Source: Gammaproteobacteria bacterium
GTDB taxonomy: Bacteria > Pseudomonadota > Gammaproteobacteria > Pseudomonadales > JAUIET01
DNA length: 64,000 nt
Reading direction: 5' to 3'
Assembly (NCBI GenBank): GCA_030431775.1
Contig: JAUIHW010000012.1
Span: forward strand, 1 to 64,000
Below are positions 1 through 64,000 of this stretch, piece by piece (within the stretch, counting starts at the first letter, position 1; each line of letters opens with the position of its first letter). A model generated the notes under the pieces. It did not search any database. It worked only from the letters and a program-made list of their open reading frames with translations, and had not been told where the DNA came from. The position numbers and the translations under genes are program-made.

Positions 1-743
1 TGGTGCATGCAATGCGCACCCGAATAGTCTCTGATAGAGCGTTCGATGGCAGCAAAATACTGGGAGCGATTCTGTTTGAGAATACCCTGGACAGGGAAAT
101 CGGTGGTAGGCCTAGCAGTCAGTATCTATGGTTCGAACGCCAGGTGGTTCCTTTTCTTAAAGTCGATAAAGGTCTGGCTGAGGAGCATAACGGGGTGCAG
201 CTTATGAAGCCGATTCCCCAGTTGGATGAGCTGCTGGACAAGGCTGCAGCCAAAGATGTTTTTGGGACCAAGATGCGCTCGGTGATAAAGTCTGCCAATT
301 CAGAAGGAATAAAGGCGGTCGTAGACCAGCAATTTGAAATCGGCCGGCAGATTCTTGCCAAAGGCCTGGTGCCCATCATTGAGCCGGAAGTTGACATCAA
401 TAGCCCGGATAAGGCCGAATGCGAAAAATTACTGCTGGCGGCAATTCTAAATCAGTTAGATGGATTGCCGGAAGGCCAGCAGGTCATGCTTAAGCTAACC
501 TTGCCCAGTGAAGCGAATTTTTATCAGCCCTGCATTCAGCATCCGAGGGTATTGCGGGTTGTGGCTCTATCCGGCGGCTATTCGCGTGAAGTGGCTAATC
601 AGAAACTGAGCGAAAATCATGGCATGATTGCCAGCTTTTCACGTGCGCTCACTGAGGGGCTGTCGGCCCAACAAAGTGATGCTCAGTTTCATGAAATGTT
701 GCAAGCCGCAATAGACAGCATCTTCGCTGCGTCCTGCACCTGA
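1..743 (+). CDS. Class I fructose-bisphosphate aldolase, 5' end cut by window edge
   Basis: Glycolytic and gluconeogenic enzyme that interconverts fructose 1,6-bisphosphate with glyceraldehyde 3-phosphate and dihydroxyacetone phosphate through a lysine Schiff base. About 246 residues are visible, and the reading frame is open to the left edge. The GTG at position 3 aligns with an internal Val of the family (V-H-x-M-R-T-R-I), so roughly 50 N-terminal residues lie outside the window. Family blocks seen are PFLKVDKGL, GVQLMKPIP, GTKMRSVIK, PIIEPEVDI and the C-terminal SGGYSRE...NHGMIASFSRAL...GLSAQQSD. The match to the bacterial class I family of about 296 residues is close throughout. The cytoplasmic location is inferred from the family. 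Confidence 0.93.
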   Translation, partial: VHAMRTRIVSDRAFDGSKILGAILFENTLDREIGGRPSSQYLWFERQVVPFLKVDKGLAEEHNGVQLMKPIPQLDELLDKAAAKDVFGTKMRSVIKSANSEGIKAVVDQQFEIGRQILAKGLVPIIEPEVDINSPDKAECEKLLLAAILNQLDGLPEGQQVMLKLTLPSEANFYQPCIQHPRVLRVVALSGGYSREVANQKLSENHGMIASFSRALTEGLSAQQSDAQFHEMLQAAIDSIFAASCT

Positions 744-817
744 CAGTGTTGCGACTGACGGTACGCTAATTTACAACAGTTTATTATCGGCCGTTGCTCT
801 AACACCTAAAATACAGC

Positions 818-1780
818 ATGCTCGATGTTGAAGCGTTACGAGAACAGCTGCAAACGTTAGATTTTGCCAGCCCGGTGGAGCCTGGTGCGGCGATAAAGGC
901 GTATTTTCGATATTACGGCCTTGATTTTGAGGCGAGAATTGCGTCATTGGAGCACTACTTTGGTTTGCTGCAGATTGATGAAAGTGCGATCGCCTGTCAT
1001 TGGTATAGACAACCGGGCGCAACCGCCTGCTGCGTAGTGGTCCACGGCTATTTCGATCATGCAGGGTTATACGGCAAGGTTATCGAGTTCTTTTTGCAGG
1101 CTGGGCGCAATGTGATCGCATTTGACCTGCCGGGCCATGGACTCAGCAGCGGGCCAAGAGCCAGTATCGAGGCGTTCCGCGATTACGAACTTTGTCTGGC
1201 CGGGGTGATCGCCCAAAGTAGCGCCGCTGACCCGAAAGTGATCGAATTGGTCGGTCAAAGTACAGGAGGAGCCGTGATAATGCAGTATTTGCTGGACAAA
1301 GCGTATGCGCCGGCAGCCCCCCCTGCAAATGTTGTGTTGCTGGCGCCATTGGTTCGCCCGGTACGTTGGCCGATATTGCAACTGCTGTTTAAGCTTAGGC
1401 GGCATTGGGTCAGTGACATTCCGCGGCGCTTTAGCAGCAATTCGCATGACCCGGAGTTTCTGGACTTTCTGCGTCATAAGGACCCCCTGCAATTCAGGCG
1501 CTTGCCATTGCAATGGGTAAATGCCATGCATCGCTGGATTCCAAGGTTTCTGGCATCAGAGCCTTCCTCAACCCAAGCACTGGTGATACAGGGCGAGCAG
1601 GATGGCACGGTTGACTGGCGCTACAATATCAAGCAAATACGCATGAAATTTCCGCAGGCGCACATACGGCTGTTGCCGCAGGGTCGCCACCACCTGGCCA
1701 ATGAAAGTGCTGAAATTAGAGGCCAGCTCTTCGACGAAGTTTCGGCCTATCTGCAGCGCGAATCCTCGGGGTCGACCTGA
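818..1780 (+). CDS. Alpha/beta hydrolase, monoacylglycerol lipase / lysophospholipase type
   Basis: A 320-residue serine hydrolase of the S33/lysophospholipase-like group. Visible landmarks are the oxyanion-hole HGYFDH near residue 76, FDLPGHGLSSGPR, the nucleophile elbow GQSTGG (G-x-S-x-G) near 147, an acid-bearing IQGEQDGTVDW segment near 260, and a late His in LPQGRHH. There is no signal peptide, so the protein is probably cytoplasmic or membrane-associated. It may act on monoacyl lipids or lysophospholipids, but the substrate cannot be read from the sequence. The stop overlaps the next ATG (TGATG), so it is translationally coupled to a tiny secreted protein. No strong ribosome binding site is visible. 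Confidence 0.8.
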   Translation: MLDVEALREQLQTLDFASPVEPGAAIKAYFRYYGLDFEARIASLEHYFGLLQIDESAIACHWYRQPGATACCVVVHGYFDHAGLYGKVIEFFLQAGRNVIAFDLPGHGLSSGPRASIEAFRDYELCLAGVIAQSSAADPKVIELVGQSTGGAVIMQYLLDKAYAPAAPPANVVLLAPLVRPVRWPILQLLFKLRRHWVSDIPRRFSSNSHDPEFLDFLRHKDPLQFRRLPLQWVNAMHRWIPRFLASEPSSTQALVIQGEQDGTVDWRYNIKQIRMKFPQAHIRLLPQGRHHLANESAEIRGQLFDEVSAYLQRESSGST

Positions 1781-2043
1781 TGGTCCGCCCAACTTTATTA
1801 ATCATTCTGCTTGTTGTTGCGCATGAGCTTAGCGCTGAGCCGGGTGCTTATGATGCGAATGAGGAACAAAAAGTACAGGCTTACATCAAGCAGCAGCAGA
1901 AAGCGGGTGTTAGCCCGGCGCCAAGTGGCCCAAATTGGAAGCCCGGCTACACCTGTGCTGATCTTAAGAAGTTTTCCTTTAAGGAATATTGCGAGTGTCG
2001 CTACTACTACGTCGTACACGGGCGTTACTACCCAAAGCAGTAA
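1780..2043 (+). CDS. Small secreted Cys-containing protein, function unknown
   Basis: 87 residues whose start codon overlaps the stop of the upstream hydrolase gene, which implies coupling. Residues 1-19 look like a signal peptide (basic VR, then LLIILLVVA, small residues before EP). The mature part begins with a charged, Gln-rich helix (about 25-43), then a Pro/Gly linker, then a tail with three cysteines (C59, C71, C73) and a Tyr-rich end (RYYYVVHGRYY). I do not recognise the family. A periplasmic or outer-membrane-associated role is inferred only from the signal peptide. The gene ends 11 bp from the convergent rpiA stop. Confidence 0.6.
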   Translation: MVRPTLLIILLVVAHELSAEPGAYDANEEQKVQAYIKQQQKAGVSPAPSGPNWKPGYTCADLKKFSFKEYCECRYYYVVHGRYYPKQ

Positions 2044-2054
2044 TGATCGTCGAG

Positions 2055-2726
2055 TCAGGCTTTGATCGTTTTGAGGCCTCCGGCACTGCCCAGAATCAAA
2101 TAGTCAGCGGGTCTCTTTGCGAACAGCCCATTGCAAACCACGCCGGTAATCTGGTTAATATCGCGCTCCAGAGCGACCGGGTCGAGTATGCGAAGGTTGT
2201 GCACATCAAGAATTACATTGCCATTGTCGGTTATCACACCGTCCCGATACACCGGATCGCCGCCCAGCTTAACCAGCTGTCTGGCAACATAGCTGCGTGC
2301 CATGGGCACTACCTCAATCGGCAGAGGGAAGCCGCCAAGCAGGTCAACCAATTTACTGTCATCGGCAATACAGATAAATTCATCGGCAACTGCAGCGATG
2401 ATTTTCTCTCTTGTTAATGCAGCACCGCCGCCCTTGATCAGCTGTAAGTGCTGGTTGCTTTCATCAGCCCCATCAACATAAAACGCCACAGGACCAGCAG
2501 AATTGAGGTCGATGACGTCAATACCGTGTGCGCGTAATCGATGTGCTGTGTCGTCTGAGCTGGCGACCGCTGCGCGAAACCAGCTTTTACACCCCCCTAA
2601 AAAGTCGATAAAAAAATTGGTCGTTGAGCCGGTTCCCACACCAATCACCGTGTCATCAGTCAGCGAAGGCTTGATATAGTCCAAGGCCGCTTGGGCGGCC
2701 TGTTTTTTGTAGTCATCCTGGTTCAT
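2055..2726 (-). CDS. rpiA: Ribose-5-phosphate isomerase A
   Basis: Isomerises ribose 5-phosphate and ribulose 5-phosphate in the pentose phosphate pathway. The ATG at 2726 gives 223 residues beginning MNQDDYKK, close to the usual 219; a longer frame to 2783 adds an unconserved N-terminus. Diagnostic blocks are the phosphate loop [40 protein letters not shown] with the catalytic acids, the [12 protein letters not shown] segment, and a C-terminal [15 protein letters not shown]. It is divergent from ilvA, and this rpiA/ilvA pairing is familiar from pseudomonads. Confidence 0.95.
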
Positions 2727-2834
2727 AGTGACGCAACTGCAGCAAATGGCAGGGGCAATATATTGCATGCATGAGCGTGGCACAATGCGTCTTCGGCATT
2801 TAATATGCGCTTTGAGTCTTCAAGCAGTGACCCA

Positions 2835-4349
2835 ATGCTGAGCAGCTATCTGAAAAAAATTCTCCAGGCACCCGTTTATGATGTGGCAGAGGTGACACCC
2901 ACACAGCCAGCTCCCGTGCTTTCTGAGCGTCTCGGCAATGCCGTTTTGTTGAAACGCGAAGACCTGCAGCCGGTTTTCTCGTTTAAGTTGCGGGGCGCCT
3001 ATAACGCCATGGTGCACCTCAACGACGCGCAAAAGGCGCGTGGTGTGATCGCGGCGTCGGCTGGCAACCACGCACAGGGAGTCGCTTTAGCGGCCAAAAA
3101 ACTGGGCATCCATGCCACGATTGTCATGCCCCGAACGACGCCGCAGATTAAAGTAAACGGTGTGCGCTCCTTTGGCGCCCATATTGTGCTTGAAGGCGAT
3201 ACCTTTGATGCAGCAGCCAAGCGGGCAGATGAATTATGCAGGCAGCAAGGCCTAAGCTACATACCGCCCTATGACGACTCACGTGTCATAGCGGGTCAGG
3301 GCACTATCGGTATGGAAATTTTACGCCAGGTTACCGGGCCTCTGGACGCTGTGTTTATTCCGGTTGGCGGCGGCGGCCTGGCAGCCGGGGTATCGGCCTA
3401 CATTAAAGCCATCCGCCCTTCGATCAAGATTATTGCCGTTGAACCTGAGGACGCAGCGTGCCTGAAAGCTGCGTTGCAGCGAGGTCGGCGGGTTCGCCTT
3501 GCTGAAGTAGGGCTGTTTGCTGATGGCGTGGCGGTGGCACAAATTGGTAAGGAGCCTTTTCGAGTGCTCAAGCATACGGTTGACGATGTCGTTACGGCGA
3601 GCACCGACGAAATGTGTGCGGCGATCAAAGATCTGTTTCAGGAGACCCGGGTGATTGCTGAGCCCGCCGGCGCACTGGCTCTGGCGGGACTTAAGAATTA
3701 CCTACAGCGCAAAAAGCTGAAGAGTAAAACTGTTTTGGCAATAAACAGTGGTGCTAATACTAATTTTGATCGCCTGCGCTACATTTCGGAGCGCACCGAT
3801 GTTGGTGAGCAGGCCGAAGTTGTGCTGGCGGTGACGATTCCGGAAAAACCCGGCAGTTTCAGGGCGTTTTGCAAAACCATCGGCAAGCGCAATATTACGG
3901 AATTCAACTATCGTTATCATGCCGGTGAGGACGCCCACATATTTGTTGGCGTGAAAATTCAGCCCGGCGGAGATGATCGCCAGCAACTGCTGCAACAACT
4001 TCGGGCCAAACGCTACCCGGTTATTGATTTGACCGATGATGAAATGGCCAAATCACATATTCGGCACATGGTTGGTGGTCGAGCGCCAGCGGCCAGCGAT
4101 GAAGTTCTTTATCGGGTCATGTTTCCTGAGCGCCCTGGAGCGCTGCTGGACTTTCTCAGCGGGTTAGACCCACGGTGGAATATTTCCCTATTCCACTATC
4201 GTAACCACGGGGCGGCCTATGGCCGGATACTGCTCGGCCTACAGGTGCCCCGGCCTGAACGTAAGGAGTTTGCGCGAATCATTGGCGCCAGCACCTACAA
4301 TTATGTCGAGGAAACTGCCAATCTGGCTTACGAGCTGTTCTTGAAGTAA
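2835..4349 (+). CDS. ilvA: Threonine ammonia-lyase, biosynthetic
   Basis: PLP enzyme that deaminates threonine to 2-oxobutanoate, the first committed step of isoleucine synthesis. The ATG at 2835 gives 504 residues beginning MLSSYLKKIL, which matches the pseudomonad N-terminus. An in-frame ATG at 2805 would add ten residues. The PLP lysine lies in VFSFKLRGAYN, the phosphate loop is GGGGLAAGV, and two tandem ACT-like regulatory domains follow (starting near VVLAVTIPEKPGSFRAF and VLYRVMFPERPGAL), which fits allosteric control by isoleucine and valine. ilvE and ilvD are also in this window, in separate units. Confidence 0.95.
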   Translation: MLSSYLKKILQAPVYDVAEVTPTQPAPVLSERLGNAVLLKREDLQPVFSFKLRGAYNAMVHLNDAQKARGVIAASAGNHAQGVALAAKKLGIHATIVMPRTTPQIKVNGVRSFGAHIVLEGDTFDAAAKRADELCRQQGLSYIPPYDDSRVIAGQGTIGMEILRQVTGPLDAVFIPVGGGGLAAGVSAYIKAIRPSIKIIAVEPEDAACLKAALQRGRRVRLAEVGLFADGVAVAQIGKEPFRVLKHTVDDVVTASTDEMCAAIKDLFQETRVIAEPAGALALAGLKNYLQRKKLKSKTVLAINSGANTNFDRLRYISERTDVGEQAEVVLAVTIPEKPGSFRAFCKTIGKRNITEFNYRYHAGEDAHIFVGVKIQPGGDDRQQLLQQLRAKRYPVIDLTDDEMAKSHIRHMVGGRAPAASDEVLYRVMFPERPGALLDFLSGLDPRWNISLFHYRNHGAAYGRILLGLQVPRPERKEFARIIGASTYNYVEETANLAYELFLK

Positions 4350-4422
4350 AAGCTTAACTGGCCGACATGGTTGATCGTTAGTTGATCAGCTTAGTGAAAA
4401 TCTAGAAAATTACGCTAAATAA

Positions 4423-4450
4423 TTGTGTGATATTCACATTTTGTTATACT
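4423..4450 (+). promoter_or_regulatory. Candidate promoter with inverted repeat in the spacer
   Basis: A good -10 hexamer TATACT (4445-4450) lies 16 bp after a weak -35 TTGTGT (4423-4428). An inverted repeat TGTGA-TAT-TCACA (4426-4438) sits between them. The half-sites resemble CRP/FNR-type half-sites, but the 3-bp spacer is shorter than the 6 bp of a CRP box, so the regulator is unknown. It points at the mini-protein gene starting at 4487. Confidence 0.4.
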
Positions 4451-4486
4451 GGGCCACCCTAAATTGCAGCACTGGGTGAAATAACA

Positions 4487-4642
4487 ATGCAAAAAAGGCC
4501 CGATTTAGTTTTCGTACTGGTTTTGATTTTTGGTCTCGGCGTGGTTTTCACTGGGGTGAATGCAAACCAGTCCAAGCCGGTAGTACTGCCAAATGCTGGT
4601 CAGATGCCGGGTGTGATCAGCGAGGCTAACCTGCCACGGTAA
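4487..4642 (+). CDS. Single-span mini-protein, 51 residues, upstream twin
   Basis: A short frame with the start MQKRPDLVFV, one hydrophobic segment (about residues 7-24, ending GVNA), then a 25-residue polar tail rich in Pro and Asn. A Shine-Dalgarno-like GGTGA sits 7 bp upstream, and a plausible promoter is further upstream. The N-terminus parallels the second mini-protein at 4784 (M-Q-x-K/R-P-D-[LI]-V followed by a membrane segment). The segment may be a membrane anchor or an uncleaved or cleaved signal; GVNA-NQS could be a signal peptidase site. No function is recognised. It is read as a real gene because of the start context and the paralogue. Confidence 0.5.
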   Translation: MQKRPDLVFVLVLIFGLGVVFTGVNANQSKPVVLPNAGQMPGVISEANLPR

Positions 4643-4783
4643 CCGTCCTGGCAGTTTAAAAATGTGACCCAGTTCGCATTGGGGTATTATTACCAAGCAT
4701 TTCTCTGCCCGAATTTTGCCCACTGGCGAATCGCCGACTAGCGTTAAGTAATAACAAGATCGCCAGTCAGTACAGGGCTCACC

Positions 4784-4873
4784 ATGCAAACCAAACCAGA
4801 TATCGTAACGATCGTAGTGGTATTGTTCGTGCTTGGCACGGCACTGACCGCAACTGTGCACGCTTTTGCCTAA
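4784..4873 (+). CDS. Single-span mini-protein, 29 residues, downstream twin
   Basis: MQTKPDIVTI starts a 29-residue frame that is almost entirely one hydrophobic segment, ending TVHAFA and then TAA. AGGG lies 6 bp upstream of the ATG. It shares the MQxKPD[LI]V start and a membrane segment of the same length with the 51-residue protein 141 bp upstream, but lacks its polar tail. This suggests a tandem duplication followed by truncation or extension. The intervening 4643-4783 shows no gene or obvious structure. Function is unknown; a membrane-embedded regulatory peptide is one possibility. Confidence 0.45.
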   Translation: MQTKPDIVTIVVVLFVLGTALTATVHAFA

Positions 4874-4891
4874 TAACGATCAGACGTCGGC

Positions 4892-5485
4892 CTATCGGAC
4901 TCTGCGATCGAGACGTCTCTCAGTGACCACATAATCCAATCGCACATCCCAACTTTTTCGGCGAATGCGCCCCGACCAATTCTGGCACTCATGCGCCAGG
5001 CCCAGCAGCAATGGCGGCCTGCATGGCGCTGAATGTTTAAACGAGAAGCAGCGGTCGTAATATCCGCCACCCATACCGATTCGATTACCGTACCTGTCAA
5101 AAGCCGTTAAGGGTACGCAGACCAGGTCCAATTGCCGTGGTTTGATCTTTGAGGCATGAAGCAGTGTTTGGCTGCTTTGCAAGGGATTCAATTGTGCCGC
5201 AGCCACCCGGTCAAGCGCCAGAAAATGCATACCGTCGTCCCGGATGACCGGCGAGTACAGTTTTCTGCCACGCCGCCGTAACGCTCTGATCAGATCTTTT
5301 GTCGGTAGCTCTCCGTCAAAATCAAGGTATAGCGCGACGCGCTTTCGGCCTTGCAGCAGGTCTGCCTGCTGCAGCACACGCTGGCAGACCGCACGACCAT
5401 TGCGCATCCTCCGCCAAGCAGATAGCTGCCGTCGGCGCGTGCGCGCTTGTCGACGAATGGTGTCAGCGGCCAAGGGCTGTTGCAT
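4892..5485 (-). CDS. fau: 5-formyltetrahydrofolate cyclo-ligase
   Basis: Converts 5-formyl-THF to 5,10-methenyl-THF using ATP, recycling a folate storage form. The start at 5485 (MQQPLAADTIRR) gives 197 residues, normal for the family; a TTG at 5506 would add seven. The N-terminal basic helix RRQARTRRRQLS, VALYLDFDGELPT, and the signature blocks DLVCVPLTAFDRYGNRIG and MGGGYYDR are present. It lies directly downstream of 6S RNA and zapA on the same strand, the classic gammaproteobacterial arrangement, so it may be co-transcribed with the 6S precursor. Confidence 0.93.
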   Translation of the reverse strand: MQQPLAADTIRRQARTRRRQLSAWRRMRNGRAVCQRVLQQADLLQGRKRVALYLDFDGELPTKDLIRALRRRGRKLYSPVIRDDGMHFLALDRVAAAQLNPLQSSQTLLHASKIKPRQLDLVCVPLTAFDRYGNRIGMGGGYYDRCFSFKHSAPCRPPLLLGLAHECQNWSGRIRRKSWDVRLDYVVTERRLDRRVR

Positions 5486-5524
5486 TGGGTAATGAAGCGG
5501 GGGCAAGCAAAGGAGAGAGGAATA

Positions 5525-5703
5525 AAGCGCCCCAACACACCGTTAAGCAGCGTGGCCCTTGAACCCGATGGTTCAAGGCGGTGGTCTCCGTAATGGATTG
5601 GGCTTCCCGTCTTGCGGGCCTGCACGCCACCATTCGCTGGAAACCCCCTGGTTTCAATATATCGGCTCGAGGACGAACTGCATCGCGTATGTACCAGGGC
5701 GCA
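5525..5703 (-). ncRNA. ssrS: 6S RNA
   Basis: 6S RNA binds sigma70 RNA polymerase and down-regulates transcription in stationary phase. On the minus strand between zapA and fau a GC-rich terminal stem forms between GCGCCC (5702-5697) and GGGGCGC (5533-5527). The conserved GAGCCGATAT lies about 37 nt from the 5' end, as in the Escherichia coli RNA. The 3' hairpin CCTTGAACC-atc-GGGTTCAAGG matches the highly conserved 6S end. A -10 box TATACT at 5714-5709 puts the start near 5703. The length of about 179 nt is close to 183 in E. coli. The exact ends are inferred. Confidence 0.92.
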
Positions 5704-5708
5704 GTTAA

Positions 5709-5714
5709 AGTATA
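5709..5714 (-). promoter_or_regulatory. -10 box of the 6S RNA promoter
   Basis: TATACT on the minus strand, placed 6-7 bp before the inferred 6S 5' end and just after the zapA stop at 5736. A matching -35 is not obvious at 16-18 bp (AGGGCA is the best I see), so the promoter call rests on the -10 and the RNA geometry. Confidence 0.5.
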
Positions 5715-5735
5715 GCTCAATTTTTCTGAGCTGCC

Positions 5736-6047
5736 CTAGATTTCCAGCTGACGGCAGAAATGCAGGGCGTCGTCAATCTTGCCCGACAAACGAGAAAGCT
5801 TGTCACTGGAGCCTTCGCTGGATTGGGCCTCTTTTTCCTGAACTTTGAGCAGTTCATAAGTGGTATTCAGGGCGGCCATGACGGCAATTCTGTCCAGGCC
5901 AACAATTTTGCCCGAATCGCGAATGGTGCGCATGCGCTGATCCAGGTGGCGGGCTGAATTGACCAGGGCTGGCTTTTCCTCCGCTGGGCAGTTGATCTGA
6001 AATTCCTTGTCGAGAATGTTGATCGTGACAGTTTCGTTCTGGCTCAA
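5736..6047 (-). CDS. zapA: Cell division protein ZapA
   Basis: 103 residues. ZapA stabilises FtsZ filaments and promotes Z-ring assembly at midcell. The N-terminal beta unit VTINILDKEFQINCPAEE and the following NSARHLDQRMRTIRDSG and GLDRIAVMAALN are typical. The C-terminal half is a coiled coil (ELLKVQEKEAQ...) used for tetramerisation. Its start overlaps the stop of the upstream coiled-coil gene by 4 bases, and 6S RNA follows immediately, a conserved gammaproteobacterial neighbourhood. Confidence 0.95.
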   Translation of the reverse strand: MSQNETVTINILDKEFQINCPAEEKPALVNSARHLDQRMRTIRDSGKIVGLDRIAVMAALNTTYELLKVQEKEAQSSEGSSDKLSRLSGKIDDALHFCRQLEI

Positions 6048-6253
6048 GAGTCATCCTCCAGCGCACGCAACCGGGCAATCATGTTTTCGACTTTGGACCG
6101 GGCAACTTCATTCTTTTTCATCAGTTGAGCGCGTTCGCTGCGCCACAGTTCATTTTTGGCCTTCAAAGACTTGTTTTCCTGGTTCAGCTCGGTACAGAGC
6201 TTGATGAGCTCATCAATCTTGTTCTCCAGGAGTTTGAGCTGTTTGTTTTCCAT
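6044..6253 (-). CDS. TIGR02449-type small coiled-coil protein next to zapA
   Basis: 69 residues, nearly one continuous heptad coiled coil (LKLLENKIDELIKLCTELNQ, then ENKSLKAKNELWRSERAQL). The arrangement and composition match the small family annotated as TIGR02449 that is often upstream of zapA in pseudomonads, and they resemble ZapB. A divisome role beside ZapA is inferred from the neighbour and the 4-base overlap. The 160 bp separating it from the divergent ygfB (6254-6413) should hold promoters for both, but no hexamer pair stands out. Confidence 0.82.
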   Translation of the reverse strand: MENKQLKLLENKIDELIKLCTELNQENKSLKAKNELWRSERAQLMKKNEVARSKVENMIARLRALEDDS

Positions 6254-6413
6254 GCTGAGGGTATTGTTATAAGTAGTGTTGAAAAGAGGTCGCTGGTGTC
6301 GTGTGCGTTAACCTGTTGAAGACTGCCGGCCAGATGAATTGGCGTAACAACCCCGCTGCAGGTACCATACTGAGCGGTACTATAGAGGGCTGCCGCATAC
6401 TGGTCAATTCCTG

Positions 6414-7058
6414 ATGCGCTGTCCAGGGGCACTACTTGATTTGGATATAAGCACACTCGACCTTGAATCCTACGACGCATTGGACTTTTATGACCTGAAT
6501 GCATTGATCGAGCAACTGCGGGCCGGGGTGGCGGCAGCGGAACTGCACGGCATGTTGACAGCCGGCCTGTGTATTGCAGGAATCGAACCGGATTATTCGG
6601 CTGTTCTGCAGGAATGCCTACGTTTCGCTGGTGAGAATGTTCAGGCGAGCATGGCCGAGCAGCAGGAATTGGCTGTGTTTATCGTGCAAACCCGCCTGGC
6701 GCTGGAAGACGAAAACTTTGGCTTTACCTTATTACTGCCCGATGATGATTCAGCCATTAATGAGCGGGCCAGGGCTTTGGGCCTGTGGTGCGAGGGTTTT
6801 ATGTACGGCTTTGCAATCGCGGAGAAGGAGCGTGGAATCAACCTTTCACAAAACAGTGAGATTGGCGAAATTTTGCAAGACTTCGCGGCAATTTCCAGGG
6901 TTGATAGTGACGCGAATGCCGAGATTGCCGGCGATGAGCAGGACTTGCTGCAACTGGTGGAATACGTGCGGGTAGCTACGATGAACGTATTTGCTCAGTG
7001 CGCTGGGGAAGGCCAGTCGCCGTCGCCCGGGTCAGGCAGTGGTTGTACTGTTCACTGA
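6414..7058 (+). CDS. ygfB: YgfB / UPF0149 family protein
   Basis: 214-residue member of the UPF0149 family, which occurs upstream of pepP. The mark is AELHGMLTAGLCIAG near residues 44-58, then an all-helical core with ALGLWCEGFMYGF near 125. It has an acidic overall composition. The start at 6414 lacks a clear Shine-Dalgarno sequence; a TTG at 6441 is an alternative that would shorten an N-terminus longer than usual. YgfB has been linked to regulation of beta-lactam resistance in P. aeruginosa, but no molecular function is evident here. It is first in the run with pepP, ubiH and ubiI. Confidence 0.88.
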   Translation: MRCPGALLDLDISTLDLESYDALDFYDLNALIEQLRAGVAAAELHGMLTAGLCIAGIEPDYSAVLQECLRFAGENVQASMAEQQELAVFIVQTRLALEDENFGFTLLLPDDDSAINERARALGLWCEGFMYGFAIAEKERGINLSQNSEIGEILQDFAAISRVDSDANAEIAGDEQDLLQLVEYVRVATMNVFAQCAGEGQSPSPGSGSGCTVH

Positions 7059-7073
7059 ACGGAATGCACGAAC

Positions 7074-8393
7074 GTGGCTATAGGTAAATCCGAATTCGCA
7101 CGCCGCCGCCGGCGGCTGATGGCCGAGATGGAACCAGGCAGTATTGCCATCATTCCGGCAGCTCGATTGCATGTGCGTAACCGCGATACTGAATACCGCT
7201 TTCGTCAGGACAGTGATTTTTACTACATCAGCGGTTTTGACGAGCCTGATGCCGTGGCGGTACTAATGCCCGACCGCAAACATGGGGAATTCATCCTCTT
7301 TTGCCAGGAGCGCGACCCTGAGCTGGAGTTGTGGACTGGTATTCGCGAAGGGCCGGAAGGCGCATGTGCCAATTATGGGGCGGATGACGCCTTTCCAATT
7401 GATGATATTGACGACATTTTGCCGGGTCTGCTCGAGGGTCGGGAGCGCGTTTACTACGCAATGGGCCGTGACCCGGATTTCGACCAGCATTTGATGCAAT
7501 GGGTAAACACCATTCGTAAAAAAACCCGCAATGGCGGGCAGCCACCGGGCGAGTTTCTTGAGCTGAATTATCTGTTGCACGAGCATCGTCTGCTGAAAAG
7601 TGCGGCTGAGATTCGCCAAATGCAAACCGCGGCTGACATTTCCGTACGAGCGCATCGAAGAGCCATGGAGTTTTGCCGCCCGGGGCAGTTTGAATACCAG
7701 CTGGAAGCGGAGATCATGCATGAGTTCATGGCATCAGGCTGTCGGCATGCGGCGTACGAAAGCATTGTCGGCAGCGGCGCCAACGCCTGTATTCTGCACT
7801 ACACCAGTAACCAGAATAAAATGCAGGCCGGCGATTTGGTATTGATCGATGCGGGCTGTGAGCATCAGTATTATGCTGCCGACATAACCCGAACGTTTCC
7901 AGTCAGCGGTACGTTCAGCAAGCCGCAGAGACAGTTGTATGAGCTGGTATTGGCGTCTCAGCTTGCAGCTATAGATCAGGTGCAGCCAGGCAGACACTGG
8001 AATGAACCTCATGAAGCCTGTGTCCGTGTGCTGACCGAAGGCCTGTTGGAACTGGGTCTGCTAAAAGGCCGCTTGACGACTCAGCTGAAAAAAGAAGGCT
8101 ACAAACGATTTTTCATGCACCGAACCGGTCACTGGTTGGGTATGGATGTGCACGACGTTGGCGATTACCGGGTTGACGATGAGTGGCGGATACTTGAAAT
8201 CGGCATGGTGCTGACGGTAGAGCCTGGCCTGTACATCCCGCCGGATGACACCTCGGTTGCCAAAAAATGGCGCGGTATTGGCATTCGTATAGAAGACGAT
8301 GTTGCGATCACCAAAACGGGCCCGAAAGTCCTGTCAGCGGCGCTGCCCAAGGAAGCCGAGGCCTTGGAGCAACTGATGCAGGCCGGTCAATGA
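7074..8393 (+). CDS. pepP: Xaa-Pro aminopeptidase (aminopeptidase P)
   Basis: Cleaves N-terminal residues preceding proline; cytosolic dimanganese M24 enzyme. A GTG start gives 439 residues, near the E. coli 441. The metal ligands are all visible at near-canonical positions: D259 in LIDAG, D270 in AADITR, H353 in HRTGHWLG, E383 in TVEPGLYI and E407 in GIRIEDD. The N-terminal creatinase-like domain spans roughly 1-170. It is followed by ubiH with an ATGA overlap, as in other gammaproteobacteria. Confidence 0.96.
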   Translation: MAIGKSEFARRRRRLMAEMEPGSIAIIPAARLHVRNRDTEYRFRQDSDFYYISGFDEPDAVAVLMPDRKHGEFILFCQERDPELELWTGIREGPEGACANYGADDAFPIDDIDDILPGLLEGRERVYYAMGRDPDFDQHLMQWVNTIRKKTRNGGQPPGEFLELNYLLHEHRLLKSAAEIRQMQTAADISVRAHRRAMEFCRPGQFEYQLEAEIMHEFMASGCRHAAYESIVGSGANACILHYTSNQNKMQAGDLVLIDAGCEHQYYAADITRTFPVSGTFSKPQRQLYELVLASQLAAIDQVQPGRHWNEPHEACVRVLTEGLLELGLLKGRLTTQLKKEGYKRFFMHRTGHWLGMDVHDVGDYRVDDEWRILEIGMVLTVEPGLYIPPDDTSVAKKWRGIGIRIEDDVAITKTGPKVLSAALPKEAEALEQLMQAGQ

Positions 8394-9643
8394 GTACGCG
8401 CTCATTCTCCGTGCTGATCGTTGGAGGCGGCTTGGTTGGTGCCAGCATTGCGGTTGCACTCAATCGCTGCTGTCCGGACGACACCCGGATTCTGGTCATT
8501 GACGGCTTCGATCTGAACAGAGCCAGCCTGGATGTGCAGGCCGGACAGGGGCAATACCAACCAAGCTTCGATACTCGCAGCACGGCTCTGTCCTACGGCA
8601 GCAAATGTATTTATGAAACACTGGGCCTTTGGGATGCGTTGGCAGGCCACGCCGAGCCGATTCGCGAGATTCATGTTTCCGAAAAAGGCCGCTTTGGCAG
8701 TACTTGTATGCGAGCCGAGCGTGAGCAGCTGCCAGCCCTGGGCTATGTTGCCGATAACCGTTGGTTGGGCTCGGTGTTGCTGGATGCTGTACACAGTGCC
8801 GCTAATATAGAATTGCGCTGTCCGACCCGTGTGCTGCGAACAGGGCGGCAAACGGACACCGTCTGGGTCGACCTCGAAAGCGCAGCGGGCGAGCAGCGAT
8901 TTGAGACCGACCTGTTGATTATTGCTGACGGTGCACGCTCGCAAACCTGCCAGCAATTGGGAATTCACTTCACAGAGCACGATTATGGCAAACAGGCGAT
9001 CGTCGCCAATGTTCGCACTCAGTTGCCTCACCAGGGTCGCGCATTTGAACGCTTTACCCAAAGTGGCCCTCTGGCCATGCTTCCGCTGGGCGGTGATGCC
9101 GGCTCCCGTGGCCGCTTGAGTTCCCTGGTCTGGGTGGTCGAAAAGGATCAACAGGAGCTGATGCTCGGCCTCGAAGACACGGACTTTCTGGAAGCTCTGC
9201 AACACGAATTCGGCTATCGCCTGGGCAGGCTTGAAGCGGTCAGCAAACGCGTTTCATACCCGCTGTCGCTGGTTACGGCTACCGAACAATTGCGCGACCG
9301 GGTTCTGGTGATGGGCAACGCCGCGCATTCGCTGCACCCGGTAGCTGGCCAGGGTTACAACCTCGCTCTCCGTGGCGTTGCGCGTTTGGCCAAATGCATT
9401 GGCTCGGCCATCGCCGAAGGTCGCTCACCGGGTTCCCGGCCGGTACTGAATGACTACTTGCAACATCGCGAAAGCGACCAGCGAGAGACCATACGTTTCA
9501 GTCACCTGGCAGCAACAGCCTTCACCAGCCGTGACCCGGGTATTGCTTTAAGCCGTGAACTCGGCCTGGTTGCCCTGGACTTGTTGCCGTCGGCAAAATC
9601 ATTGTTTGTGCGCCAGGCGGCGGGTTTGAGGCAAAGTGGATGA
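8390..9643 (+). CDS. ubiH: 2-octaprenyl-6-methoxyphenol hydroxylase, FAD monooxygenase
   Basis: Ubiquinone-pathway flavoprotein, by homology the ring C1 hydroxylase. The ATG at 8390 overlaps the pepP stop and gives 417 residues starting MSTRSFSVLIVGGG; a longer frame upstream is just read-through into pepP. Marks are the FAD Rossmann loop VGGGLVGASIA, the internal IIADGARSQTC, and the C-terminal MGNAAHSLHPVAGQG, where the GN instead of GD is usual for UbiH. It ends with an ATGA overlap into the second hydroxylase gene, so the pair is probably made in balanced amounts for the Ubi complex. Confidence 0.93.
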   Translation: MSTRSFSVLIVGGGLVGASIAVALNRCCPDDTRILVIDGFDLNRASLDVQAGQGQYQPSFDTRSTALSYGSKCIYETLGLWDALAGHAEPIREIHVSEKGRFGSTCMRAEREQLPALGYVADNRWLGSVLLDAVHSAANIELRCPTRVLRTGRQTDTVWVDLESAAGEQRFETDLLIIADGARSQTCQQLGIHFTEHDYGKQAIVANVRTQLPHQGRAFERFTQSGPLAMLPLGGDAGSRGRLSSLVWVVEKDQQELMLGLEDTDFLEALQHEFGYRLGRLEAVSKRVSYPLSLVTATEQLRDRVLVMGNAAHSLHPVAGQGYNLALRGVARLAKCIGSAIAEGRSPGSRPVLNDYLQHRESDQRETIRFSHLAATAFTSRDPGIALSRELGLVALDLLPSAKSLFVRQAAGLRQSG

Positions 9644-10854
9644 AACGGGAAGTAGACGTCGTCATTGTAGGCGCGGGCATGGCCGGCCTGGCTTTGGCCT
9701 GTGCCCTGCGAGACAGCGGCCTGCACATTATCCTGCTGGAAGCCAACAAGCTGCCGTCACTGTCCCCTGGCCCGCTGTCCGGCGGTGTTTCAGCCTACGA
9801 TCCGAGGGTCAGCGCTCTCAGCGCCGGTAGTGTCGACTTTTTAGAGGGACTCGGAGTCTGGGAGAGTATTTGTGCAGCACGTTGCGCCGAATTCCAGCAC
9901 ATGCAAGTTTGGGATGGGTGTGGGACCGCTGGTATTGACTTCCATGCCGCGGAGCTTGGCGTTTCTGCATTGGGGTATATTGTGGAAAACAGCCTTACCC
10001 AGACGGCCTTGTTTGCTCAGTTGCAGCAGTCCACCGGTCTGCAGGTGATCTGTCCCGGGAAAATTTGCGCTATGCGCACCAGTTGCGATGAGGGCCGTAC
10101 TCAACAGGTGGATCTGGCGGACGGCACTACTCTGCACGCGCAGCTGATTGTCGCCGCTGATGGTGCTCGCTCGCAAATGCGCGAGTTGGCGGGCTTCAAG
10201 ATGCGCGAATGGAGTTATCAACAAAGTGCGATAGTTGCGACGGTAGAAACGGCTGAGCCTCACGGCAACACCGCCCGGCAGCGCTTTTTACCCCAGGGTC
10301 CGCTGGCTTTTCTGCCGCTGGCGCATGAGTCACAGCGTTACTGCTCAATCGTGTGGTCGGCCGATACCGAGATTGCCGAGCAGATCATGCGCCTGGATGA
10401 TAGCGAGTTTTGCACACAGCTGGCGCACGCTTTTGAAAGTCGCCTGGGTGAGATTACAAACTGCTCGCAGCGCTTCTGTTTTCCGCTGCAGCAGCGTCAT
10501 GCTGTGGACTATGTTAAGCCGGGCCTCGCATTGATTGGAGATGCCGCGCATGTCATTCATCCACTGGCGGGACAGGGCGTCAACCTGGGCTTCAAGGATG
10601 TACGCGTGCTGGCTGAGGAAATTCAGCGCGCTCATTCGGGCAATGTCGCAATTGGTAGTGAATTGTTTCTGAAGCGCTACCAGCGGCGACGCAAGCTGGA
10701 CAATCTGGCAATGATGGCGGCCGTAGACGGGTTTAAGCACCTCTTTGGCAGTCGTGCCCTGCCACTGGTCTGGCTGCGAAATGCGGGCATGCGCCAGCTG
10801 GCCGGCATTGGCCCATTAAAGCAGCAGATTGTTCGTCACGCGATGGGAATTTAG
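9640..10854 (+). CDS. ubiI: UbiI-type FAD hydroxylase of ubiquinone biosynthesis
   Basis: 404 residues, homologous to the preceding ubiH. FAD motifs are VGAGMAGLALA, VAADGARSQ and IGDAAHVIHPLAGQG. In E. coli the gene after ubiH is ubiI (formerly visC), the C5 hydroxylase, and synteny supports that call. Sequence alone does not rule out UbiF (C6) or a broader-range enzyme. The start ATG overlaps the ubiH TGA. A 15-bp palindrome lies just after the stop, before gcvH. Confidence 0.85.
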   Translation: MKREVDVVIVGAGMAGLALACALRDSGLHIILLEANKLPSLSPGPLSGGVSAYDPRVSALSAGSVDFLEGLGVWESICAARCAEFQHMQVWDGCGTAGIDFHAAELGVSALGYIVENSLTQTALFAQLQQSTGLQVICPGKICAMRTSCDEGRTQQVDLADGTTLHAQLIVAADGARSQMRELAGFKMREWSYQQSAIVATVETAEPHGNTARQRFLPQGPLAFLPLAHESQRYCSIVWSADTEIAEQIMRLDDSEFCTQLAHAFESRLGEITNCSQRFCFPLQQRHAVDYVKPGLALIGDAAHVIHPLAGQGVNLGFKDVRVLAEEIQRAHSGNVAIGSELFLKRYQRRRKLDNLAMMAAVDGFKHLFGSRALPLVWLRNAGMRQLAGIGPLKQQIVRHAMGI

Positions 10855-10952
10855 CTGCCCAGACCGCAAGTTCACAACTTGATGCGCTGCGCTGCTTTGT
10901 TTTTGTCAGGCGCGTCGTTAAAATGCAGTGAAGTTTTTTCTGAGGACAGGCA

Positions 10953-11339
10953 ATGGCAGCGATACCTGATGAACTTCGTTACGCTGAAACACACGAGTGG
11001 GCGCGACTGGATGAAGATGGGCTGGTTACCGTGGGCATCAGCGACCATGCCCAGGAAGCGCTTGGTGATATAGTGTTTGTGGAGCTGCCTGAGCCAGGAG
11101 CGGCCTTTGCGGCGGGTGATCAGTTTGGGGTAGTGGAATCGGTTAAGGCGGCCTCCGACATATACGCGCCCGTCACCGGTGAAGTTGTTGAAATTAATGA
11201 AGATATTGAAGAGCAGCCGGAGTTGGTGAACGCAAACCCCTATGAAGACGGCTGGTTGATCAAGTTGCGCCCGGACAGCGATGACCTCAGCCATCTGCTG
11301 GACGGAGAAGCCTATTTGCAGCAGTGTGAAAACGAGTGA
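10953..11339 (+). CDS. gcvH: Glycine cleavage system H protein
   Basis: 128-residue lipoyl carrier. The lipoylated lysine is in [13 protein letters not shown], flanked by [12 protein letters not shown] and the C-terminal [13 protein letters not shown]. An AGGACAGG Shine-Dalgarno precedes the ATG. In related genomes gcvT, gcvH and gcvP sit together after ubiI; here only gcvH remains, followed at once by rppH with a GTGA overlap. The other subunits must be elsewhere, or GcvH serves mainly as a lipoyl carrier. Confidence 0.96.
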
Positions 11340-11836
11340 TCGATAGGCATGGGTTCCGGCCTAATGTGGGAATCATGGTGGCGAACGGGGCCGGGCAACT
11401 GTTGTGGGCCAAGCGAGTCGGGCAAGACGCCTGGCAATTTCCGCAAGGTGGCATTCAGGACGATGAGTCAGCTGAGCAGGCCTTGTACCGAGAGCTTGAA
11501 GAAGAAATAGGGCTGACAGAAGACCAGGTGGAGCTGCTTGGCTCCACTCGTGGTTGGTTGCGCTACCGTTTGCCGAAACGGCTGATCAGAAAAGGCAGTT
11601 CACCGTTATGTATTGGCCAGAAGCAGAAGTGGTTTTTGCTGCAATTGCGGTGCAGCGAGGGGGATATCCGCTTCGATGCCGACCACAAGCCGGAATTTGA
11701 TGGCTGGCGTTGGGTCAGTTACTGGTACCCCGTGGGCGCTGTGATTTCTTTCAAGCGGGAAGTGTACCGCAAGGCCTTGCTGGAGTTGGCACCCGTGCAC
11801 GCGCGTCATGTGAGTAGGCAATTGCAGCATGGCTGA
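11336..11836 (+). CDS. rppH: RNA pyrophosphohydrolase (Nudix)
   Basis: Removes pyrophosphate from the 5' end of primary transcripts, which triggers RNase E-dependent decay. 166 residues from a GTG that overlaps the gcvH stop. The start [16 protein letters not shown] and WQFPQGGI are diagnostic for RppH, and the Nudix box [20 protein letters not shown] (about 38-57) carries the metal-binding glutamates. It is followed by ptsP with an 8-bp overlap, the same order as in E. coli. Confidence 0.96.
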
Positions 11837-14135
11837 TACCTTTATGCTCAGTTCCCTGCGCCAGATTGTTCAGGAGGTGAATACCGCCAGCAGTCTGCAG
11901 CAGGCGCTGGACCTGATTGTTCATCGGGTGCGTCGCGCGATGGGCACCGAAGTCTGTTCGGTCTATATGTATGATGCCACCAGCACTGACTATGTGTTTG
12001 CCGCTACTGAAGGCCTTAATGCTGACATGGTGGGCAAGGTTTCGCTGCATGCCAGTGAAGGCCTGATCGGCTATGTGGTAAGCCGGGAAGAGCCATTAAA
12101 CCTCGATGAGGCCGAGAAACACCCAAGCTTCAAGTTCTTTGAAGGCATAGGCGAAGAGAGTTTCAGTTCTTTCCTGGGCGCACCGATCATTCATCAGCGA
12201 AAAGTGTTGGGCGTATTGACCGTGCAACAGCGTGAGAAACGCCGCTTTGATGAAAGCGAGGAAGCCTTTCTTGTGACGATCTCCGCGCAACTGGCTGGGG
12301 TGATAGCTCATGCTGAGGCAACCGGTGATCTTGGCTCACTGACCTCCTCCAAGCCCGCTACTCCGCAGCGTTCGGCGCGCTTTTTCGGAGTGCCTGGCGC
12401 ACCTGGAGTTGCCATTGGTGAAACCATGGTGATGTCCTCGCCGGCTGATCTCAACTCTGTGCCGGATCGCCCGGCGTCAGATATTGATCAGGAGCTGGAC
12501 TATTTCTGGCGCAGCCTCGATCGGGTGCGGGCTGATATTCATGAGCTGGATGCCGCCCTGGCCAATCAGTTACGCCCTGAAGAACGCGCCTTGTTTGATG
12601 TCTATCTGCAGATGCTGAACGACAATGCCTTTGGCGGGGAAATTAGTGATCGTATTCGGCAGGGCTCATGGGCACAGGGTGCGGTGCGCTCAGTAATATT
12701 AGAACACGTGCAAACCTTTGAGCGCATGGAAGACAGTTACCTTCGAGAGCGGGCAGCCGATGTGCGCGATCTCGGTCGGCGCGTGCTCGAATACTTGCAG
12801 CAGGCGAATACCGAGCGGCCGGTATACCCGCAGAAAACCGTACTGATTGGTGAGGAACTAACGGCTTCCATGCTCGGCGAAGTGCCAACCGGACAATTGG
12901 TAGGGCTGGTGTCGGTGCGCGGGTCGAGCAATTCTCACGTAGCCATTATGGCGCGCGCACTGGGGATACCCACGGTAATGGGCGCGGTTGACTTGCCCTT
13001 CCAGCGGCTTGAGCACAGCCAGATTATTGTCGACGGTTACAACGGTACCGCCATTCTCAACCCTGATGAGGAGCTGAGCGCACAATACCAAGCCATTATT
13101 ACTGAAGAAGAACAGCTCAGTCGTCAGCTTGAAACGCTTCGTGATCTGCCATCAGAAACAACAGATGGTCATCGGGTGCCGCTGTTTGTGAATACCGGTC
13201 TGGTCTCTGATGTGGCCCGCTCTTTGGATCGTGGTGCGGAAGGGGTCGGCCTTTATCGCACCGAAGTGCCTTTTTTGTTGCGTGATCGCTTTCCAAGCGA
13301 AGAAGAACAGCGGCTCATTTATCGAGAGCAGCTGGAAGCTTTTGCGCCTTTGCCTGTGACCATGCGAACCCTGGACATTGGCGGCGACAAGGCGCTGCCC
13401 TATTTCCCGATCGAGGAAGAAAACCCTTTCCTTGGCTGGCGTGGCTTGCGGGTGACCCTTGACCATCCGGAAATCTTCCTGGCTCAGGTTCGGGCGATGC
13501 TGAAGGCCAGCCAGGGTCTGGACAACCTGCGCATCATGTTGCCGATGGTGACTCACCTCAGTGAAATTGACGAGGCGCAAAGCCTGATTACCCGCTCGTA
13601 TACCGAGTTGCTTGATGAAGGCTATCGAATCAGTCGCGCGCCGGTAGGGGTAATGATAGAAGTACCGGCAGCGGTTTATCAGGCTCGAACTTTTGCTCGA
13701 AAAGTGGATTTCCTGTCGGTGGGCAGTAATGACCTTACCCAGTACCTGTTAGCGGTTGACCGGAATAATGCTCGGGTGGCCCCGCTTTACCACTCTTATC
13801 ACCCGGCCGTTCTGCAGGCCCTGGAGCAGGTTGCCGATGCGGCCAATATCGAAGGCAAAATGTTGACCATCTGTGGTGAGCTGGCCGGTGAGCCCGGCGC
13901 GGCGCTGCTGTTAATGGCCATGGGCTATGATGCCTTGTCAATGAACGCGGCCAATATTCCCAAGGTCAAGCAAACATTGCGCTGCGTCAGCCGTGATCAG
14001 GCCGATGAAATGTTGCAGCGGGTAATGCAACTGGAAGACGCAGAAATGGTTCACGGCTATATGCAAGCCAAGTTGGACAAATTGGGTATCAGCCAATATC
14101 TCAGCCCTGGCGCGCTGGTCTCAATGGATAATTAA
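11829..14135 (+). CDS. ptsP: Enzyme I of the nitrogen PTS (EI-Ntr)
   Basis: 768 residues. Transfers phosphate from PEP to NPr in the regulatory nitrogen phosphotransferase system. An N-terminal GAF domain (about 15-160) distinguishes it from sugar-PTS enzyme I. The phosphohistidine is H370 in [15 protein letters not shown], and the PEP-binding barrel has [22 protein letters not shown] and [12 protein letters not shown]. It is second in the run rppH-ptsP-lgt-thyA-folA. The NPr and EIIA-Ntr partners are not in the window. Confidence 0.96.
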
Positions 14136-14137
14136 CG

Positions 14138-14947
14138 ATGTTGGAACTTGCGGCTGCCGCCTACACTCATCCAGCCTGGGACCCGGTCGCGGTGCGTCTG
14201 GGGCCACTAAGCATTCACTGGTACGCGTTAATGTACCTGCTCGGCTTTGCTGCGGCCTGGCGGTTGGGGCTGGCCGAGGCGCGACGCCCGCACGTGCCCA
14301 TCAAGGCTGAGCAGATCGAAGACCTGATTTTTTACGGCGCTCTGGGTGCGGTTTTGGGTGGTCGATTGGGCTACGTCTTTTTTTACGGGTTTGACAACTT
14401 TCTGCAAGACCCGCTGTGGTTGTTTGCCGTTTGGGAAGGCGGCATGTCGTTTCATGGCGGCCTGCTGGGTGTGATCGTTGCAATGCTGCTGTTTGCCCGC
14501 AAGTATGGCCACCGGCTGGGCAGCGTACTCGACCTGGCCGCTATCTGCACTCCGATTGGTCTGGGGCTGGGGCGTATTGGGAATTTTATTGGGCAGGAAC
14601 TGTGGGGTCGCCCGACTGACGTGCCCTGGGCAATGATATTTCCGCGTGACCCGGAACAGTTGGCGCGCCATCCTTCTCAGCTCTACCAAGCGTTTCTTGA
14701 AGGCCTGGTGTTGTTTGCATTGGTGTACTGGTTTGCGAGAAAGCCCCGCCCTCCGTGGGCGATCTCAGGAGTTTTTCTGCTTGGCTACGCCGCAGCGCGC
14801 TTTGCGGTGGAGTTTGTTCGCCAGCCCGACGCGCACCTGAATTTTGTCTGGCTTGGCTGGATGACCCGTGGCCAGGAGCTTTGTATACCGATGTTCGCGC
14901 TTGGTCTGTACCTTTTGCACTACGCACACAAGAGTAAGACGAACTGA
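14138..14947 (+). CDS. lgt: Prolipoprotein diacylglyceryl transferase
   Basis: Inner-membrane enzyme that attaches diacylglycerol from phosphatidylglycerol to the lipobox cysteine of prolipoproteins. 269 residues with several membrane spans. Lgt signature elements are [27 protein letters not shown] (catalytic-region His), [13 protein letters not shown] and HPSQLYQA. It starts 2 bp after the ptsP stop, and its TGA overlaps the thyA ATG, so it is tightly coupled. Confidence 0.96.
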
Positions 14948-15741
14948 TGCAGCAATACCTGGAGTTAATGCAACACACCATTGATAGAGGCGTTTACAAA
15001 GGCGATCGCACCGGAACCGGTACCCGCAGCGTCTTCGGTTACCAGATGCGATTTGACCTCAGCCAGGGTTTTCCCCTGGTAACCACGAAGAAGCTGCATC
15101 TAAAGTCGATCATCTATGAGCTGTTGTGGTTTTTGCGTGGTGATACCAATGTTGAATATCTTCGGCAACACGGCGTTTCTATTTGGGACGAGTGGGCCGA
15201 TGCCAATGGCGAGCTGGGCCCGGTGTACGGCGCGCAATGGCGCAGCTGGCCGACGTCGGATGGGCGTCGGCTGGATCAGATCAGCGATCTTGTTGAGCAG
15301 ATCAGAGTTAACCCCGATTCCCGGCGTCTGCTGGTCAGTGCGTGGAATGTTGCCGAGCTGGATAAAATGGCCCTGCCGCCCTGCCACCTGCTGTTTCAAT
15401 TCTATGTGGCTGAAGGGCGGCTGTCGTGTCAGCTCTATCAGCGTAGCGCCGACATATTTCTTGGCGTACCCTTTAATATAGCGTCCTACGCTTTGCTCAC
15501 CATAATGATGGCGCAGGTGACGAACTTGCAGCCAGGGGAGTTCATTCACACCCTGGGCGATGCACATTTGTATACAAACCATCTTGAGCAAGCCAGCCTG
15601 CAGTTGCAGCGTACCCCACGTTCATTGCCAAGCGTGCAAATAAACCCGGCGGTTGACGACATTTTCGGCTTTGATTTTGCCGACTTTGCCTTGCTCGATT
15701 ACCAGCCGCACCCGCATATTGCGGCGCCGGTTGCGGTCTGA
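14947..15741 (+). CDS. thyA: Thymidylate synthase
   Basis: Converts dUMP to dTMP with methylene-THF, producing dihydrofolate. 264 residues, the same as E. coli. Landmarks are the N-terminal [20 protein letters not shown], the active-site Cys in [12 protein letters not shown], the phosphate-binding [18 protein letters not shown], and a [10 protein letters not shown] segment. folA follows 27 bp downstream, pairing dTMP synthesis with dihydrofolate recycling. The lgt-thyA junction is an overlapping start. Confidence 0.97.
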
Positions 15742-15768
15742 GTCACGCTGAATAGTGAGTGTTCTCGC

Positions 15769-16296
15769 GTGGCTAATATTGTAGAAACCCTGATCGTGGC
15801 CATGGACCGCAATCGTTGCATTGGTCTTGACAATGGTCTGCCTTGGCATTTGCGTGCGGATCTGCGGCACTTTAAAAAAGTGACATCCGGGGCGGCGATT
15901 ATCATGGGTCGCAAGACCTATGAGTCCATCGGTAAACCCTTGCCGGAACGCTGCAATATTGTGCTCAGTCGGCAGCAGGGGCTCGAATGGGACGGAGTCA
16001 GCGTGGTTCACACTCTGGCACAGGCCCGTGCGCTTGCCACTGATTACAGTATGCGCAATGGGAAGCGCGAGTATTTTGTCATCGGTGGCGCTGAAATTTA
16101 TGCTCTGGCCCTGCCGAAGGCGGACTGTTTGTACCTGACCCGGGTGCAAACTGAAATTAGCGGTGACACCTGGTTTCCTGAGCTGGATCACAGCGAATGG
16201 CGTGAACTAAGCCGCCAGGACTTTTGCCAGGATGCCGAGAATGATTGGGATTTCAGCATCTTAAAGCTTGCTCGCATCCCTGAAGCGCGGCTGTAA
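15769..16296 (+). CDS. folA: Dihydrofolate reductase
   Basis: Reduces dihydrofolate to tetrahydrofolate with NADPH, completing the thymidylate cycle with the upstream thyA. A GTG start preceded by GTGAG gives 175 residues. Conserved parts are ALxxxxCIGLDNGLPWHL (the LPWHLRADL active-site loop), FKKVTSG, IMGRKTYESIGKPLP and VIGGAEIYALALP. It is slightly longer than the E. coli enzyme, with the extra length in the C-terminal half. It is last in its run; a 301-bp gap follows. Confidence 0.96.
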   Translation: MANIVETLIVAMDRNRCIGLDNGLPWHLRADLRHFKKVTSGAAIIMGRKTYESIGKPLPERCNIVLSRQQGLEWDGVSVVHTLAQARALATDYSMRNGKREYFVIGGAEIYALALPKADCLYLTRVQTEISGDTWFPELDHSEWRELSRQDFCQDAENDWDFSILKLARIPEARL

Positions 16297-16597
16297 ATGT
16301 AAAAAACTCGGGTCCCGCGACCAGCGGTAAGAGGCGCTCTCCACGAACTTTATGCTGCATAGCAAGGGCTTGCAGGGTTCCAGCGAGCCTGCCACTAAAG
16401 TTTCATCTGAATGAAATCGAATTGAGCGTTGATTTATATTAAAAAGTGGTTTTACAATGGCCACAAGACATCGCGACTGATGCGCACGTGTGAACACAAG
16501 TGCGAAATCCAAACGGCTGGTAATGAGCCGGTCGTGAACGTCGCGAAAATAAATGCAATAAGCTTTACATCCTCATATCAAAGGTAAAAACAAGTCC
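16297..16597. other. Intergenic region upstream of the TonB2-type operon
   Basis: 301 bp between folA and the DUF3450 gene. No convincing gene is seen. It holds a candidate promoter at 16429-16458, followed by an imperfect hairpin around 16477-16496 (GCAC-GTGT-GA-ACAC-AA-GTGC). The leader after the promoter is about 130 nt, long for this genome, and could carry regulation. I could not identify a convincing Fur box by eye. Confidence 0.5.
16429..16458 (+). promoter_or_regulatory. Candidate sigma70 promoter of the TonB2-type operon
   Basis: TTGATT (16429-16434), an 18-bp spacer, then TACAAT (16453-16458). These match four and five of six consensus bases. It lies in the only large gap upstream of a run of six co-directional genes. 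Confidence 0.5.
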
Positions 16598-17377
16598 ATG
16601 AATATGCATCGAGTAAAAGTCGTTGCCTGTGTCGTTCCCCTGCTGGGAGCGCTACTGGGTAATGCAGCACACGCGGATTCCCTGGCAAACATATTGCGAG
16701 TAGGCCAGGCAAAAACCACAGCGGCTCAGCAATCCCAGGCTCGGGTTGACAAAATTGCTGATCAAACGGCTGATCTCCTTAACGACTATAAGACGGTCAA
16801 TAAAGAGATTGATGGCTTGAAGATCTACAATCAGCGGCTGGAAATCCAGATCGCGAACCAGCTTGCACGTCTGGACGAACTGGAAAGCTCAATCGCCGAT
16901 GTGACGGTCATTCAGCGCCAGATGATGCCTTTGATTATTCGCATGATCGACGGGCTGGAGCAGTTTGTCGCCCTGGACATTCCGTTCAAGGCCAAAGAAA
17001 GGTCTGACCGGGTCGCCTTTTTGCGCGCCAATGTTGACCGTTCGGATATTTCTGCAGCTGAAAAATTTCGCCAGGTGCTGGAAGCCTGGAAAATAGAGAA
17101 TGAGTACGGTCGCAAGATCCAGACCTATCCGGGCGAAGTCGATCTGGACGGCTCTGGTAATGCCCGTAAAGTCGATTTGCTGCAAGTTGGCCGCATTGCC
17201 CTGTTGGCGCAAACGACCGACAAAGAAGTAACCGCTGCCTGGGCCGATGGCGGCTGGCAGGCGCTCGATAGCGGCCAGTACCGCTCTGCCGTATCCAAGG
17301 CTATTCGAATTGCCAAGAAGCAGGCAGCCATTGACATTATGACCATGCCGATTCCGGCTCCGGAGGCAGCACAATGA
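16598..17377 (+). CDS. DUF3450 periplasmic coiled-coil protein
   Basis: 259 residues. A signal peptide (about 1-26, ending NAAHA-DS) exports it, and residues 40-105 form a long coiled coil (KIADQTADLLNDYKTVNKEI and on). DUF3450 proteins are found at the head of TonB2-type operons in vibrios and other marine gammaproteobacteria. Their role is unknown; a periplasmic scaffold for the long ExbB-like protein is plausible. The stop overlaps the next ATG by 4 bases. First gene of the operon. Confidence 0.82.
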   Translation: MNMHRVKVVACVVPLLGALLGNAAHADSLANILRVGQAKTTAAQQSQARVDKIADQTADLLNDYKTVNKEIDGLKIYNQRLEIQIANQLARLDELESSIADVTVIQRQMMPLIIRMIDGLEQFVALDIPFKAKERSDRVAFLRANVDRSDISAAEKFRQVLEAWKIENEYGRKIQTYPGEVDLDGSGNARKVDLLQVGRIALLAQTTDKEVTAAWADGGWQALDSGQYRSAVSKAIRIAKKQAAIDIMTMPIPAPEAAQ

Positions 17378-18762
17378 TTTCCACATTTAAGAACAACAAA
17401 CTCGCGCTGATCGGTGCGGCATTGGGTGCGGCGATACTGGCTTCCAGTGTCAATGTTACTGCGCAGGAAAAAGCCCAATCTTTGGACCAGCTGCTGAATC
17501 TGGTCAAGCGGGGGCAGGTCGCTGAGCGTCGTGAGCACGCCAAGCGAGAAGCCGAATTCAAGCAGGCCAAGAACCGTCAGGCAGCATTGCTAAGCCAGGC
17601 CAAGCAGACGCGAACTAACGAAGAAGCCCGCAGTGTGCAGCTTGAAAAGGCCTTCGAGGAAAATGAGCTGGCGGTGGCGGCCAAGCAGGAGCAGCTAAAG
17701 GAGCGCTTGGGTTCGCTGACCGAACTGTTCGGCCACATTACGTCCGCCTCTGGTGATTTGCGCGCCAATATGGAAACTTCTCTGGTCAGTGCCCAGTACC
17801 CGGGCCGAGAGGAGTTCCTCGACGGTTTGGTTGAAAAAATGAGCGGCAACGATAAGCTGCCGTCGATTGCGGAGATCGAGCGTCTGTGGTTTGAACTGCA
17901 ACGGGAAGCCACTGAAAGCGGCAAGGTTGTCAAGTTCACCACCGATGTGTCCAAGCCCAATGGTGATACCGCGCCAACCGAGGTGGTGCGCGTAGGCTCC
18001 TTTAATATCGTTTCCAGCGACGGGCAGTACCTGAAGTATTCGCAGGGTTCCCTGGAAGAGCTGGCTCGTCAGCCAGCACAGTACAACGGCCTCGCGGAAG
18101 ACCTGGCTAACGCCAGCTCCGGGCTGAACGCTTTTGGTGTTGACCCGACCGGCCCGAGTGGCGGCTCCTACTTGTCTGCGCTGATTGACAGCCCGACGCT
18201 GGTAGAGCGTTGGCACCAGGGCAAGATCGTCGGCTACATTATTACGGCCGTGGGTGCATTTGCCTTGTTGATCGCCATCTGGCGCCTGATTGTGCTCAGC
18301 GCGGTGGGTGCGAAAGTCAATTCGCAATTGAAGAGTGGTTCGCCGAACAAAAACAATCCGCTTGGTCGCGTACTGGCTGTGCAGGAAGAAAATCCCGGTG
18401 TTGACGCCGAGACGCTGGAGCTCAAGCTCAACGAAGCCATTCTGAAAGAGCAACCGGCACTGGAAAATTCACTCACGCTGCTTAAGATTATTGCCGCGGT
18501 GGCGCCGTTGCTCGGGCTGCTCGGTACGGTGACCGGCATGATCTTGACCTTCCAGGCCATTACCATCTTTGGTGCGGGCGATCCGAAGGCCATGGCCGGC
18601 GGTATTTCAAGCGCCCTGGTAACAACGGTACTCGGATTGTGCGTCGCCATTCCGACCTTGCTGCTGCACACGGTGGTCAACGGTCGGTCCAAGAAAATTA
18701 TGCACATTCTTGAGGAACAATCCGCTGGCCTGGTTGCCAAACAAGAAGAGGCGCATGGCTAA
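17374..18762 (+). CDS. Long MotA/TolQ/ExbB-family proton channel protein (TtpC-like)
   Basis: 462 residues. An N-terminal signal or anchor segment (about 9-29) is followed by a 230-residue periplasmic part rich in charged coiled coil. Then comes a membrane span (IVGYIITAVGAFALLIAIWRL) and the ExbB core with APLLGLLGTVTGMILTF and a second hydrophobic hairpin. This architecture is that of TtpC, which is needed by TonB2 systems in vibrios. It probably joins ExbB2 and ExbD2 in energising TonB2, with its periplasmic extension contacting other components. It overlaps both neighbours by short start/stop junctions. Confidence 0.88.
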   Translation: MISTFKNNKLALIGAALGAAILASSVNVTAQEKAQSLDQLLNLVKRGQVAERREHAKREAEFKQAKNRQAALLSQAKQTRTNEEARSVQLEKAFEENELAVAAKQEQLKERLGSLTELFGHITSASGDLRANMETSLVSAQYPGREEFLDGLVEKMSGNDKLPSIAEIERLWFELQREATESGKVVKFTTDVSKPNGDTAPTEVVRVGSFNIVSSDGQYLKYSQGSLEELARQPAQYNGLAEDLANASSGLNAFGVDPTGPSGGSYLSALIDSPTLVERWHQGKIVGYIITAVGAFALLIAIWRLIVLSAVGAKVNSQLKSGSPNKNNPLGRVLAVQEENPGVDAETLELKLNEAILKEQPALENSLTLLKIIAAVAPLLGLLGTVTGMILTFQAITIFGAGDPKAMAGGISSALVTTVLGLCVAIPTLLLHTVVNGRSKKIMHILEEQSAGLVAKQEEAHG

Positions 18763-19295
18763 TGATTACTTTCCTCGAACTCGTCAGTGAGTTGCGCGGA
18801 TTCATGGACGCCGGGGGCAATGTGTTGTGGATCATTGCCTTCGTCACCTTCATTATGTGGGCCATCGCTTTTGAAAGGCTGTGGTACTTCAAGGGCAAAG
18901 GTGGTCTAAAAAGTGACATCGCCACGGTGCTTCACGAATGGGAAGCCCGGCCGGAGCGGCGCTCCTGGAATGCACAAAGCATCCGCGAGATGTTGATTTC
19001 GCAAACCGCGTTGAAAATCAACTCTTCAATGCACGTGCTGGCAACCCTGGTTAAGCTCTGCCCCTTGTTGGGTTTGCTGGGTACCGTGACTGGCATGATT
19101 GAAGTGTTCAATGTAATGGCGGTGACCGGCGGCGGGGACGCCAAGTCCATGGCCGGCGGTGTGTCCAAGGCGACAATCCCGACCATGTCGGGAATGGTAG
19201 CGGCGATTTCCGGCCTGTTCGCCAACAGTTACCTGACCCAGGTTGCCGAGCGTGAAAAAGCGCTGTTGGAAGACCACCTGACGATGGATCATTGA
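18762..19295 (+). CDS. ExbB2-type proton channel subunit
   Basis: 177 residues, the short ExbB form typical of TonB2 clusters. Membrane spans lie near 18-37 (VLWIIAFVTFIMWAIAF), 85-110 and 130-155. The family motif PLLGLLGTVTGMIEVFNVM and the glycine-rich GGGDAKSMAGGVSKA are present. It forms the pentameric channel around ExbD in the inner membrane and uses the proton motive force. One base of overlap with the preceding gene; exbD2 follows directly. Confidence 0.9.
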   Translation: MITFLELVSELRGFMDAGGNVLWIIAFVTFIMWAIAFERLWYFKGKGGLKSDIATVLHEWEARPERRSWNAQSIREMLISQTALKINSSMHVLATLVKLCPLLGLLGTVTGMIEVFNVMAVTGGGDAKSMAGGVSKATIPTMSGMVAAISGLFANSYLTQVAEREKALLEDHLTMDH

Positions 19296-19296
19296 T

Positions 19297-19689
19297 ATGG
19301 CGCGCAAAACACAAGACGACACCGACAGCACGATTGATCTGACGCCTATGCTGGACGTCGTATTCATCATGCTGATATTTTTCATCGTTACGGCCTCTTT
19401 CGTTAAGGAAGCGGGTATTAACGTCATTAAACCAGCCGGTGTGACCGCGACTGATCGAAATGCCAAAATTCTGATCGCTATCAGCGGAAATGACGAGGTC
19501 TGGATTGATAAGCAGCCGGTCGACAAGCGCTCGGTACGCGTTCAAATTGAACGTTTGCGGGCGGACAACCCGAAAGGCGGCGTGGTTATACAGGCCGACC
19601 TGGGTGCTTCTGCCGAAATGGTTGCGCATGTGCTCGATATGGCGCGCGAAGCGGGTGCTTCGGACGTTGCTCTGTCAACTGAACGTTAA
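19297..19689 (+). CDS. ExbD2-type energy transduction protein
   Basis: 130 residues. One membrane span (about 18-38) begins with TPMLDVVFIMLIFFIVTASF; D20 is the equivalent of the essential ExbD aspartate (D25 in E. coli). A periplasmic domain follows. It pairs with the ExbB2 gene one base upstream. The shift from ExbB2 stop to ExbD2 start is nearly immediate, suggesting balanced synthesis. Confidence 0.92.
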   Translation: MARKTQDDTDSTIDLTPMLDVVFIMLIFFIVTASFVKEAGINVIKPAGVTATDRNAKILIAISGNDEVWIDKQPVDKRSVRVQIERLRADNPKGGVVIQADLGASAEMVAHVLDMAREAGASDVALSTER

Positions 19690-19704
19690 GCGGAGGGACA
19701 GAAT

Positions 19705-20307
19705 ATGTCAGCAGTAAGAATCGGTATCGGTGTACCCCTGGCGGCACTGGTTACCTTTGCGCTATTCATGCTCATGCATTCGCTGATCTTTATGGCGGAT
19801 AAGACACTGGACGAATCAGGCAACACCAAGCTGGCTGATATTTTCATGCCGGATACTGAAATTGAAACCAACATCAAAGAAGTCAAGCCTGAGAAGCCGG
19901 AGGACGTTGAAGAGCCGCCACCGGATATGCCGCAACCGCAGCAACAGGATTTTGATATTGAAGCAACCGCGTTGAATATGAACACGCCCATTAATGCTGA
20001 TATCAACGTAGAAATGAACGGTGCAACCGCATCCGATGGCGAATACCTGCCAATCGTCAAAGTGGCACCGATCTACCCTAACCGCGCTGCGTCAAGGGGC
20101 ATTGAAGGGTACTGCATTGTGCAGTACACGGTGACCACTTCCGGGGCCACGCGTGACCCGGTAGTTACCGATTGCTCAAGCTCGCTGTTTGAGCGGGCAT
20201 CCATCAAAGCTGCGCTCAAGTTTAAATACAAGCCCCGAGTGGTTGACGGTAAAGCGATCGAAGTACCGGGTGTGCGTAATAAATTTACCTACAACCTGGA
20301 AAACTAG
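19705..20307 (+). CDS. TonB2-type energy transducer
   Basis: 200 residues. A membrane anchor (about 8-31) is followed by a short Glu/Pro/Gln linker (EKPEDVEEPPPDMPQPQQQ), then the C-terminal TonB domain with YPNRAASRGIEGYCIVQYTV and FKYKPRVVDG. The linker is much shorter than in E. coli TonB, as is usual for TonB2. It transmits energy to TonB-dependent receptors in the outer membrane; one such receptor gene begins at the right edge of the window. Confidence 0.92.
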   Translation: MSAVRIGIGVPLAALVTFALFMLMHSLIFMADKTLDESGNTKLADIFMPDTEIETNIKEVKPEKPEDVEEPPPDMPQPQQQDFDIEATALNMNTPINADINVEMNGATASDGEYLPIVKVAPIYPNRAASRGIEGYCIVQYTVTTSGATRDPVVTDCSSSLFERASIKAALKFKYKPRVVDGKAIEVPGVRNKFTYNLEN

Positions 20308-20329
20308 GCACGCGTAACGGAACAAGCAA

Positions 20330-21709
20330 ATGACCGGTGTAATCAATAAAAGTCAAAACCGCTTCACGACATTGCTGTGTGCAGCGGCGCTGTTTTTGGC
20401 CCTTCCCGTTGTCAGCCAATTGCCCGCAATGCCGGGTAGCGCGTATGCGCAGGATGAAGAGAAGCCGCCCGAAGCAACTCGCAAAACCCAGGCTATCAGC
20501 GCTGCTGTTTACAAGGAGCTGGCCAAGGCCCAGGAAGCTGCAGAGGCTAAACAATACAACCAGGCTATCAGTATTCTCGACCGCATTCGCCAGAAGCAGG
20601 GCGACAAGCTGCAGGGCTATGACGCCGCCAGTGTGTGGAACGTCTACGGCTTTATCTATTACTCTAAAGAGCAGTATCGCCAGGCAATCAATGCCTATCA
20701 GAAAGTAGTGCAGCAAGGCGAGATTCCGGAAGCTCTGGAAATAGGCACGAAATACACCATCGCCCAGTTGAACTTCGTGATAGAAGATTATCGCGGGGCA
20801 ATTCGTGCTTTGCAGGAGTGGTTCAAGGTTGCCAAAAACCCTGGGCCGCAGCCCTATATTCTGCTTGGCCAGGCCTATTACCAGGTTAAGGATTACGACA
20901 ATGCCCTGCGCTACGTGGAACAGGGCTTTTCAGTGGCACGCAAGCGAGAAACTGCACCCAAAGAGCACTGGTACCTGTTACTGCGCGTGCTGTACTACGA
21001 AAAGAACAATTATCGCAAAACCGCCGAAGTGTTAGAGCAATTGGTCAGCAAATGGCCTAAGCGCGAATACTGGGTGCAGTTGGCCGGTATGTACGGTGAA
21101 TTGAAGCAGGACAAAAAGCAGCTGTATACCATGGAAACAGCATACGTTCAGGACATGCTGCAGCGTGAAGGTGAGCTGCTGAACATGGCCTACTTGTTCC
21201 TTGGCAATGATATGCCGTACAAAGGTGCCAAGGTCGTGGAGAAAGGCATCGCTGAAGGTAAAATTCGCAAAACCTCGAAGAACTTTGAGCTAATGGGTAA
21301 CGCCTGGCGCCAAGCCCGCGAAACCAAGAAAGCCATTCCCGCGTTAGAGCAGGCAGCTAACCTGTCGGATGAAGGCGAAATATACGCCCGCCTGGCTGGA
21401 GTGTATCTTGATAATGAAGAGTTCAGTAAGGCCATCAACGCAGCCAACCGGGCAATACAGAAAGGTGGAGTCAAGCGCCGCGATAACCTTCTAATGGTGA
21501 AAGGCATGGCCGAGTTCAATGCCGATCGCCTTAATGCGTCGCTGCGTTCCTTTGCTCAATGTGCCAAAGACAAGCGCAGTGAGCGGGTGTGCAAGCAATG
21601 GCGTGAATACGTGGCCAAAGACCAGAAACGACGCCAAAAACTGGCCGAAGACCTGGAAGCATTGCGCAAAGCCCGCGAATCCAGGAATGCGCAGGCCGCA
21701 GCGAGTTAG
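20330..21709 (+). CDS. Periplasmic TPR protein of the TonB2 operon
   Basis: 459 residues with a signal peptide (cleavage probably after AYA near residue 39). At least six tetratricopeptide-like repeats run from about 58 to 420 (for example NQAISILDRIRQKQG, RQAINAYQKVVQ, DNALRYVEQGFSVARK, SKAINAANRAIQKGG), and the C-terminus is very basic. TPR proteins close TonB2 operons in several marine gammaproteobacteria. A scaffolding role is inferred. The operon ends here with a strong terminator at 21739. Confidence 0.85.
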   Translation: MTGVINKSQNRFTTLLCAAALFLALPVVSQLPAMPGSAYAQDEEKPPEATRKTQAISAAVYKELAKAQEAAEAKQYNQAISILDRIRQKQGDKLQGYDAASVWNVYGFIYYSKEQYRQAINAYQKVVQQGEIPEALEIGTKYTIAQLNFVIEDYRGAIRALQEWFKVAKNPGPQPYILLGQAYYQVKDYDNALRYVEQGFSVARKRETAPKEHWYLLLRVLYYEKNNYRKTAEVLEQLVSKWPKREYWVQLAGMYGELKQDKKQLYTMETAYVQDMLQREGELLNMAYLFLGNDMPYKGAKVVEKGIAEGKIRKTSKNFELMGNAWRQARETKKAIPALEQAANLSDEGEIYARLAGVYLDNEEFSKAINAANRAIQKGGVKRRDNLLMVKGMAEFNADRLNASLRSFAQCAKDKRSERVCKQWREYVAKDQKRRQKLAEDLEALRKARESRNAQAAAS

Positions 21710-21738
21710 CCTGCTGCAGTCATGATCCCTGGCAGAAA

Positions 21739-21766
21739 GGGGCGCGGTGAATCCGTGCCCCTTTTT
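21739..21766 (+). terminator. Rho-independent terminator after the TonB2-type operon
   Basis: A 9-bp stem GGGGCGCGG / CCGTGCCCC with one G-T pair, a TGAAT loop, then TTTTT. It ends 3 bp before the convergent ilvD stop, so it mainly serves the plus strand. Confidence 0.9.
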
Positions 21767-21769
21767 CAA

Positions 21770-23602
21770 TTACAGCTGCGATAAATCCCGAACCGCGCCC
21801 CGATCTGCGCTGGTCACCAGCTTTGCATAAGCTTTCAGTGCATACGATACTTTTCTAGGCCGTGGCTTGACGGGCTTCCAGCCAATCGTATTCTGTTCGG
21901 CCCTTCGTTGCTCAAGTTCTTCATCGCTGAGCATAACGTCAATGCGTCGCCGCGGAATATCAATCTGAACCATATCGCCATCGCGCACCAGGGCGATGGC
22001 TCCACCTGCTGCTGCTTCCGGCGACGCATGCCCTATCGACAGCCCGGAGGTGCCGCCGGAAAAACGCCCGTCAGTCAGTAGCGCACACTGACTGCCCAGA
22101 CCCTTGGATTTCAGGTAGCTGGTTGGGTAGAGCATTTCCTGCATACCGGGCCCGCCTTTTGGGCCCTCATAGCGCACAATCACCACCATTCCGGGTTTAA
22201 CCCGGTCCTCAAGAATATCGGCCACGGCATCTTCCTGGCTTTCACAGATATGCGCGGGGCCTTCGAAGCGCCAATTGCTTTCGTCCACACCGGAGGTCTT
22301 AACCACGCAGCCGTCCTCCGCGATATTGCCATACAGTACGGCCAGTCCACCTTCAGTACTGTAGGCGTGCTCGAGCGCTCTGATACAGCCAGTTTGGCGA
22401 TCCACATCCAGGCTGGGCCAGCGGCTTGCCTGAGAAAAAGCAGTTTGTGTCGGAATTCCACCAGGCCCCGCCTTATAGAATTGTTTGACGTCGTCGGAAT
22501 CTGTCAGGACAACATCCCAGCGTTGCAGGGCCTCACCCATGCTGGATGAGTGCACGGTTGGTGTGTCGGTGTGTAGCAGGCCTGCACGTTGTAGTTCCCC
22601 AAGAATTGCCATGACGCCACCGGCTCTGTGAACATCCTCCATATGGTATTGCGGCGTATTGGGTGCAACCTTGCACAGCTGTGGCACTTCGCGAGATAGT
22701 CGGTCAATGTCGCGCATGGTGAAATCCAATTCGGCCTCTTGCGCTGCAGCCAGCAAATGCAGAATCGTATTGGTGCTGCCACCCATCGCAATATCCAGCA
22801 TCATGGCATTTTCGAACGCGTCAAACGAGGCGATATTGCGCGGCAAGACGGACTCGTCATCACCCTGATAACGACGTTGGCACAGTTCCACGATGAGCCG
22901 ACCGGCGCGCAAAAACAGTTGCTCACGATCTGCATGAGTTGCCAGAGTGCTGCCATTGCCCGGCAGCGACAAGCCGAGTGCTTCGGTCAGGCAGTTCATG
23001 GAATTTGCTGTGAACATGCCCGAACAGGAGCCACAGGTTGGGCAGGCCGAGCGTTCATATTCTTCGGCTTCGGCGTCGCTGCGTGAATCGTCCGCGGCAA
23101 TAACCATCGCGTCGATCAGATCCAGCTTGTGTTCTGACAAAGCCGTTTTACCGGCCTCCATCGGCCCGCCGGATACAAACACGGTGGGAATATTCAGGCG
23201 CATGGCGGCGTTCAGCATGCCTGGGGTAATTTTGTCGCAGTTTGAAATACAGACCAGTGCATCAGCGCAGTGTGCGTTCACCATGTATTCGACAGAATCA
23301 GCGATAATGTCGCGTGAGGGCAGCGAGTACAGCATGCCATCGTGCCCCATCGCAATTCCGTCATCAACGGCAATCGTGTTGAACTCTTTTGCCACCCCTC
23401 CGGCGTTTTCAATTTCCCGAGCCACCAATTGCCCAAGGTCTTTGAGGTGCACATGTCCGGGTACAAACTGGGTAAATGAGTTGGCAATTGCGATGATGGG
23501 CTTGCTGAAGTCACCATCCTTCATGCCGGTCGCGCGCCACAGGGCGCGTGCGCCGGCCATATTACGCCCGTGGGTGGAAGTTTTGGAACGATGATCGGCC
23601 AT
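21770..23602 (-). CDS. ilvD: Dihydroxy-acid dehydratase
   Basis: 610 residues, near the E. coli 616. Iron-sulfur dehydratase that makes the 2-oxo acid precursors of valine, leucine and isoleucine. Blocks seen are [31 protein letters not shown], the cluster-binding [12 protein letters not shown] and [18 protein letters not shown], and the C-terminal [16 protein letters not shown]. It follows argA by 29 bp on the same strand, so it is probably the last gene of a run from the phosphate transporter through argE and argA. Confidence 0.96.
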
Positions 23603-23631
23603 TTAAACGGTCTCCATTGCAAGCGGTGCGC

Positions 23632-24921
23632 TCAGCTTATAAAGCGACGCAACACCTTTGAATTTCTTTGCGAATTGTAAAGCGCCTGGCGCTGAACCGG
23701 CAGTTGATCCAAGCCGCATTCCTCAAACTCTTTTTCCACAAACCAGTGAGCTGCCTTGGTCGTTAATACAAACAACGTGCGCAACTTTTGCGAACGAGCT
23801 TTTTTCAGCAAGTGCTGTAGCAATTTGTCAGCGCGACCACTGTTGCGATACTCGGGATGAGTCACCACGCAGGCTACCTCGGCTGACTCGGTATTGGCAA
23901 TTGGGTACATTGCGGCACACGCGACCACACTGGCATCTCGTTCTATCAATGAAAAATACTGAATCTCTTCCTCTAGCTTCTCTCTCGAGCGCTTCACCAG
24001 GGTGCCATCTCGTTCAAGCGGTTCGATCAGCTCCAGTATTGAGGCAATGTCATCGATGTTGGCGTCACGAATGGTTTCAAAAGATGTCTCGCTCACCAAT
24101 GTTCCACTGCCGTCTCGACTAAACAGCTCTGTAAGCAATGCGCTCGGGTCAGTGTAGCTAACGATTTGAATGCGCTCCACGCCAGTTTCGCAAGCTTGAA
24201 TCGCCGTGCGCAGCCTGTCCTGATCAGCATTACTATTCGTGTTGTCCAGCAATGCCCTGGCCTCAGTCAGGTTTATCTCGCGCAGTAATTTTCCTTCAGC
24301 CAATAGGCCTTGAGCATCAGTGAACAAAATCAGCTTATCGGCCTGCAGCTTGCTGGCTATCGCACAGGCCAGCTCATTGCTGTCCAGCTTGAAAAGCTCG
24401 CCTGACGGGGATGAGGCCATGGCTGGCTGAAGAACAACATTACCCTGTGCGAGCTGCGTTTGCAGGGCATGCGAATCGACTCGTCTGACGGTACCTTGAT
24501 GCAGGTGGTCTTCACCGTTGACGACGCCCAAAGGTCGGGCGCTGGTAAAGCTGCCGCTTACCACCCGCAACTTATGTCGACCGGCTTTAGGGCCTCGCAA
24601 AGCACGACACAGAGTAGCCTGAACCCGGAAACACTCGGCGCCCAGCTGTGCGCTGAACTGCTCAATGGCCTCTCCGTCAATGGGGCCGCTTGCGCTCAGT
24701 TGTGCCTGTTGGGAATCAGCGTCAATGCACAATACCAGGCGAACACCGAGGCTGTGCAGTAACACGATGTCTTCCATCAACACCGGAAAATTGGCGTGTT
24801 TCAGCAACTCACCGCTCAAAGCCAACACAAAGCAACGCTCACGATTGGCATTGATGTAGGGCGACGTGGAGCGAAACCACTTGACGTATTGCTCGGTATC
24901 CATAGCCATAAGCTGCTTCAC
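23632..24921 (-). CDS. argA: N-acetylglutamate synthase (amino-acid acetyltransferase)
   Basis: 429 residues. First step of arginine synthesis: acetylation of glutamate. An N-terminal kinase-like regulatory domain (1-290) carries a PLGVVNGEDHLHQGTVRRVD stretch, and a C-terminal GNAT domain has IQYFSLIERD, ACVVTHPEYRNSGRADKLL and LFVLTTKAAHWF. The GTG start overlaps the argE stop; Met5 or Met7 are alternatives. The early loop where E. coli has the GARPQI segment reads LCIDADSQQAQL (about 64-75), which could affect arginine feedback. Confidence 0.92.
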   Translation of the reverse strand: MKQLMAMDTEQYVKWFRSTSPYINANRERCFVLALSGELLKHANFPVLMEDIVLLHSLGVRLVLCIDADSQQAQLSASGPIDGEAIEQFSAQLGAECFRVQATLCRALRGPKAGRHKLRVVSGSFTSARPLGVVNGEDHLHQGTVRRVDSHALQTQLAQGNVVLQPAMASSPSGELFKLDSNELACAIASKLQADKLILFTDAQGLLAEGKLLREINLTEARALLDNTNSNADQDRLRTAIQACETGVERIQIVSYTDPSALLTELFSRDGSGTLVSETSFETIRDANIDDIASILELIEPLERDGTLVKRSREKLEEEIQYFSLIERDASVVACAAMYPIANTESAEVACVVTHPEYRNSGRADKLLQHLLKKARSQKLRTLFVLTTKAAHWFVEKEFEECGLDQLPVQRQALYNSQRNSKVLRRFIS

Positions 24922-26093
24922 GCAGCGTTATCAGTAGAGATGCAAAATTGCTCGATTAATTGGCGCAGCAATGTAACACAAGGCTTGATTTGCTGCAGTT
25001 CCATATATTCGTCAGGTTGGTGGGCCTGGTCAATAGAGCCGGGGCCGAGAACAATGGTTTGCATGCCCATGGATTGATAAAAAGGAGCTTCTGTCCCGAA
25101 GGCAACGCCGGAAGCTTCTAAGCCGGTCAGTTTTTCAGCGACTCTTACGATTGTGGAGTTGGCAGGTTCTTCGTAGGCGTCAACGCCATCTATCAGCGGC
25201 AGGTACTCTATGTGGGCCCCGGTGTGATCGGCGATAGCCGAAATGCGGGCCGCGATATCATTACGCAGGTGTTCATTACTCATTCCGGGCAGGTTACGTA
25301 AATCAAACTGCAGCTCGCACATTTGGCAGATCCGGTTCGGATTGTCACCGCCATGAATACAGCCAAGATTTACCGTGGGCACCTGCACTGCAAAGCCCGG
25401 ATGTTGGTAGTTGTCCGCCAGCTGCTGGCGAAACTCCAGAAGGCTGGCCATTACCTGGTGCATGACGTCCAGCGCACTGAGGCCGGCGTCCGGGTTGGAG
25501 GAGTGGCCAGTTCGGCCATGCACCCTGACCGAATCCATCAGAATGCCTTTGTGCAGCCGAATCGGCTGTAAGCTGGTGGGTTCGCCCACAACTGCGTAGC
25601 GGGCACTCGGCTTGCCGGCCGCTACCAGATCACGAGCGCCCTGCATGGAGCTCTCCTCATCGGCCGTCGCTAAGATAATCAGCGGCCTGTTCAGTTGCTC
25701 AGCCCGGTAGTGTCGTGCGGCTTCGATTACAATCGCAAAAAAGCCCTTCATATCACTGGTGCCAAGGCCGTAAAACCGGTTGTTTCGTTCACTCAGGACA
25801 AAGGGGTCTGACTGCCACAAGCCAGCATCATAAGGTACTGTGTCGGTATGTCCCGAGAGCACCAGCCCGCCTGAGCCGCTGCCAAGCGTCGCCACCAGAT
25901 TGGCTTTATCCGGGTTATTGGAAAGCGGCATGACTTCACAGGCAAAACCCAAACCCTCAAGCCAAGTTGCCAGCTGGTTGATGACGGCCCGATTGCTCTG
26001 GTCCCATTGAGCAGAGCAGCTACTGATAGAGGGAATGCCAATCAGCGTGCTAAGCAGGGCTTTTAATGGTGGCGGGTCAGCTAAATAAGGCAC
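24918..26093 (-). CDS. argE: Acetylornithine deacetylase
   Basis: 391 residues. Zinc M20-family enzyme that releases ornithine from N-acetylornithine. Metal and catalytic motifs are LSGHTDTVPYD (His and Asp of H-x-D), GLGTSDMKGFFA, ATADEESSMQGA (the two glutamates), and AVVGEPTS. A late conserved His is in SIDQAHQPDEY. The 5' end overlaps the pit 3' end by 17 bp and the 3' end overlaps argA. argE-argA adjacency suggests a co-regulated arginine pair. Confidence 0.95.
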   Translation of the reverse strand: MPYLADPPPLKALLSTLIGIPSISSCSAQWDQSNRAVINQLATWLEGLGFACEVMPLSNNPDKANLVATLGSGSGGLVLSGHTDTVPYDAGLWQSDPFVLSERNNRFYGLGTSDMKGFFAIVIEAARHYRAEQLNRPLIILATADEESSMQGARDLVAAGKPSARYAVVGEPTSLQPIRLHKGILMDSVRVHGRTGHSSNPDAGLSALDVMHQVMASLLEFRQQLADNYQHPGFAVQVPTVNLGCIHGGDNPNRICQMCELQFDLRNLPGMSNEHLRNDIAARISAIADHTGAHIEYLPLIDGVDAYEEPANSTIVRVAEKLTGLEASGVAFGTEAPFYQSMGMQTIVLGPGSIDQAHQPDEYMELQQIKPCVTLLRQLIEQFCISTDNAA

Positions 26094-27348
26094 GTATTAT
26101 AAAATAGAAAACAATGGTCAACCCCGCACCGGCAGGCAAAGTGACCAGCCAGGATACAAAAATGGAGCCTACCACCCTTAGGTTCAGCGCGCCAATGCCG
26201 CGCGCCAGACCAACCCCGAGAACCGCACCCACCAGTGTGTGGGTTGTGGAGATCGGAAGGCCGGTGCCGGAGGCCAGCACCACCGTGGAGGCCGCCGCCA
26301 ATTCGGCCGCGAAGCCCCGGGTTGGGGTGAGCTCGGTGATTTTCTTGCCTATGGTTGTCATGACCCGATAACCATAAGTCGCCAGCCCAATCACGATACC
26401 GCCACCGCCTAGAAGCAGAATCCAGCTTGGAACTGAGGACTTGGCAGCCACTTCCCCACCAGTTTGTATCACGCCGACAATTGCTGCCAGCGGACCGATG
26501 GCGTTGGCGACGTCATTGGAGCCATGCGCAAAGGCCATGGCACTGGCTGTGAATATCATCAATATGCCGAATACTCTTTCCACATTGGCGAAGCGGTAAC
26601 CGGTCTTTTCCTCGAGTTGCTCATCGGGCTGGATTTTGCTGAGCAGGAAAGAGCCGAGTAGAACCACGAGTCCCGCAATGCCAGTGGCAATCAGCGCGCT
26701 CTCCGCAAAGACCAGATTAAGGCCTAAATGTTTTAGACCTTTGGTCAGCGTGACCATGCTGATAATCCAGCCAACCAGAAACATATACACGGGCACCCAT
26801 CGCTTGGCATTTTTAAATGGGTTGTCGGTATTCAATACCAGGCGCTGCACGCTCATAAACAATACAAAAGACATGCTACCCGCCAGTAGCGGAGACACTA
26901 CCCAACTGCCCGCTATTGACAGCACCTTGCCCCACTGGATCGCATCGCTGCCATAAGCGACAAATGCAAAGCCTAGCAGCGCGCCAACAATTGAATGAGT
27001 TGTAGATACCGGCCAGCCGGCAAAACTGGCGGCCGCCAACCAGGTGCCGGCCGCGAGCAGCGCCGCCATCATGCCGTAAACCAACAGGTCGGGTGCACAC
27101 TCCACCGCCGCAGAATCAATAATCCCCTTGCGAATCGTGGAGGTCACTTCACCGCCCGCCAGAACCGCACCGGCGAATTCAAAGATGATCGCGATAATGA
27201 TTGCCTGGCGTATGGTCAATGCCTTGGAGCCAACTGAGGTGCCCATTGCATTGGCGACATCATTGGCGCCAATGCCCCATGCCATGAACAGACCAAAGCT
27301 GCCGGCCAGAAACAGGATTAGAAATGCGTTCTCGGTAATGAATTCCAT
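26077..27348 (-). CDS. pit: Inorganic phosphate transporter, Pit family
   Basis: 423 residues with about ten membrane spans. Low-affinity phosphate or metal-phosphate symporter of the inner membrane. It has the duplicated family signature GANDVANAMGTSVGSKALT near residue 27 and GSNDVANAIGPLAAI near 230, plus PVSTTHSIVGA and PISTTHTLVGA repeats. A DUF47 gene lies 45 bp upstream, a common Pit partner. The downstream overlap with argE is unusual. Confidence 0.93.
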   Translation of the reverse strand: MEFITENAFLILFLAGSFGLFMAWGIGANDVANAMGTSVGSKALTIRQAIIIAIIFEFAGAVLAGGEVTSTIRKGIIDSAAVECAPDLLVYGMMAALLAAGTWLAAASFAGWPVSTTHSIVGALLGFAFVAYGSDAIQWGKVLSIAGSWVVSPLLAGSMSFVLFMSVQRLVLNTDNPFKNAKRWVPVYMFLVGWIISMVTLTKGLKHLGLNLVFAESALIATGIAGLVVLLGSFLLSKIQPDEQLEEKTGYRFANVERVFGILMIFTASAMAFAHGSNDVANAIGPLAAIVGVIQTGGEVAAKSSVPSWILLLGGGGIVIGLATYGYRVMTTIGKKITELTPTRGFAAELAAASTVVLASGTGLPISTTHTLVGAVLGVGLARGIGALNLRVVGSIFVSWLVTLPAGAGLTIVFYFIIRALFS

Positions 27349-27393
27349 GGAAAGCCTCTGACTGCCTGCTTTTTGTTATCGGTTGTTAGGCCA

Positions 27394-28068
27394 TTAGGCG
27401 ATGAGTAAGCGGAGGCGACTTCCCACGTGATGGGCAGTGTCGGCCAAGACCCCAATTTTATCGATGATGTTGTACAAAAAAATTACATCAATAGCGGACA
27501 TTTGTTTTTCTTTTTTAAACAGCGCTTTACGTAAGCGAATCTTCTGGCGATCAATATTGTTCTCGGTTTTATCCAGGCGGCGTAGAATGGTTTCTACCTT
27601 GGCAAGCTCCGGCCCTCTGAAACCGGCACTCAGTAACTCATCGAGCTCTTCAATGGCCTCTAATGCGGAATTGCTGGCAGTAATCGCGCTTTCAACATAA
27701 TTTTGCATGCCCTCCTGCAGTTTGTCGGGGATCACCATCTTTCTGCCCTGCATCAGGCTGGTGATGTCACGGGTGCGATTGGCGAGCTTATCCTGCTGGG
27801 TCAGCAATTCCAGCAGATCATTGCGGTGTACCGGCAAAAACAGGCTTTTCGGCAAATGTTTGCGGATGGAGAGCTTCTTGCGATCTGCCTCTTTTTCAGC
27901 CTTGGCCACATGGCGGGCTAATTGATTCACTGCATCCCAGTCTTCGGCGAGGACTGCGTCAATAAAGGGTTGCAACAAGCCTACACAGAGGTGTACCTGC
28001 TCCATGTGGGCCTGCATCGGCCTGATTGGAGAGCGTCCGAACAGCTTGACAATGGTGGGATCGGCCAT
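27394..28068 (-). CDS. DUF47 / TIGR00153 protein, PhoU-like Pit partner
   Basis: 224 residues, all helical, of the DUF47 family related to PhoU. It begins PTIVKLFGRSPIRPMQ, with conserved HMEQVHLC, and the C-terminal part has DVIFLYNIIDKIGVLADTAH. Proteins of this family sit next to Pit transporters and are thought to regulate phosphate uptake. It is the first gene of the minus-strand run. The divergent promoter region 28069-28331 contains a TTGTCATAAAAACATAAG stretch resembling half of a Pho box. Confidence 0.9.
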   Translation of the reverse strand: MADPTIVKLFGRSPIRPMQAHMEQVHLCVGLLQPFIDAVLAEDWDAVNQLARHVAKAEKEADRKKLSIRKHLPKSLFLPVHRNDLLELLTQQDKLANRTRDITSLMQGRKMVIPDKLQEGMQNYVESAITASNSALEAIEELDELLSAGFRGPELAKVETILRRLDKTENNIDRQKIRLRKALFKKEKQMSAIDVIFLYNIIDKIGVLADTAHHVGSRLRLLIA

Positions 28069-28331
28069 TTAAAGAATCTTTTAAGCTTTGGGGGGCGAGT
28101 ATACGGATTAGAAGACCAGGCTGCCACTACAGCAAGCGCTTTTTTTGAACGGTGTGATCTGGTTAAATTGTCATAAAAACATAAGCTTAGCGGTTAATGT
28201 GTATGTGGTTTGCTAGAATATATAGAGAAACCATGTGATACTAGCTCCTTTCCCTGGCCTGAACATGGTTGTGAACGGCTGCGGGGCACTGACTCAGCGG
28301 GTCGAGGCCCGCGCTGATTATGAGAGTTGTT

Positions 28332-30125
28332 ATGGCCGAAGCAGCCGCATCCAAGACAAACACCGAGATAACTCTTGATCTGCCAGGCTTGCTCCAAGCT
28401 CTGCTCGATGATCAGCGCATATCCCAGCACAACCTGGAGCGGATACGCAGCACGTCGCGCTCGCGTCAGGAAGCAGCCCAACACGTGCTGAATTACCTGG
28501 CCGATCAGCGTCTTGAAGATGAGGCTAATCCCGGCAATTACCTGACCATCGAGGTCTTGCTGGAATGGCTGGGTAAACGGGCCGATCAGGAAGTGGTGCA
28601 CATCGATCCGTTAAAAATCGACGCCAGAGCGGTGACCGAAGTCATGTCGTTCGCATTTGCCCAACGTCACAACTTGCTGGCCCTCAAAGTGACCCAGGAT
28701 GAGGTTGTCATTGCCAGCACCGAACCCTTCATCGGGCAATGGGAAGCGGACTTACAGCATGTATTGCGCAAGCATATTACCCGGGTAATCGCCAATCCGC
28801 AGGACATTCAGCGCTATCAGGTGGAGTTCTATACGCTGGCTCGATCGGTCAGCAGCTACGCCCACCAGGGTGGCAAGGCCGGTGCCGGTCTGGCCAACCT
28901 GGAACAGATGTTGGAGCTGGGCCAGCTCAAAGACCCGGACGCCAATGACCAGCACATCGTCAATATTGTGGATTGGTTGTTCCAGTATGCCTTTCAGCAG
29001 CGAGCCAGTGATATTCACATAGAACCGCGCCGCGAGCAGGGCAATATCCGGTTTCGTATCGATGGTGTTCTGTGTCCGGTCTATGAGCTGCCAATGCAGG
29101 TGCTCACGGCAGTAACCAGCCGGATCAAAATTCTAGGTCGCATGGATGTTGCTGAGAAGCGGCGGCCTCAGGACGGGCGTTTGAAAACGGTCAGTCCAGA
29201 AGGCAATGAAGTTGAGCTGCGTTTGTCTACCCTGCCTACCGCGTTTGGTGAAAAGCTGGTGATGCGGATATTTGATCCGGATGTACTGTTGCGAAGCTTC
29301 AGCGAGCTGGGCCTGGCGAACGAAGATTATAATCGCTGGAGTGCTATGACCGCGAAGCCGCATGGCATCATTCTGGTCACCGGGCCGACCGGTTCCGGTA
29401 AAACCACAACCCTGTATTCTACGCTCAAACAGCTTGCAACCCAGGAAGTCAATGTCTGTACCATAGAAGATCCTATCGAGATGGTTGAACCCGCTTTCAA
29501 CCAAATGCAGGTTCAGCACAATATAGATTTAACCTTTGCCAGTGGCGTCCGTTCCTTGTTGCGTCAGGACCCGGATATCATCATGATCGGTGAGATTCGT
29601 GACCTTGAAACCGCGGAAATGGCAGTCCAGGCATCGCTGACAGGACACCTAGTACTGTCTACTCTGCACACCAACGACAGCCCCAGTGCCATAACACGAT
29701 TGTTAGAGCTTGGAGTGCCCGCCTATTTAATCAAGGCAACCGTACTGGGGGTCATGGCCCAGCGACTGGTGCGCACGTTATGTCAACATTGCAAGGCTCA
29801 GGTAGAGCTGGACGCACCTGCCTGGGAGCAATTAACCAGTCCGTGGAAAGTGAATGCTCCCAAAGCCATGTGCGTAGCACAGGGTTGTCTTGAGTGTCGC
29901 AACACCGGTTATTTGGGGCGCCAGGGTATCTATGAGGTAATGCCCTTGTCGGAGTCACTGAATACCCATATCAGCAGCAATTGCGACCTCGCTCAGTTGC
30001 GAACCGCAGCAATGCGTGAAGGTATGCGCACTCTACGCTTGAGTGGTGCGCAAAAAGTGGGGGTGGGTGACACCACAATCGCCGAGGTTATGCGGGTCGC
30101 GCCGGCGCCGGATAATGGCGATTAA
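28332..30125 (+). CDS. GspE/PilB-type secretion or pilus ATPase, stand-alone
   Basis: 597 residues from the ATG at 28332, preceded by GAGAG; ATG 28320 would add four. An N-terminal GspE domain (1-180) is followed by the ATPase with RASDIHIEPR, Walker A GPTGSGKTTTLYS, the Asp box EDPIEM, Walker B DPDIIMIGEIRD and LSTLHTNDSPSAI. A C-terminal zinc CxxC pair (CQHCK, CLECR) matches GspE/PilB enzymes. No other type II secretion or pilus gene is adjacent. It may drive a system encoded elsewhere, perhaps type IV pili, to which the FimX-like protein in this window would also relate. Confidence 0.85.
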   Translation: MAEAAASKTNTEITLDLPGLLQALLDDQRISQHNLERIRSTSRSRQEAAQHVLNYLADQRLEDEANPGNYLTIEVLLEWLGKRADQEVVHIDPLKIDARAVTEVMSFAFAQRHNLLALKVTQDEVVIASTEPFIGQWEADLQHVLRKHITRVIANPQDIQRYQVEFYTLARSVSSYAHQGGKAGAGLANLEQMLELGQLKDPDANDQHIVNIVDWLFQYAFQQRASDIHIEPRREQGNIRFRIDGVLCPVYELPMQVLTAVTSRIKILGRMDVAEKRRPQDGRLKTVSPEGNEVELRLSTLPTAFGEKLVMRIFDPDVLLRSFSELGLANEDYNRWSAMTAKPHGIILVTGPTGSGKTTTLYSTLKQLATQEVNVCTIEDPIEMVEPAFNQMQVQHNIDLTFASGVRSLLRQDPDIIMIGEIRDLETAEMAVQASLTGHLVLSTLHTNDSPSAITRLLELGVPAYLIKATVLGVMAQRLVRTLCQHCKAQVELDAPAWEQLTSPWKVNAPKAMCVAQGCLECRNTGYLGRQGIYEVMPLSESLNTHISSNCDLAQLRTAAMREGMRTLRLSGAQKVGVGDTTIAEVMRVAPAPDNGD

Positions 30126-30137
30126 TCTATATAGTTC

Positions 30138-33020
30138 GTGCAGCAGATGCTAGCGCTACCGCTATCTGATATTCCAGAACGGTTCCACCCTCAGCTGGAA
30201 CGCTTCATCGACGCACTTCAGGAATCTGCCGATCAGGCGGTGGTTACTGAACTAAGTGCTATTTTTCAACAGCAGCAGAATACGGCGCGACAACTGGCGC
30301 GTACGGTGGTGCTCAGCGATTTCTGTGCTGATCTGATTATGCGCGAGCCTGCCATTCTTCTTGAACAGATTCACAGTGGCGCGTTTGAAAAGCGGCTTGC
30401 GGCAGAGGACTACCAGGAGAGTTTACGAGCACTGCGTAAGCTGGATTCCAAAGAAGAGTCGGGCACTCTGGCACGGGCAATCCGCAGGTTTCGCAACAGT
30501 GAAATGTTGCGCTTGATCTGGCGCGACCAAAACCGGTTGTGTTCAATGCGTGATACTACCCGAGAAGTCAGCTTGCTGGCAGAAACCTGCATTCAACAGG
30601 CGCTGGACTTTCATTATCAGGAGTTATGCGCTGAATGGGGCACTCCACTGGACCAAGAGGGTCAAGCAGTGGGCCTGTGTGTGCTCGGCATGGGAAAACT
30701 GGGTGCTTATGAGCTGAATCTCTCCAGTGACATCGACCTTATTTTTGCGTATTCCACCGGCGGTGAGTTAAGCAATGATGGCAAAACTCTTAGCCATCAG
30801 GAGTTCTTTCTCAACCTCGGGCGGCGCTTGATTAAAGCCCTCGATGAACGAACGGCGGATGGCTTTGCGTTCCGCGTGGACATGCGCCTGCGTCCCTATG
30901 GCGAGAGCGGTGCGTTGGTACACAGTTTTGCGGCCCTGGAAGAGTATTACCAAAACCAGGGGCGGGACTGGGAGCGATACGCAATGATCAAAGCCCGAAT
31001 GGTTGCCGGTAACCCGGCAGATGGTTACGACCTTATGCAGATGCTCGAGCCTTTTACCTACCGTCGATATATTGATTTCAGCGTGTTCGAATCGCTGCGC
31101 TCTATGAAGAGCATGATTGTCAGCGAGGTAAAACGCCGCGGCCTTCACAATAATGTCAAGCTGGGCGCCGGCGGCATACGCGAAGCGGAATTTATTGTGC
31201 AGGTGTTTCAGCTGGTGCATGGCGGGCGCGACAAAAATCTTCAACAGCGCGGTCTGCTCGACTTGCTCGATGTACTGGCTGAGCGGGAGATGCTGCCGCA
31301 ACAGGCGTTGGCCGAGTTGGCCGAGGCCTACGAGTTTTTGCGCAATACCGAACACAGTCTGCAAGCACAGCGAGACCAGCAAACGCAGTCATTACCGAGA
31401 GATGACTACGACCAGTTACGTATTGCCTGGGCAATGGGCTTTGCCGGCTGGGAGGAGTTTTTGCAAACCCTGGAACGCTATAAAAGCAATGTTCGGGCAC
31501 ATTTCAATGAACTGATCGCCAGCGAAGAGCCTGACAGTGGGCCGACGCGCATCGAGTTATCCCCATTGTGGGATGATCTGGAGCCTGCTGCACAATCAGA
31601 GCCGGGTAGCAGGGCGATTGATCAGCAGCTGCGTGACTTTAAGTTTTCCGACAAGGTCCTGAATTTGCAGGCCATAGCCCGCGAACGGCTGGATAAGGTC
31701 ATGCCAATTCTGTTGGCTTATCTTGAAGACGATGACTCAAAGGCGGTGATTACGCTTGAGCGCGCCCTGCAAATCATAGAGGCGATTGTCCGTCGTTCGG
31801 CTTATCTGGTGCTGTTGCATGAAAACCCGCTGGCATTGAAGCATTTGCTTCATTTGTGTGCAAACAGTGCTTACATTGCAAGGAAACTGGTTCAGCATCC
31901 TTTGTTACTTGATGAGCTGATCGATGCGCAATCGCTCTATCAGGCACCCGATCGCGATGAGGTGTTTTCCACTCTGCGTCAGCACATGATGCGAATTGTT
32001 CCCAGCGATACTGAAGCGCAAATGGAGCAATTGCGCTATTTCAAGCGCAGCAGCAGCCTACGGGTCGCTGCCGCAGAAATAAGTGGCGCGCTGCCGTTGA
32101 TGAAGGTCAGCGATAACCTCAGCTATATTGCGGAGGCCTTGTTGGGCTATGTGCTGGATCTGGCGTGGAATGACCTGGTCGACAAATACGGGGTATTACC
32201 CGGTACCGACAATGAGCACAAAAAGTTCCTGATCGTCGCTTACGGCAAGCTGGGCGGGCTGGAGCTGAGCCACGGCTCTGATCTTGACCTGGTGTTCATC
32301 TACGAAGCCGAGCCCAATGCAATGACCGACGGAGACGCGTCAATTGACTGCGTGACTTTTTATACCCGCCTGGGTCAACGGATCATCCATCTGCTCAGCA
32401 CCCGCACCGCTTTGGGCCAGGTTTACGACATTGACATGCGGCTACGCCCCTCCGGCAACTCCGGATTGCTGGTGTCGTCGTGCAAGGGCTTTCTTGAGTA
32501 TCAGAACAACAAAGCCTGGACCTGGGAACATCAGGCGCTGGTTCGAGCCCGCCCGGTAGCCGGTGATACCAGGCTGTACAACTGGTTCAGCAATACTCGT
32601 TTGCAAATACTTGGCCGCCCGCGTGAGCTGCCCGGGTTGAAAGCCGATGTTCGCGATATGCGGGCAAAAATGCGCTCCCATCTGATAAAGCAGTTATTAC
32701 CCGGTCAATTCGATCTGAAACACAGTAGCGGCGGTATAGTTGATATCGAATTTGTGGTTCAATACGCGGTTCTGGCGCACTGCTGTGCAGAACCCGCTGT
32801 TGCCGAGTTTACCGATAACATTCGTATTCTCGATGCCTTACAGGCCGCAGGCTTGATGCCAGAAGTTCAGGCGGAGGCACTGCGCAGCGCTTATATCGGT
32901 TATCGTGCGAGTGTGCATCAAAGCAGCCTGCAGGATCAGGAAGCCGTTGTATTGGAGCGGGACTTCGAGGCCCAGATCGATGCAGTGCGCAAGACATGGC
33001 AAGAGATGTTGGAGGAATAA
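30138..33020 (+). CDS. glnE: Bifunctional glutamine synthetase adenylyltransferase / adenylyl-removing enzyme
   Basis: 960 residues from a GTG. Adjusts glutamine synthetase activity by adding or removing AMP in response to PII. Two nucleotidyltransferase domains are visible: the adenylyl-removing half with LGMGKLGAYELNLSSDIDLI (about 182-200) and the adenylylating half with AYGKLGGLELSHGSDLDLVF (about 700). Each is followed by an arginine-rich DMRLRP and a WEHQALVRAR or WERYAMIKAR stretch. It starts 12 bp after the ATPase gene; ilvE follows. Confidence 0.96.
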   Translation: MQQMLALPLSDIPERFHPQLERFIDALQESADQAVVTELSAIFQQQQNTARQLARTVVLSDFCADLIMREPAILLEQIHSGAFEKRLAAEDYQESLRALRKLDSKEESGTLARAIRRFRNSEMLRLIWRDQNRLCSMRDTTREVSLLAETCIQQALDFHYQELCAEWGTPLDQEGQAVGLCVLGMGKLGAYELNLSSDIDLIFAYSTGGELSNDGKTLSHQEFFLNLGRRLIKALDERTADGFAFRVDMRLRPYGESGALVHSFAALEEYYQNQGRDWERYAMIKARMVAGNPADGYDLMQMLEPFTYRRYIDFSVFESLRSMKSMIVSEVKRRGLHNNVKLGAGGIREAEFIVQVFQLVHGGRDKNLQQRGLLDLLDVLAEREMLPQQALAELAEAYEFLRNTEHSLQAQRDQQTQSLPRDDYDQLRIAWAMGFAGWEEFLQTLERYKSNVRAHFNELIASEEPDSGPTRIELSPLWDDLEPAAQSEPGSRAIDQQLRDFKFSDKVLNLQAIARERLDKVMPILLAYLEDDDSKAVITLERALQIIEAIVRRSAYLVLLHENPLALKHLLHLCANSAYIARKLVQHPLLLDELIDAQSLYQAPDRDEVFSTLRQHMMRIVPSDTEAQMEQLRYFKRSSSLRVAAAEISGALPLMKVSDNLSYIAEALLGYVLDLAWNDLVDKYGVLPGTDNEHKKFLIVAYGKLGGLELSHGSDLDLVFIYEAEPNAMTDGDASIDCVTFYTRLGQRIIHLLSTRTALGQVYDIDMRLRPSGNSGLLVSSCKGFLEYQNNKAWTWEHQALVRARPVAGDTRLYNWFSNTRLQILGRPRELPGLKADVRDMRAKMRSHLIKQLLPGQFDLKHSSGGIVDIEFVVQYAVLAHCCAEPAVAEFTDNIRILDALQAAGLMPEVQAEALRSAYIGYRASVHQSSLQDQEAVVLERDFEAQIDAVRKTWQEMLEE

Positions 33021-33025
33021 GAGTA

Positions 33026-33952
33026 ATGTCGTTTGCGGATCGTGACGGAAAGATCTGGTTTGATGGAGAGGTTGTTGAGTGGAGAGATGCCACTGTTCAT
33101 GTGCTGAATCATACCCTGCACTACGGGCTGGGTGTTTTTGAAGGGGTTCGTGCTTATCGCACAGAGTCGCGCGGTACCTGTATTTTCAGGCTGCAGGAGC
33201 ACACCCGGCGCTTGTTTCGCAGCGCGCATATCGTTGGCCTGAAAATCCCTTTCAGCGAGCAGGAGTTGAACCAGGCTCAGATCGATATTGTCAAGGCTAA
33301 CCAGCTGGAAGAAGGTTATATTCGCCCAGTGGTTTTTCATGGCTCTGAGCAAATGGGAATCAGGGCAGATCAGCTATCGACCCGGGTCAGTATTGCCGCC
33401 TGGGAATGGCCGAGCTACATGGGCCCTGAAGCGGCTGAGGCCGGCATTGTCGTGCGCACGTCGTCCTATACCCGTCATCATGTAAATATAGCAATGTGTA
33501 AGGCCAAGGCAAACGGTCAATACATTAACTCCATACTTGCTTTGCGTGAGGCGCAGGAGTGCGGTGCCGATGAAGCCATGCTGCTGGACCCGGAAGGTTA
33601 TGTTGCCGAAGGCAGTGGTGAGAATATTTTTATCGTAAGAGATGGGCTGCTTTACACGCCAGAGCTGACCAGCTGTCTGGATGGCATCACGCGAAACAGT
33701 ATATTTGTGTTAGCAGAAGAGCTGGGTCTCAAAATTATCGAAAAACGTATCACTCGTGATGAAGTCTATATCGCCGATGAGGCGTTTTTTACCGGAACGG
33801 CCGCAGAGGTGTTGCCTATCCGGGAGGTCGATGGGCGTCAGATAGGTGCGGGTAAACGTGGCCCGATTACCACCCGTTTGCAGCAGCAGTTTTTTGACCA
33901 GGTGCGAGGGCGCAGCGATACCCACGCCGACTGGTTGACTCCGGTCGAATAA
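33026..33952 (+). CDS. ilvE: Branched-chain amino acid aminotransferase
   Basis: Transaminates the 2-oxo acids of valine, leucine and isoleucine, the last step of those pathways. The ATG at 33026 preceded by GGAGGA gives 308 residues (E. coli 309); an in-frame ATG at 32996 lies inside glnE and is rejected. Conserved features are NHTLHYGLGVFEGVRAY, SYTRHHVN, the PLP lysine in KAKANGQYINS, EGSGENIFIV and FFTGTAAEVLPI. The glnE-ilvE-waaF order is known from pseudomonads. Confidence 0.96.
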   Translation: MSFADRDGKIWFDGEVVEWRDATVHVLNHTLHYGLGVFEGVRAYRTESRGTCIFRLQEHTRRLFRSAHIVGLKIPFSEQELNQAQIDIVKANQLEEGYIRPVVFHGSEQMGIRADQLSTRVSIAAWEWPSYMGPEAAEAGIVVRTSSYTRHHVNIAMCKAKANGQYINSILALREAQECGADEAMLLDPEGYVAEGSGENIFIVRDGLLYTPELTSCLDGITRNSIFVLAEELGLKIIEKRITRDEVYIADEAFFTGTAAEVLPIREVDGRQIGAGKRGPITTRLQQQFFDQVRGRSDTHADWLTPVE

Positions 33953-33959
33953 GTTAGCC

Positions 33960-34988
33960 GTGAGCTGCCGAATACTGATTGTCGGCCCATCCTGGGTTGG
34001 CGATATGGTCATGGCGCAAACTCTGTTCATTGCTCTGCGGGAACAGCATTCCGATGTTTCGCTTGATGTGCTGGCTCCCGCGTGGAGTGAGCCTCTACTT
34101 GCGGCCATGCCGGAAGTGGATGAAGCGATTACCATGCCGCTGGGCCATGGCCAGTTCAGTCTGGGTGTTCGGCGCCGTTTGGGTCGGCAGTTGCGCGGCC
34201 GGTACGAGCAGGCAATTGTGCTGCCAAACTCCTGGAAGTCGGCGCTGGTTCCGTGGTTTGCTGGAATTACCCAGCGAACCGGTTGGCGCGGTGAAATGCG
34301 CTATGGCCTGTTGAATGATCTGCGCCGCCTGGACAGTGCACGCTTTCCGGCGATGATTCAGCGCTATGTTGCGCTGGCACAATCCGCAGATGCTGCGCCA
34401 CGGGATTTTGCGGCAATTACCAAGCCGCGTCTGGTAGTGGCCGATGCAAAACGCGAGCAGTTCAAAGAAAAGTTCTCCATTAACTCAAGCCGCCCACTGC
34501 TGGCACTCTGCCCTGGTGCGGAGTTCGGTCCGGCAAAACGTTGGCCCGAGGCGCATTTTGCCGCGGTCGCCACTGCACGCATAGAAGCCGGCGACCAGGT
34601 GTTGTTATTGGGCTCTGGCAATGATGTCCCGGTAACCCGGGCAATCCATCAGCAAATTCGTCCAGACCTGCAAGATGCCTGTCTGGATCTGGCCGGCAAA
34701 ACCAGCCTTGGCGAGGCCATATTGGCAATGTCGTTGTGCGCTGGCGTGGTCTCCAATGACTCCGGTCTGATGCATATTGCAGCGGCACTGGGGCGTCCCT
34801 TAGTCGCTGTTTATGGCTCCACTTCCACGCGCTATACACCCCCGCTGGGAAGCCAGGTGGCGACCCTGAGTATCCCTGTTGATTGTGGGCCCTGCTTTGA
34901 GCGGGAATGTCCACTTGGTCATTATAAATGCCTTACCGGGCTGCAACCGCAGCGCGTTGTCCGGGCGCTGGAGGCGCTTTCAGCCTAG
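33960..34988 (+). CDS. waaF: ADP-heptose:LPS heptosyltransferase II
   Basis: 342 residues from a GTG. GT9 enzyme that adds the second heptose of the lipopolysaccharide inner core. N-terminal ILIVGPSWVGDMVMAQTLF and VLPNSWKSALVPW are typical of WaaF, with LCPGAEFGPAKRWP and SNDSGLMHIAAALGRPLVAVYGSTS in the nucleotide-sugar binding half. It starts 7 bp after ilvE. waaC is on the opposite strand 63 bp downstream. Confidence 0.94.
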   Translation: MSCRILIVGPSWVGDMVMAQTLFIALREQHSDVSLDVLAPAWSEPLLAAMPEVDEAITMPLGHGQFSLGVRRRLGRQLRGRYEQAIVLPNSWKSALVPWFAGITQRTGWRGEMRYGLLNDLRRLDSARFPAMIQRYVALAQSADAAPRDFAAITKPRLVVADAKREQFKEKFSINSSRPLLALCPGAEFGPAKRWPEAHFAAVATARIEAGDQVLLLGSGNDVPVTRAIHQQIRPDLQDACLDLAGKTSLGEAILAMSLCAGVVSNDSGLMHIAAALGRPLVAVYGSTSTRYTPPLGSQVATLSIPVDCGPCFERECPLGHYKCLTGLQPQRVVRALEALSA

Positions 34989-35051
34989 GGCTGTTGTAAC
35001 AGTTACCCGGCGCATAGAGGCGTCCGGCTTCACAGCGGTAGTGGCGATTAT

Positions 35052-36086
35052 TCAGGTTTGCGCCATTAATTCAAACCGCCTCCACACCTGCTCTGCTGTC
35101 AGGCTGGCCAGGCAGGCCGCATCATCGCCGGGTCGATCAGGGAAGTCGCAACGTCTTCGATAGCAGGGTTGGCAGGAGAAACCCTGTGCCGGTAGCAGGT
35201 CGCTGGCAGGGCCGGTGGCGCCAATCAGTGCCGGGTCGGTCGGGCCGTATAGGGTCAAGGTTTTGTTGCCCAGTGCGGCCGACAAATGTGCCAGGCCGGT
35301 GTCCATGCAAATCGCCCCGGCGGATAGCTGCAAGAGCCTGGCAATACTGCTTAGGTTTAGTGCGGGTAATACAACGGCATTGTCTGAAACCGCGGCAATG
35401 TTCTCGGCCTGTTTCCGCTCATCCTCGGTACCCCAGGGCAACAGTACCTGGTAATTGCTTTCAGCGGCAAGTTTGCTCAGTGAGTACCAGTTAGCGACAG
35501 GCCAGGACTTGCTGGTCCAGCTGGCATTGTGGACAAACAGTAAAAAAGGCTGAGCGGGCGCCTGGTAACCGCGCAAGGTGAACTCTGTTCCGTTGATGCC
35601 GAAGTCCGGGGGACTGTTCGGTTCAGGGTACTCGAATATCTGTGCAAAAAGCTGGCGCCAGCGATCTATTGCAAGCTGTTGGCGGGGCACCGCATAGTGA
35701 TAGCGGTAGGCAAAGTGAGCTCCCCATTCGCGCACCCCATGCACATCGGGCCCGTGCGTTGGCCCTTTAGCAAGCGCGGTGACCAGAGCGCTTTTCAAAT
35801 TATTTTGCGCATCAATCACCGCGTCATAACGGCGGCTGCGCAGTTTCTTGTGGTAGCTTCTCAGCTCGCGCAGAGAGTTTGTAATGTGGCCACTGCTACG
35901 CCAGCGCCGGTGCGCGCTTTTCAGGACGCTGTCCACTGCCGGGTGCCAAGAGCAGATTTCTGCAAACTGTTCATCAACGGCCCAATCGAATCGCAGCCCG
36001 GCACGCTGTTGTTGCGCATCAGTCAGCGCCGGCAAGGCTTGTATCAGATCACCCATGGAGCTTAGCTTGACCAGAAGTACGTGCAC
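35052..36086 (-). CDS. waaC: ADP-heptose:LPS heptosyltransferase I
   Basis: 344 residues. Adds the first heptose to Kdo in the inner core. The start HVLLVKLSSMGDLIQALPALTDA and VIDAQNNLKSAL match WaaC, and FLLFVHNASWTSKSWP and CMDTGLAHLSAALG are in the C-terminal half. It is convergent with waaF and shares a 1-bp junction with the upstream oxygenase gene. In pseudomonads waaC follows waaF on the same strand, so a local inversion seems to have occurred here. Confidence 0.94.
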   Translation of the reverse strand: MHVLLVKLSSMGDLIQALPALTDAQQQRAGLRFDWAVDEQFAEICSWHPAVDSVLKSAHRRWRSSGHITNSLRELRSYHKKLRSRRYDAVIDAQNNLKSALVTALAKGPTHGPDVHGVREWGAHFAYRYHYAVPRQQLAIDRWRQLFAQIFEYPEPNSPPDFGINGTEFTLRGYQAPAQPFLLFVHNASWTSKSWPVANWYSLSKLAAESNYQVLLPWGTEDERKQAENIAAVSDNAVVLPALNLSSIARLLQLSAGAICMDTGLAHLSAALGNKTLTLYGPTDPALIGATGPASDLLPAQGFSCQPCYRRRCDFPDRPGDDAACLASLTAEQVWRRFELMAQT

Positions 36087-36703
36087 TAGCGACTCGTAAA
36101 CAGGCGCTTAGCTCTGGCACTCAGGCCGTGCAGCAGGCTGTGTTTGCTTTCTGCGGAGTTACTGACCAGGTAGTTCAGTTGCAGGGACAGGCGCTTTCCT
36201 TCTATTGGGGTATGTCCATGCCAGCAATCTGGGGTAACCAGGAAACCCAGCATGGTGCCGGCTAGGGGTGCGATTTCTTTTACCGGCCGGTCCAGGCTGT
36301 CCGGGCTGTCGAGCAGTCGCAGGCGCCCACCTTTGGCCGTCCATTCCCGGTTGAAATAAAGCAGCACCGTCAGTAGTTTGCTGCGTGAGTCGGTGTGTAC
36401 GCGACCGTCTTTATGGCGCATCATCCCGCGAACCGTGGTAACCACGGGTCGGCCCTCAAGGTCTATAGCGAATTTGCGTTCCATCAATGAACGGAAGGCA
36501 TCGCCTTCGAGCACATTCAGTAATTCAAGAAAGCGCGGCCCGGCGCTGGTCTGTTGCACAGGGATACTGCCGCCGGCATCAATAGCCGGGAAATCCTGCA
36601 GAACGCCATTCAGTGCGTCATCGAGCAGGCTGTCGGTGACGAGAAAGTGGGGGAAGGGCTGTTGTTCCAGACGCGCCTCAGCTATTGCCGCCATATTTAA
36701 CAT
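36086..36703 (-). CDS. 2-oxoglutarate/Fe(II) oxygenase in the LPS locus
   Basis: 205 residues. The iron triad can be read as H103-x-D105 (RVHTDSRSK) plus H162 or H164 in CWHGHTPIEG, and R171 would bind 2-oxoglutarate. VLLYFNREW and GGRLRLLDSPDS are typical of the prolyl-hydroxylase-like 2OG-Fe(II) group. There is no signal peptide, so it is cytoplasmic. Its position between waaC and an LpxL-type acyltransferase gene suggests hydroxylation of a lipid A or core sugar precursor, but the substrate is inference only. Confidence 0.8.
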   Translation of the reverse strand: MLNMAAIAEARLEQQPFPHFLVTDSLLDDALNGVLQDFPAIDAGGSIPVQQTSAGPRFLELLNVLEGDAFRSLMERKFAIDLEGRPVVTTVRGMMRHKDGRVHTDSRSKLLTVLLYFNREWTAKGGRLRLLDSPDSLDRPVKEIAPLAGTMLGFLVTPDCWHGHTPIEGKRLSLQLNYLVSNSAESKHSLLHGLSARAKRLFTSR

Positions 36704-36712
36704 GTCAGTAGC

Positions 36713-37681
36713 CTAACGATAGATCGCGCCATGGCGTTGTCCGGGCTGGCTTTTGAAACGTCGATGAAACCAGTAGTACTGCTCGGGCGCTACGCGAATG
36801 GATTCTTCCAGTAGTTGATTGACCGCACTGGCATCTAACACGTCATCTCCACTTGGAAAATTTTCCAGTGGACCGGTGATACGCAAGGTATAACCGGAAT
36901 CGTCTGCATGACGGTATTGCCCAAACATCAGGACTGGCGCATCTGACAATGCGGCCAGTTTCGCTGTTGCCGTAATGCTGGCGGCCCGTTGGCCAAAGAA
37001 CGGCGCAAACACCGAGTGTCGCTCGCCCATATCCTGGTCAGGCGCGTACCAGACGACACTGTTGTGCTTCAAAGCCCGGATGGTTTTACGCAATTCCGAA
37101 TTGCGAAAAATATTTAGGCTATGCCGTCGACGTCCTGTGTTCATCATGGCATTAAACAGCTCGTTCTTCTGCGGCTTGTACACAGCCGAGTAGGAAAAAA
37201 ACTTTTTGGCCAGAGCCGCACCCATATCCAAGGTGGAAAAGTGAGCGCCAAGCAGCAAAACACCGCGCTTTTTTGCGCGTGCCTCATTCAGTCGGTCCAG
37301 CCCGGAGATTTCAACAAGCGGGTACAATCGCTCTTCATTGGCCCACCAGGCCAGGGCAGTTTCCACCAGTCCGGCACCATAGTTTTCAAACACCCGGAAA
37401 CAAAATCGCTGCCGTTGTTGAGCATCCAGCTCCGGAAAACACAGCTGTAAATTGACGAGAGTGATGTGTTTGCGCCGGCTGGGCAGCAGGTAGAGAAGGC
37501 CACCCAACACTTTGCCCAGGCGTACGTTGTAGGGAAAGGGTAACAAGCTCATCAACCAGAGCAGGGCCATACCCGCAGCGATTGGCCAGTTGCGTGGACG
37601 TAACAGCAGGTGCTGCCAGCCTGCTTCCGGGTGGTCGACACTGGGGTGCTTGCGCTCGCTGGCCGGTGTGCTGTTGCTCAT
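36713..37681 (-). CDS. Lipid A late acyltransferase, LpxL/HtrB type
   Basis: 322 residues from the ATG at 37681 (MSNSTPASE); the longer frame to 37855 runs into the divergent glycosyltransferase gene. A membrane anchor lies near residues 35-50. The catalytic HxxxxD is in GAHFSTLDMGAAL, with YKPQKNELFNAMM, WYAPDQDMG and FGQRAASITATAKLA matching the family, and a C-terminal PEQYYWFHRRFK. It adds a secondary acyl chain to Kdo2-lipid IVA at the inner membrane. LpxL versus LpxM cannot be decided here. Confidence 0.92.
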   Translation of the reverse strand: MSNSTPASERKHPSVDHPEAGWQHLLLRPRNWPIAAGMALLWLMSLLPFPYNVRLGKVLGGLLYLLPSRRKHITLVNLQLCFPELDAQQRQRFCFRVFENYGAGLVETALAWWANEERLYPLVEISGLDRLNEARAKKRGVLLLGAHFSTLDMGAALAKKFFSYSAVYKPQKNELFNAMMNTGRRRHSLNIFRNSELRKTIRALKHNSVVWYAPDQDMGERHSVFAPFFGQRAASITATAKLAALSDAPVLMFGQYRHADDSGYTLRITGPLENFPSGDDVLDASAVNQLLEESIRVAPEQYYWFHRRFKSQPGQRHGAIYR

Positions 37682-37771
37682 GGGTCGTGCGTAAATCCGG
37701 CATTGTAACAAGAAGGCGCCAAGTCGAACGTGTACTATTGCAAGCTTTGCCGGGGGGCCCAGAGTACAGCT

Positions 37772-38830
37772 ATGCAACGTGTACTGATCATCATAATGCG
37801 TCATCACGGCGATGTACTGCTGACGACTCCGGTGATTCAGGCATTGCAGCGGCATTGTCCAGGCAGTGAAGTGGACGTGCTGGTTTACTCCTATGCGGCC
37901 GAGTTACTTGAACACCATGCTGGCGTGAGCAATATTCACGTTGTTGACCGCGCTTGGAAAAAAGCAGGGCTGGCGGCCTTACTGCGAGCAGAGTGGCAGC
38001 TTCTTCGCCGTTTGCGCCGTCGCCGTTTCGATACGGTACTTGCGCTGACCGATCAGTGGCGCTGCGCAATGCTGGCCTGGCTATTACAACCCAAGCAGTC
38101 ACTGGCACTAAGCTACCCGAAACGTCAGGGCAGTCTGCTCTGGCGACGCAGCTTCAAGGAGGACTATGCTGCGGTTCCGCATCGGCATATGATTGATTTG
38201 CACCTCGACAGCTTGCGCAGGCTCGGGCTGGTCCTCGATGAGCATGACCGAAAAGTCGGCCTGGTGGTACCTGAGCCGGCAAGACAAGGCGTCCGAAAAC
38301 GCCTTGAGGCACTCGGGGTGGGCGAACACCCTTTCATACTCGTACACCCGGCGTCGCGAGGTCGCCACAAATGCTGGCAGAGCGAAAAATACGCCGAAGT
38401 CATTAATCGATTGCTTGCGAACGGCTGGCGCGTGCTGCTCAGTGGTGCGCCCGATGCCCAAGAGCAGGCGCTTCTGGACAGTATTGTGGCGCAGTGCCCG
38501 CAGGCACCGCACAACCTCTGCGGGGAATTGAGCTTGTTGGAGCTCGCGGCGCTGATAGAGCGCGCCAGTGTACTGCTCTGTGTTGATTCAGTGCCCATGC
38601 ACATGGCGGCCGCGCTGGATACGCCGTTGGTGGCATTGTTCGGGCCTACCGAAGAGCGCCAATGGGGGCCGGCCAGCTCTCGGGCCAGAGTGCTGGCGAG
38701 CGCACGCGATTGCCGGCCCTGCCTGCGTCAGGGCTGTGGCGGCTCCGGATTCAGCGAATGCCTGGCAGACCTGGCTGCTGACGAGGTTGTGCTCGCTCTC
38801 AATGCGGCGACTTCAGTTAAGTTTACCTAA
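37772..38830 (+). CDS. GT9 heptosyltransferase, WaaQ-like
   Basis: 352 residues from the ATG at 37772 (MQRVLIIIMRHHGDVLLTTP). The HHGDVLLTTPV start, DRAWKKAGL, the AEWQLLRRLR stretch and LTDQWRCAMLAWLL resemble WaaQ (heptosyltransferase III), while HPASRGRHKCW and CVDSVPMHMAAALDTPLVALFGPT are common to GT9. It probably adds a side-branch heptose to the core. The C-terminal CRPCLRQGCGG cysteine cluster is also family-like. Divergent from the acyltransferase gene across 90 bp. Confidence 0.87.
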   Translation: MQRVLIIIMRHHGDVLLTTPVIQALQRHCPGSEVDVLVYSYAAELLEHHAGVSNIHVVDRAWKKAGLAALLRAEWQLLRRLRRRRFDTVLALTDQWRCAMLAWLLQPKQSLALSYPKRQGSLLWRRSFKEDYAAVPHRHMIDLHLDSLRRLGLVLDEHDRKVGLVVPEPARQGVRKRLEALGVGEHPFILVHPASRGRHKCWQSEKYAEVINRLLANGWRVLLSGAPDAQEQALLDSIVAQCPQAPHNLCGELSLLELAALIERASVLLCVDSVPMHMAAALDTPLVALFGPTEERQWGPASSRARVLASARDCRPCLRQGCGGSGFSECLADLAADEVVLALNAATSVKFT

Positions 38831-38942
38831 GTTTAATGATGAAGGTCATTAACGGCCAGGCTGGTAAGCGCTTTTGCCGGAATATGCACCGATTTGTGGC
38901 AATACTGCTCCTAAAATGCCCAAACGGCGGTAGATCCGCTTT

Positions 38943-38971
38943 TTGGCAATTTGCCCAATAACAGGTAGAAT
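38943..38971 (+). promoter_or_regulatory. Near-consensus sigma70 promoter of the GT4 cluster
   Basis: TTGGCA (38943-38948), a 17-bp spacer, TAGAAT (38966-38971). Each hexamer matches five of six consensus bases. The start of transcription would be near 38978, leaving a 34-nt leader before the ATG at 39012. It makes the GT4 cluster its own transcription unit. Confidence 0.7.
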
Positions 38972-39011
38972 TGCGCTCCCTTTTTTACCCGGCTATTGTG
39001 TTACCTCACCG

Positions 39012-40340
39012 ATGACCCCAATCGAGCTGTCCAACGCCGCTACAGCGCCCGAACGCTTTCGGCGCCCTTTGCGCATTTGCCTGTTGAGCTATCGGAGTGC
39101 GCCATTCGGTGGCGGCCAGGGAATTTACGTCCGCTATCTCAGTAAGGCACTGACTGAAGCCGGGCACGAAGTGGATGTGGTCTCAGGAGAACCCTACCCC
39201 CATTTGGTGGACGGCGTCCGTTTAATCAAATTGCCCGGCCTTAATCTGTTCGAAAACGGGCTGCACTCACTGCGGCCACGACATTTACGTTCCTGGGCCA
39301 ATATTGTGGAATGGTGCAGCAAGCTCAGTGGTGGCTTTGCAGAACCATATGCATTTGGCAGGCGTGCGGCGGCTTTCCTCAAAGAGCACGGGGCGAAATA
39401 CGACCTTGTGCATGATAACCAAAGCCTGGCCTGGGGTTTGCTGGACATACAGAAGCAGGGCCTGCCATTGCTGGTCACCATACACCACCCGATTCAGCAC
39501 GACCTGAAACTGGCGCTAGAGGCGGCCAGGAACGCCTGGCAACGGTTACTGGTTCGCCGCTGGCATTCGTTTCTGGGTATGCAGACTCGTGTTGTCAGAC
39601 AGTTGCAGCACATCACAACCGTGTCGGAATGTTCGCGCCAGGATATTGTTGAGGCGTTCAGCATTGACGCAGAGCGGGTTCGGGTCATTCCTTGCGGCAT
39701 TGACACGGAGGTGTTTCGCCCGCTGCCTGAAATAGAACGCAAGCCACGGCAATTGCTGGCGACGGTGTCGGCCGATCAACCGCTCAAAGGCCTGCACTAT
39801 CTGCTGTATGCGCTGCGAGATCTGCGGGCCGAATTTCCCGATCTCAGCCTGACGGTGGTCGGCAAACCCAAGCCGGGCGGCGCGACTGAACGTCTGGTGC
39901 GCAGGCTTGGCCTGGGCAATGAACTGCAATTCGTACATGGCATCTCCACTGCAGAGTTAGTGCGGTTGTATGCCGAAACCACGCTGGCTGTAGTGCCGTC
40001 ACTCTATGAAGGCTTTGGACTGCCCGCCGGAGAGGCATTGTCCTGCGGTACCCCGCTGGTCAGCACCAACGCTGGAGCGTTGCCAGAGGTAGTCGGTGAT
40101 GCAGCACTCAGCGTTGAGCCGGGCTCCAGCCGTGCGCTGCAGGCAGCGATTCGCCGTTTGCTGCTGGATGAGGGCTTACGAACCGAGCTTTCCCGAGCCG
40201 GCCGTGCGCGTATAGAGGAGCGTTTTAGTTGGGCGGTGACAGCACAGCAATTATGTGAGTTTTATCACGATATCCTGTTGCAGCACGACGAGCCGGCCGA
40301 CATCGAAGCGGACCCGGAACTGGCCCATGCAAACAGTTGA
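39012..40340 (+). CDS. GT4-family glycosyltransferase
   Basis: 442 residues from the ATG at 39012; an upstream in-frame start at 38943 precedes the promoter and is rejected. GT-B fold retaining transferase: acceptor-side FGGGQGIYVRYLSKALTEAG, VHDNQSLAWG, then the donor half with CGIDTEVFRP, LTVVGKPKPGG and the E-x7-E motif in YEGFGLPAGEALSCGTPLVS. No signal peptide. Donor and acceptor are unknown. It overlaps the methyltransferase gene start by 14 bp, so the two are probably coupled. Confidence 0.9.
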   Translation: MTPIELSNAATAPERFRRPLRICLLSYRSAPFGGGQGIYVRYLSKALTEAGHEVDVVSGEPYPHLVDGVRLIKLPGLNLFENGLHSLRPRHLRSWANIVEWCSKLSGGFAEPYAFGRRAAAFLKEHGAKYDLVHDNQSLAWGLLDIQKQGLPLLVTIHHPIQHDLKLALEAARNAWQRLLVRRWHSFLGMQTRVVRQLQHITTVSECSRQDIVEAFSIDAERVRVIPCGIDTEVFRPLPEIERKPRQLLATVSADQPLKGLHYLLYALRDLRAEFPDLSLTVVGKPKPGGATERLVRRLGLGNELQFVHGISTAELVRLYAETTLAVVPSLYEGFGLPAGEALSCGTPLVSTNAGALPEVVGDAALSVEPGSSRALQAAIRRLLLDEGLRTELSRAGRARIEERFSWAVTAQQLCEFYHDILLQHDEPADIEADPELAHANS

Positions 40341-41055
40341 TTTTGAGCGGGTTGGGCTGAATGCCGGCGATCTCGTGCTGGATCTTGGCTGTGGCGAAGG
40401 CCGGCATGTCATTTCGGCGTATTTTACAGATGGGGTGCAGTCCGTCGGCGTGGATCTGTGTCATGCTGACCTGCTAACCACGCGGGAAAAATTTTCTGAG
40501 CTGTGCCAGGCTGAACAGGCGCAAATTCCATCTAACAGTCGTTTTTTGCTGGCACAGAGTAACGCCTTGAAACTGCCATTTGCAGATCACTGCTTTGATA
40601 AAGTGATTTGCTCTGAGGTTCTCGAACATATTGACGACTACGAATCGGTGATCGTAGAGATAGAACGTGTGCTCAAGCCCGGCGGAGAGTTTGTTGCCAG
40701 CGTGCCGCGATTTTGGCCGGAATGGTTGTGTTGGGCCTTGAGTGACGAATACCACGCCAATGAAGGTGGTCATCTGCGTATTTTCAAAGCGGCTGATTTG
40801 CGCAGTCGTATCGAACGGGCGGGATTCCGTTTTTTCAGTCGGCACTGGGCGCACGCCCTGCATTCACCTTACTGGTGGCTGCAATGTCTGTTCTGGAACA
40901 ACAAGGAGAACTCCGTGCTGGTACGAGCGTATCAGCGGTTTTTGGAGTGGGACATTATCGATAAACCCTGGCTGACGCGCGCGCTGGAAACTGTATTGAA
41001 TCCTGTCATGGGTAAAAGTGTTGTGCTGTATTTTAGAAAAGGAGATACCGGATGA
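40327..41055 (+). CDS. Class I SAM methyltransferase, UbiE/UbiG-like
   Basis: 242 residues from the ATG at 40327 (MQTVDFERVGL), nested 14 bp into the GT4 gene. SAM motif I is VLDLGCGEGRHVIS, an acidic VGVDLCHAD follows, then the FDKVICSEVLEHI and VLKPGGEFVASVPRFWPE motifs. The C-terminal half has aromatic stretches (HSPYWWLQCLFW) that may bind a lipid or large substrate. Its ATGA overlap with the next gene ties it to the toroid protein. Substrate unknown; methylation of a glycan or lipid carrier is a guess. Confidence 0.86.
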   Translation: MQTVDFERVGLNAGDLVLDLGCGEGRHVISAYFTDGVQSVGVDLCHADLLTTREKFSELCQAEQAQIPSNSRFLLAQSNALKLPFADHCFDKVICSEVLEHIDDYESVIVEIERVLKPGGEFVASVPRFWPEWLCWALSDEYHANEGGHLRIFKAADLRSRIERAGFRFFSRHWAHALHSPYWWLQCLFWNNKENSVLVRAYQRFLEWDIIDKPWLTRALETVLNPVMGKSVVLYFRKGDTG

Positions 41056-42134
41056 GTGGGCTGTACCTGTCCCGCGGGCTGTATCCCAGCGAGTACCTGC
41101 GCTCCACTGTGGATTATATTCTTTCCTGCCAGCAGGCAGACGGTTCAATTCCGTGGTTCGAAGGCAGCTATGCCGACCCTTGGGACCACGTGGAATCCGC
41201 AATGGCTCTCAGTATCAGCGGTGAATATCAGGCCGCAGAGCGGGCGTATCAGTGGTTGCAGGACTGCCAACTTCAAGACGGTAGCTGGTGGGCGGCTTAC
41301 CAGAACGGCAAGGTGCAAAACGACGAGCGCCGTGAGACTAATTTTGTTGCCTATATAGCGACCGGCGTCTGGCACCATTATCTGATTACCCGCAAGCGGG
41401 ATTTTCTGGCGCACTTCTGGCCAACGGTGAGCGCGGCTATAGAATTTGTATTAACGCAGCAAACCAGTTACGGTGAAATCAATTGGGCTGTGGATCGCGA
41501 TGGCAATTCCAAAGAAGACGCACTGGTAACCGGGTGTTCTTCAATTTATAAAAGTCTGGAGTGCGCATATAACATAGCCACTCAGCTTGGAATTGACAAA
41601 GAGGACTGGCTGGAGGCACGGCAGCGCCTCGGTACGGCCTTACGTCAGCATCCCGAACGCTTTGACCGAACCTGGGAGAGCAAGGCACGCTATTCGATGG
41701 ATTGGTTCTATCCAGTGCTGACCGGTGCTATTCCCAAAAATCAAGCGGCCGCCCACTTGCAAAAGCGATGGCGTACTTTCGTCGAGCCGGGCCTCGGCTG
41801 TCGTTGTGTGTCGGATGAGCCCTGGGTCACGGTCGCGGAAAGTTGCGAGTTGGTGATGGCCTTGCTGGCGGCGGGTGAACATGCCAAGGCGGTTACCTTA
41901 TACAGCTGGCTGCATCAATGGCGGGACGATGATGGTTCATTCTGGACAGGTTATCAGTTCTCATTGGATATTTTGTGGCCTGAGGAACGTCCAACATGGA
42001 CGGCGGCGGCCATTATTCTGGCGGCCGACGCGCTTACCGAACATACGGCAGCGGCACGGCTGTTTACCCGGGTGTCGTTGCTTGAAGAGCCCCTGCCGCG
42101 TGTTGTGCCCGTGTCAGCCGATTCGGCGCAATAA
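41052..42134 (+). CDS. Alpha/alpha-toroid protein with squalene-cyclase/prenyltransferase-like repeats
   Basis: 360 residues. Three QW-like repeats are visible: SCQQADGSIPWF (26-36), DCQLQDGSWWAAY (71-83) and WRDDDGSFWTGY (290-301), each after a helix, with more degenerate helical pairs between. This fold is shared by terpene cyclases, prenyltransferase beta subunits and some glycosidases. The DxDD motif of squalene-hopene cyclase is not evident, and the protein is about half the length of such cyclases. No signal peptide or membrane span. It may bind or modify a polyprenyl-linked or glycan substrate made with the GT4 and methyltransferase. I do not know a characterised homologue. Confidence 0.7.
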   Translation: MSGLYLSRGLYPSEYLRSTVDYILSCQQADGSIPWFEGSYADPWDHVESAMALSISGEYQAAERAYQWLQDCQLQDGSWWAAYQNGKVQNDERRETNFVAYIATGVWHHYLITRKRDFLAHFWPTVSAAIEFVLTQQTSYGEINWAVDRDGNSKEDALVTGCSSIYKSLECAYNIATQLGIDKEDWLEARQRLGTALRQHPERFDRTWESKARYSMDWFYPVLTGAIPKNQAAAHLQKRWRTFVEPGLGCRCVSDEPWVTVAESCELVMALLAAGEHAKAVTLYSWLHQWRDDDGSFWTGYQFSLDILWPEERPTWTAAAIILAADALTEHTAAARLFTRVSLLEEPLPRVVPVSADSAQ

Positions 42135-42728
42135 GCCCAGAGTATTAACCACTTCAATTTCGCTGTACAGACCGGACGCGAGCGCCAGACGATAGATGGT
42201 GATCGGTGCCTGACCGCCTGCTGCAGGGTCTGGGAACAGGTCGTGGATCGCAAGAATGCCGCCTTGCCTGATGTGCCCGGCCCAGCTGCGGTAATCCGCC
42301 ATCGCGGCTTCCATGCTATGACCGCCGTCAATGAACACCATCGCCAATGGAGTGCTCCAGTACTTAGCTGCCGTCGCGGAATCACTGACTACCGGTACCA
42401 CAAAACTTTCCAGATCGGCACGGCGCAAAGTGTTCCGAAAAGCACGAAAACTGTCCATCTGCTGGTGCTCGGCATCGAACAGACTGGGGTCGTGGTATTC
42501 CTCGCCCTGCTGATGTTCTTCCGAACCTCGGTGATGGTCGACTGCATACAGCTGCGAGCCGAACTCGCGGCATGCCTGGCCGAGGTAGACAGTTGATTTT
42601 CCGCAATAACTGCCCACCTCGAGGCATGGCCCCAGGGGAGCCACCTCGCTCGCGTAGCGAAACAGAGCCTCGCCTTCGTCCGCGGCGAGAAAGCCCTTTA
42701 CCGAATCAATGTCTATGGGTAGCTGCAT
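42114..42728 (-). CDS. Class I SAM methyltransferase, Methyltransf_24 type
   Basis: 204 residues. CLEVGSYCGKSTVYLGQA is a SAM motif I of the CmcI/Methyltransf_24 kind, and MVFIDGGHSMEAAMADYRSW with GGILAIHDLFPD is the matching later block. This subfamily often O-methylates sugars or small molecules. The gene is convergent with the toroid gene; their 3' ends overlap by 21 bp, so transcripts would be antisense to each other. It belongs to the GT4 cluster by position only. Confidence 0.82.
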   Translation of the reverse strand: MQLPIDIDSVKGFLAADEGEALFRYASEVAPLGPCLEVGSYCGKSTVYLGQACREFGSQLYAVDHHRGSEEHQQGEEYHDPSLFDAEHQQMDSFRAFRNTLRRADLESFVVPVVSDSATAAKYWSTPLAMVFIDGGHSMEAAMADYRSWAGHIRQGGILAIHDLFPDPAAGGQAPITIYRLALASGLYSEIEVVNTLGLLRRIG

Positions 42729-42831
42729 GGATTAGCCTTCGGTCTGAGTCGGTTGCGGACCTTAGCTTAACTCGCCCGGGCATGCAACGCGTCGGGAATG
42801 CTACACTCGCGCCTGACTTGGGGAGACTGGC

Positions 42832-44103
42832 ATGCTGATAATTTATAGCCTGTGCCTGTATCTGGTAACGCCGTTGCTGGTCGGGTTTCTGTGGTTGCGC
42901 AGCTTGCGTGCCCCGGAATACCGCCAGCGTATCCTGGAGCGGTTTGGCATTCTTCCGCCGGGTTTGGACAGTGGCTATATCTGGCTGCATTCGGTGTCGG
43001 TCGGGGAAACGGTTGCTGTGGCGCCACTGGCTCGGTTGCTTCAAAAGCGCTATCCCGGGAAGCGATTGTTGGTCACCACGATGACCCCGACCGGCTCAGA
43101 TCAGGTTCAGCGCAGCTTTTCAGGGACGGTGGACCATGTTTACGCACCCTATGACCTGCCAGGCAGCGTACGGCGCTTTCTGGACCGGACCCGGCCAAGT
43201 ATTTGCATCATTATGGAAACCGAGCTGTGGCCTAATGTGCTCCAGCAGTGTGACCGGCGCGGCATACCGACGGTGCTGATCAATGCGCGCCTGTCTGCTG
43301 GTTCGGCAGCCGGCTACGCCCGGGTTGCTGGCATCGCCAACTTGATGATGAGCAAATTGGATGCCGTTGCCGTTCAGCATGCGAGCGACGGTCAGCGATT
43401 TGTCGATCTGGGTTTGGCGCCGGGAAAACTGCAAATCACTGGCAGTATCAAGTTCGATCACGACATAGCGCCCGAGGTGCGCGAGGCAACGACCCGCTTG
43501 CGTCATGAATGGCAGGGAGCAAGCAAACGGCCGGTCTGGATTGCCGCCAGCACTCATTTGGGCGAAGATGAAATCATTCTGCAGGCCCACCAGTTGTTGC
43601 TGGATCAGGGCCTGGCGGCTCTGCTGATACTGGTTCCCCGCCATCCTGAGCGTTTCGAGGATGTGTATCGACTGTGTGATCAGGCGGGCATGCAGGTGTC
43701 ACGGCGCAGTGCCAGGCAGCCGGTGGCGAGCGACACGCAGGTGGTGTTAGGTGACACCATGGGAGAGTTGGCTGCGTTGTACGGCGCTTGCGATATTGCC
43801 TTTGTCGGTGGAAGCCTGGTGCCAAGGGGAGGCCATAATCCGATAGAGCCGGCAGCATGGGGCCTGCCGGTACTCACCGGGCCACACATGTTCAATTTTC
43901 TGGACATCACCGAGCAGTTAAAGGAACGCGGCGGTTTGAAGGAGGTGCACAACGCGGAACAGATTGCAGCTGGCGTGCAGTCGATATTGACCGACTCGAA
44001 AGCCCACGCCGAGGCGGGTGCCGCCAATCACGCAGTGGTTGAGGAGAACCGCGGCGCGACCGAGCGCCAGCTTGCCATTATCGACGGGTTTCTATCGGGG
44101 TAA
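42832..44103 (+). CDS. waaA: 3-deoxy-D-manno-octulosonic acid (Kdo) transferase
   Basis: 423 residues. Adds Kdo to lipid IVA at the inner membrane. A short N-terminal membrane anchor (LIIYSLCLYLVTPLLVGFLW) precedes the GT30 N-domain with WLHSVSVGETVAVAPL, whose Glu aligns with the catalytic base. ETELWPNVLQQC and INARLSAGSA follow, and the C-domain has VWIAASTHLGEDEIIL, LVPRHPERF, FVGGSLVPRGGHNPIEPAAWG and GPHMFNF. Convergent with tolC across 31 bp with no obvious terminator. Confidence 0.96.
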   Translation: MLIIYSLCLYLVTPLLVGFLWLRSLRAPEYRQRILERFGILPPGLDSGYIWLHSVSVGETVAVAPLARLLQKRYPGKRLLVTTMTPTGSDQVQRSFSGTVDHVYAPYDLPGSVRRFLDRTRPSICIIMETELWPNVLQQCDRRGIPTVLINARLSAGSAAGYARVAGIANLMMSKLDAVAVQHASDGQRFVDLGLAPGKLQITGSIKFDHDIAPEVREATTRLRHEWQGASKRPVWIAASTHLGEDEIILQAHQLLLDQGLAALLILVPRHPERFEDVYRLCDQAGMQVSRRSARQPVASDTQVVLGDTMGELAALYGACDIAFVGGSLVPRGGHNPIEPAAWGLPVLTGPHMFNFLDITEQLKERGGLKEVHNAEQIAAGVQSILTDSKAHAEAGAANHAVVEENRGATERQLAIIDGFLSG

Positions 44104-44134
44104 AACCTGTAAAAGACCACATTTAGCGGTTCTG

Positions 44135-45565
44135 TTAGCCAGGAGTCAGGCTTGCTGTTGGCGCAGGCGGCTGCTCCAGCCACTTATTCAATTCGTAGAT
44201 GTCCTGCGGGCTGAGTATTCCGGCCTGCTGCTTCAGGCGCATGCTATTGATGACATAATCATAGCGCGCATTGGCATAGTCACGCAGTGCCCGGAACAGG
44301 AAGCGCTGTGAGTCGAGAACATCAACAACATTTCGAGTACCCACTTCGTAACCGGCCTGGGTGGCCTCCAGGGCGCTTTCAGCTGAGGTAATTGACTGGC
44401 GGCGCGCATTGACTTTGCCAACATCGGTCAGCACGGACAAGTGCAGTGAACGAGTGCTTTGAATGGTATTGCGCTGGGTGGCAATATGGTTTTCTCGAGA
44501 CTGAATATGCTCCTGAGCAGCCTGACGCCGCGCCGCGCTTATACCGCCGCCGGCGAATAGAGGCACGGACAGGTTAATGGCAACGGTGTTGGACTCGGAA
44601 TCGCGAGACGGATCGGAAATCAAAGTGTCACCTCTTACCAAGCCGTCGGTTTCAGCATCCTGGTAAGTGTAGCTGCCGGTCAGCTTCGGCAGATGTTCAG
44701 CGCGTTTGGCCCGCGAATTTTCCAGCGCGGCTTGTTCGGACAACTGCGCGGCCTTAAGCTGGTAATTATTCGCCAGAGCAAAGTCCACCCATTCGGCGCG
44801 AGATGCCGGGTCTGGTTCCTGCACTGGAAACTCCGAGCTTAGCAGCCACAGGTTGGAATGAGACTGCCCGGTCAATACCGACAGTGCCTCGTAGGCCACG
44901 CCCAACTGGCCTTCGGCCTCCAAGCGGGTAACCCGGGCCAGGTCGTAGGCCGCACGCGATTCATGGACATCGGTAATTGCAATGAGCCCAACCTCAAAAC
45001 GTTGCTCGGTTTGCTCTAACTGGCGTTGCAGGGCTTTCTCTTCAGCAATAGTCGTCTCCAGGTTGTCCTTGGCACGCAAAACATTGAAATACGCTTCCGC
45101 TACGCGAACAATGAGTTCCTGCTGGTCGAATGCAAATTGCGCCTCGGCCACCCGTGAGAGTTTCTTGCTTTGTTTGAAAGAAAACCAGGCTGGCAGGTTG
45201 AACAGGTTTTGCTGCAGGTCAATGGTCAGCGTGTCTGTGTCGGTTTCCTCTGAACTTGTCGCGGGGGAGACGGTAAATCCCTGGGAGATGTCATTGGGAT
45301 CAATAGGTATAAAAGACTGTGATTCTGTATCCGTATCGTTATCCCGGTAGTTATAGCTTGCTGACACCTGTGGCAGAAGGGCGGCACGGCCCAGGTTGCC
45401 TGCTTCGCTGCCCGCTTTGAAGCTGGCCTCGGCGGCTTTTAGTACCGGGTCATTTTGCAAGGCAAGTTCATAAATTCCAGCCAGGGTGTCGTTTGCCAAC
45501 ACGCCCGAGCTGCCAAACCACAGGCTTGCAAACAGCGGCAGGGAAATTGAACGGAGAATAGACAT
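44135..45565 (-). CDS. tolC: TolC-family outer membrane efflux channel
   Basis: 476 residues with a signal peptide (about 1-24, ending GVLA). TolC repeats: LAGIYELALQNDPVLKAAEA, QVSASYNYRDNDTDT, RVAEAYFNVLRAKDNLE, then the second half with LKAAQLSEQAALENSRAKRA and AGYEVGTRNVVDVLDSQR. It forms the trimeric outer-membrane tunnel for efflux pumps and type I secretion. A TATACT (-10 like) ends only 13 bp before the ATG, giving an unusually short leader if used. Partners are not in the window. Confidence 0.93.
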   Translation of the reverse strand: MSILRSISLPLFASLWFGSSGVLANDTLAGIYELALQNDPVLKAAEASFKAGSEAGNLGRAALLPQVSASYNYRDNDTDTESQSFIPIDPNDISQGFTVSPATSSEETDTDTLTIDLQQNLFNLPAWFSFKQSKKLSRVAEAQFAFDQQELIVRVAEAYFNVLRAKDNLETTIAEEKALQRQLEQTEQRFEVGLIAITDVHESRAAYDLARVTRLEAEGQLGVAYEALSVLTGQSHSNLWLLSSEFPVQEPDPASRAEWVDFALANNYQLKAAQLSEQAALENSRAKRAEHLPKLTGSYTYQDAETDGLVRGDTLISDPSRDSESNTVAINLSVPLFAGGGISAARRQAAQEHIQSRENHIATQRNTIQSTRSLHLSVLTDVGKVNARRQSITSAESALEATQAGYEVGTRNVVDVLDSQRFLFRALRDYANARYDYVINSMRLKQQAGILSPQDIYELNKWLEQPPAPTASLTPG

Positions 45566-45737
45566 TCTAAGAAACCCGAGTATAGCAAACTAGTAGTTTA
45601 GCAGAATGGCTTATCGGGACGGGTAAATAGTACGCTGCGCTGCTTGGTGTCGGTACTGTAGTCGACGGCAAGCCGGAATCGGCATAGACTGGTAACAGGG
45701 ATTTGAATTCTGTACCAGGCACTGGAGTACGTTCAGC

Positions 45738-46190
45738 TTGCGAACACGTAATAAACAATACCGCATCGACTTGCCAGGTTTGCACAGTGTCTGCGAGCGT
45801 AACTATTTTCGTCTCATGCAACTGATTGCCGACTGGCCGAGCTTTGAACTGTTGGAGCTGGCCATCGATGCGCCCGGCAGCCGCAGTGTGCGGATGCGTG
45901 TGGTGTTGGAAGAGCGCAATCCTTATACAAGTACAATTATGCTGCATCAGCAGGATGTATTATTGCCATGGGCCGATGGCCCACAGATGTCAGTTCGCGT
46001 TTATCATGACGCTCGATTGGCAGAAGTTATCAGTTGGAACCGGCATCGCCTGTTGAAACCCAGATACCGGTATCCCAACCCTGATATGTATCTGCCAGAC
46101 GAAAAAGAGCAGCTCAACCGCTATCTTGGTGAATGCCTGGGACAATGTTTGCGCTATGGCCGTAGCCTTGAGCCAGTGATCACTGGCTGA
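45738..46190 (+). CDS. yqiB: DUF1249 protein YqiB
   Basis: 150 residues from a TTG with GGAG 10 bp upstream. Matches E. coli YqiB across the length: an LHSVCERNYFRLMQL start, then MSVRVYHDARLAEVISW, KPRYRYPNPDMYLPDEK and QLNRYLGECLGQCL. Function unknown. In E. coli it lies in tolC-nudF-yqiB-cpdA-yqiA-parE; here the order is preserved but nudF is missing between tolC and yqiB. Confidence 0.88.
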   Translation: MRTRNKQYRIDLPGLHSVCERNYFRLMQLIADWPSFELLELAIDAPGSRSVRMRVVLEERNPYTSTIMLHQQDVLLPWADGPQMSVRVYHDARLAEVISWNRHRLLKPRYRYPNPDMYLPDEKEQLNRYLGECLGQCLRYGRSLEPVITG

Positions 46191-46274
46191 TACGCCAACA
46201 GCTGCCAAAGCAGGCGCAGTCGAGCACCGCGTTCGCCGCCAAACGATAACCGCAGCATTAGCCTGGACTGAACA

Positions 46275-47093
46275 TTGCATATCACCATCGATCACGGTCA
46301 GCGACCGATTCGTATCGTGCAACTCACTGATAGCCATCTGGGCGAGCAGGAGAACGCGACATTGCTTGGGATGAACACCGAGCAAAGTCTGGCCTACGTC
46401 ATTGACATGCTGGTTGAGCGCAGTGAAGAATTTGACCTGATTCTGGCCACCGGCGACATTGCCCTGAATGGTGCGCCGGAGGCTTATCGGCGGTTTCAGG
46501 AGAAGTTATCGCGCTTCCAGCAACCCAAAGTGTGGCTCGCAGGAAACCACGATGACTCCAGTGCAATGCGTGACGTCATTGGGTATGGCGCGGAAATGTC
46601 GCGCACGGTGCAGCTCGGAAGCTGGCAGCTTATATTGCTGGATTCCGTAGTGGCCGGAGAAGTGGGCGGGCATCTGGCGCAGTCCGAACTGAATTTCCTT
46701 CGCCACTGCCTGGCAGGGCATCCAGACCGGCCAGCGCTGATTGCCTTACATCATCACCCCATGGCGATCGGCTGTGACTGGCTGGACGAGCAGCAAGTCG
46801 ATAATGCCGATGAACTACTTGCTATTGTTCATGAATACGACAATGTCAAAGCCGTGTGCTGGGGTCATGTCCACCAGGACTTTTACCGCTGCCACAATGA
46901 TGTGCACTACATGTCCGCACCGTCGACTTGTGTACAGTTTGCACCTAATAGCCCGGAGTTCAAGCTGGACTCGGCCTTGCCCGGTGTGCGCTGGCTCGAG
47001 CTGCAGCCCGATGGCCATCTGGCAACCGAAATCTGGAGGCTGACCGGCGTTCACCTGGCGGTTAACCTGGAATCCACTGGCTATCAACAGTGA
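46275..47093 (+). CDS. cpdA: 3',5'-cyclic AMP phosphodiesterase
   Basis: 272 residues from a TTG. Metallophosphoesterase that hydrolyses cAMP and so tunes CRP signalling. The dinuclear metal motifs are visible in order: LTDSHLGEQ (D-x-H), LATGDIALNG (GD), LAGNHDD (GNH), ALHHHPMAIG and CWGHVHQDF (GH-x-H). The N-terminal RIVQLTDSHL and LLGMNT resemble E. coli CpdA. 84 bp after yqiB, 12 bp before yqiA. Confidence 0.93.
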   Translation: MHITIDHGQRPIRIVQLTDSHLGEQENATLLGMNTEQSLAYVIDMLVERSEEFDLILATGDIALNGAPEAYRRFQEKLSRFQQPKVWLAGNHDDSSAMRDVIGYGAEMSRTVQLGSWQLILLDSVVAGEVGGHLAQSELNFLRHCLAGHPDRPALIALHHHPMAIGCDWLDEQQVDNADELLAIVHEYDNVKAVCWGHVHQDFYRCHNDVHYMSAPSTCVQFAPNSPEFKLDSALPGVRWLELQPDGHLATEIWRLTGVHLAVNLESTGYQQ

Positions 47094-47105
47094 GCGTTTC
47101 CTGTA

Positions 47106-47684
47106 TTGGCCCCCCTGTTACTGTATATACACGGCTTTCTTAGTTCGCCCGGTTCATTCAAGGCCAGGCAGACCGCCGCTTACCTGCAGGAAAACCACTC
47201 GCACATAGAGCTGAAAGTGCCGCAGGTACCCGTGCAGCCGCGACAGGCCATAGCCTTGTTGGAAAGTCTTGTTGCGCTCCGTTCGGAGCGACCGGTGGGA
47301 TTGATTGGCAGCTCCTTGGGGGGCTACTACGCATTGAATCTTGCAGTCCGTTTCGATTTACCAGCTGTACTTGTGAACCCCGCTGTGAGCGCCCATCTTG
47401 ATTTGGCGAAACATCAGGGCGAGCACGTGCATCCGTATACTGGTGAGCAATTCGAAGTGGGTGAGGAACAGCTTGCGGCGTTGGCCGAGTTGCATGTGCA
47501 GCCGCAAGCGAATGAATACCAGAAAATTCTGTTGCTGGTGCAAACCGGTGATGAAACACTGGACTATCAGAAGGCCTGTGCGCAGCTTTCTAAGGCACGC
47601 CGCATCATCGAGTATGGCGGCGACCACAGTTTTACACACTTTGAGCGTTGGCTGCCGGAAATTATCCGGTTCCTTCGTCTCTAG
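47106..47684 (+). CDS. yqiA: Esterase YqiA
   Basis: 192 residues from a TTG. Alpha/beta hydrolase with LLYIHGFLSSPGSFKA at the start, nucleophile elbow LIGSSLGGYYALNLA (G-x-S-x-G), an acid in LLVQTGDETLDY and the catalytic His in GGDHSFTHFE. E. coli YqiA hydrolyses short acyl esters in vitro; the natural substrate is unclear. Its place before parE is conserved. Confidence 0.92.
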   Translation: MAPLLLYIHGFLSSPGSFKARQTAAYLQENHSHIELKVPQVPVQPRQAIALLESLVALRSERPVGLIGSSLGGYYALNLAVRFDLPAVLVNPAVSAHLDLAKHQGEHVHPYTGEQFEVGEEQLAALAELHVQPQANEYQKILLLVQTGDETLDYQKACAQLSKARRIIEYGGDHSFTHFERWLPEIIRFLRL

Positions 47685-47723
47685 GTAAACTCCCACTGCA
47701 GGAGAACAGGTAAGCATTAGACA

Positions 47724-49610
47724 ATGGCAGCATATACTGCAGAATCCATCGAAGTTTTGACCGGTCTTGAGCCGGTTCGCAAACGACCGGGCATGTATAC
47801 GGACACCAGCCGGCCCAATCATCTGGCACAAGAAGTTATCGATAACAGTGTTGATGAGGCGCTGGCCGGGCATGCCCAATCGATCTCGGTTGTACTGCGC
47901 AAAGATGGCTGGTTGGAGGTCAGCGATGATGGCCGTGGTATGCCGGTGGATATTCACCCGGAAGAAGGCGTGCCCGGAGTCATCCTGATTCTTACCCGCC
48001 TGCACGCCGGGGGCAAGTTCAACAACGACAACTACCAGTTTTCAGGTGGTCTGCACGGCGTTGGCGTGTCAGTAGTCAATGCTTTGTCAAAACACCTGGA
48101 AGTGGAAATCAAGCGCGACGGAAAGGTGTACCAGTGTTCATTTGTCGATGGTGAGTGCGTATCTGAACTACAAGTAAGCGGCAGTGTCGGTAAGCGCAAT
48201 ACTGGCACACGGGTCAGCTTTTTGCCGGACCCAGAGTTTTTTGATTCGGCCAAGTTCTCTGTGCCCCGTCTGATTCACGTACTGCGCGCCAAGGCGGTCC
48301 TGTGCCCTGGCCTGAAAATCAGTTTCCTGGATGAGAAAAGCGCCGAACAACACGATTGGTATTATGAAGACGGGCTTACCGATTACCTGGCGAATGCAAC
48401 CCGCGGCTTTACAGTCGTTCCGCAAGCACCGTTTGTCGGCAGCTTCAGCGGCAATAGCGAAGCCGTAGACTGGGCCGTTCAATGGCTGCCGGAAGGAGGT
48501 GAGCTGGTCACCGAAAGCTACGTCAACCTGATACCCACCAACCAGGGCGGCACCCATGTTAATGGGCTGCGCAGCGGTTTGATAGATGCGCTGCGCGAAT
48601 ACTGCGATCTGCGTAGCTTGCTGCCGCGTGGCGTCAAGCTGACGGCGGACGATCTGTGGGATAAATGCAGCTATGTATTGTCCGCCAAATTACGTGATCC
48701 ACAGTTTTCCGGGCAGACCAAGGAGCGCTTGTCATCGCGGGAATGCGCCGCCTTTGTGTCGCAAGTGTCCAAGGATGCTTTCAGCCTGTGGCTCAATCAG
48801 CACACCGAAGAGGCTGATACACTGGCGCAATTCGCTATCGCCAATGCCCAATCCCGCTTGCGCAACAGCAAAAAAGTGGCGCGTAAAAAAGTCACTTCCG
48901 GGCCGGCCCTGCCCGGCAAGCTCTCCGACTGCTCCAGTCAGGATCCGGATCGAACCGAGCTGTTCCTGGTAGAAGGTGATTCAGCCGGCGGCTCGGCCAA
49001 GCAGGCACGCGATCGGGAGTTTCAGGCAATCATGCCGTTGCGCGGAAAAATCTTGAACTCCTGGGAAGTGGATGCAACAGAAATTCTGGCCTCCCAGGAA
49101 ATTCACAATATTTCGATTGCGTTGGGCATTGAGCCGGGTTCGCAGGACCTCAAGCAACTGCGCTATGGCAAGGTATGCATTCTGGCCGATGCTGATTCCG
49201 ACGGCCTGCACATTGCAACTTTATTATGTGCGCTGTTTGTACGCCATTTTCGTGCCTTGGTGGACGCCGGGCATGTCTATGTTGCCATGCCGCCGCTGTT
49301 TCGAATAGACATTGGGCACGATGTTTACTACGCACTGGATGACAAAGAGCGCGACGGAATTCTCGACACCATCACAGCCGAAAAGAAAAAAGGCAAAGTG
49401 GTAGTACAGCGTTTTAAAGGGCTGGGGGAAATGAACCCTCTGCAGTTACGTGAAACAACCATGGACCCGGACACCCGTCGCCTGGTCCGCCTTACGGTAA
49501 GCGGGGGTGATGGTACTGAGAAAATGCTGGATATGCTGCTTGCCAAAAAGCGCGCTGGTGATCGAAAAAACTGGCTGGAAAAGAAAGGTAACCTGGCTGA
49601 AGTACAATGA
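47724..49610 (+). CDS. parE: DNA topoisomerase IV subunit B
   Basis: 628 residues. ATPase subunit that with ParC decatenates daughter chromosomes. GHKL ATP-site motifs are [26 protein letters not shown], and [13 protein letters not shown]; the TOPRIM domain has [19 protein letters not shown] and [11 protein letters not shown]; the C-terminus has [14 protein letters not shown]. An AGGAG precedes the start. The stop overlaps parC by 4 bases. The length fits ParE rather than the longer GyrB. Confidence 0.97.
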
Positions 49611-51844
49611 CAGATTCCATACCTGCTGAAGAACTTTCGCTCAAAGACTATACCGAGAAAGCCTATCTGGATTACTCGATGTACGTCATTCTGGACCGGG
49701 CACTGCCGCATATAGGCGATGGCCTGAAGCCAGTGCAACGACGTATCATTTATGCGATGTCCGAGCTTGGCCTCAAAGCCTCGGCCAAATACAAAAAATC
49801 AGCCCGGACCGTGGGGGATGTGATCGGTAAATTTCATCCGCACGGTGATTCGGCCAGTTATGAAGCCATGGTGTTAATGGCCCAGCCCTTCACCTATCGT
49901 TACCCGTTGATCGACGGTCAGGGAAATTGGGGGTCGCAGGATGACCCGAAATCGTTTGCCGCAATGCGCTATACAGAATCCCGGCTCGCGCCCTTTGCCG
50001 AGCTACTGCTTGGTGAGTTGGGACAGGGCACGGCCGACTGGGTGGCTAACTTTGACGGCACTCTGGAGGAGCCAGCGATTCTGCCTGCCCAGGTTCCGCA
50101 CATACTGCTGAATGGAGTCACCGGTATCGCTGTTGGTATGGCAACTGACATACCACCGCACAACCTCAACGAGGTGATATCTGCCTGTATTCATCTGTTA
50201 GATTCGCCCAAGGCGACATTAACCCAGCTTTGCGAGCACATCCAGGGGCCTGATTTTCCAACCGAAGCGGAAATCATTACGCCCCGTGATGAAATCCTGC
50301 AAATGTATGAAACCGGTAAGGGCAGCCTTAAAATGCGGGCGGTGTATCAACAGGAAAACGGCGATATTATTGTAACTGCGCTGCCTCACCAGGCCTCCGG
50401 TGCACGAATTTTAGAGCAGATGGGCCAGCAAATTCAGGCCAAGAAACTGCCAATGGTTGCCGATCTGCGCGATGAGTCTGACCATGAGAACCCAACCCGG
50501 CTGGTGATCACTCCGCGTTCTAATCGGGTGGACATCGAGGCCTTGATGGCGCATCTGTTTGCGACTACCGACCTTGAGAAAAACTACCGCATTAATCTGA
50601 ACATGATCGGCCTGGATGGCCGCCCCGCGGTCAGAAACCTGCGTGAGATTCTGCAGGACTGGTTACGCTTTCGTACTGAAACCGTTACCCGGCGGCTACA
50701 GCATCGACTGGAAAAAATTCTCAAGCGTCTGCATATCCTGGAAGGGTTGCTGATCGCCTTTTTGAACATCGATGAAGTCATCCATGTGATCCGCACTGAG
50801 GACAAGCCTAAGCCAGCGCTGATGGAGCGCTTCGGTATTACCGATATTCAGGCAGAGGCCATTCTGGAATTGAAGTTACGCCAGTTGGCCAAACTTGAAG
50901 AAATCAAAATCAAGGGCGAGCAGGATGAGCTCAGCTCTGAGCGTGCGTCAATAGAGAAAATTCTTGGCTCCAAGGCGCGCATGAAAACTCTAATCAAAAA
51001 AGAGCTGTTGGCAGTGGCCGAGGAATATGGCGACGCGCGTCGTTCGCCGCTGCAGGTCAGGGGGGAAGCGAAGGCGTTTTCTGAATCTGAACTGCTGACA
51101 ACAGAGCCGATTACCGTGGTGGTATCGGAAAAAGGTTGGATAAGGGCAGCCAAAGGCCATGAAATCGATGCGCGCAGCCTGAGTTACAAGTCCGGTGATC
51201 AGTTCTTGTTTGCCGTTCGTGGTCGCAGCAACCAGCCGTTCATTACGCTGGATTCCACCGGCAGGGTCTACAATATTGCCGCACACACCTTACCGTCGGC
51301 CCGAGGCATGGGTGAGCCGTTGACCGGAAAGATTAATCCGCCGTCTGGCGCCAGCTTTGCCGGCGGCATGATGGGTGAGGGTGAAGACCGTTATGTTCTC
51401 GCGTCCGATGCCGGTTATGGCTTTGTGGTAAAACTGGCCGACCTTGCCACCAAAAACCGTTCGGGAAAGGCGGCGTTAAGCCTGCCCAAGGGCGCTCGGG
51501 CGCTGATGCCTGCCCGAATCAGCTCGCTGCAGGAAGACCTGCTGGTGGCGATCAGCAACGAGGGCCGCATGCTGGCCTTTCCTGTGGAACAGCTGCCACA
51601 GCTGTCGCGCGGTAAGGGCAATAAGATTCTGTCCATTCCATCTGCACGAGTAAAAAGTCGGGAGGAATTTGTGGTCGCATTGGCGGTGGTCGCGCCCGGC
51701 GGCAAGCTGGTTGTGCACGCGGGTAAACGTCACCACAGCCTGAAGTGGGCTGATCTGGAGCATTACCAGGGTGAAAGAGGCCGCCGCGGAAACAAGCTGC
51801 CGCGCGGCTTTCAGAAGGTCGATTTTGTGGAAGTGCAGGAATAA
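49607..51844 (+). CDS. parC: DNA topoisomerase IV subunit A
   Basis: 745 residues. DNA breakage-reunion subunit. The quinolone-resistance region has [19 protein letters not shown], and the active-site Tyr is in [13 protein letters not shown] long coiled-coil gate follows ([20 protein letters not shown]), then the DNA-wrapping beta-propeller domain from about 500. It starts with an ATGA overlap to parE. The downstream neighbour is convergent, 54 bp away, with no clear terminator. Confidence 0.97.
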
Positions 51845-51898
51845 AGCAGGGAGCACAAACCGAAAAAGCTGTGTGTCTCTAGTGCGAGTTCCCGGCGT

Positions 51899-53077
51899 TT
51901 AAGCGGCTTTGTGGGCGCCAACGTTGTTGCTGATACTGCTGACTTTGCGGTCGATGTCCTGCAGAACTTCGGGTTCAAGTCCCTGCAACTCGTAAAAGCC
52001 GTTTTCGTCCTGGCTGCCAACACGAACTTCGGCACATTCCGGGTGGGCAACAATGCTGTGACTGAGGTGTACTGTACCGGCTGCCTTGCCAGCGCAGGCA
52101 CGCCAGGCCTGGCGATGGGCGTCCTGGGCGTACAGCTCGCGCAACAGGCGGGCGTCACTTTGCAAGGGTGCGCTGAGATGAGCGCCAATTCGGGCCTCAA
52201 ACACCGGTTCACTGCGCGCGCTTCGAAGTCGGTTGGCCGAGTTCAGAGTTTTCATCAAGGCGTAGGCACAGCAACAGGTGTGTTGCACTAGCTGCCCCTG
52301 GTCTTCATTGCGCAGCGCAAGCGTAAACCCGGTCTCGCCCACGCGAATGTGGGCTGAATACAAATTGGCGACCTGCTCCAGCCAATGCTCGAAAGTAGTC
52401 AGGTATTCATACAGAGTGTCTTCCGACAATTGCCGGCGCATTAGAGGCAGTTGCAACAGCTCCACCGCAATAATGCCGTACTCGCCCTGCGGCTCAGGCA
52501 GCTCCTGGTAGCTGGTGTTGAATTGCTTGTCCATCAGGCTGGGCGTGGGACGGGCTTCTTCGACCACTTCCGGCCGCCGAACAGCACGTGCCAGGGCCAG
52601 TAAACTCAGTACGCCCATTACTGTGCCCATAATCGAGAGTAGACCGGCGTTCAGCCAGCCGGCCTCAGTGGGCAGCAGCGTTACCCGAGCGTAGCCCAGC
52701 AAGCGGCGTTGCATACTGACTTCACGGCGTACTGCAATGCCCTGATCGGCCATGCTGGGTTTGCCGGCCTGGGCCAGCAGCTGGTTGCGCATATTATAAA
52801 AAGCCGCATGAGCAACCGATTGGTGCTGCACCGTTTTCTGGGCCAGGGCCTGCAGTGCAAGTCGGTTATCACTGACCACCAGTGGGGCCGCGGCATCTGC
52901 CAGCTGATGCCCCACCAGATCAGAGAAAGGCGCGCTGAGAGCGGTCTGTTCGCGCTGGTACTGCCAGGCGGCGCCGGCACTCAGCACAATGGCCAGGGCG
53001 AGTAAACAGGCGCCGCCAATGAACCAGATTGATCGGCCGCGGTTCTGGTCGCGGTGCAGGGGATCAGTTTGACTCAT
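51899..53077 (-). CDS. AhpA/YtjB-type inner membrane protein
   Basis: 392 residues from the ATG at 53077; a longer frame to 53194 lies over the serB start. Two membrane spans (about 16-37, SIWFIGGACLLALAIVLSAG, and about 146-166, LLSIMGTVMGVLSLLALARA) flank a periplasmic domain of about 110 residues that includes VAHAAFYNMRNQLLAQAGK. A large cytoplasmic domain follows, with features reminiscent of cyclase-like folds (IIAVELLQLP, IRVGETGFTLAL). The divergence from serB matches the YtjB/SMP arrangement in E. coli. Function is not established. Confidence 0.75.
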   Translation of the reverse strand: MSQTDPLHRDQNRGRSIWFIGGACLLALAIVLSAGAAWQYQREQTALSAPFSDLVGHQLADAAAPLVVSDNRLALQALAQKTVQHQSVAHAAFYNMRNQLLAQAGKPSMADQGIAVRREVSMQRRLLGYARVTLLPTEAGWLNAGLLSIMGTVMGVLSLLALARAVRRPEVVEEARPTPSLMDKQFNTSYQELPEPQGEYGIIAVELLQLPLMRRQLSEDTLYEYLTTFEHWLEQVANLYSAHIRVGETGFTLALRNEDQGQLVQHTCCCAYALMKTLNSANRLRSARSEPVFEARIGAHLSAPLQSDARLLRELYAQDAHRQAWRACAGKAAGTVHLSHSIVAHPECAEVRVGSQDENGFYELQGLEPEVLQDIDRKVSSISNNVGAHKAA

Positions 53078-53182
53078 TATTGTTGCAACTGCAGCTCTGG
53101 AGATCAGGAAAGTATAGAATGCTTGCCCTGAGGTGGAACAGGAAAAAGCAGTTGCTGAGGCTGTGAAAAGTTGGGAAATCCA

Positions 53183-54121
53183 TTGAGTGAACAAACAAAA
53201 TCAATCGTAAGCCTGCTGGCGCCAAGTCTCAGTCGTGAGCTGATATCAGCGCTGTCGGACGAACTCGCCCGACACGGCCTAAAGATTCAAACAAAGCGCC
53301 GCCTGAGCACCAGTGATGAAGCCGAACCCGGGGAAACCGCCTGTCTTGAGTTCGACGTGGTCGGCAGTATGGATTTGGCTGAGCTGCGTGAGCGGTTGCG
53401 TGTCTGGGCGCGACAACAGTCCGTGGATGCGCTGGCCCGGCCGGCTGTACCGCGCCGGGTAGCGGCCAAACTGGCCTGCTTTGACATGGACTCGACCCTG
53501 ATTCAGGGCGAGGTAATTGACGAGCTGGCGCGTATGCAGGGTTTGTATGATCGGGTGGCCGCAGTGACCGAACGGGCCATGCGTGGAGAGCTGGATTTCA
53601 AAGCCAGCCTGCGTGAACGAGTCGCGTTGCTTGCCGGTCTACCGGATACTCGCCTGCGCGAGATTATTGCCCACTTACCACTGAGCCCGGGTGTTGCAAA
53701 GCTGTTTACTGGCTTGCGGACAATGGGTTGCCGAACAGCAATATTGTCAGGTGGTTTCACTTTTTTTGCCGAGTATCTGCAACAGCAGCTGGGTATTGAC
53801 CACGTTTATGCAAACCGTCTGGAGGTGGTCAATGGTCGACTGACTGGCAATGTACTTGGGGAGATCGTGGATGCGCAACGCAAGGAGCAATTACTGCGCG
53901 TGTTGGCAGAACAATATGGAGCAGGGCTTGATGAGGTGGTGGCCGTCGGTGACGGCGCTAACGACCTGCTCATGTTGGCCAGTGCCGGTACCGGCATTGC
54001 TTTTCGAGCCAAACCAGTGGTCGAGCAGCGCGCGTCATACGCCTTGTCGGCGGCGAACCTGGATGGAGTCCTCTATTTGACCGGGAACACCTACGGTCAA
54101 CCGGGCTCTGAGAACTCGTAG
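53183..54121 (+). CDS. serB: Phosphoserine phosphatase
   Basis: 312 residues from a TTG at 53183 preceded by GGGA (53173-53176); a TTG at 53171 would add four. Last step of serine synthesis. The HAD nucleophile motif is ACFDMDSTLIQGEVIDELA, motif II ILSGGFTFFAEYL, and motif III VAVGDGANDLLMLASAG. The N-terminal 90 residues form an ACT-like domain. The 3' end overlaps the convergent FimX-like gene by 25 bp. The serB-fimX adjacency is as in P. aeruginosa. Confidence 0.94.
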   Translation: MSEQTKSIVSLLAPSLSRELISALSDELARHGLKIQTKRRLSTSDEAEPGETACLEFDVVGSMDLAELRERLRVWARQQSVDALARPAVPRRVAAKLACFDMDSTLIQGEVIDELARMQGLYDRVAAVTERAMRGELDFKASLRERVALLAGLPDTRLREIIAHLPLSPGVAKLFTGLRTMGCRTAILSGGFTFFAEYLQQQLGIDHVYANRLEVVNGRLTGNVLGEIVDAQRKEQLLRVLAEQYGAGLDEVVAVGDGANDLLMLASAGTGIAFRAKPVVEQRASYALSAANLDGVLYLTGNTYGQPGSENS

Positions 54122-56169
54122 TCCATCTGTTCGCCGGGCGCCTGCAGATAATGCCCCTGGATGTAATGCACGTTCATTTGCCACAGACAGGCCAGAGTGG
54201 CGGCATTTTCAACATAGGGCACAATCGACGCCACTTTGTTTTCCTGTAAGCGATTCAGCACGGTTTTCAGGTTTTCGGTATTCGTTGGGTCTTTTTGCAG
54301 ATTCAGCGCGAATGAGGCATCGATGAAGGCATAGTCAGCTTTGTAGTGCTGCAGTACTTTGACGGACTCGGGGTCGCGACCGAACTGGTTCAGTCCAAAC
54401 CTGAATTTCCATTCCGACACCTCCTGCTGAAAGCGCATAGCCTGTTTCAGGTAGTGTGAGATAGTGGACTCACTGAATTGCAGAATGATGCATTCCGGCG
54501 ACAATTGTGCAGCTTTCATCGCCACGCCCAGCCAATTGCTGAAGGTGTTATCGATTAGCGCATTTTGCGTAAGATTGATTGTCAGCATGGTGCGTTTGCC
54601 AGTCTCATGCTGAGCCTTGAGGTTCTTGGTGCCTTCAACCACCAGCCATTTGTCCAGAGAGGTATCCCCGGGTTTTTGATTCATGGCTTGAAACAGCGGG
54701 TCAACCGCCTGTTCCTGATATTCATCGTCCAGTAGACGCAGCGTAGCCTCGTAGGACTCAGCGGCCTCTCCATGCAGATTGATTACAGGCTGAAACATCA
54801 TGCGCAGCCGGTTGCTGCCGACCAGCTCACGCACATCGTAGCTTTGGGCGGTTTTCGGGCTTGTATTGCCAGGGCGGTGCAACACCACACCTGCAATACT
54901 GCTGTCTTCCGCATACAGCTGGCGGGCCTCCTCCAACGCCATGAATGCCTTGTCCAAAACGTCATTGGAATCGGTAAATTCATCATCAGCCAGATTAACC
55001 ACACCAACGCAGCAGCTGCACTGCGCTGTGTGATCTTCAATATCAATAATGGCTTCTTCCACCTGCTCACACAGTGATCTTGCCATGCGCATTGCCACGC
55101 TTTCTTCAGCGTCGGGCAGCAGTACTGTAAAACTGTCTTCGCCATAGTGGGTTATGTTGGCGGCCTCGTAGTCGCTGGTGGCACGTTCAACGATAGTGGC
55201 AACCGCTTCACGCACAATGCGGCTGCCGGATAGCCCGTGGCGGCGTTTCAGACTGGCAAAATCGCTTATACCAATGTACAACAGGCAACCGACTTTCTGT
55301 TCGTCAGCGGCATACTCCTGCAGCAGGTCTACCATACTGTAACGGTCCTGCAGCCCGGTGCCTGGGTCTTTTGCAGTGCTTTTTACGCTGACATCATCCG
55401 CTGCAGCTTCCGCATCCAGTTTGCGCAGAATCAGCTGGGTACATTGTTCGTCATCAAATACAGCCGGTGCAAAGCGCAGGCGGGCCGAAAACTGTTCACC
55501 TTCAGGAGGTACAAAACTAACGGTCAGTTCCTGCTCGGACTCTTCGTTGTAATGGCGCAGAAAATTCCGGAAAGACTCCTGGTCGCATTCCGCAACCAGA
55601 TCGATCAGGGGAATGGCCAGAAACTCGTCCACATCATTAATGCCAAAGGCATTGGCATAGGCGGCATTAACGTTAACGTGTATGCCGTCAAGAACATAAG
55701 CTACCGCATCTTCCGCGGTGGACATCAATGTTTCGAATCGCCCGTTTACTTCCTGCAGTGAGCGTTCGAGGTCACTGTGTACGCGCCGAAAGCGGGCGTT
55801 CTTGATTTCCCTGTTTGCAACATAGAGCAAGTGCTCCTGGTGAGCAATATCGACAGCATCCTGGGCACCATTTTTCAAGCCGTTAACGATGTTCTCGTTG
55901 CTGGCGTCATCCAATAGCAATACGACGGGTGTACCGGAGTTAGACGACACCACTTCCTGCAATACCGTATGCATTTTCAGCTCGGCATTACTTTCTTCAC
56001 ACAGAGCCAGATCCCACTGATCATCGTTCAGACACTGGTTCAGATCTTCTATCGAGGTGACACGGTGTGTTTGTGCCGCCTGCCCGGCATTGCGGAACAG
56101 ATGGTTGATCTTCTCGGCTCCATCGCGTGACTGGCACGACAGGAGTATCTTGAGTGAACCATTGGTCAT
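54097..56169 (-). CDS. fimX: FimX-like degenerate GGDEF/EAL protein
   Basis: 690 residues, the size of P. aeruginosa FimX (691). Domains in order: a receiver-like domain (1-125), a PAS domain (about 143-250), a GGDEF domain whose motif is degenerate (GEDSF, 343-347), and an EAL domain with EAT (474-476) instead of EAL. Catalysis is therefore unlikely; FimX binds c-di-GMP in its EAL domain to control type IV pili. Position next to serB and a shared neighbour supports the name. Confidence in the pilus role is moderate. Confidence 0.85.
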   Translation of the reverse strand: MTNGSLKILLSCQSRDGAEKINHLFRNAGQAAQTHRVTSIEDLNQCLNDDQWDLALCEESNAELKMHTVLQEVVSSNSGTPVVLLLDDASNENIVNGLKNGAQDAVDIAHQEHLLYVANREIKNARFRRVHSDLERSLQEVNGRFETLMSTAEDAVAYVLDGIHVNVNAAYANAFGINDVDEFLAIPLIDLVAECDQESFRNFLRHYNEESEQELTVSFVPPEGEQFSARLRFAPAVFDDEQCTQLILRKLDAEAAADDVSVKSTAKDPGTGLQDRYSMVDLLQEYAADEQKVGCLLYIGISDFASLKRRHGLSGSRIVREAVATIVERATSDYEAANITHYGEDSFTVLLPDAEESVAMRMARSLCEQVEEAIIDIEDHTAQCSCCVGVVNLADDEFTDSNDVLDKAFMALEEARQLYAEDSSIAGVVLHRPGNTSPKTAQSYDVRELVGSNRLRMMFQPVINLHGEAAESYEATLRLLDDEYQEQAVDPLFQAMNQKPGDTSLDKWLVVEGTKNLKAQHETGKRTMLTINLTQNALIDNTFSNWLGVAMKAAQLSPECIILQFSESTISHYLKQAMRFQQEVSEWKFRFGLNQFGRDPESVKVLQHYKADYAFIDASFALNLQKDPTNTENLKTVLNRLQENKVASIVPYVENAATLACLWQMNVHYIQGHYLQAPGEQMDYEFSEPG

Positions 56170-56224
56170 TTTACTACTGCTTGCTTCGTTCTTATTGTTC
56201 GGATTGCACGCCAGACAAGCTCAT

Positions 56225-57997
56225 TCAGAGATTGCCCCACAACGATTCGAATAAATCTTCGCTGGCGCCTTCAGAATCATTAGCTGCATCAAAATTCTCA
56301 TAGCTGTATTGCGCATAGGCTCGGGTTTTGGCCATTTGCTCATTCAGCTTGACGATACGAATCTCGTCCCTGTCCAGGACCTGCAGGGTTTGGCCAGGCT
56401 GAATCGACGGGTCTGCAATCAGCAATGATGCGCTTTGTTCGGTTACGCTGACTTCAGGCAGTAACAACACCGGTACGTAGTCACCGGGCTCTTCTTCGGT
56501 AAAAATGGGTCGTGCCACCGACGGCGTGAAGGCCGGGCTCAGCAGCTCAACGCCGAATGTCAGTTCGTTGCGTGACGGGCGGTGTAGCCAGCGAATGGTG
56601 GCAATACTCCAAAGCTCGGTTGTTGAATCCTTGACCCCCACCAAATCACCGGCGTGAATTTTGAACTGGTCGGTTTCCTGCAAAGTCAGGCTGTAGCCAC
56701 CCGGGCTGGCATTGTTGACGCCTACCTTGATCGCTGTCGCATCGCCATAGTCCAGAGTTTGCTTGGCTGAGCCATAGTCGATATCAATAGTCTCCAGGTC
56801 ACCGTTTTCCGGCTCCAGTTCCATTGCGTCGCGATCAGTCGCGCTGTCGATTGGCCCGCGCAATTTGTCGTAACTGTGAAACTCCTCAAACGCAGCTTCC
56901 CGAGCCAACGCGATGGCTGCGTACTGCTTTAGAGTGTCCAGGTCGGTGTCTCCTGCTGCAAACTGGTGGGCCGCATTCAGGCCAACGCAGACCTCCAGTT
57001 GCTCATCAGACTCAATGCGCATGAAGCTGCGCTTGGTGCATTTACCCCAGGCCAGGATCAGGTGATTCAGCAAATCGGTACGCACCGCTTTGCCGTCAAT
57101 TGTGGCTGTGGAGTCGTCGGTGCTGTCCACGGCCTGGCGAATCGACTGAACCAGCTCGCTGGTGCTCAGCTGAATGTTACAGGCGTCCAGGTGCTGCTTG
57201 TTTAACAGGTGCGCATACACCGGCCCGCGGTCCACGGCATTGTTTACCACAAACAGGCCAGGAATTTCACCGGCCTTGTATTCATTGACTTTGACCAAGG
57301 GTAGCCAGCCCGGCAACAGATCAACAACAGCGAGTAAGTCGTCCTGGCGCAGTTGGTTGGCTTTAATCGAGCCTTGTAACAAGCACAATGCATAGTGGTC
57401 GTACACCGAAGCAATGGCCTGATCTTTGTGAACTTCCAGACGCTGGATGTCGAGTTCCTTGGCGATCGCATACAGGTGGTGTAATTTCACCCAGAGGGTT
57501 CGTGGCGACGGCGCATACAACTGATAGCTCAGTAACAGAGCGGCATTCAGCTCGGCCATCGCATTGAAGATGGCTTTGGCGGTCAGGCTCTTGTTGGGCC
57601 GGCGTAGCAGGCCACTTTTGGCATGTGCTAACTCCACTGCTGCAATCGTATAGTTATTTGCCATGCTCATGTGCAGGGCATGGGTCAGGTCCACAACCTG
57701 CTGCGCTTTCTTTGGCAGCAATGCCTGTTTGTGCTGATAGTGTTTGGACAGCGACTGAATATTTTTCTGCAGCAGTGGCTTGATCAGCTCGAGAACCTGC
57801 ATCCGGTTGTCCGCCGGAGTCTGCAGTTTCAGCAATTCCTCAACCATTTCATACAGTTGCTTGGTTGTTTCACCGATATTGGCAGAAGGCAGGCCGGCCA
57901 GCCATTGCTCCACTCCTGCTTTGTCAGCCTTGCAAATCGACAGGGAAGTGAGATTCTGATCACGCACACCAAGGCGGCGTAACAAGGATTGAGTCAT
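56225..57997 (-). CDS. Large conserved protein next to fimX, C-terminal PilZ-like domain
   Basis: 590 residues. The first 370 are helical without a recognised motif ([28 protein letters not shown]-type elements absent). Residues about 415-510 are beta-rich with VGVNNASPGGYSLTL and LWSIATIRWLHR, resembling a PilZ-like c-di-GMP domain, though the classic RxxxR is not clear. The position matches the gene beside fimX in P. aeruginosa (PA4958, recalled). It may take part in c-di-GMP signalling together with the FimX-like protein encoded 55 bp downstream. Confidence 0.65.
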   Translation of the reverse strand: MTQSLLRRLGVRDQNLTSLSICKADKAGVEQWLAGLPSANIGETTKQLYEMVEELLKLQTPADNRMQVLELIKPLLQKNIQSLSKHYQHKQALLPKKAQQVVDLTHALHMSMANNYTIAAVELAHAKSGLLRRPNKSLTAKAIFNAMAELNAALLLSYQLYAPSPRTLWVKLHHLYAIAKELDIQRLEVHKDQAIASVYDHYALCLLQGSIKANQLRQDDLLAVVDLLPGWLPLVKVNEYKAGEIPGLFVVNNAVDRGPVYAHLLNKQHLDACNIQLSTSELVQSIRQAVDSTDDSTATIDGKAVRTDLLNHLILAWGKCTKRSFMRIESDEQLEVCVGLNAAHQFAAGDTDLDTLKQYAAIALAREAAFEEFHSYDKLRGPIDSATDRDAMELEPENGDLETIDIDYGSAKQTLDYGDATAIKVGVNNASPGGYSLTLQETDQFKIHAGDLVGVKDSTTELWSIATIRWLHRPSRNELTFGVELLSPAFTPSVARPIFTEEEPGDYVPVLLLPEVSVTEQSASLLIADPSIQPGQTLQVLDRDEIRIVKLNEQMAKTRAYAQYSYENFDAANDSEGASEDLFESLWGNL

Positions 57998-58212
57998 GGC
58001 TTTGCCTCATGCTTTAAATGCTATTGTTCAACGGCCCGGGTCACCCAACGAGGGAACCCTGCCTATTAGGCCGATAGAAAAAGTATAGAAGATGGCTGAT
58101 ATTTCGCCGCCTGAAAGCCAAGAAATTTTGCATCTGTAAGGCTTAATGACAAATCGTCGGTAATTGATTGACACACTTTTGGTGCTGGTCTACCACTCGA
58201 CGCGCTGAAATC
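57998..58212. other. Intergenic region before the inverted-repeat element
   Basis: About 215 bp upstream of the fimX-neighbour gene. No open frame worth calling. A minus-strand TATACT (58082-58087) could be its -10, without a good -35. Nothing else stands out. The 216-bp element begins at 58213. Confidence 0.5.
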
Positions 58213-58257
58213 GCTTCGGCTGGCATTTGGTAGGAGGGCCACCGCGCCCTGGCCAAC
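58213..58257 (+). repeat. Left arm of 45-bp inverted repeat
   Basis: Exact reverse complement of 58384-58428. Includes GGTAGGAGGGCC followed by the small palindrome around ACCGCGCCCTGG. Confidence 0.9.
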
Positions 58258-58383
58258 GATCACATCGCGCAGTTGTGAGCGGAGTGGAGTCGGAAAAAGC
58301 GCGAGGACTGTCTGAGTCCCGCAGCGCCGCAGGCGCGGAGGTCGAGTTTCGCAGCGCCCGACGGAGCGCAGCGAACCGCGATG

Positions 58384-58428
58384 GTTGGCCAGGGCGCGGT
58401 GGCCCTCCTACCAAATGCCAGCCGAAGC
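58384..58428 (-). repeat. Right arm of 45-bp inverted repeat
   Basis: Exact reverse complement of 58213-58257. It ends 11 bp before the efp -35 box at 58440. Confidence 0.9.
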
Positions 58429-58439
58429 AAGCCTGCGAC

Positions 58440-58467
58440 TTGTCACTGGCGTTCAAGCGGGTATGAT
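58440..58467 (+). promoter_or_regulatory. Promoter of efp
   Basis: TTGTCA (58440-58445), a 16-bp spacer, TATGAT (58462-58467). Each hexamer matches five of six consensus bases. The transcript start near 58474 leaves a leader of about 32 nt before the efp ATG. Confidence 0.7.
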
Positions 58468-58505
58468 TGCGGGTTTTTCCTACACGGTACGAGAACGGCA
58501 ACAGC

Positions 58506-59078
58506 ATGGCGACCTATTCCACCAATGAATTCAAAAGCGGCCTGAAAGTAATTCTGGAAGGAGACCCCTGCTCTATTGTGGAGAATGAATTTGTAAAACC
58601 CGGTAAGGGCCAGGCATTTAACCGGGTTAAACTGAAAAACCTGATTTCCGGGCGGCAGTGGGAGCGCACCTTTAAGTCGGGTGACTCGCTGGAAGCAGCC
58701 GATGTGGTCGAGAAGGACATGGAGTACCTGTATAACGACGGCGAGTACTGGCATTTTATGGACCCGAACAGTTACGAGCAGGTACAGGCTGATAAAAATG
58801 CCGTTGGGGACGCGGCGTTATGGTTCAAAGAGCAGGACGTTTGCTTGGTTACCCTCTGGAATGACGCACCGATTGCGATTACCTCGCCCAATTTTGTAGA
58901 ACTCGAAATAGTGGAAACCGACCCTGGCCTGAAAGGCGATACCGCACAGGGCGGCACCAAGCCGGCCACTCTGGTCACCGGCGCCGTGGTCAAGGTGCCG
59001 CTGTTTATCGACGTTGGCGAGGTTGTTCGCGTTGATACACGCACCGGGGAATATCAGAACCGTGTGAAAACCAGTTAA
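58506..59078 (+). CDS. efp: Elongation factor P
   Basis: 190 residues from the ATG at 58506; an upstream in-frame ATG at 58467 overlaps the promoter and is rejected. EF-P relieves ribosome stalling at polyproline. The tip loop VKPGKGQAF has K34, the lysine that is beta-lysylated in E. coli. The C-terminal domain shows [19 protein letters not shown] and [20 protein letters not shown]. The gene for the modifying ligase EpmA follows 8 bp downstream. Confidence 0.97.
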
Positions 59079-59086
59079 GCCTGGAT

Positions 59087-60040
59087 ATGGCCTGGCAAGC
59101 GCGGGCCTTGGCCGGGCAGCTGCAGGCCTGGGCCGATTTCAAACAAACCATAAGAGCCTTTTTTGCTGAGCGTGGTGTGCTGGAAGTGGACACACCATTG
59201 TTGGCTGCCTACTGCGTCAGCGACCCGCATCTTGATGCGATTGCAGCGGCCGGGGGAGCGGCCTGGCTGCAAACCTCTCCGGAAAGCGCCATGAAACGCC
59301 TGCTGGCTAGCCGGTCTGGCGACATCTACCAGATTTGCAAGGCGTTTCGCGCTGATGAGTGCGGTCGCCTGCACAATCAGGAGTTTACTCTGCTTGAGTG
59401 GTATCGCTGCGCGTTCGATCTGTCAGCGCTGATGGCGGAAACCGCCGAGTTACTCGGCCGGATTCTGCCAGACGGCCCGCTTGTCCGCTACAGTTACGCT
59501 GATCTGTTTCTGGCTGAGCTCGCAGTCGACCCGCATGTGGCGGACCTGGCGGAATTGCAGGACCTGGCCCGCTCTGCAGCTGGCCTTGGCGTTACCAATG
59601 GTCTGGAACGTGATGAGCTGCTGGATTGTCTGTTCAGCCATTGCATCCAGCCTGGGCTGACAGAACTCAGTTTTGTGTTCGACTATCCGGCGTCGCAAGC
59701 AGCGTTGGCACAAACCACGCGAGATGACAATGGCCGCGAAATAGCCAGTCGTTTCGAGTGCTTCTATGCCGGCGTGGAGCTGGCCAATGCTTATCACGAG
59801 CTGCTGGATGCTGATCAGTATCAGCGCCGTCATGCAGCCGACAATCGGCGCCGTCGGCAGCTGGGCAAGCCACAGATAGAGCTGGACCAGCAATTGCTGG
59901 CCGCCATGCAGCACGGGCTGCCGGATTGTTCGGGGATAGCCATGGGGCTTGAACGGGTATTTATGGTGGCCAGAGGCGTTAACCGGATCGAAGATATTGT
60001 GAACAGTGGTTTAGGTGCTGGGCCGGTGGTCGGTTCGTGA
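59087..60040 (+). CDS. epmA: EF-P beta-lysine ligase EpmA
   Basis: 317 residues. A class II lysyl-tRNA synthetase paralogue that attaches (R)-beta-lysine to EF-P Lys34. It lacks the tRNA anticodon domain; the catalytic core has the motif 2 segment QICKAFRADECGRLHNQEFT with LLEWYR and motif 3 SGIAMGLERVFMVA. The E. coli enzyme is 325 residues. The companion EpmB aminomutase is not in the window. Its 3' end overlaps the convergent psd gene by 30 bp. Confidence 0.95.
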   Translation: MAWQARALAGQLQAWADFKQTIRAFFAERGVLEVDTPLLAAYCVSDPHLDAIAAAGGAAWLQTSPESAMKRLLASRSGDIYQICKAFRADECGRLHNQEFTLLEWYRCAFDLSALMAETAELLGRILPDGPLVRYSYADLFLAELAVDPHVADLAELQDLARSAAGLGVTNGLERDELLDCLFSHCIQPGLTELSFVFDYPASQAALAQTTRDDNGREIASRFECFYAGVELANAYHELLDADQYQRRHAADNRRRRQLGKPQIELDQQLLAAMQHGLPDCSGIAMGLERVFMVARGVNRIEDIVNSGLGAGPVVGS

Positions 60041-60865
60041 CGCGATGGCCTGACCCATTTGGACTGCGCTGCCGGCCTGCAGTCGGTTGCTCCAGGTCAC
60101 CCGATCACGCTCGAACAGAATAATCGCGGTGGAGCCCAGATAAAAACGCCCGAGCTCGTCACCGGCGTCGAAATGACGGTTTTCTTCGCTGTGGTCCGTT
60201 GTTGTCACTGGCCAGGAGCCCGCGCTGGACTGCCAGACGGTTTCAATTCCGGCAACAATCATCGCACCGACCAGCACCACCACCATCGGGCCCAGGACGG
60301 TTTCAAACTCGCAGACCAGACGCTCATTGCGCGCGAAAAGCCCTGGAACCCTGGCGGCCGTCGTGTCATTTACTGAAAACAGCGCTCCAGGTATGTAGCG
60401 GCTCGATAGCAGTTTTCCAGCGGCGGGCATATGCACCCGGTGATAGTCTTTGGGCGACAGATACACGGTGGCGAATTTGCCGTTCTCAAAGGCGCTGGCG
60501 AGTTGCTGGTCGCCAAGCAGTTCTTCCACCGTAAATTGCTGGCCCTTGGCCTGGAAAATGCGCCCACTCTGGCAATCACCCAATTGGCTGATGGCGCCGT
60601 CGGCTGGCGACAGAATGAATTCTTCTGAATCGTCCAGCGGGCGGCTGCCGGGTTTGAGCGGGCGGGTGAAAAAATCGTTGAAATGGCGGTAGTCTTCGGG
60701 CTCGCTGTACACCGCCTCGTCCATGTTCACCCGGTATTGGCGGATGAACAGTCGGATTAAACTGTTTTTCAGCCAGGCTGTCTCACTGCGCGCCAGCCGT
60801 GCGGTCAAACGCGACAAGAAATGTTGCGGTAGCCAGTATTGCAATTGAACAAACAGCCAGCTCAT
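60011..60865 (-). CDS. psd: Phosphatidylserine decarboxylase
   Basis: 284 residues from the ATG at 60865 (MSWLFVQLQYWLPQ); the frame extends to 60946 without conservation. Makes phosphatidylethanolamine at the inner membrane. The self-cleavage LGST site is in FYLGSTAIILF, which yields the pyruvoyl group. Other blocks are FNDFFTRPLKPGSRP, SPADGAISQLG, and YLSPKDYHRVHMPAAG. psd-rsgA-orn order is conserved with E. coli. Confidence 0.95.
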   Translation of the reverse strand: MSWLFVQLQYWLPQHFLSRLTARLARSETAWLKNSLIRLFIRQYRVNMDEAVYSEPEDYRHFNDFFTRPLKPGSRPLDDSEEFILSPADGAISQLGDCQSGRIFQAKGQQFTVEELLGDQQLASAFENGKFATVYLSPKDYHRVHMPAAGKLLSSRYIPGALFSVNDTTAARVPGLFARNERLVCEFETVLGPMVVVLVGAMIVAGIETVWQSSAGSWPVTTTDHSEENRHFDAGDELGRFYLGSTAIILFERDRVTWSNRLQAGSAVQMGQAIASRTDHRPST

Positions 60866-61006
60866 TCGGTTTCCTGTGGTTTCTAAAACCGCACAGTGTA
60901 GCGCGTTTAGGAAGCCTGCTGCTCTCCATGATTTGTTTATGCCCATGAAACACCCTCTGTTGAGGGCCGGTTTGGCTTCCAGTTGGGTGCAAGAGACATG
61001 CGTCAG

Positions 61007-61963
61007 TTAGTGTGAGCACGCCTTGATGATGCGTTGGCAACTGTCCCAGCGGGTGGCCAGCCGTTCGCTCTGGCGACACGCTTCTCTGAGCGCGCAGCCT
61101 GGTTCTTTCGAGTGGCTGCAATTGCGAAACCGGCATTGCTCGGCCAGTTCAGCCAGCTCCGGAAAGCCGTTGATGACCTGATCGGGCCCAATGTGCCAGA
61201 GTTGGAATTCGCGCACTCCGGGCGAGTCAATTAACCAGGCTCCATCCGCTAAGGCGTACAACTGTGCGGTGGATGTGGTATGGGTGCCCTTGCTGGCTGA
61301 CGCATTGTGCTCAGCGGAAACAGACAAGTCTCCGACCGCAGCGACGCTTGCCTCAAGCAGACTGTTGATCAACGAGGATTTGCCAACGCCGGACTGACCT
61401 ACCAGTACATTGGTGTTGTGCTGCAGTGCCTGGCGGACTTCCGTCAATCCGCTTCCGGTATGGCTGGAGCAGCGCAATACCGGCACACCCAATTGTTCGT
61501 ATTGGGCCAAAAGGGCGACAAACTCCGGTTCACGGCTGTCAACCAGGTCGCTTTTGTTCGCAATCAACAAAGCTTGCATATTGCTTGCGGCAATGGCCAC
61601 CAGATAGCGGTCAATCAGGTTTGCAAAGGCCAGCGGTTCGGGAGCGATCACGACGGCAACCTGATCCACGTTAGCAGCCACTGCTTTGAGTTTGCCGTAA
61701 CTGTCCGGGCGCAGCAGCTCTGTGAGACGCGAGTCACGGGCGATAATCACTCCGTCCTCATCCAGCCGTACCTGGTCACCCGCAACCAGGCTGGGAGTAT
61801 TCGCACGAATCGGGCAGCGTTGTAAACGCACCTCGTCTTCCGTCAGAACGACATCTGCACTGCGCCCATAAAACGCCAGTACCCTGGCTTCTCGGCCTTC
61901 CACCTGTTGTTGCTGCCGGCGGATTCGCTGACGTTGCTGTCGGGTTAGTTGTTGCCGTGCCAA
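61007..61963 (-). CDS. rsgA: Small ribosomal subunit biogenesis GTPase RsgA
   Basis: 318 residues. Circularly permuted GTPase that helps 30S maturation. An N-terminal OB-like region (about 25-110) precedes the G4 motif [11 protein letters not shown], then G1 [14 protein letters not shown]3 [12 protein letters not shown], and a C-terminal zinc knuckle [16 protein letters not shown]. The permutation (G4 before G1) is diagnostic. It is divergent from orn across about 56 bp, with psd downstream. Confidence 0.96.
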
Positions 61964-61982
61964 TGCCTTGTGTGGCCTTTGT

Positions 61983-61988
61983 TACAAT
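61983..61988 (+). promoter_or_regulatory. Candidate -10 box of orn
   Basis: TACAAT, 32 bp before the orn ATG, with no good -35 at the expected distance. It supports the start at 62020 over one at 61957. Confidence 0.3.
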
Positions 61989-62019
61989 GCGCGCATCCTA
62001 CCACAGGGCCCAGCCAGTC

Positions 62020-62571
62020 ATGACCACAGACAGTAACCTCGATCGCCTGATATGGATCGACCTCGAAATGACCGGTTTGGAACCGGAACGCGATGTCATC
62101 ATCGAGATCGCCACCATCGTGACCAACGCTCAACTGGAGACACTGGCGGAAGGGCCGGTGATTGCTATTCACCAGCCCGATGAGATCATGGACAATATGG
62201 ACGCCTGGAACACCCGTCAGCACGGCTTGTCCGGGCTTACCGAACGGGTGCGCGCCAGCAAAGTTAGCGTTGCCGAAGCCGAACAGAGCACACTGGCCTT
62301 TCTGGAACAGCACGTCGCCAGAAATCAGTCACCAATGTGTGGTAACACCATCTGCCAGGATCGCCGTTTTATGGCGCGCTACATGCCTGCTCTGGAAGCC
62401 TTCTTCCACTATCGCAACCTGGATGTCAGCACTCTGAAGGAGCTGGCCAAACGTTGGAAGCCAGACATACTCCCGGGCTTCAGCAAGGCCGGTTCACACC
62501 TGGCGATGGACGATATTCGTGAATCCATCGCCGAGATGCAATACTACCGCGAGCATTTTATAGCTGAGTAA
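62020..62571 (+). CDS. orn: Oligoribonuclease
   Basis: 183 residues from the ATG at 62020 (E. coli 181). Degrades RNA dinucleotides, including pGpG from c-di-GMP breakdown, which links it to the FimX-like pathway in this window. The DEDDh sites are visible: [13 protein letters not shown] (Asp and Glu), [12 protein letters not shown], and [11 protein letters not shown] (His-x4-Asp). The frame upstream to 61957 lies before the likely promoter. Convergent with the TonB-dependent receptor gene. Confidence 0.96.
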
Positions 62572-62588
62572 ACGGCCGTCCGGTGTGA

Positions 62589-64000
62589 CTACCAGTCTTT
62601 GCGCAGAGTCAGCCCCCAGGTCGCCGGTTCGCGGCGATAAGCATAGAGCTTGCCGTCCTGCAGTACGCCTGGGAAGGCGGTGCCGTTGTATTCTTCGTCC
62701 AGTACGTTACGGCCCCACAGAGTAAGCTCGGCATCCAGGTTTTCAAAATACAGGCCGGCACGCAGGTTCACGAGATTATAGGAACTCTGCAGGCTCAGCG
62801 GTTCATTGGACTGGTCCAGAATCATGTCACCGTTGTAAATGAACTCACCCATGGCGAAGCCGGTGATGTTTTCGTTGACGGTGAATTCCTGGCGAGCACT
62901 CACTACCAGGAAATCCTCGGGGTTAGTGCCCAGTCGGCCGCCGGTGCGGTCGCAAAAGCTGGGGCTTTGCGCTAACGGGTCGGTAATGCTGGGGTCTCCT
63001 AACGGAACGTATACAACATTACCGTCGGCGTCTACCTGGCCGGTGTCGTAGCGGCCACCTGGGTCAACCACGCCATTGCGAAACGGCGAAATGCCCCAAC
63101 AGTTACCTAAAGGAAACGCATCAAAGTCGGCGATGGTTTTGGCGTAGGCGGCCTGTATCGTGGTGGTGTCCGTGGCCTGCCAGAACCATTCTAGCTCCAC
63201 CCCCTGAGTGTCAATGGTGGCCGCGTTCTGAACATTGAATCCGGAGCCGGTGAAGGTTCCTACCTGATAGTCATCAATCGGCGTGTAGTGAACGGCTGCG
63301 TTAAGGCGCATTGCAAGGTCCGGAAACTCGGCTTTGACGCCCAACTCATAAGCCGTGGACGTTTCGGCATCGAAAGTCTGGCTGAAGGCCGGGTCAATGC
63401 GGTCGGTATTGGTGCCGCCGGCTTTGTAGCCGGTGCTGACCGAGCCGTACAGCATCAGCGTATCGCTAGCAAACCAGCTGAGCTTGATGGTGCCAGTGAT
63501 CTGGTCGTCGGTCAGTGGCGGCAGATCCGGGTCGTCTCGCGAGAAAGTTGGGGCAAACTGAGGCAGGTTGAACGCCAGGGCGTTGCTGGCCTCTTCGTAG
63601 ATTGCACTCAGGATTTTCTCTTCATCGGAGTAGCGCAGGCCGGCTGTCAAAGTCAGGCTGTCGGTAAACTGCCAGTCGAATTGCCCGAACAGGGCCCAGC
63701 TTTCGTGCTCCTGAAAATTGAAATCCTTCGCGAACTCGTCAGGAATAAACCCCGAGCCGAACAAGGCCTGTAGCGGGAACTGGTTGCTAATCAGCGCTTC
63801 GTCACTGGCAAAGGGTGCGTCGCGGAATGCATTGCGAACCGCAAATGCTTCGGTATCCTCACCAAAGGTCAGCGTGGATTCAGAGTCAAGATCCTGGGTG
63901 AAGTAATAAGCGCCCAGCACATAGTTAAAACGCTCTCCGGTAAACGCCAGGCGTAACTCCTGCGAGAACGATTGCTGTTTCGCCAGGTTGGTGTCGGTCA
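62589..64000 (-). CDS. TonB-dependent outer membrane receptor, C-terminal part, cut by the right edge
   Basis: About 470 C-terminal residues of a beta-barrel receptor are visible; the frame is open to the right edge, so the signal peptide, TonB box and plug lie outside. Barrel strands end in the typical aromatic positions (RFNYVLGAYYF, DSLTLTAGLRYSDEE, GLTLRKDW at the C-terminus, with the final Trp). SVSTGYKAGGTNTD and TAYELGVKAEFPD are common in the siderophore/vitamin class. The ligand cannot be named. It would be energised by a TonB system such as that at 16.6-21.7 kb. Confidence 0.9.
   Translation of the reverse strand, partial: TDTNLAKQQSFSQELRLAFTGERFNYVLGAYYFTQDLDSESTLTFGEDTEAFAVRNAFRDAPFASDEALISNQFPLQALFGSGFIPDEFAKDFNFQEHESWALFGQFDWQFTDSLTLTAGLRYSDEEKILSAIYEEASNALAFNLPQFAPTFSRDDPDLPPLTDDQITGTIKLSWFASDTLMLYGSVSTGYKAGGTNTDRIDPAFSQTFDAETSTAYELGVKAEFPDLAMRLNAAVHYTPIDDYQVGTFTGSGFNVQNAATIDTQGVELEWFWQATDTTTIQAAYAKTIADFDAFPLGNCWGISPFRNGVVDPGGRYDTGQVDADGNVVYVPLGDPSITDPLAQSPSFCDRTGGRLGTNPEDFLVVSARQEFTVNENITGFAMGEFIYNGDMILDQSNEPLSLQSSYNLVNLRAGLYFENLDAELTLWGRNVLDEEYNGTAFPGVLQDGKLYAYRREPATWGLTLRKDW

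Follow-up and report, generated by a model that had tools for sequence, protein, structure and literature searches.

The 64-kb window (the whole stretch of gammaproteobacterial DNA analysed here) carries four tightly packed genes, of which the first three overlap by 14 bp (manT/meT3) and 4 bp (meT3/mmpH), and the fourth is convergent and shares 21 bp with mmpH (Table 1). The gene coordinates confirmed the genes, strands, both co-directional overlaps and convergent methyltransferase given in the initial annotation. Its LPS inner-core setting also held, since the set lies between a heptosyltransferase III gene and waaA, both above their model cut-offs. The G+C content of the four genes is 51-58%, and that of eleven measured neighbours 52-60%. 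A near-consensus promoter had been claimed as well; the site is present, but it is weak evidence, because there are 5 promoter-like sites in the window against 2.3 ± 1.7 in shuffled sequences.

Table 1. Genes and sites at the locus, with positions in the window
Feature	Coordinates	Strand	Remarks
Heptosyltransferase III gene, LPS inner core (flank, outside the pathway)	37730..38830	+	TIGR02201, 283.8 bits, cut-off 170.2
Sigma-70-like promoter TTGGCA-17-TAGAAT	38943..38971	+	10/12 consensus match; weak evidence
manT-like GT4 glycosyltransferase gene	39012..40340	+	442 aa; corresponds to ManT, the alpha-(1->4)-mannosyltransferase of 3-O-methylmannose polysaccharide (MMP)
meT3-like class I SAM methyltransferase gene	40327..41055	+	242 aa from ATG; likely pMeT3 counterpart
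mmpH, (alpha/alpha)6-barrel MMP endomannosidase gene (the "toroid" of the initial annotation)	41052..42134	+	360 aa
meT1, reducing-end-capping 1-O-methyltransferase gene	42114..42728	-	204 aa; convergent with mmpH
waaA, Kdo transferase gene (flank)	42832..44103	+	NF004388, 550 bits, cut-off 438

For three of the four proteins the best PDB match was an enzyme of 3-O-methylmannose polysaccharide (MMP) metabolism, far ahead of all others. According to PMC9883506, MMP of mycobacteria is an intracellular, fat-binding methylated sugar chain of 11-14 alpha-(1->4)-linked 3-O-methylmannoses with a methyl aglycon, and its cluster comprises manT, pmeT3, mmpH and meT1.

The third protein had been labelled squalene-cyclase-like, which proved to be wrong. 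It shares alpha/alpha repeats and a weak Pfam signal with squalene/hopene cyclases and prenyltransferases, but scores under the curated cut-offs of both PF00432 (21.4 bits, cut-off 26.5) and PF13243 (12.5 bits, cut-off 26.1), and NCBIfam cyclase models were far under theirs. In a phmmer search residues 9-343 of 360 aligned with 7qsj_A (E 1.1e-97), and the entry 7QSJ, when looked up, was MmpH, the MMP endomannosidase; a terpene cyclase or prenyltransferase was therefore rejected. All 11 active-site residues (catalytic or substrate-lining) named in PMC9883506 are identical in the window protein, and D47, W49, D50, M215, Y219, E262, E265 and W315 are conserved in 80/80 named loci. Judged by sequence, the toroid is the MMP endomannosidase MmpH, not a terpene cyclase. 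Assignment to CAZy family GH188 was dropped, as GH188 is a sulfoquinovosidase family.

The convergent methyltransferase (Pfam Methyltransf_24) matched 6g7d_A over 195 residues with E 1.6e-57, the next match having E 0.25. We take 6g7d to be the MMP 1-O-methyltransferase MeT1, and by homology this is also the identity of the window protein. The middle methyltransferase (Pfam Methyltransf_11) had no MMP 3-O-methyltransferase pMeT3 among its PDB matches. It is 44% identical to the copy in the Nonomuraea cluster and is likely the counterpart of the putative pMeT3, the protein compared being that of Nonomuraea and not the mycobacterial one.

The glycosyltransferase reached no NCBIfam equivalog cut-off among the matches listed (25 of 38), and its best phmmer match in the PDB was 7qsg_A (E 3.8e-97; runner-up 1.4e-25), an entry which we looked up and found to be ManT. 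RfaG/WaaG, an LPS core enzyme, has the GT4 fold and the LPS gene neighbourhood in common with it, but the RfaG structure 2iv7 gave E 6.5e-8 only. As the initial annotation had noted, the set matches no core-LPS step; none of the four proteins reaches such a curated cut-off. Eight of the ten listed ManT residues (G15, H142, K240, E313, G314, F315, L317, E321) are identical in the window protein. These include K240, E313 and E321, which PMC9883506 describes as important by mutation, and the conserved H142.

Of the 80 named loci from gammaproteobacteria, at least 54 have the order manT>meT3>mmpH><meT1, which recurs in the actinobacterium Nonomuraea gerenzanensis. Locus tags in PMC9883506 give the window order for M. 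hassiacum (04402-04405) and M. avium (2755-2758), and imply another for M. smegmatis (6481 mmpH, 6482 meT1, 6483 pmeT3, 6484 manT). In every one of the 80 named loci meT3 lies immediately upstream of mmpH, and in 77 manT is there too, the remaining three hitting a contig edge before manT. A convergent meT1 is located at most 700 bp from mmpH in 57/80, and in 14/80 it is outside the fetched stretch. For nine of these 14, all Zhongshania, Spongiibacter or Neomelitea records, the apparent loss of meT1 was traced to unlinking through family f23, where 17/17 mmpH genomes, including a near-identical relative of locus L047, carry meT1 at another site (in G290, for example, at a distance of 56 kb). 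Across 390 genomes of the order, 112 have both mmpH and meT1, one has only mmpH, another only meT1, and 276 have neither (Fisher p 8e-97, relatedness uncorrected), so that just one of the 113 mmpH genomes lacks meT1. Weak matches were left out of the counts: mmpH in G473, G539, G709 (class) and G709 (phylum), and seven meT1 matches of family f43. Thus the four genes belong together as a unit, which bears out the grouping first proposed, and the order is common to an actinobacterium.

Within a streamlined order, probably SAR86, with genomes of 0.7-1.8 Mb, mmpH and meT1 are each present in 39 of 40 good genomes. Named carriers include the cultured species Litorivivens lipolytica (locus L037), Seongchinamella unica (L045) and Zhongshania antarctica (L047). 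The portions of PMC9883506 and PMC2674218 used here describe the MMP gene cluster in actinobacteria only, with MMP mainly as a mycobacterial product. Searches for methylmannose together with marine Gammaproteobacteria or Halieaceae found no literature, and those by enzyme names added none on gammaproteobacteria, judging by titles and abstracts. The pathway was initially proposed as possibly undescribed; this fails because close homologues work in MMP biosynthesis (PMC9883506), a role that is neither LPS nor exopolysaccharide synthesis. Such homologues with an assigned role are what the initial annotation itself had named as refuting its idea. What appears to be new, on sequence evidence and relative to those parts of the literature, is the host range, with MMP-type genes in many marine gammaproteobacteria. 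Since the tree holds only two actinobacterial rows, forming one branch (100/100) within an unresolved fork, and 13 rows failed the composition test, we claim no direction of transfer between the phyla. We know of no MMP-type product or activity from any gammaproteobacterium.

Taken together, the four genes very probably encode a pathway of the MMP type, a confidence which concerns the type of pathway and not mannose as its sugar. In the window organism ManT would add alpha-(1->4)-linked hexoses onto a short oligosaccharide; the donor of the mycobacterial enzyme is GDP-mannose, providing mannose (PMC9883506). MeT3 would methylate the added residues at O-3, and MeT1 would place a methyl on the reducing-end 1-OH, so that the chain would end in a cap, with no attachment to lipid or LPS. 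Finished chains would be cut internally by MmpH, and as the fragments would serve as primers for new chains, the pool would copy itself. The expected product is a polymethylated polysaccharide of the cytosol, small and partly hydrophobic, which may bind long-chain acyl-CoA and buffer fatty-acyl traffic. It would resemble mycobacterial MGLP (6-O-methylglucose lipopolysaccharide), which is likewise polymethylated and cytosolic and for which binding of acyl chains has been proposed (PMC2674218), but which is glucose-based and made by other enzymes.

The most serious alternative keeps the same enzymatic logic with a different sugar: the gammaproteobacterial GT4, at least in the streamlined order, would use another donor such as UDP-glucose, and the polymethylated glycan would not be MMP. 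Two listed ManT residues are changed in the window, L291 to I and D293 to T, and both are proposed guanine contacts in PMC9883506. Position 293 is T in 74/76 named-locus ManTs and varied among 11 ManTs of the streamlined order. However, the Asp293 contact was derived by superposition, and the section of PMC9883506 describing it reports no mutant; the window ManT retains E313, G314, F315 and L317, which correspond to mannosyl contacts, and the window MmpH pocket is unchanged at all listed positions. For GDP-mannose pyrophosphorylase, a match over the corresponding part of TIGR01479 (E <= 1e-20) was obtained in 5/29 streamlined genomes, and the enzyme is not recognisable in the other 24; mannose is therefore not assured in every carrier. 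A PF00483 scan of three genomes (G419, G669, G1021) gave only GalU (over cut-off in G419 and G669; 324.9 of 326.8 bits in G1021), a MurU-like protein under the MurU cut-off and, in G669 and G1021, GlmU. Against this, the MurU-like protein could have switched substrate, and TIGR01479 is over cut-off in the carriers G001, G023, G040 and G401. The gene seemed missing in the genome of the window itself (G000), which is explained by its being cut at a contig end; the first 42 residues of the pyrophosphorylase/PMI gene are there, with 83% identity to the complete gene in its congener. On balance we consider a different sugar unlikely.

A surface glycan or glycolipid was what the initial annotation thought possible; for this, or for an LPS part made or modified by the four-gene set, the neighbourhood speaks. 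Besides the flanks in the window, waaA is near the cluster in 27/80 named loci (waaA or lpxL in 28/80), waaA and lpxL are at 11/11 streamlined-order loci, and the dTDP-rhamnose genes rmlB, rmlC and rmlA are in 37, 36 and 36 of 80 named loci. Nevertheless, such a product is not favoured, because MeT1 is a homologue of an enzyme blocking the reducing-end 1-OH, mycobacterial MMP is intracellular and no signal sequence was seen by eye on the window MmpH. The 40 listed families of neighbouring genes, inspected mostly by eye, contained no polysaccharide exporter or O-antigen ligase that we recognised; they do include a tolC-like gene, at 36 loci, and an RND-type pump pair, at 6. None of the LPS genes tested for was found at the Nonomuraea locus. 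This proposal thus seems very improbable, and the evidence agrees better with a capped, self-recycling polysaccharide of the cytosol. Least credible of all is a catabolic set degrading imported methylated mannosides: MmpH is a hydrolase, but manT and meT3 adjoin it, meT1 nearly always accompanies it, no uptake gene was recognised by eye among the neighbour families listed, and a mycobacterial mmpH mutant makes no MMP (PMC9883506).

The gammaproteobacterial MMP-type cluster resembles the mycobacterial one in having counterparts of all four enzymes (for pMeT3 a likely one), the M. hassiacum gene order, the MmpH active-site residues and most listed ManT residues. It differs in its Gram-negative hosts with LPS genes, often beside waaA/lpxL, in the changed position of ManT proposed to contact guanine, in meT1 being unlinked in some lineages and in the rarity of GDP-mannose pyrophosphorylase matches in streamlined genomes.

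Only tentatively, and with doubt, we suggest a wider reading, in which the gammaproteobacteria abundant in the surface ocean have, as a core trait, cytosolic polysaccharides that are polymethylated and self-recycling, the streamlined order uses a donor other than GDP-mannose, and the polymers support the traffic of acyl-CoA and lipid A in lipid-consuming cells, lpxL and waaA lying alongside. If so, the mycobacterial system would be a single branch of a far broader system of acyl-carrier glycans. The presence of mmpH and meT1 in nearly all good members of an order with such small genomes suggests a polymer of sufficient use to be retained during genome reduction. From general knowledge, we expect the gammaproteobacterial hosts to lack FAS-I, mycolic acids and MGLP. 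Cultured, LPS-bearing hosts are on offer in which the disputed role of these polysaccharides in fatty-acid regulation may be tested away from mycolic acids and the second mycobacterial polysaccharide.

Four genes that the initial annotation had assigned to a possible undescribed pathway turned out to be those of a known one, of the type described in mycobacteria for 3-O-methylmannose polysaccharide (MMP), so that the claim of novelty was not borne out, while the claim that the four genes form a single unit was. Gene calls in the window confirmed the four frames and the strand of each, along with the overlaps of 14 bp and 4 bp, and placed mmpH and meT1 in a convergent overlap of 21 bp. The toroid protein matched 7qsj, the record of which is titled 'methylmannose polysaccharide hydrolase (MmpH)', with E 1.1e-97 over residues 9-343 (runner-up PDB match 0.0094). 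For the convergent methyltransferase the match was 6g7d (E 1.6e-57; runner-up 0.25), with the record title only 'methyltransferase domain protein', which we take to be the 1-O-methyltransferase MeT1. PDB matches of the middle methyltransferase were generic only; because its gene follows manT and precedes mmpH and it shares 44% identity with the copy in the Nonomuraea cluster, it is likely the counterpart of pMeT3, the putative MMP 3-O-methyltransferase. The GT4 protein matched 7qsg with E 3.8e-97 (runner-up 1.4e-25), a record titled D-inositol-3-phosphate glycosyltransferase; in PMC9883506, 7QSJ is MmpH and 7QSG is ManT. The window's draft genome has 4.67 Mb and is accompanied in the sample by a single further member of its family. 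Among the matches listed, from which own-genome records were possibly excluded, the closest named record for mmpH (81% identical) was an unclassified gammaproteobacterial MAG. Coordinates, including those of neighbouring genes, are collected in the table.

Coordinates of the four-gene set and of other features observed
Feature	Location	Strand	Remark
manT, meT3, mmpH and convergent meT1	window, 39012-42728		
2OG-Fe(II) oxygenase gene	window, 36086-36703	-	LPS inner-core stretch, flanked by waaC and lpxL; possible lipid A or core hydroxylase
lpxL, longest frame	window, 36713-37855	-	real start probably further inside this frame
heptosyltransferase III frame, divergent	window, 37730-38830	+	its start overlaps the lpxL frame by 126 bp
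GDP-mannose pyrophosphorylase/PMI gene	congener, locus L172, 949-2355	-	adjoins fabA-like gene
GDP-mannose pyrophosphorylase/PMI gene, start	own genome, locus L183, 2-127	-	beside same fabA gene; cut by contig end

Gene order was followed in 80 named loci (L032-L111), which lean to the window's kin because they were chosen as the best-scoring 80 of 580 stretches encoding a relative. In 77/80 mmpH is immediately preceded by manT and meT3, and in the remaining 3 the contig edge is reached before manT. A convergent meT1 stands at most 700 bp from mmpH in 57/80, 1.3-7.4 kb away in 9/80, and is absent from the fetched stretch in 14/80, some of them shortened by contig ends. Genes for dTDP-rhamnose also occur near manT in the named loci (rmlB 37/80, rmlC 36/80, rmlA 36/80, rmlD 31/80), upstream of mmpH at medians of 3.2-5.7 kb, one member per family being model-confirmed. 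Outside the window's order all four genes were present in 6/8 fetched loci; in L118 and L123, where the stretches already end 1.4 and 2.1 kb beyond mmpH, meT1 was not seen. Nonomuraea gerenzanensis has the order of the window, with meT1 about 1.1 kb beyond mmpH, where the record is unannotated. By locus-tag order (PMC9883506), the genes run manT, pmeT3, mmpH, meT1 in M. hassiacum (04402-04405), as they do in M. avium (2755-2758); in M. smegmatis the tags give mmpH, meT1, pmeT3, manT.

All 11 MmpH residues named in PMC9883506 are identical in the window copy; in the named loci ten are kept in 80/80 and F102 in 79/80. Replacements were found in more distant copies, including 16 from an order with small genomes, distinct from the window's own and called here the streamlined order: D47 to E in L123; N101 to H in L116, L118, L119 and 5/16 streamlined copies; F102 to H in L112, L118 and 5/16; T163 to A in L119 and to S in 1/16; W315 to Y in L112. 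M. hassiacum MmpH has two candidate catalytic acids, D50 among them (PMC9883506), and the replacement of D50 by N in L112, L118 and L119, where D47 stays D, suggests D47 as the acid. The window ManT keeps G15, H142, K240, E313, G314, F315, L317 and E321, with I for L291 and T for D293. Position 293 is T in 74/76 named-locus ManTs, D in Nonomuraea and L118, and one of K, E, N, F and Q in each of 11 ManTs from the streamlined order, all of which (11/11) have F or Y for L317.

Within the window's order mmpH was found in 113/390 genomes (E <= 1e-3) and meT1, with seven weak matches of family f43 left out, also in 113/390; both were present in 112 and neither in 276 (Fisher p 8e-97, a value that ignores relatedness). 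The only genome with mmpH alone is 70% complete and carries an mmpH fragment at a contig end; the one with meT1 alone is 88% complete, with meT1 at a contig edge. In the class sample 12/369 genomes matched, 9 convincingly including the own genome, and in the phylum sample 4/299, 3 convincingly.

The streamlined order, to which G419, G563 and G669 all belong, has mmpH in 132 and meT1 in 130 of 151 sampled genomes (both 128, mmpH alone 4, meT1 alone 2, neither 17; G1159 assumed meT1-negative). A sample centred on G669 overlaps the first and is no independent count. Among 40 genomes with completeness of 90% or more and contamination of 5% or less, each gene occurs in 39/40, G1036 having neither. 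The usual order of the four genes was kept in 11/11 long-flank loci (L117, L120, L121, L141-L148), all of which also carry waaA and lpxL; either of these stands in 28/80 named loci. Genomes of this order measure 0.7-1.8 Mb and fall into four families, with 30-36% G+C in the fetched stretches; SAR86 has four families, with genomes estimated at 1.05-1.66 Mb on average and a G+C content of 31-40% (PMC11582366). Probe SAR86-1245, with its site inside the 16S gene near position 1238 (two genomes checked), matched exactly in 5/28 streamlined genomes, which all belong to a single family, and in 0/10 others. Because the exact match is missing from 23/28, we infer rather than state that the order is SAR86.

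As to the donor sugar, absence of a GDP-mannose pyrophosphorylase gene from the own genome was ruled out: the gene exists in the window's organism, since contig C8 ends within it, after its first 42 residues. Its pairing with a fatty-acid gene, in congener and own genome, is curious. In streamlined genomes TIGR01479 matched over the pyrophosphorylase part in 5/29 (E <= 1e-20), over the isomerase end only in 5/29, and not at all in 19/29. Scanning with PF00483 gave GalU and a MurU-like gene in G419, and these plus GlmU in G669 and G1021; the GalU model scored above cut-off in G419 and G669 and slightly below in G1021, the GlmU model above it in G669 and G1021. For five MurU-like proteins of this order MurU was the best-matching model, yet below cut-off, and none of the proteins model-tested reached the mannose-1-phosphate guanylyltransferase cut-off.

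Mycobacterial MMP and 6-O-methylglucose lipopolysaccharide (MGLP) both bind acyl-CoA as well as fatty acyl chains in vitro, and regulation of FAS-I has been proposed for both, an in vivo role that MGLP-pathway mutants put in doubt (PMC2674218). In M. smegmatis an mmpH mutant produces no MMP, and its growth is slower at 15 °C but not at 37 or 45 °C (PMC9883506). SAR86 invests heavily in beta-oxidation, with the exception of its CHAB-I-7 family, which has no identifiable fadB and copy numbers not raised (PMC11582366), traits agreeing less well with acyl-CoA buffering. The main text of PMC9883506 does not contain 'proteobacteria', 'gram-negative' or 'pseudomon', nor does that of PMC11582366 contain 'methylmannose', 'mannose', 'glycosyltransferase' or 'methyltransferase'. 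This is a known pathway in hosts where the literature examined does not report it, although an earlier report is possible, and we infer that its product is a putative acyl-CoA buffer in lipid-consuming marine cells.
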